Source: Ectocarpus siliculosus
Taxonomy: Eukaryota; Sar; Phaeophyceae; Ectocarpales; Ectocarpaceae
NCBI GenBank assembly: GCA_000310025.1
Contig: FN649730.1
Span: 1,528,226-1,552,476 of the forward strand
Reading direction: 5' to 3'
Length of the DNA: 24,251 bases
The position numbers and the translations under genes were made by a program. Under the pieces are notes generated by a model. The model was not told the origin of the DNA, ran no database searches, and was given only the letters and a program-made list of their open reading frames with translations. Of this stretch, positions 1-24,251 are shown one piece after another (within the stretch, counting starts at the first letter, position 1; the number at the start of each line of letters is the position of its first letter).

Positions 1-24
1 ACCGCACACATTCGCACACAGTTA

Positions 25-2241
25 GTGGGCGGGGACCTGATCAGTGCATCAGCGAAACAGTCAACCGTCGACCTCTCTAATATTCGGCGCCTTCAACAAT
101 CTCACTGCCTACCAGACCAAGCTAGGATGTGGGTGACGGACGATTTCGTTCCGGCTCACTTGCAAACAGCGACTGAGTTCTGGCGGGACGAAATTTTACA
201 GGATACTCCCGTTGGAGATCGCAATACCCTCTTGGGGTGGGTCAAAGGGGTCAACGTTTACGACTTTCGTAGACACAAAGGCAACAGGCATTTTTCACGG
301 TGCTTCGTACAACGGCGCTGACCTTACGTCAATACATCTGCCGAACCACGTTCCCGACGAACATGTATCATGGGTCACGAGCGAAGTCGCTAAGCTCGCA
401 GCGACAGGTTGCGTTGCGAGATGGAAGGACGTCGCCGACGTTAGCGTATACGCCAAACCGCAAATGGTGCTCCCGTTGGGTGTGGAGCCCACGAAACCCA
501 GGTTGATATGGGACGCACGGTGGCTTAATCTCATGTGCCGCCACCACCCTTTCAGCATGGATGGCGTAGGCAAGGTAGCTCAGTGCGCATGGCCCGGAGC
601 TCATCAAGTCACTATTGATCATAAGGCTGGATACCACCACGTTGCCCTAGATAAGGGTTCTTGGCAATATTTTGGCTTCGAGTGGGAAGGCGAGCTGTAC
701 GTGTTTACCGTGCTTGCTTTCGGGTGGTGTTCAGCCCCGTTCATATACGCTTCTCTTTCAGAGGCAGTCGCTCGATACCTGCGAGCAAGAGACATTCCCG
801 TGCTAAACATGGATAGACGATTTCTATTTGACCAATTTTCGATCCACCCGCACGCTCCGCTATGACGAGCAGCTCAAAGCAGCTCAGACGACCGCGTATG
901 TCGCACTAGAAGTTCTCTATAGCGCGGGATACTTCATTTCGCTGAAGAAGTGTGAGCTCATCCCTACGACGAGCTTGGTTTTCCTGGGGATTATCTGTGA
1001 CTCCGATAACAGGCGTTTCGAGGTCCCAGAGGACAAACTCGCCAAGCTCGAGGCGATTCTAGTCGACGCTATTGCGTCGGAGTCCATCACCTTTCAGATG
1101 TTAGAGAAGCTCGCAGGCAAGTGCACTAGTCTATCGGTAGCGGTTCCGGTGGCGGCTCTTTACACGCACCATATGTACAAGAGCATCGCAGTTTTCCAGC
1201 GACGCGGCGGTCGCAAGCCTAGCATGACGATACCAGTCCCAAAGAACAGCGGTCTTATGTTCGAGTTGAAACGCTGGTTGGAAGTTCGTGAGCATTTCAA
1301 CGGGGCGTCGTGGTACCGTGCCGAGCATAAGCAATTAGCTCTTACCGGGGCATCGGATGCCTCCTCGGGAGGATGGGGGGGACTCATTAGGAGTCCAGGG
1401 CCAACCCATTTTCAAAGCAGGCGGAGATTTCCCGCTACACGTCGCGCAGCAACATATCAACGTGCAGGAAGGGTACGCTCTCCAGCAGACTCTGCGTCTG
1501 TTTTCGGATAGCCAACCTTCTCAGTTGGCCGGGTCCACCCTCATTTCCAAGGTGGATAGCAAAGTCTTACACGACGCCTTTAAGAAAGGGCGGTCTTCCA
1601 ACACCCTCATGCATGAGATTATTACTGATCTGTTCTGGTTGCAAGTGCGACGCGATTTCACGCTGAAATTGAAGTGGGTGAGCTCCGAGGAAAACGCTGA
1701 GGCTGATGGTATTTCTAGACCAGGATCGGACGATTTTGTGAGACTAGATGAGCGGATGTTCGGCGACCTATGCGCGTGGGCGGGTGAGCAGGTGACCATG
1801 GATTTAATGGCCACACCCGCCTCGGTTCACAAGCGCTGGGTAGATGGGCGCTGCACTAGTGAGGATCTGCCATTTTACTCCAGATACCATACACAAGGGT
1901 GTGCCGGGGTTGACGTGCTTACGCAAAATGTTCGGTTCATGCCTGGTTCAACGACGGAGGAGTGTTTCGGTTTCTGCTTCCCTCCGACGAGCATGGTAGG
2001 AGTGTTTCTTCAGCACTTGGAGGAGTGTCGCGCAAAGGCGCTTGTGATCGTCCCAGATCGGAAGCAGTACTGGTTTCCACGGATAGCGGACGCGGCTACG
2101 CGATCACGGACGTTGTCGATCGGTAGCGGGGGTGAGTCACCCTTTTTCCGGGTACACCACCAGAAAGGGTCCGAGCGTTTTCATTTCAAACGGTCAGGAA
2201 TGCTAGCTGTGGTAGTGGATTTCGCCCGGAATGCTAAGTGA
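25..2241 (+). pseudogene. Frameshifted reverse transcriptase-RNase H of the DIRS-type element
   Basis: Three reading frames must be joined to read this protein: about 25-265, 265-812 and 812-1400, with the rest to 2241 in the frame of the first piece. RT motifs are KPRLIWDARWLN (~494-529), the first catalytic Asp in VTIDHKAGYHHV (Asp codon 617-619), and VLAFGWCSAPF (~713-745). The second catalytic pair is Asp-Asp in WIDDF (810-824), read in a different frame from the preceding VLN, so a shift falls exactly at the active site. RNase H follows: GASDASSGGWGG (~1348-1380), the Glu of NVQEGYAL after another shift, VDSK (~1552), and a C-terminal ADGISRP (~1702). The remainder, with DLMATPASVHKRW and FGFCFPP, matches the conserved post-RNase H region of DIRS elements, sometimes likened to a methyltransferase. 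The gene ends with TGA at 2239-2241. No single start codon can be chosen, because the true start may lie outside the window. Confidence 0.85.
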
Positions 2242-3805
2242 TGAAGAGTTCGTTCGGCTCGTTCTCAACGTGTCTCCTGTTCATGTTCGGTGGTTTGTGG
2301 GACAACGCATTCTTTACCAGGCTCTCCAGGCTGTGTTCACAGCCCTTGGCCTCATCGTGAGCATCTTAGAGGCGATAATTCCCAAGCGAGATCGTCTCGG
2401 CGAGGCGAAGCTTCCTCCTCCGCCGCTCGTGAAGGTGTCAGCATCGCGGGCACGGGTCTTATGCCCGGAGTGCCACAGTGAAAACGATGATTCGTTTCGG
2501 TTCTGTCAATGGTGCGGGTACTCAATAGCCCAGCACCAACCTCGGACAACACCTCCTCTTCAAGTGGACGAAGAGGCTATTTCAAGGCGATACCAACAAT
2601 TTCTAAATGCATGGGCGGAGAAAGCTTCCGCGCGCAGTCGGTCGGCCACATGGGCTTTGTTCAGCAACTTCCTAGCATCTCGAAGGAACGGGTCTGTGTC
2701 TATTGAAAATGCACAACCAAAGGATGTGGTAGAGTTCCTGTGCTGGTTAGACTCCTGCGGTTCAAGACGGCGTACAATCGTGCATGCTAAACACTGCGAA
2801 GCCGTGGGCACCAAAGATCTTACAGCTTGTTCAACAGACAAGGGAGAATGTAGCCTTAGATACGCCTTTGACTCTCTCCGAACAAATCATGTCTCCAAGT
2901 TATCCATGGTGTTCGAGAAGGAAATGGGAGTGGTGACACCGTGGAGCAAGACCATGCGGGTTGGTAACCCGGTGAAAAGCGAGCTAGTTGCGCAATATAT
3001 GGCGTTCACCACAAGTGAGCAAAAGCAGGCGGGAGTATTGGTGAAACAAGCACCGGTCATTCTTCGAAGCCATCTGGAGAAGATTATTTTTCCAATGCAG
3101 ATCAGGCTTCAATACGCCTCATCCGACGTCGAACGGGTTACGTTGGCTAGGGACATTGCGTTCTTTTCGGTGGCTTTTAGCACAACCAAGAGAGGAGTGG
3201 AGCTCACAAATATCCTCATCCAACGTATTTTGCGACTCCCAAATCGAAGCGGCCTCATGTGCAATTTTCAGTGGGGAAAAACCCAACGGGATGGAGCGGA
3301 TCATATCCTGACCGTACCGTATGATGAGGAATACGTGGCAATCTGCCCAGTTCGAGCGGTAGAGAGGTTTATAGCCGTGGGGAAGCAGGTCGGATGGGAC
3401 ACTACCTCAGGTTACCTTTTCCCAGACATAGCGGAGTCTATGCAAGGTGAAGCGCAGAGAGGCAAGTTGCCGGTGGCTACTAGCAGGATGTCTGAAGCAC
3501 TAAAGAGATACGCCGCGGCAGTAGGAGAGACCCAAGGGTTCTCTCTACACTCCTTTAGGTCAGGAGGGGCGGTTTCCAGAGCCCTCGCAGGAGATTCTCT
3601 ATCGACAATCATGCAGAAGGCATATTGGAAAAGTCCAAAGACTGCTTGGCGATACATGCGACTCATGGAAGTAGTGGCTCCAGGATCCGAGGGTACCGCC
3701 ATGGTCGAGGGAGTTTCAGAGGAACAATACAGGCAGTTGAATGAGTTCGGTTTGAGTGAACAGAGCCGATCGTTGTCAGCGTTTAGCAATAAGCCTTTGC
3801 TTTAG
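2231..3805 (+). CDS. Tyrosine recombinase with zinc ribbon and ALOG DNA-binding domain (DIRS-type)
   Basis: This uninterrupted frame of 524 codons encodes the DNA-joining enzyme of the DIRS element. Residues 78-95 form a zinc ribbon (C78, C81, C92, C95). Residues ~117-262 match the ALOG fold: a helical domain with VVEFLCWLDS and LRYAFDSLRTNHVSKL, interrupted by a Cys/His insert (H185, C189, C200, C207). ALOG domains are known from plant LSH/G1 regulators and were traced to DIRS1-type retroposons. The C-terminal half is the recombinase: R321 in TTKRGVEL, K350 in WGKT, H440 and R443 in HSFRSG, W466 in KAYWKS, and the probable nucleophile Y475 in WRYM. All core catalytic positions appear present. 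The ATG at 2231 overlaps the end of the RT frame by 11 bases, which would suit reinitiation after the RT stop; the alternative is a separate transcript. I am confident of the family and fairly confident of the ALOG call. Confidence 0.9.
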   Translation: MLSDEEFVRLVLNVSPVHVRWFVGQRILYQALQAVFTALGLIVSILEAIIPKRDRLGEAKLPPPPLVKVSASRARVLCPECHSENDDSFRFCQWCGYSIAQHQPRTTPPLQVDEEAISRRYQQFLNAWAEKASARSRSATWALFSNFLASRRNGSVSIENAQPKDVVEFLCWLDSCGSRRRTIVHAKHCEAVGTKDLTACSTDKGECSLRYAFDSLRTNHVSKLSMVFEKEMGVVTPWSKTMRVGNPVKSELVAQYMAFTTSEQKQAGVLVKQAPVILRSHLEKIIFPMQIRLQYASSDVERVTLARDIAFFSVAFSTTKRGVELTNILIQRILRLPNRSGLMCNFQWGKTQRDGADHILTVPYDEEYVAICPVRAVERFIAVGKQVGWDTTSGYLFPDIAESMQGEAQRGKLPVATSRMSEALKRYAAAVGETQGFSLHSFRSGGAVSRALAGDSLSTIMQKAYWKSPKTAWRYMRLMEVVAPGSEGTAMVEGVSEEQYRQLNEFGLSEQSRSLSAFSNKPLL

Positions 3806-4010
3806 GTGGTCTCGTTTGTTTATTTAAATGGTCTTATTTCAGCCATGGTCTCTCCTCTAATGCCTCCACATTCATCTGTTTTCTATCAGTAAAGTATGGG
3901 ATGAGAAAACTCATCTTGTTCGAGTGAGTTTCCTAAGTAAGGGAGAGAAGTGTATTCCAAACGACATGCGTATATATGCCGCTTTACTGTGCGATGCATA
4001 CCACCCATGC
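3806..4010. other. Non-coding 3' tail of the DIRS element, with a small perfect hairpin
   Basis: No gene is visible. At 3900-3915, GATGAG and CTCATC form a perfect 6-bp inverted repeat around AAAA. It could belong to the complex terminal repeats of the DIRS element or to a transcript 3' structure. The left end of the element, needed to recognise the inverted termini, is not in the window. Confidence 0.4.
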
Positions 4011-4025
4011 ATATGCAGCAACAGA
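4011..4025. repeat. 15-bp target-site duplication flanking SINE copy A
   Basis: ATATGCAGCAACAGA at 4011-4025 recurs exactly at 4521-4535, just outside the two ends of the SINE pair. A long exact direct repeat next to a poly-T tract is the footprint of target-primed insertion by LINE machinery. Eight extra bases separate the left copy from the T tract. Confidence 0.85.
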
Positions 4026-4520
4026 ACATAGACTTTTTTTTTTTTTTCTTCACTTCAAATCAGCGCTCACAGCACTAGTGCCGTTTATTCCAACCCGTGG
4101 TCACACAGAAGAGCCTATCTCTACCCTCCCCTCCTGCGGTACTTCACCTTCAATTTTTAATGCGAGAAGAGTTCAGCACTCTCTTCCCTCTGTGTACACA
4201 CGAACTAGCGCTATCCACTTGGCCAGGAGCGGAAGCGAGAGAAAAACTCACTTTGCAAGAACAGCTCGCCTACGCCGGGATTCGAACCGGGTACCCCTGA
4301 CCTGACCTCTAGAAGTGTTTTTTTTTTTTTTGTTCTTCACTTCAAATCAGCGCTCACAGCACTAGTAGCGCGGTTTATTCCAACCCGTGGTCACACAGAA
4401 GAGCCTCTCTTTACCCTCCCCTCCTGCGGTACTTTGCCTTCGATTTTTAATGCGAGAAGAGTTCAGCACTCTCAGAAGGTTACGAGGCTACCAACTAGAC
4501 CACCGGGGCGACCGGCTACT
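4026..4520 (-). mobile_element. SINE copy A, tRNA-headed, interrupted by copy B
   Basis: Read on the minus strand, the element starts at ~4518 with a tRNA-like head (CCGGTCGCCCCGGTGG, then an A-box-like TGGTCTAGTTGG). It continues after the nested copy with a B-box-like GGTTCGAATCCC (~4278-4291), a ~200-bp body, and a 14-base A tail (T run 4034-4047 on the plus strand). A-box and B-box are the internal RNA polymerase III promoter. The body holds a second A-box-like string, TGGCCAAGTGGATAGCG, near 4215-4231. The host copy is split at 4315/4474 by copy B. It shares body and head with copies at 5219-5535 and 8080-8375, so this is a repeated family here. Confidence 0.88.
4316..4473 (-). mobile_element. 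SINE copy B, 5'-truncated and nested within copy A
   Basis: The poly-T run 4318-4331 is followed by the family's 3' body and stops abruptly at 4473, so the tRNA head is missing. AGAAG occurs at 4311-4315 and again at 4474-4478, where the head of copy A resumes. This is a 5-bp target duplication and shows that B inserted into A after A was in place. 5' truncation is typical of target-primed reverse transcription. Confidence 0.85.
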
Positions 4521-4535
4521 ATATGCAGCAACAGA

Positions 4536-5218
4536 AAAAAAAGGCCTGATGTTTGCTGTTGTCTGTCTCTTCAACTGTTGTGCTGCTGTTGCAATAGGCG
4601 AATAGTAAGTGACGAGCATCGCCTACGCGAGAAACGCGTGCAGCCCAAAGCGACAGAAGACTGAAGCAATTCAGTAACAGCCGTATACACTCACGAAGAA
4701 AATCACAAAAAAAGAAAAGGAAAGATTGTGGCGCGCAGCACGCAGGACCCTCTTCCGCTGTTCAACCGGCCGTTCCCATGGCGACACAGACAAGGAACAG
4801 TCCAGCCCGAGTTGTGTCGGCCACAGCTGGTGGAAGCGGCTGAAACTTGGGGAGGGGTAATGGTTTGCGATTGTCTACCGAACCATACTTCGGGAGCCAC
4901 GAGATTTACGCTGTAGCTCGAGATCGGCATTTGAGACAGGGTCGGGCAGCTATGCGAGTAAGAGTTCCACCCACCCACGGATATTGAAAGATGAGATTGA
5001 AGCTAAAGCTTCAGAACTTAAGCTTCAGAACTCTCTTTTGATGCTACGTTTAGTGTACCACCACGTATGCATAGTGCGGTCCCGTACGCGTATATTGCGG
5101 CCTTGCACGCCCTTCTTGTGCCTGATATACGGGTGGCATTTGCAAGTGTCTCGAAAATCCTCCCTGTCCACGCAGTCGTTGTCTTGTGCCACAGGGCATG
5201 TTACCGTGATGTATAGCA
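4536..5218. other. Intergenic sequence without a recognisable gene
   Basis: No conserved protein or RNA is seen. The only structure noted is a 14-bp imperfect tandem repeat, AGCTTCAGAACTTA at 5007-5020 followed by AGCTTCAGAACTCT at 5021-5034. Confidence 0.5.
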
Positions 5219-5535
5219 GTATTTTCTTATTTTTTTGTCTTCACTTTAAATCAGCGCTCACAGCACTAGTGCCGTTTACTCCAACCCGTGGTCACACAGA
5301 AGAGCCCCTCTGAACCCTCCCCTCCTGCGGCACTTTCCCTTCGAGTTTTAATGCGAGAAGAGTTCAGCGCTTTCTTTCCTCTATGTACAGACGAACTACC
5401 GCTATCCACTAGGCCAGAAGCGGAAGCGAGAGAAAAACTCACTCTGCAAGAAAAGACGCTTACGCCAGTATTCGAACCCCTGACCTGACCTCTAGAAGGT
5501 TTCGAGGATACCAACTAGACCACCGGGGCGACCGG
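5219..5535 (-). mobile_element. SINE copy C, near full length
   Basis: This is the most complete minus-strand member of the family. It has a short T-rich tail at the plus-strand left, the ~200-bp body with a second A-box-like string (TGGCCTAGTGGATAGCG, near 5404-5420), a B-box-like GGTTCGAATACT (~5467-5480), and a head with TGGTCTAGTTGG ending in CCGGTCGCCCCGGTGG at ~5520-5535. No convincing target duplication was found by eye. Confidence 0.85.
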
Positions 5536-5980
5536 TTGCTTTGGTTGACCGCGAAAGCCCGGACGTCAGGTTTCTCGAACGCACACACTGCCGTTTTCCG
5601 TCTCGCTCATGCTCATTATTCTTCCACCCAAGTTACAAACATTCGATACGGTCTACTGCTGTAGACTATCTCTATGTACAATGCCTACCCGCCCCTTGGG
5701 CATCGGGCTCACCGCGCACTGGGGGCGAAGGGGCCTAATACTCGACATTTGAGCTTAACACCGACACAATGCATAGATGCATGTAATCTTCTCTTGATTT
5801 GGAATCCACCAGGACATCGATGAATCGATCGACTTACTACGAAGAACGGGGCTGGCTGCAAATGTGCTGCGGCGAAGAGCGTGGTCATTGACGTACATAT
5901 CTATGCTACTTTTGCCAGCTCTACAGAGTGGCCGCTTGCAGAGCATGGGTTCTCGGGGGGAGTGAGGGGTGGATCTGAAA
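5536..5980. other. Intergenic sequence without a recognisable gene
   Basis: No protein family, RNA gene or clear repeat was recognised on either strand. Confidence 0.5.
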
Positions 5981-5982
5981 CA

Positions 5983-6090
5983 CTTTTTGTTTTTGTTTTT
6001 CTTCACATTAAACTCGTGTCAGTTGCTAATCCCAAAATCTAGCAAAAACTCGGCCCGTGGTCACAAAAATGCTAAAGCCATCAGAAGATC
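5983..6090 (-). repeat. Diverged fragment resembling the SINE 3' tail
   Basis: A T-rich run followed by CTTCACATTAAACTC and, about 40 bases on, CCCGTGGTCACA parallels the order CTTCACTTCAAATCAG ... CCCGTGGTCACACAG in copies A to D. The intervening sequence differs, so this is either an old copy or another SINE/LINE sharing the same 3' end. Confidence 0.5.
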
Positions 6091-6857
6091 TAAAGAACAC
6101 GCACACTATTAGCAAGAAAAGGGTACACAAGCCCGAGGAGGTACACCTACAATCCCTGCAGCACGTTTGCGTGCTCGCAACTGAACTACACGCCCACACA
6201 CTACAATTCGACTACAGCAGGCGGCATCACCCCCCTTGTCCCGCACTATTTGCCGTCGAAGGGCATCGAATGGCATCGAATGACACTCATTCCTAGATGG
6301 AAACATCGACGCGAGAAGCCGACCAACACACACAGTCGTCTGCAAAACAGAAAGAATAGCATATCTATCTATGTATGCATACAATTGGACTCCCTCGTCC
6401 ATTCTGAAAGAACCGGCAACGAATAGCGGACAGGGCAAAGTTTCCCACTACAGCACACCTGGCCAGTCTTGGGACAGTCTCCTCCGGTCTCGGTCGCCCA
6501 ATTTGCTCAACCTTAAACCACTCGGTCGGTGGGAGGTGCAGCGTGAAGTGGGGGTGGGTGCGTATGTTGGAGTGGACAGGGATGCATGGTAGCTGCGAGC
6601 ACGCGACACGAACGGAAGGTGCGGACATTGTCGGCGATTGGGAAGGATGGTCCGAATATACGTGACTCCGCTCTCATCCCTGGTTGCATAGACTATACTT
6701 CACTTCACAACAAGGTAACCTACTGGATTAATCGGGTGACAGCAGACCGTCGAATGAACTTTAAGTTTGAGTGACCTGCGGTGCGCAGAGAAAACCGTGC
6801 CCGCACAAGTATCTACACGGCGGACCGCGGAACCTGTCGAATGCTTCCGTGTCTGGT
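6091..6857. other. Intergenic sequence without a recognisable gene
   Basis: No gene was recognised. A 10-bp tandem repeat, GCATCGAATG twice, lies near 6262-6281. Confidence 0.5.
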
Positions 6858-6860
6858 TTA

Positions 6861-6929
6861 AGGCCGGTCTTAACGAAGGAATCGGTTCCCGATTTCACTT
6901 CCCGATTTGATTATAAGACCACAAGATCC
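6861..6929 (+). repeat. Left terminal inverted repeat of the MITE
   Basis: Pairs with 7660-7722. The outer 28 bases differ at the first base and at few others. Inner parts share TTTGATTATAAGA and ACAAGA around small indels. Confidence 0.85.
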
Positions 6930-7659
6930 AAAGAACTCTCTTGTTGATTGGCTAAAAGTTCTGGAACCCGTGGAATCTTTAGGACTTATAATCGGATCCC
7001 CCCTCTCCAAATCGGGAATCAAAAAAAAGGTAAAATGATTTAATCGGATCCCGATTTGGGTGAAACGAAACCAACTTCGAACATTAGCGGTCCAGTCGAC
7101 GGCAAGTGACGCACTGACGCAAAGAAAGTAGTGCCGTGGCAAGGCGCCACACCAAGCCGCGACACCAATCCAGCACGGAGTGCGCACAGGCACACCCACG
7201 GTGGGGCACCTCGTTGCGCAATAGCAGTAGAGGAAGAATGTCCTATTCGCAAGGCGGGGGGCTTGACCAGGAGCATCACCAGCATCTGGTCCCGAAAAAA
7301 AACGTGTGTGGGATGTATGTGTTGGTCTGTGGGGCAATCTCCCGTGGGTTGTCGAACTTCAAATGCACAGACGAATTGGCCGCTTTCCGTCGGACGAGGG
7401 TCGATTCAAAGTGTCACATGCATAGACATCGTGTCAGTACCACACAGAGGCCATGTACGCGTTTGGTGTGTGCTTCTCGGGAGCGATAGCTCCCCATGTG
7501 GTGTGGCCACGTCATAGCAGTACGTCACAACAGCAATCTGGCAGTTGGCAAGCGGCGGACCTCTCGGGTTGTTCGTGGTGGACTGCAGAGATTCGTTTCC
7601 ATTTGGCAGATCTCCCGTTAAGACACACAGGCCATTTCTGTCCGGATTTGGGTAGATCC

Positions 7660-7722
7660 GACTCTTGTATTCTTATAATCAAATTCGAAATCGAGAACCG
7701 ATTCCTTCGTTAAGACCGGCCC
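7660..7722 (-). repeat. Right terminal inverted repeat of the MITE
   Basis: Reverse complement of the left repeat, ending in GGCCC directly before the TTA target duplicate at 7723-7725. Confidence 0.85.
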
Positions 7723-7889
7723 TTACGGCGGTTGTCCGTCTGTAGGCAAATCGGAGGGAGCCCGCCAGTCATGAGGATCAACGATGCGCGGTCACGCTCG
7801 CGTTGGTTTTGCGTGTTTTCTCCCTGTGTCTGCTCGGCGGTGTGCTACATTGGATGGAGTTTGTGGGTGGGTGGGTAGGGGTACAAGGG

Positions 7890-8445
7890 CACGCGCCGTG
7901 CGTGCGAGTGTGCGAGTAGACCGCTAATAATGGTCAATCAACTTGTGTTCCGATTCACCCAAGTCCGGAAATGATTTTCAATCGTTTTTCTCTCTTCAAA
8001 TCCCGATTAAACCGGAGGAAGAACTTGTTACCCAATCAAATACCGAGTTATTTAGATATTGTATCCTTTTTTTTGCACTTGACCCTGGTGGTCTAGTTGG
8101 TAGTCTCGAAACCTTCTAGAGTCAGGTCAGGGGTTCGCATCTCGGCGTAAGCGAGCTTTTTTCTTGCATTGTAGTGAGGTTTTCTCTCGCTTCCGCTCCT
8201 GGCCTAGTGAGTAGCGCTAGTTCGTGTGTACACAGAGGGAAGAGAGTGCTGTGAACTCTTCTCGCTTTAAAGATCGAAGGCAAAGTACCGCAGGAGGGGA
8301 GGGTTCAGAAGGGCTCTTCTGTGTGACCACGGGTTGGAGTAAACGACACTACTAGTGCTGTGAGCGCTGATTTGACATATATACATATTTTGCCCCAATC
8401 TGGATGTGAAATCGAGGTTCAATAGTTAAACCCCGAGTTAGAACA
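7890..8445 (-). repeat. Diverged inverted copy of the MITE left arm, split by SINE copy D
   Basis: Read on the minus strand, 8445-8390 resembles the left end (CGATTTCACATCCAGATT against CGATTTCACTTCCCGATT). From 8050 to 7890 it resembles 6940-7110 (TTGATTGGGTAACAAGTTCT, TTGGGTGAATCGGAAC, ATTAGCGGTC). The two blocks are separated by the plus-strand SINE at 8080-8375. This indicates a second, older relative in inverse orientation, or an originally longer element reaching ~8445. Confidence 0.55.
8080..8375 (+). mobile_element. SINE copy D, plus strand
   Basis: The head carries an A-box TGGTCTAGTTGG (8089-8100) and a B-box-like GGTTCGCATCT (8132-8142). The body follows with a second A-box-like TGGCCTAGTG (8200-8209), and the 3' end is GCTGATTTGA without a clear A tail. 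It interrupts the diverged MITE-like arm, so it inserted later than that element. Confidence 0.85.
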
Positions 8446-9230
8446 GGAAGATCCACAGAACTCGGGGACCACAAGAGTGGCAAAGGCGTGGCGGGGGTCT
8501 TGACCGGGGTCTTGACCGGTCTTCTTCTTCCAAAAACCAGACCTGTGAGTTGGAGTTGAGTGTGCGGCAAAACATCGAAATCGGCTGTGGTTGGTTGAGC
8601 TGGTTTGCGGCTGTGTTGGGCTGTGTGGAGATGGGGCTACAGCCAGTGAGCTGCGCGGGCCGGAGAAACCCCCTGGCAAAAACTCGAAGCACTCTTCGGC
8701 ACAAACATCGGAGGGAGGGGGGCAAAACCATAGAGAGCGGCTGCACATGCCTCGGTTGGTATCCATCCTTACCCTGCAGCCGACGAGAGCAGGACGGAGA
8801 TGGCTAAACGGATAGAGAGATGCGTTCCGGGCCGATGATGATCGAGGCGATAGCAGCAATATTCTCCGAACGAATGTTTTCCGTCGTGTCGCTTACCCCC
8901 CCCCCACCCTCGTAGTCCTCTCGAAGTGATATTGTTGTTGTCGCCGTAGGTCATACGTCTGTTTAGTGTCGCGTTAGTAGTTGCCTATTTTCGTTGTTTC
9001 GGCGGATGGACTGGGGTGATGGACCTGTCTATCTTCCTGCCCTTGTTCTTTGTTTCCCTTGTCTTTCTGTCTTTCTTTTTCTTTCGTTCTTTCATCCTTT
9101 CTTGACCCGGGGTCGATCTTCTGTATCTCGTAGTTTTTCGTTCGGTTGGGTAAAAACAAATCACGCCTTGGAGGACCTCTCTGGGGTTCATTTTTGATGT
9201 TTATTTTTCAAGAAAAAAATACCCGTGAAG
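8446..9230. other. Intergenic sequence with simple repeats, no recognisable gene
   Basis: A perfect 12-bp tandem repeat GGGGTCTTGACC occupies 8494-8505 and 8506-8517. A C run lies near 8897-8904. A polypyrimidine CTTT-rich tract spans ~9031-9110. No conserved protein was recognised on either strand. Confidence 0.55.
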
Positions 9231-9234
9231 TTAG

Positions 9235-9280
9235 CCGGTCGCCCCGGTGGTCAATGTAGTGATAACCTCGAAACCGCTAG
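9235..9280 (+). repeat. Isolated tRNA-head fragment of the SINE family
   Basis: CCGGTCGCCCCGGTGGTC is identical to the start of the SINE head, and GATAACCTCGAAACC resembles its continuation. The A-box core between them is altered (AATGTAGT), and no B-box or body follows. Confidence 0.65.
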
Positions 9281-10345
9281 TGGCAAAGGGTGAAAACATT
9301 CCATGTTTGCGGGTGAAAGTGAAATGGCTGAAAAGCTCGTGAATACCAAACTTGGACGCTGACTCTTGTGGCAACCGAATGTTGGCCCAATAGATTTTTT
9401 TGGACTCGCCCTTTCGATCTATTTTTGAGACTGGCTATTGCTTCTGTATGTTTCTAGCTCGCCCTCTCAATCTCTTTGAGACTGGCTCTTGTATTTGTGT
9501 TGCGTACTTTCTGGCCCCCGTTTGTCACTGCTCGGTCGGTTGTCGAACGTTTTCGCTCCCCTTTCCCTATTTTTCAATGCGACCTAGGTTCGTCATTATT
9601 TAGTTGCGGTGACACCCATATTTGGTGCATCGTTTAACTCCCCCCCCTATGGTTTGCTTCGCATATTTTTTTGTCCAACGTTCCGCCAGTGCTTCTATCG
9701 CATGCCACGGCCAACGTGTTCCATCTTGGTACTTTCTTAAGCATTTTTCTTCATGCAATTGGCCTTGACGTACAAGTAGGATTGTTTTCCTCGGCCCACC
9801 CCGATCGCAACCACATTGCGTCGTGACATGCGAACGTTGTTTTTGGCGTTGGTTTCTGTCCTTTTCTTTGGCCGTTGTTTGCGTTCCCCGGAAACCCGCT
9901 TTTGCCATGCTTTTCTCGATTTTGGTTGACCCTTAACGGTTTTCCATGTCTTTTGATCCTTTGCAGGCTCGGTTTTCGTTTTTTATTCTTTACGTTTACA
10001 TTTCAGCACTCGATCGCATCGTAGCCCCCCTTCCCGTAAGGTTTTGGCTCACTTGATGGCGTAGTCGATCTGTTCATTCGTGCGCGATCGTTTGTGATTT
10101 TCCCTTCACGATTTCGTTACTTCGTGTTATGGCCTTTTCGGTTCGGATATTTTGGTTATTTTTCGCACCCATGTGCCTTTTTCCGATTTTATCCGCCGAC
10201 TTTGCCCCCCCCCGGTTTCTTTGTTTTCTTCTTTCTTGGTTCCGCTTCTTTGGTGAGAGGTGCGGGTGAGGGTGTTGAGTTGTCGTATCTTCGATCCATC
10301 CCGCAATCCCCTTGATTGACTGGAGTCCCTCCGAGGTTTGCTTCT
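9281..10345. other. T-rich non-coding region upstream of the LTR element
   Basis: The plus strand is rich in T and TTTC/TTTG runs, and no protein family was recognised on either strand. Two imperfect tandem copies of a ~55-60-bp unit (each CTCGCCCT ... GAGACTGGCT) lie at about 9407-9490. It may be old transposon DNA or a long transcribed leader or intron, but nothing distinguishes these options. Confidence 0.5.
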
Positions 10346-10446
10346 GTATCTGCATCTACGTCCACTTAGGGTGGGCTATTGTTGTAGTATTTGAAGGTAG
10401 ACATGTGATCGTGGATGATCATGGTTATTTGGCGCCGTCGGATGCT

Positions 10447-10461
10447 ATGACGTGACGTCAT
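10447..10461. promoter_or_regulatory. CRE-like near-palindrome in the 5' LTR
   Basis: ATGACGTGACGTCAT is a 7-bp inverted repeat around one central base and contains TGACGTCA, the consensus bound by CREB/ATF-type bZIP proteins. Its position in the presumed U3 part of the LTR would suit an enhancer. This rests on sequence only, and it lies in the segment missing from the 3' LTR. Confidence 0.3.
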
Positions 10462-10545
10462 GCTAGATCAGGGCTATATGCCGAGACATGTGCCCTTCTG
10501 TTCAGTGTGTGCGTACAGGCGATCTATGGTCGTGTGTGCGTGGGA

Positions 10546-10659
10546 TATTGTGAGTTGGCTTGGAAAGCGTTAATCAAGAGAAAGAGAGCACAACGGAAAG
10601 CAACAACAACCTGCTACTACTGTGGTCGAACAAGAGAGTTCCACACAGCTCAAAGGTGA
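10546..10659 (+). pseudogene. Remnant resembling a Gag nucleocapsid zinc knuckle
   Basis: One frame reads a basic stretch (KRKRAQRK) followed by CYYCGRTREFHTAQR and then TGA at 10657-10659. The basic tract, C-x2-C-G-R and downstream His resemble a nucleocapsid knuckle whose last Cys codon has become TGA. Beyond the stop, in a shifted frame, ITTGIPPCNGAT is also protein-like. The fragment is short and the match imperfect, so it may be chance. Confidence 0.3.
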
Positions 10660-11002
10660 TCGATTCTGAAGGAAGGGGTCAAATACCATTACAACTGGCA
10701 TACCCCCATGTAATGGAGCAACTAGTGTATGAGGATTGTACGAGCGTTTCATGAACGTTGTGTGAGCGCTTAATGGATATTTTGAATTTTCTTTGGATAT
10801 GGATATTTGGCGTCATTGAGGGGTGTTGAAGTAGCTTGAAGGAAGATCAAATCTCAGCTCCGCTCTCTCACTCTCTGAGTGGGCGCCGGGCGGACCTGGT
10901 CTAAGAAGGCTAAAACAAGAGATCAAACAACAACTGTGAGTACCCGAAGCCAGGAGCAACGAACTTGCTCCATTCCCTCTTTTATTTATCTGTTCCTCCA
11001 TA

Positions 11003-12043
11003 GCATTGTGGCGTCGTCTAGCATTTGAACACCGGTCCTTCGCTTCGGTGCCCATCGTTCGCGTGAACGTCTCGCATTTAGTCCTCTCGATTTTTTTTAA
11101 CTACCTGGTTTTAGAGAGCTAGGGCACGGTTTTGCTCTGATTCACTCGGTGGGGCACTTTTCGTTTTGACGTGTGCGTTTGCTCCGCGGTCGTGTGCGCG
11201 ACGGGCGTACAGGCCCCATGCGCGAGGTCCTCCCCTCGCATGGCTTTGTGTTCACCAAGGGACGGCTTGGTGGACGCTGGCCCTCCTTTCCCCATTTGCT
11301 CGGCAAACATGCTCGCGTTGGATTGCTCTCAATCCATGAATTCTTCGACCTCGTGCATGACGTGCATGTTACAAAATACATGCCCCTTTGGTCCCAACAC
11401 GACACCTCTCTGCCTGCTTTCGGGGGGAAGCCTTGCGCTTCTCACGCGCTTGGCTACCCCTCCCCGTGGCGGCGACAGGCTGCTGAATGACCGCTTTGCT
11501 GGCATGACTTGCTGCCGTCTGGTTGTAGGGGGGTGCGCTTGTTTGCACAATCGTTCACAGAGATCTCAGAAATCCGAGAAAAAGGTGCCATTTTTGAGCA
11601 TTTCGATCGGGGGCTTGTCTCCACCGATTTGTGGCCGGAGGACATTCTGCCGGCACCGGTTTCGGACCGTGTGTTACGTCTGCTGAACCACCGTTTTGTC
11701 AAGGCCGGTCGATCGAAGAGAAGGCCGCGCACGGCCACTTTGTCGGGGCGAAAAAATTCGTTCTTCGCATTCGCCTCACGATTTTTTCTTTCTAGATTTT
11801 GTTTCTGCTGCATCGTGCATTTGGTGTTTTCAAGATCAGCTCATCCCTTTTGCCCTCGCCGCTTTGAAGAGTTTGGATGGCAAGGGCTGGCACTCTCCCC
11901 GCGATTGGGTCTCGACCAGTCACTCGATCAGTGACTCGCCCGCTGATGATGCTATATTGCCGTCCTCTTTTCCTATTGCGGATGATGCCGCTGCTGTTCT
12001 GTCGTCTGTATTTCTCCCTGGGGACAACACACATGTGTCACCC
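11003..12043 (+). other. Untranslated leader of the LTR element
   Basis: About 1 kb separates the LTR from the first credible gag start. It begins with the candidate primer-binding site and otherwise shows no recognised protein or RNA. A long leader of this kind could hold packaging signals, but none can be identified by eye. Confidence 0.5.
11009..11033 (+). other. Candidate tRNA primer-binding site
   Basis: TGGCGTCGTCTAGCATTTGA starts 6-8 bases after the 5' LTR. TGG complements a tRNA CCA end, and ATTTGAAC about 11 bases on complements a tRNA T-loop (GTTCAAAT). Normal spacing would be about 13 bases, so the fit is imperfect. The primer tRNA cannot be named. Confidence 0.5.
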
Positions 12044-12873
12044 ATGGCCACACAGGGTGCATGCATGTCGATTGACCTCGACACCACCGCAGATCCCGCC
12101 GCGATGGCGAAACTGCAGGAAGACCTTCAGGCTGACACGCCTGCCAGCTCGGTGACGGCAGGAGAGCAGGGGAGCTCTCCTGCTGCAGGCACGCTTCCGG
12201 CGTCGAGGGAGACAGATGATGGTGGTGGCACACCTACTTTGTCTCCTCCCGCTGGGGGTCAACTCGGAACACCGGGGACGAGTACTGCAGTGTCGCCAGG
12301 CGCCAGTGAGGGTACTGGCTCCGGCGGCATCCCCCGTCAGCTTGCTGCTGTCTCTCAGGAGACCGCTGCTGTGGCTGTCCCTCGGCTCTCAACCGCTGAG
12401 CTCGAGGCACGTGCGTCTCGCCCGGAGAGACTGATCAGCAGAAAGCACGCGAGCACCATGCTCGTCTTGAACAGGCAATCGCCGTGGCAGAGGCGGCTGC
12501 GCGTCAAAGAACAGAGCGGCTGCGTAAGGCACGTGAAGAAGAGGAACGGCTGGAGGCTCAGCGTTACAGCGCTCTGTTGGCAGAAGACGCGGAGGCACAG
12601 CGTGAGCACACAGCATGAATAGCATCTGCTTCTGGGACGGCCCGTGATCTCGTTAAGCAGTTGGCACGTTTGCAAGCCGCAGAAAAAATCCCGGAACTTT
12701 CTGCGGTTGATCACGCGTCTGACGTTACGTGTGCAGTTCCTGCTGCTGCCGCCGCTGCCCCTGCTGCTGCTGTTGCAGTTTCTATTGCAGCTGCCGCTGC
12801 TCCTGCTGCAGCTACCGCTGCGGCTGATCTTGCTGCGGCTTCTGCCGCTGTGACCTCTGCTGTAGCGTCCGCG

Positions 12874-13080
12874 CCTGTTGTTGCTGCTGCACCTATTGCC
12901 GCTTCTGTTGCGACAGGCGTAGCTGCCGTGCCGCCTGTTGTTGCTGCTGCACCTGTTGCCGCTTCTGTGGCGACAGGTGTAGCTGACGCGTCTGCTGTTG
13001 CGAATACTGCATCTGTTGCCGCGCATGTTGCGACTGGTGTAGATGCTGGGCCTGTTACTGCTGTGGCTACGGCCGATACG
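12874..13080 (+). repeat. 60-bp tandem repeat encoding a 20-residue Ala/Val-rich unit
   Basis: About three and a half copies lie in exact 60-bp register, starting near 12874, 12934, 12994 and 13054. The encoded units have the form PVVAAAPVAASVATGVADAS. The first two are nearly identical and the later ones more diverged, and the period keeps the reading frame. Confidence 0.85.
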
Positions 13081-13610
13081 ACGGCTTTGACAGTGATGCT
13101 GCCGCGGTTGCGACCAGCACCATGCCTGTTGAAGAGGGAGGCACGGAGACTCGTCGTCGGAGTTCCTCCGTGATTACTACCATCTCGGCCGGTGGACCAG
13201 TGGGACAAGTCAGAAAACGGCGCAAATCTCGCAAAAACTCGTCCAGCTCGTCCTCTGCGGGCACCTCTTCGTCCAGCTCGTCTTCTTCGTCTTTATCGTC
13301 TTCTGATGCAGGTGATTTCGAGTCTAGTTCTCTTGACCCTAGACTTATAGGGCTCAACATTGACGGAATAATCGAGTTCGTCAACAGCAGCATTTTTGCG
13401 ACGTCAGAAGCTAAGGATGCTGGCCTTGCGCTAGTGTACAGGATCGATCTCGGTCGATCTCGTTTCTCAGCGTCATGAAACGGTTACAAGTCTGCTTTAC
13501 AGCCCCCTTTGGCGTCCAAGAAACGTCGGCTGCTTGAGCGGCTGGTGGTTCATCTGCGTCGTGTGCGGGCGGCGGATGTGGACATTTCCGCGCGTTCGAG
13601 GGCGGATGAA

Positions 13611-13701
13611 GTATGTGTGTTGTTTTTTAATCATTATTTTTCGGCCGTTGAATGTATGTGTGTTGGTTTTTATTTAATTATTATTTTTGGGTTTTTGGTA
13701 G
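13611..13701 (+). other. Probable spliceosomal intron inside gag
   Basis: A 91-bp AT-rich island in GC-rich coding DNA begins GTATGT directly after a GAA codon and ends TTTTTGGTAG. Inside are two imperfect copies of a ~40-bp unit, each starting GTATGTGTGTTG and running into ATTATTTTT. Removing exactly 91 bases leaves the downstream Arg/Gly/Ser-rich frame one base out of register, so either the boundaries differ or this copy carries another indel. Confidence 0.55.
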
Positions 13702-14218
13702 ACAAGTGGACACTTGTGCACGTTCGAGGTCTGGTTCGGGGGGGTCGGGGGGTCGCCGCTCTCAGATGCGGGGGCAACCTTCGGAACCTTCCGGGTGGGG
13801 CACTTCTGCGTCTGCTGGGTCCTACCATTCCTCTCGTACTCACGACCGCCCGCACACACAGAAATACCTCAGGCAGGATGCAGGCCGTTCGAGAGGACAT
13901 GACTCCCACGGACGCACGGATGCTCGTCGGGATGCCGGCGGAGGTGGTAATCGAGATGATGGGGGAGATAGCCGCCGGAATGCCAGATGGGGGAAGGCTT
14001 CTGGCCGCTACGGACACACTCCTATCTCCCACTATGGTCCGACTACCAGGCAAGTGCAGTATGGTATCGCAGGACAAAATGTGCCGTTTTCTCAGCAGCC
14101 GTGGGCTGTAGATGCGCTTGGAAATCCGTACCCGTTGCAGCCGCCGTTCATGAGTCCTGGGAGTCAACAGTGGCCGACGGCGATGCCGCAGGACCCGATT
14201 ACTGTCGCTTCGGCCTAA

Positions 14219-16503
14219 ATGTCTGCTGCCGCCATACCCCCGGTTAGTACTTTGCCGCCGCCCCACATCGCTGAGACTTCGGTCAAGCGACCCAACCCAT
14301 CGTTGACCACCCCGAGCCTGAGTTAGAACGTGCACGACAGTTATTGCATCGCATGTCTTTGTCGAGTTTCCCCCAGCAGCGGCAATCGTCGGCGACGGCG
14401 TCGCCGTCGGTAGCGGCTTTTGACGTGCCGTCGTCGAGACTGCCGTCGCCGGTGCCGTCGCCGCCGGTACCGCCGTTGCAGATGCCGCCGCAGCCGGTGC
14501 TGCAGCCGTCGGTGCCGTTGCCGCCAGTGCCAATACCGCAGGTACCGCAGCCGCCGGTGCTGCAGCCGCCGGTGCCGCAGTCGTCGGTGCCGAGGCCGCC
14601 GGTGCCGCCGCCGTCGGTGCCGCAGCCGTCGGTGCCGCCGCAGCCGCCGGTGCCACAGCCGCCGGTGACGCCACAACAGTCAGTGCCGTTAGTAAAGTCA
14701 GAGCCACCGTCAGTAGCCTCCACTTTGCCATCGCATGCATCATTTGCCGCTGTGAAAACAGAGGTACCGCCCTCCGCCTCCGTTGTGAAAACGGAGACGC
14801 ACAGGGTGGTACCGGCGCCCTCCCAACGTGTTTTGCCACAGGAACCACCGGTCTCGGCTATCGCGGTGTCGGTAGCGAGGGCGCCGCTGCCGGCCATGCA
14901 GGCGGCCGCAAGCGATTCCGCTGATGACCGGGCACTGCCCCTGTCGTCTGCCGGTGCACGTACCGCGCAGGCACAGCTTGATGCAAACGCGGTTGCCGCC
15001 GCAGAGGCGTACGCCCTCAGCGTGCCCAAAGGATACGGCAAGCTTAAAGTGAACGAATTGTATGCCGTAGCGCCGCTTCCCGCGGCAGAATTTTTGGCCT
15101 TCGCTCGTTCGACCGAAAGTGTGTTGGCTGAAATCCTGTCGGCCGCTGATCCTCCCGGCAAGCAGACCATCAAGTCGCCCTCATGGGTGGCTGGATGGTA
15201 TGCTCCCTTCCACAAGCGTGTCCTCATGGCCATTTCGAATCCTCAAGGCGCCAATGCCACAACCCGCGAGTTGGTGGATTCTTCGTTTTCTCAGGTGAAG
15301 CGTTTCTTGGAGACGATGGACAAGTCGGGGCCCTCGGCATACCGTAGGCTGCTCAAGCTGGTCGCGGACGAGTGGGAACCGAAAGGTTTCAACCGGGGCA
15401 TCGACAAGCTGCAAGATTTTGGTGTGCCCAACGGCATGCCGTAAAGCAAATTCGTTACGAAGTTTGAGGCGTTGGCAATGTCGGAGTTGGCCTCGCATAG
15501 GGCTTTCGCGCCGGATTTGCGCATGGTACAGCGTGCGCTTCGGGACGCTTTGTTGGAGCAGTACCCGAATGTTCTCTAGTCTTTGCCGTTGAAAGATAAG
15601 ATTCTCCATAACGTGGTGTTTAGTGATCAGGACGAGCTTTGGGATGCTTTGTCGTCGGAGGAAGCACTAAAACACTCCCCCGCCTGCAACGGCGACCGTT
15701 ATTTTACCACTGCCACCTCTGGGTTTTCATCGGCACCCACACGAGCCATGACTGCGACCGTGGGGCAGCAGCGGCCGCCACCGCCGCCGCCGCTGCAGCC
15801 GTCTGCGTGAACACAATTTCCCGCCGGGGTGATGGCCATCGACCCTGTGCCGTCCGATAACACATGTCAATTCGAGCAGGACTACGACTGCTGGCCGTTG
15901 CGTGGTCACTACGGCTTTGTGTACAGCATTGTGGCAAGTATGGCTAAGATGGACCCCCCTTTGTTTACACCGCTGTTGACCCCTGCCGACCGAGCGCAAG
16001 CTCTGCGGCAATTTTCTGGCCAATATCTCAACTGTGGGCAGGCAGGCCACAGTCTCAAAACTTGCCCGTATGTTTCCACCAATTACACCGGCCTCTTAAA
16101 CCCGGCCATTGCTTCGCATGCTGATAGCGTTCAGGTTTTTCAACGTTGGCAAAGCCGCATGAAGTCTCACCGCCCGCGTGTGCACAATAAAAATGGCCCG
16201 GGTAAGAGCAGCGGCCATACACAGGGCGACGGCCGCCGCTCTGGGAAACGTAACTCAACTACACACACACCACCTCCGGCGCCGGCCGTAGGCGCCGCCG
16301 CGACCCCGGCGCCCGCCGCCGTGCCTGGAACTCCGCACGCTTGGAGTTCCGGAACCCCGCACTCGCGCCGCACTCGCGGGGTAACTGACACGCCGGTGAC
16401 GGCCTTTTGCACACATCGCCGTCAACAGCACCGGGTGTGCGCTGTACGACTAGTTCCCAAGACGTTTGTTTCACACAGACGTCTTCGGGCTCGCCTATGC
16501 TAG
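14219..16503 (+). pseudogene. Gag, capsid-like and zinc-knuckle part, with five in-frame stops
   Basis: From about 14344 a single frame can be followed to 16503 through stops at 15442 (TAA), 15577 (TAG) and 15808 (TGA), ending at TAG 16501. It opens with a Pro/Val-rich repeat region (14430-14690). A region without low complexity then looks like a structured capsid (KGYGKLKVNELYAVAPLPAA, FARSTESVLAEIL, AWYAPFHKR-like and SQVKRFLETMDKSG, ~15030-15660). The zinc knuckle is YLNCGQAGHSLKTC (~16024-16065), where the first Cys of C-x2-C-x4-H-x4-C is Tyr (TAT at 16024-16026). A basic and Pro/Ala-rich tail follows. A short separate frame runs from the ATG at 14219, which directly abuts the previous stop (TAAATG), to a stop near 14326. 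The capsid assignment rests on position and composition; the knuckle rests on motif. Confidence 0.7.
14430..14690 (+). repeat. Pro/Val-rich low-complexity repeat (CCGCCGGTGCCGCAG-like)
   Basis: Degenerate 9-15-bp units built from CCGCCGGTG and CCGCAG encode runs such as VPQPPVLQPP and VPPPSVPQPS. They would give a flexible proline-rich spacer. The opposite strand is also open by composition, but there is no reason to think it is coding. Confidence 0.8.
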
Positions 16504-17228
16504 TTTCCCAACCGTTCATTTCTCAGATAACGCCCCACGGTTCACCATAGCCTGTTTTGGATGACCGTCGTGACTCGTCGGCGCTGAATATAGGTTTGTG
16601 GTGTGGGCGAGGGGTCGACCAGACTTCGGGTGTCTCACGGACGCTCGCCCCGATGTCTACGCCCCTCGGAGGCATGGATTCGGCTTCTCCCACCGTTTCG
16701 GCGGCTCCGGGTGGCCTCGTCAACCACGCTGGAGCACAGGGACCTTCGGGACAGCCGCAGGCCCGCCGCGGTGGCTCGAGTACGCTTGTACCCACCGCGC
16801 CCCCTCCGGACCCCTCGCGACGTTCCTCTACGCAGCACCAACGTTGCAAGGTGCTGACTGCACCGCCGTTGCCGAGCGCAGTAACTTTTTCCCCAAATCG
16901 GAAGGTTCATGTTGTTTGTCACGAAAAAGCGGTCCCGAGCCTCCCGCGGCCGCTGGCCATGTTGGTCGAGCGCCCGCGATGAAGGCCGCTTTTGATGAAA
17001 GGGCCTACGCCGACGTTTTGCGCGAAAACGCCCGCGTAGACCGCTTCGTTTCGCACGCTTCTGCGGCTGGTTCACCGCTTGGCCTGCCTCTCCTCGTAAC
17101 CCACAATTCGGCCCGCCTTCGGGTGGCACCCAGATTGTCCTGCCGGTTGCCGGTGCCATTTCTCTTGACGATATTTCTTCGCGGAAGGTAAGCGCACCCG
17201 CGCGGCAGGCCCCTGTTTTGGCGGTTGT
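16504..17228 (+). pseudogene. Low-complexity linker between Gag zinc knuckle and NADAR domain
   Basis: Protein-like composition moves between frames. About 16557-16982 is Ser/Pro/Gly-rich, ATG 16979 opens AFDERAYADVLRENARVDRF, and from about 17075 another frame reads PSGGTQIVLPVAGAISLDDI and on to ~17225. A further frame change then enters the NADAR domain. No fold was recognised, and Gag-to-Pol frameshifting could in principle lie here. Confidence 0.5.
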
Positions 17229-17715
17229 CAGGAATACTATAACGATGAGTTTTTCCTCTTTTGGAAACCGCCGTCCTTTCTGTCTAACTGGACGCCCTGT
17301 GAGTTCTCGGTTCATGGCATTCGCTACGTGTGCGGCGAACAGTTCATGATGGCGGAGAAAGCCCGCATTCTCGGCGATGATGCCGCTTATGCTAAAATCA
17401 TGGCTACCTCCGACCCGAGAGAACACAAGTCCCTTGGTCGCAAGGTACGCGGTTTTGACCATGCCCTATGGGAGCTCCTACGCGAGGATGTTGTCTTTTC
17501 GCTTTTGTATGCAAAATTCGCCCAAAACGCTGACGCGCGTGAACGTTTGTTGGCTACGGGTGATAGACAGATAGCAGAGGCCAGTCCTTATGACGGATTA
17601 TGGGGCATTGGTGTTGATGCCTTCGATCCGCGTGCGGCGTCGCCCTCCAAGTGGACTGGTAAAAACCTCTTGGGCAAAGCGCTTGTTGCGACGCGCACGC
17701 TTCTGCGTGTGCGCC
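17229..17715 (+). CDS. NADAR (YbiA/DUF1768) domain within the retrotransposon polyprotein
   Basis: A continuous frame of ~160 codons carries the family's landmarks in order: an aromatic start EYYNDEFFLFW (17232-17264), the FLSNW motif (~17277-17291), CGEQFMMAEKA with its conserved Glu (codon 17337-17339) and Lys (17358-17360), SDPREHKSLGRKV (~17409-17447), YAKFAQN, LLATGDRQIAEASP, YDGLWGIG (Trp codon 17601-17603), and GKNLLGKALVATR (~17658-17696). NADAR proteins act on N-glycosidic bonds. E. coli YbiA cleaves riboflavin-pathway intermediates, and bacterial NADARs remove ADP-ribose from guanine in DNA in toxin-antitoxin systems. The domain lies after gag and directly before the protease, with no stop between, so it would be made as part of Gag-Pol and possibly enclosed in particles. 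Its job here is unknown. The candidates are removal of ADP-ribose from element nucleic acid or protein, handling of NAD-linked RNA, or a captured host gene kept as a passenger. It is free of stops and indels in a badly decayed polyprotein. Confidence 0.9.
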
Positions 17716-18380
17716 CGGTCGAACCCGATGAGCCTTTACGCCCTGAACACTCGGGGCAACCTGCCCCGGTGTGTTCCACTATCCACGAAATTTCGCCCCC
17801 GGGTGAGGACTCTTCGGCCAATGATTCCTCGCCCGAGGATGCGCGTGGCCCGCTGGACGTGCCAGCCAACACGCCCGCGGACCACTCGAAACAGGTGCTG
17901 CACATTGCCTCGGCTGCTTTTCGCGAAGCCGCTGCTTCCCCACCGCCGCTGTTGGCGGAACACGGCCCAGATTTGGTGAGCGGTGATATTGTAGTAGATT
18001 GCGATACCTCTACGACGCGAGTCCGTGTGCACAGTGGTACCGGAGCCGTGTGTACAGCGCCTGGTGTAGCCCTTTTGAACTCGGGCTCACCTTCATCTTT
18101 CATTAGTGATGCTTTTCTTGAAGCCATGGAGGCGTCAGGAGCTGCATCTATCCACAGTCGTTGGTCGGTGCCCGTTCGGCAGTGGGGTGGTTTTGGCTCT
18201 GGCAATGCTCTTGAAACCACCTCATCCGTGCGGCTGTCCGTTCAGTTTATTTATGGTAAATAATAGTGCCACCGCTTCGTTAGCCGTGTGGTTGTATGTT
18301 GTCCCAGCTGCCGCCATAGGTCACGCCCTCCTTCTTGGACGTGATAGTTGGATGTGTTTTAACTCTCGTTTGTCCACTAC
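17716..18380 (+). pseudogene. Retropepsin-like aspartic protease, active-site Asp replaced
   Basis: The frame continues from NADAR through an acidic, Pro-rich spacer (~17716-17950) to a protease. The active-site loop reads VALLNSGSPSSFIS, where the family has D-S/T-G: the codon at 18078-18080 is AAC, consistent with a G-to-A change in GAC. The first frame stops with TAA at 18261. The C-terminal half continues one frame over, with AIGHALLLGRDSW (~18313-18348) matching the late L-L-G-R-D retropepsin motif. The protease would release Gag, NADAR, RT and integrase from the polyprotein. This copy could not do so, because it lacks the catalytic Asp and is split by a frame change between ~18220 and 18262. 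Confidence 0.75.
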
Positions 18381-19024
18381 TTTGCCCACGCGGTCGGCGA
18401 GTGGACGCATTACGGAGAAACTTTCTCTGTCATCGGATTTTGCGGCGGGAGCTTCCGCGTACGTCGCTGGACCCTACGCCCCCGGGACATCTTACTTCCT
18501 GCGGTACGCCGGCAGGAAGGGTGTCTCCCTTTCCGACTTTGACGAGGGTGAACCTCGTTCGCAATTCTGGCACTCCCGCTCTCACCGGCAACTATCTTTT
18601 CACGTTTTTACCGAAACACGGCGCCCTCTCGGCGTCGGACGCGTTCGTTTCGGACGGGCCTCAATACATCCCATTGACAGGGTGCCCCGAGTTGGAGCCA
18701 GGTGAGGTGCTTGGAGTGGCGACTGCCCCACTTGTGCAGATTCCGCTTGTGTCGATTGATCCTACACGGCAGACGGCCGAGGGCGTTGGGTTGAGTGACC
18801 CTCCGCCGCCAGCCCGTTCCGAGGATGGGCCGCCGTCTCGCGTGAATTCTTTGCATCCGAACATCCCGGTTGCGGATCCGGAGATCTCGGACTCCCCTGC
18901 GGCCTCACTGCCGCCGAAACCGCCGCCACCGGACCTGTTGGAACGCCTGTCGGAAGCGCAGCGAGTGAGTTTTCGCGAGTTGTGGCAACGTTTGCCTGCA
19001 CATTTGCACGATGTTACTTTGGTT
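18381..19024 (+). pseudogene. Protease-RT linker, frameshifted
   Basis: Protein-like sequence continues in the protease C-terminal frame to ~18575, then one frame over (LPKHGALSASDAFVSDG, GPQYIPLTGCPELEPGEVLG, ~18606-18710). A Pro-rich segment and ERLSEAQRVSFRELWQRLP (~18940-19000) follow. Another change near 19025 leads into RT. The segment resembles the extended region before RT in Gypsy elements and has no recognised catalytic motif. Confidence 0.6.
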
Positions 19025-20400
19025 TACATGACTCGGGTTGGACCCCGGAAGCCATCAACAGCCTGGCGGATGTGCTGTGTGACTTTTCGGATGTGTTTTC
19101 GCGGTCACCGTCCGATTTCGGTTGCTGTTCCGTGAAACCGTTTCATATGGAAGGGCCCCCGGGCACGAAACTGTTGGCCTCGCGTCCCTATAGGCTCAAC
19201 CCTCTGGTGGAGAAAAAGGTCGATGCAATTCTCGATCAATACTTTGCTGCCGGTCTTATTCAGCACTCGCAATCGCCGTGGGCGAGCCCTCTGGTTGTCA
19301 TGCCTAAAAAGGACGGCAATCTGCGTTTCACCGTGAACTACAAAAATCTAAACAAATTGTGCAGCCTTGGCCAACAACCGCAGCCGCGTGTTGACCACAT
19401 CATCGATTCCCTGCACAAGGGCAAGGTGTTTTCCATTTTCGATCTCAACTCCGCTTTCCACCAGATCACCGTCAAAGAGGACACGTTTCAGGTTACGGCG
19501 TTTTGTACGCCCGCGCAACTTTTCGAGTGGCTCCGGATGCCTCAGGGAAGCTCCGTGGCACCGTCGTCATTCACCATGGTCATCAACGAAGTGGTTCAAG
19601 GTCTGGACCATGTGCCTGCATACCTGGACGATGTGATTGTGTTTGACGCCGACCCCATCCACCATGTCGCCAACATACGGTTAGTTTGGAGCGTTTGCGC
19701 AAGTACAACCCCAAGCTTTCTCCTTTCAAGAGTCGCGTCGGCGCTAAGGAGGCTGTTTATTTAGGCCACAGCATCTCCCCTGCGGGTGTTAGTCCTCGTG
19801 CCGATAAGGTCGAAGCCCTCACAAAAATGCCGCTGCCTAGCAACATCAAGCAGCTGCGTTCCTTGCTGGGTGGGCTTTCGTATTGCCGCAAATTCATCAA
19901 GGGTTTGGCCATGCGCGTGTGGGACGCTGTCGCGGATGGCAGCCGCCCTCTCCGGCTTTGCTGTGACGCATTTATGGATGGTTTTGGTGCGGCCCTTGAA
20001 CAGGAACAGGCCGATGGTTCCGTCCGCCCCATTCTGTTCGTTCGCCGCTCTACGCTCGAATCCGAGCTGAATTGGACAGTGCTCGACTTGGAGGCTGGAA
20101 GTATCGTGTGGGCAATCAAACGCCTACGCGGTTATTTTTGGTCTACGCACTTTCTGATGTTTTCGGATCACAAGGCTTTGGAGAGCATCGTCAAGGTGGG
20201 TGAACACAACGCCCGCGTCCAACGTCGGCTCGAGTTCCTTTCCTCGTTCAATTACAATGGAGAGCATCGTCAAGGTGGGTGAACACAACGCCCGCGTCCA
20301 ACGTTGGCTCGAGTTCCTTTCCTCGTTCAATTACACCCTTGTCTACCGCAAAGGCACTGCCAACGCCAATGCGGTTTTTCTTTTGCGGTTGCCCTTGCCG
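19025..20400 (+). pseudogene. Ty3/Gypsy reverse transcriptase and RNase H, frameshifted with a connection deletion
   Basis: RT lies in one frame from ~19030 to 19680: LASRPYRLNPLVEKKVDAIL, GLIQHSQSPWASPLVVMPKK, LRFTVNYKNLNKL, then the first Asp in FSIFDLNSAFHQI (codon 19441-19443), the LRMPQGSSVAPSSF motif, and an intact YLDD (19621-19632). A frame change near 19680 leads to LSPFKSRVGAKEAVYLGH and LRSLLGGLSYCRKFI. At ~19917 the sequence jumps from GLAMR to VWDAVADG, omitting the usual connection of roughly 50-60 residues. RNase H follows: DAFMDGFGAALEQ (Asp codon 19965-19967), DLEAGSIVWAIKRLRGYFW and FSDHKAL. A 79-bp tandem duplication then breaks the frame. The closing motif reads NANAVFLLRLP where the family has an acidic residue before F-L-S-R-L. 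RT copies element RNA to DNA and RNase H removes the template. Confidence 0.88.
20179..20336 (+). repeat. 79-bp tandem duplication within RNase H
   Basis: Bases 20179-20257 recur at 20258-20336 with one difference (CGTCGGCTC against CGTTGGCTC). Only the second copy runs on into the expected LVYRKGTANANA sequence. Because 79 is not a multiple of three, the duplication shifts the frame. Confidence 0.9.
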
Positions 20401-21132
20401 GCGACCGACGCGGATAGACACGGTGACACCAGTATCGCAGTCGATGCCGCCGCGGGCATTTATCTCATTCGTGCGTGCGGACGGAGTTATCACTGCCGAA
20501 CATAGGCTTGGGTGGGCTTGACATTGACGATCAACGACACGTGTTGGCACACGCGCCTTTGACGGAGGATGACTTTGGGGACTTCCGCCGTTTTGGGCCA
20601 CAAATGGTCCTGCCGGCTCCGTCGCCCTCCTCCGAAGTTGACTCGTCGACTTTTTCGCCTCCTGGTGTTTTCGCTGTCGTTTGCGATGCAGCCCCCGAGA
20701 GCTCTGTGCCCGATGGACCTCCTCCGGCTTCCGTTTCTGCGGAGCCAGACGTCGCGCCCTCGTCCACCGTCGGAACCTCCTCAGCTGCCCTGTCGCTTTC
20801 CCGTGGCCCTCTGATGTCTTCTCGTACTCGAGCGAGAACAATTCAGCCTTGGGCACGGCTCACAGCCGTCCCAATTATTTTCCGAAACAACCACGGGCCG
20901 TTGTGGTGCCCAGAACGCCGCGGCCTCCTCGAACGTCGGCCCGGTCGAGCGGTGCCGCGCGGTCTACGTGAACCGTGGGTAGCCCTACTTCTGGCCCGCT
21001 GCCTTCTTCGGCGCCGGCTGAGTTGCCGCCGCCGCCGCCGCCCGCGCCTGCTGCCGCCACCCCGGCGCCACCGTCGCCCGCGGCGCCCACGCCGCCAGTG
21101 GTGTCGCCACGGGTACTAGCCCTGCGGCTCCC
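20401..21132 (+). pseudogene. RNase H-integrase spacer, low complexity, frameshifted
   Basis: IYLIRACG (~20461-20484) continues from RNase H. One frame over are LGGLDIDDQRHVLAHAPLTE and FRRFGPQMVLPAP (~20508-20620), then Ser/Pro-rich sequence. Another frame gives SARSSGAARS followed by an in-frame TGA (20969-20971) and a Pro/Ala-rich run (SSAPAELPPPPPPAPAAATP, ~21005-21065). No fold was recognised. Confidence 0.6.
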
Positions 21133-22460
21133 GTGGTGCCGCCCACGGCCGCTGAGGAAGCTCACCTCCGCGACTGTGTGCATACATTCTCGCATGCCGA
21201 TTGGGCCCGAGAAAAGCTGTCGGAAAGTGAGTGTATGGCGGCTATACATTTTTCGTCTTTGGGATCCCCGGCGGTGTTGCCGGATACTTTCTGGGATTGC
21301 TTGCCCTGTGCGCGACGGCCGGCGTTCTCTGATGCTGTCGCCCTCGTATCTAAAACATGCCTGGACACTACAGAAGATGGTACGCGATTGTTGGTGCGAA
21401 ACTCTGCCCCGCTGCCTCTCGGTAGTTCGGGCCGGCGTATCACTCGCCTCCCGCCTTCGAAGACTCCGCGCATGTACGTGCCTATGCTGTTGCGACCTTG
21501 GGTCCTACCAGCATGTCACACCACCGCGACTTTTCACCTGGGCACCGCTCGGACTTTACATATGTTGGAGCGATTTTTCTGGTGGATTGGGATGGACTTG
21601 TCCGTTTGTTGGTGCCTTCGGCATTGTTTAATTTGCCAAGCGCGCAAGACTTCCCGGCAAACGTATCGCTGGCCTACGCTCACTCTATCCCTCCCGAATG
21701 GGCTGGATATTGTAGTGAGTGTCATTTTTTTGGGTCATTGCCGGTTACGTCCCATGGGAATGCATATATGCTTTTGTATACGGACCGTTTTAGTCGACGG
21801 GCGGATATGTATGCCACTACCAAGGCGGAATTTACCGCTAAGGGAACCGATAACATTTTCGTCAACCGCTACATGGCGTTGTGGGGTTGTCCGGTGACTC
21901 TTCTTTCGGATAACGGTATGCAATTTTATACCAAACTGTCCATGGCTATTCACGAGCTGACGAAGATGAAGAAAGTCATCACCAGTTCGTACCACCCCCA
22001 AACTAACGGTGGGGCCGAGCGTGTTAACCACACCATGGCTCAAATGCTTGCTGTTGTGGTCAATGAGCGCCAGGACGATTGGGATGTCCATCTTCCCCAT
22101 GTCGAATTTGCATACAACAACTCGGTAAACACCGCCATAGGTTTGGTGCCGAATGAAGTGCATATTGGACGGTTGCCCCGTCTCCCGCTTTCCATTTTGG
22201 ACCACCCTAGCGTGGGTGGCCATCAAAGTTTGGATCGAGACCAGCTCGCTTTCTGCAATTTTGCGGTGGAACGCCAGAGACGAGCTTACGCGTTGGTGCG
22301 GGAACAACATGCGATTACGGTGTCGCATGTCGAACGTCGGAACTCTGCGCTGTTGGACGGTCTGCGTCAGATCCCGAAGTACGAAGTTGGTGGTTGGGCT
22401 TGGGTCTACAACTCCGCCGCTACTCTTCGGCAGGGTGTGCGGAAACACACCGATGATTTG
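21133..22460 (+). pseudogene. Retroviral-type integrase, zinc-binding and catalytic domains
   Basis: The zinc-binding domain is in the first frame, with His in ACHTTATFHLG (21517-21537) and Cys in CLICQARK, preceded by YVPMLLRPWVLP. The catalytic core is one frame over. Comparison with the family's V-D-F-x-G-x-L-P pattern suggests one G is missing at the first Asp codon (~21722-21724), so in the downstream frame the residue reads His. The second Asp is in LLSDNGMQF (21909-21911) and the Glu in GGAERVNHT (22017-22019). They are 35 residues apart, the classic D-x35-E spacing. SYHPQTNGG and DDWDVHLPHVEFAYNNS are also typical. Integrase would insert the element's DNA into the host chromosome. This copy is disabled by the shift at the active site. 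Confidence 0.88.
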
Positions 22461-23340
22461 GTGCTCAAACCGAAGCTTTCGCTCAACTACACCGGACCGA
22501 ATAAGATCCTTGCTGTTGGCCCGGCCAAAGCGGAGGATTCACCGGATGGGAAACCTGTGGAGCGCAAACTTCTCTACTTGGACCTGCCGCCAGACATGCT
22601 GGGACCAGAATCTCGCAACCGTGTCTCAGTCTTGCGGTGCAAACCGTGTACCAACCCATACGACACGGATGACCTGCCTAAGTATATGCCGGCCAATCTG
22701 TCGAAATATGTATTGCACTCGTATAGTAACAAGTCTCCCCCGTATAATTTGACTACTGATGATATTTTAGCGGAGTCCATTCGTCTGGATGTTGAGAATA
22801 TTTCGGGACACCAAATTGTACGTGGACGCGGTGGTGTGGTAGCCGTCTTGTACCTGACTCATTGGATGTGTTTGTTGACACCGTCGTGGGAAAGGGAGTC
22901 CGATTTGCAGGAATACAGAAAAAACATTTTGCTTTACTGGTCTGGTAACGCTAGTCAGCGCGTACAAGGGAACCGAGCTTATCGTAATGCTCGGATGGCT
23001 TCGGCCGACCGAGAACTTTCTCGGAATCAGGCCGAACGTTTCATTGCTCCCGGGTACGAGTTGGTCTCGCGTGACACTTGGTTGGCTCGCTTCTCTGTTT
23101 CTGTTTTGCCCGTCGGAGCCCACATTTGGTACAAAGCTTTGGATGGACTTTGGTGGCTTGGGCAGATTAGTAGTCTCGTAACAGGACAGTACATTGTTCG
23201 ATTTTTGGACACCCCCGGCCCTCGACAGCTTTCTCTCCCGGAGAATAGTTACTCCACTTCTCTCCCGGAGAATAGTTACTCCACGGTTTTGGATGCTCCG
23301 TGCGGCTCTTGGTGCTTGCAAAAACATCGTACTCGTGGTT
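22461..23340 (+). CDS. Integrase C-terminal region with chromodomain and Tudor-like domain
   Basis: This continues in the same frame as the integrase core from 21723, with no stop. It starts with an SH3-like part (DDLVLKPKLSLNYTGPNKIL). At ~22758-22945 comes a chromodomain-like segment: GGVVAVLYLTHWMCLLTPSW, then ERESDLQEYRKNILLYW, matching the Y-L-V-x-W ... S-W-E-x-E-x-D-L pattern. A second module at ~23085-23330 reads LPVGAHIWYKALDGLWWLGQ, QYIVRFLDTPG and GSWCLQKH. It is compatible with a Tudor/PWWP-type barrel, a class that binds modified histone tails. Chromodomains of chromoviruses direct integration to particular chromatin. Two readers in tandem suggest a combined mark is recognised, which is inference. 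The domain pair appears intact apart from a 27-bp in-frame duplication. Confidence 0.72.
23232..23285 (+). repeat. 27-bp in-frame tandem duplication (SLPENSYST twice)
   Basis: Two near-perfect 27-bp units at 23232-23258 and 23259-23285 duplicate nine residues within the Tudor-like domain without disturbing the frame. Confidence 0.9.
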
Positions 23341-23735
23341 TGACCAACCCTTCCACGGATGATGGCGTTACGTCGCGAACACCAGGCGCTGGATGTTGCC
23401 CCATCTGGATCTGTGCTTTGATATCATGCCGCCTACGGGCCGCTACATGTTTTTATGTATTGTTCTACATCGTACGCAGTGGTACGCTAACGCGTGTTTG
23501 TGGTGTGAGCTTCTTCTATTGTTGCAATAGTCACCCCGACCTTTGGGTGCCCAACGCGACCGAACCCCGTTTTGATTCAGACTGGTTCCGTCGTTGGCGA
23601 TGTGATTCTCAGTATGTGGTGTGGGGATGGTTTGGAGGATTTGTCGGGGATGAACTATTTTCTCCGACCCTAGTTGCTTTTATTTTATCTTATCTTTGTC
23701 TGATTTGGAAAGTCGCATCATCGATCTTTATTTGA
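23341..23735 (+). CDS. C-terminal extension of Pol with hydrophobic stretches
   Basis: The frame stays open to 23735, 25 bases short of the 3' LTR. The last ~130 residues include hydrophobic, Cys/Trp-rich stretches (CCPIWICALI, CFYVLFYIV, and near the end TLVAFILSYLCLIW) that could be read as membrane segments. The composition differs from the preceding domain, so this may be a frame carried past a lost stop into 3' untranslated sequence. No family was recognised. Confidence 0.35.
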
Positions 23736-23751
23736 GGTTGAGTATTGGATT

Positions 23752-23761
23752 GAAGATAAAG
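23752..23761 (+). other. Candidate polypurine tract
   Basis: GAAGATAAAG directly precedes the 3' LTR start and is purine-rich except for one T. It sits where the plus-strand primer is expected, but it is short for a polypurine tract. Confidence 0.4.
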
Positions 23762-24089
23762 TATCTGCATCTACGACTTCCCAGGGTGGGCTAATATAAT
23801 GGAGCAACTAGTGTATGAGCATTGTACGAGCGTTTCATGAACGTTGTATGAGCGCTTATTGGATATTTTGAATTTTCTTTGGATATGGATATTTGGCGTC
23901 GTTGAGGGGTATTGAAGTAGCTTGAAGGAAGATCAAAATCCCAGCCTCGCTCTCTCACTCTCCGAGTGGGCGCCGAGCGGACCTGGTCTAAGAAGGCTAA
24001 AACAAGAGATCAAACAACAACTGTGAGTACCCGAAGCCAGGAGCAACGCACTTGCTCCCTTCCCTCTTTTATTTCTCTGTTCCTCCATA
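23761..24089 (+). repeat. 3' LTR (shorter form, ~329 bp)
   Basis: Matches 10346-10377 and 10710-11002 of the 5' LTR, and lacks the 332 bases between. Hand comparison of the long block shows about a dozen substitutions and small indels over ~290 bp. Similarity ends after TTCCTCCATA. Confidence 0.88.
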
Positions 24090-24251
24090 TCACCCACCCC
24101 CCGGATTTGCCACGGATTCGACCAAGAGACAGACCTCTCACCACATCATCACATAGTTATCCCTCCATGATGGTCGGATCGTCACGAAACCTTGAAGGCT
24201 GTACGCACCACACCTGCAGGCGTCTTTGGAGCTAGTGGTGACTGCTGTGGG
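24090..24251. other. Flank downstream of the LTR element, nothing recognised
   Basis: 162 bases of unassigned sequence. They do not obviously match the 5' flank at ~10300-10345, so no target duplication is seen. No gene can be supported. Confidence 0.4.

What the first reader, a model, noticed from the sequence alone, without database searches (positions are those of the whole stretch)
17229..17715. NADAR (ADP-ribose-related N-glycosidase) domain inside a Gypsy-type Gag-Pol
Seen: all main NADAR landmarks occur in order in one open frame between gag and protease: EYYNDEFF, FLSNW, CGEQFMMAEK, YDGLWGIG and GKNLLG. Known: YbiA/NADAR proteins cleave N-glycosidic bonds, and some bacterial NADARs reverse guanine ADP-ribosylation of DNA and neutralise DarT-type toxins. 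Inference: the element may carry an enzyme that strips ADP-ribose from its own nucleic acids or particles, or that counters a host PARP/ART-type response. I do not know whether NADAR-bearing retrotransposons are already described.
Basis: partly seen in the sequence, partly recalled or inferred. Interest (0 to 1): 0.92.

Follow-up and report, generated by a model that had tools for sequence, protein, structure and literature searches.

The report
ADP-ribose-removing domain inside algal retrotransposon
A family of jumping genes in a brown alga related to Ectocarpus carries an extra enzyme domain of the kind that removes ADP-ribose from DNA bases, and selection has kept it intact in several element families; such elements were first reported in Ectocarpus in 2025, and what the domain does for the element is still untested.

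The parts
10709..11003 (+). 5' LTR (edges approximate; a further LTR-like scrap at 10346-10378)
   Evidence: direct repeat, 280 of 295 aligned bases identical to the 3' LTR
16024..16065 (+). gag zinc knuckle (degenerate here: Y in place of the first C)
   Evidence: translation YLNCGQAGHSLKTC; family copy L027 reads CLNCGQAGHSLKTC; motif type recalled
16386..16388 (+). conserved UGA between gag and NADAR-Pol (out of frame with NADAR in this decayed copy)
   Evidence: exact match of the family context; TGA-C in 36 of 36 located copies, 41 tried
16397..16424 (+). candidate readthrough hairpin: 7-bp helix (16397-16403 with 16418-16424) starting 8 nt after the UGA
   Evidence: sequence; stem scan on family member L027, score 19, reached by 63 of 899 background positions
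16389..17228 (+). S/T/P-rich linker, close to neutral evolution
   Evidence: pN/pS 1.28 (0.82-2.34) in this family over a stretch of about 690 bases of it; translations
17229..17714 (+). NADAR domain (Pfam match 17259-17708)
18006..18125 (+). aspartic protease stretch (NSG in this copy, so probably inactive)
   Evidence: RVP_2 E 0.045, below cut-off; DSG/DTG in four other copies
19303..19686 (+). reverse transcriptase match
   Evidence: RVT_1 E 1e-21
19932..20249 (+). RNase H match
   Evidence: PF17917 E 4.7e-25 and PF17919 E 1.2e-15
21747..21965 (+). integrase core match (weak)
   Evidence: rve E 0.00041, 21 bits against a cut-off of 32.6
22791..22931 (+). possible C-terminal chromodomain
   Evidence: Chromo E 0.14, below cut-off
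23795..24091 (+). 3' LTR

Best explanation
A lineage of Ty3/Gypsy retrotransposons in a brown alga close to Ectocarpus gained a YbiA-type NADAR in the linker between the gag stop codon and the protease. Shown: the domain, its place, recurrence in five families, intact active-site residues, and purifying selection on it in three of the five. Inferred: it is made only when ribosomes read through the in-frame UGA, so it enters particles as the first domain of Pol at low dose. Inferred: it is an active N-glycosidic hydrolase that strips ADP-ribose (most likely from guanine) or a similar adduct off the element's RNA or cDNA, so that reverse transcription and integration are not blocked. In this it would work like the dUTPase that sits N-terminal of the protease in betaretroviruses: a nucleic-acid hygiene enzyme carried in the same place.
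For: Profile, fold and motif identity. E37, K44, E117 and D122, which align with E43, K50, E125 and D130 of the Phytophthora enzyme, are present in 43 of 43 copies; that enzyme hydrolyses guanine-ADP-ribose (PMC11543638, passages). Of 22 columns invariant in a 54-row alignment of homologues (mostly unnamed, probably bacterial), 21 are kept in all of 41 copies (880 of 902 cells). pN/pS of NADAR is 0.14, 0.08 and 0.21 in families A, B and E, against 0.89, 1.40 and 1.28 for the linker. TGA-C in 36 of 36 located copies (41 tried) and a helix 8-9 nt after the stop in 6 of 6 families, with spacers of 7-9 nt scanned. NADAR and RT trees both group B, C and D apart from A and E. The host has PARP_reg and PARP matches next to each other. 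dUTPase N-terminal of Pro in betaretroviruses: PMC1224870, passages.
Against: No activity, expression or particle data. Families C and D give NADAR pN/pS of 0.54 (0.23-1.28) and 0.37 (0.11-1.07), not distinct from their linkers. Of 26 element NADAR rows in the tree set, two public gene models depart from E-K-E-D: P0131 (N for K) and P0143 (R, R for the second E and D). No DarT was found in this genome; I ran no search for reports of nucleic-acid ADP-ribosylation in brown algae. PMC11543638 itself says that non-DarT1-associated NADARs may act on other nucleobases or small molecules. The helix is not unusual in single families A, B and E (159 of 900, 93 of 900, 63 of 899 background positions score as well). 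A Tca2 junction with the same 8-nt spacer layout did not drive readthrough in yeast (PMC2194720, passages).
Confidence: 0.45

Rival explanations
1. The domain is a binding module: it holds ADP-ribose on chromatin or at DNA breaks and steers the integration complex there, as chromodomains on integrases do; catalysis is incidental.
For: PMC12477816 reports chromatin-reader domains in all four Ectocarpus Gypsy lineages. A host PARP-like gene exists. The Phytophthora structure is an ADP-ribose complex.
Against: It is not next to the integrase but before the protease. The residues essential for hydrolysis in PMC11543638 are present in 43 of 43 copies.
Confidence: 0.17
2. The enzyme acts on another N-glycoside: damaged bases or nucleotides, or a riboflavin-type metabolite as E. 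coli YbiA does, cleaning the nucleotide pool or RNA template rather than reversing ADP-ribosylation.
Against: The closest solved relative hydrolyses guanine-ADP-ribose in vitro and its contact residues E43, K50, E125 and D130 are kept.
Confidence: 0.25
3. A host NADAR fragment was trapped by chance and rides along without function.
For: The host has a related NADAR gene. The window copy is dead. Families C and D do not show significant constraint.
Against: Same place in five families, the NADARs of the four others being 40-49% different from the window's; 21 of 22 key columns kept; pN/pS 0.08-0.21 in three families next to a near-neutral linker.
Confidence: 0.03

Closest known systems
NADAR-bearing Gypsy lineage of Ectocarpus sp. 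7 (e.g. Gypsy-12_Ec32, PMC12477816)
   Same: [quoted passage not shown] Twelve proteins named Ectocarpus sp. CCAP 1310/34 match the NADAR-to-RT piece of family A at 69-97% over parts of it, e.g. P0122 93% over 58% of the query.
   Different: For the window family (E) the nearest named Ectocarpus hit is a degraded one (P0003, 64%). The paper's main text has no 'readthrough', 'stop codon' or 'frameshift', and section 5 part 1, the only section I read as such, has no selection test and no NADAR-less sister. Direct comparison with the published consensus was not possible.
Phytophthora nicotianae NADAR (8bau) and E. coli YbiA (2b3w)
   Different: Described as stand-alone proteins; here the domain is part of Pol.
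Tx1 LINE ORF1 NADARs of Crassostrea gigas (PMC12477816)
   Same: NADAR captured by a retrotransposon.
   Different: Non-LTR element, ORF1; divergent according to the paper; not examined here.
Betaretroviral dUTPase-Pro (PMC1224870, passages)
   Same: Extra nucleotide enzyme N-terminal of the protease.
   Different: Unrelated enzyme; frameshifting rather than a stop codon there (recalled).
MuLV and Tca2 gag-stop-pol junctions (PMC2194720, passages)
   Same: In-frame stop, 8-nt spacer, then RNA structure.
   Different: MuLV uses UAG and a purine-rich spacer with a working pseudoknot; here only a hairpin is predicted. Tca2's junction failed to drive readthrough in yeast.
DarT-NADAR toxin-antitoxin operon
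   Same: NADAR superfamily.
   Different: No DarT found here; those NADARs are of the BC4488 subfamily with D in place of the second E.

Membership tests
NADAR superfamily, YbiA type | Pfam PF08719 over its curated cut-off, full profile | tested here: met
   156.8 bits against 35.1, positions 2-163
NADAR superfamily, YbiA type | NADAR/YbiA fold | tested here: met
   [not shown]
NADAR superfamily, YbiA type | catalytic E, K and the YbiA-type second E | tested here: met
   E37, K44, E117 in 43 of 43 copies of this genome; mapping
NADAR superfamily, YbiA type | guanine-ADP-ribose hydrolase activity | not testable with these tools
   needs purified protein
Ty3/Gypsy LTR retrotransposon | two LTRs | tested here: met
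   280 of 295 bases
Ty3/Gypsy LTR retrotransposon | domain order PR-RT-RNase H-IN | tested here: met
   PR and IN matches are below Pfam cut-offs in this decayed copy
Ty3/Gypsy LTR retrotransposon | target-site duplication | tested here: inconclusive
   no clear duplication seen by eye
[quoted passage not shown]
Ectocarpus NADAR-Gypsy lineage (PMC12477816) | C-terminal chromodomain (given for Gypsy-12_Ec32) | tested here: inconclusive
   Chromo E 0.14 in the window copy; other copies not read that far
Ectocarpus NADAR-Gypsy lineage (PMC12477816) | sequence identity with the published family consensus | not testable with these tools
   consensus sequences not held
stop-codon readthrough gag-pol junction | gag and pol in one frame, separated by a conserved stop | tested here: met
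   14 copies printed; 36 of 41 located
stop-codon readthrough gag-pol junction | RNA structure at a fixed spacer after the stop | tested here: inconclusive
   a helix after 8-9 nt in 6 of 6 families; rare in the background for C, D and L051, not for A, B and E taken singly; no pseudoknot tested
stop-codon readthrough gag-pol junction | measured readthrough | not tested
   bench assay
DarT-NADAR toxin-antitoxin | DarT partner | tested here: not met
   no PF14487 match in the genome (control rang in 1 of 14 genomes)

The most novel reading that the evidence does not exclude
Brown algae use ADP-ribosylation of nucleic acids as a defence against reverse-transcribing elements, and this Gypsy lineage carries a NADAR in its Gag-Pol readthrough product as a dedicated counter-defence that clears the marks from its RNA or cDNA. 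The host's own NADAR gene would be the cell's eraser of the same mark.
Probability: 0.15. Interest if true: 0.9.

Novelty: new member of a known kind. Interest (0 to 1): 0.55.

Why it matters
The roles of NADAR enzymes outside DarT operons are said to be unclear (PMC11125620, passage). A mobile element that exists in well over a hundred copies, keeps the domain under selection in at least three families beside a near-neutral linker, and has a relative without it, is a natural experiment: whatever the domain does should help the element copy itself. If the substrate proves to be ADP-ribosylated guanine in RNA or DNA, it would point to nucleic-acid ADP-ribosylation as a real process in this eukaryote.

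Tried and rejected
Chance or spurious match: rejected. One-off host fragment: rejected. Neutral passenger: rejected for families A, B and E, open for C and D. Two apparently divergent copies (L049, L050) turned out to be frame-disturbed copies of families B and E; they are in the residue count (43 copies) but not in the rate counts or (41 copies). Origin: the algal NADARs (26 element rows, 3 host-gene rows, P0002, P0032) are one side of a branch against 44 rows that I labelled bacterial (only a few carry a bacterial name), support 97/95. A clade of element NADARs alone, without the host gene, is neither shown nor rejected (AU p 0.27). So whether the element took it from the host, gave it to the host, or both came from a third source is open. 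Family ART PF01129: no match, but its control rang in none of 14 genomes, so that says nothing. Host identity from '492 contigs' and 'brown alga': no paper. A tRNA-gene scan of the window found none.

Counts and drops. In one search I gave 124 of the 150 RT matches (26 shorter ones dropped by eye); one search's list was not added. 105 of 124 have a NADAR match within 4.5 kb upstream on the same strand; one search shows four more (C11, C63, C54, C486), so 109 of 124. Of the other 15 only one was read (L051, no NADAR). One search scored 150 of 230 candidates, 150 of 466. In one search I left out L034 (A), L041 (B), L012 (C), L016 (D) and L025 (E) by judgement, as truncated or broken downstream; L046 was already out. 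One search also drops poorly overlapping or over 15% different pairs: 9 of 45 in the family E linker, none elsewhere. One search's outer bins for families A, D and E are polluted by such copies. The ratios are uncorrected pN/pS pooled over pairs that share history.

Full report
What is there. The window holds one decayed LTR element of about 13.4 kb, LTRs at about 10709-11003 and 23795-24091 (280 of 295 aligned bases identical). Between a gag zinc knuckle and a protease-like stretch lies a complete NADAR domain at 17229-17714: Pfam PF08719, E 7.3e-46, 156.8 bits against a cut-off of 35.1. RT (E 1e-21), RNase H (E 4.7e-25) and a weak integrase match (E 0.00041) follow, the Gypsy order. This copy is broken: successive domains lie in different frames, the protease reads NSG, and 78 bases in the RNase H part are duplicated.

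A recurrent, selected domain. The genome (189 Mb, 492 contigs) has 150 scored NADAR matches out of 230 candidates, all 150 over the cut-off. By my count 22 lie in frames of 2,014-2,580 aa without a stop in the match, though runs of N would count as open and one of these (C89, L049) is frame-disturbed inside the domain. I read 40 loci around the domain, two short ones, and the window. They fall into five families (A-E; the window is E). To the window's NADAR the others are 51-60% identical and to its RT roughly 50-65%, with the order zinc knuckle, NADAR, RT, RNase H wherever the parts were found. Near-full-length RT matches have NADAR upstream in at least 109 of 124 cases. Pooled within-family pN/pS (bootstrap range) for NADAR is A 0.14 (0.04-0.33), B 0.08 (0.00-0.23), C 0.54 (0.23-1.28), D 0.37 (0.11-1.07), E 0.21 (0.11-0.37). 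In the same order it is 0.89, 1.40, 0.63, 0.60 and 1.28 for the preceding linker; 0.13, 1.30, 0.51, 0.33 and 0.33 for the protease part; 0.24, 0.14, 0.20, 0.27 and 0.41 for RT. So in A, B and E NADAR is about as constrained as RT, next to a near-neutral linker; C and D do not decide.

Where it was put. An element with 45% RT identity to family A (C24, L051) has the same gag, in-frame stop, linker and protease, with a 2,005-aa frame downstream, and no NADAR. One such element was read. The simplest inference is insertion of NADAR into the linker after the two lines parted; loss in the relative is the alternative. The NADAR tree and the RT tree both group B, C and D (98/95 and 85/77) apart from A and E, as expected if the domain descended with the element; they differ in the order within B, C and D, and the RT tree leaves A and E unjoined.

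How it is expressed. In 14 family copies printed, gag and NADAR-Pol are in one frame, separated by a stop; some of these have further stops. The context was located in 36 of 41 family copies; in all 36 the stop is TGA followed by C (A 8 of 8, B 5 of 6, C 12 of 12, D 3 of 4, E 8 of 11). L051 has TAG. With spacers of 7-9 nt scanned and one mismatch allowed, a helix of 6-10 bp begins 8-9 nt after the stop in all six. Background positions reaching the same score under the same rules: A 159 of 900, B 93 of 900, C 10 of 899, D 0 of 899, E 63 of 899, L051 0 of 407. By eye the arms differ between families with pairing kept (first pair C-G in C and D, T-A in A and E; third pair G-C in C and D, A-T in E, G-T in A). 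PMC2194720 (passages) describes the same layout, stop, spacer and RNA structure, in MuLV, where it works, and in Tca2, where it did not in yeast. Readthrough is therefore a good inference, not a result.

Host and origin. Twelve proteins named Ectocarpus sp. CCAP 1310/34 match family A's NADAR-to-RT piece at 69-97% over parts of it. A free-standing NADAR gene on C24 aligns with Ectocarpus sp. 13 AM-2016 P0016 in four pieces: 83, 90 and 95% for three, and 62% for one whose alignment runs into an intron. So the host is an Ectocarpus or a close relative (inference); the species is not established. Algal NADARs, element and host, stand together against 44 rows labelled bacterial (97/95), and whether the element's NADARs exclude the host's is unresolved (AU p 0.27). 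Unnamed sources hold more NADAR-RT proteins at 45-50% identity over nearly the whole query, one cluster (P0129) with 126 members. The host has PARP_reg and PARP matches, both partial, 1.6 kb apart on one strand of C12, one macrodomain match, and no DarT match.

Known or new. PMC12477816 (section 5 part 1 read, plus passages; [quoted passage not shown] Searches for NADAR with retrotransposon, Gypsy or transpos, and for YbiA with retrotransposon and reverse transcriptase, showed me no other title on such elements (listings only, the first two capped at 20 rows). The kind is thus known. The selection test, active-site census, NADAR-less relative, host gene and junction signal are, as far as these searches and readings go, additions.

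Function. The best-supported reading is an active hydrolase in Gag-Pol that cleans N-glycosidic adducts, ADP-ribose on guanine first, off the element's nucleic acids. The betaretroviral dUTPase, N-terminal of the protease (PMC1224870, passages), is a fitting analogue in position and kind of task. Substrate, packaging and benefit are inferred. A binding role or another N-glycoside substrate remain open.

Noticed in passing
window 137-3805: Part of another retroelement: RT match (E 0.0011), zinc ribbons, ALOG domain (E 1.9e-9) and a weak tyrosine-recombinase match (E 0.025), so probably a DIRS/Ngaro-type element (class recalled).
   Followed up: partly
window 4036-5540 and 8083-8375: Diverged direct and inverted copies of a short repeat that looks like a tRNA-derived SINE (tRNA-like box motifs seen by eye, recalled); ARAGORN finds no tRNA gene.
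   Followed up: partly
window 14397-14690: A 15-base tandem repeat encoding a proline-rich stretch in the gag region.
   Followed up: no
window 22650-23400: After the chromodomain-like stretch comes another stretch that looks Tudor-like by eye; Pfam finds nothing there.
   Followed up: partly
G000 C3:3913787 and C489:435177: NADAR matches in reported open frames of 10,887 and 6,365 aa, probably an effect of N runs.
   Followed up: no
L054 (G000 C24:2125101-2127250): Host NADAR gene with a cysteine-rich N-terminal motif (GCSRPCFIEPNG...HDYCGVTHG), shared with Ectocarpus P0016 and P0030.
   Followed up: partly
P0129 (ENA protein cluster): A NADAR-protease-RT protein with 126 member sequences, on a contig of 1.5 Mb from an unnamed source: perhaps another genome with many such elements.
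   Followed up: no
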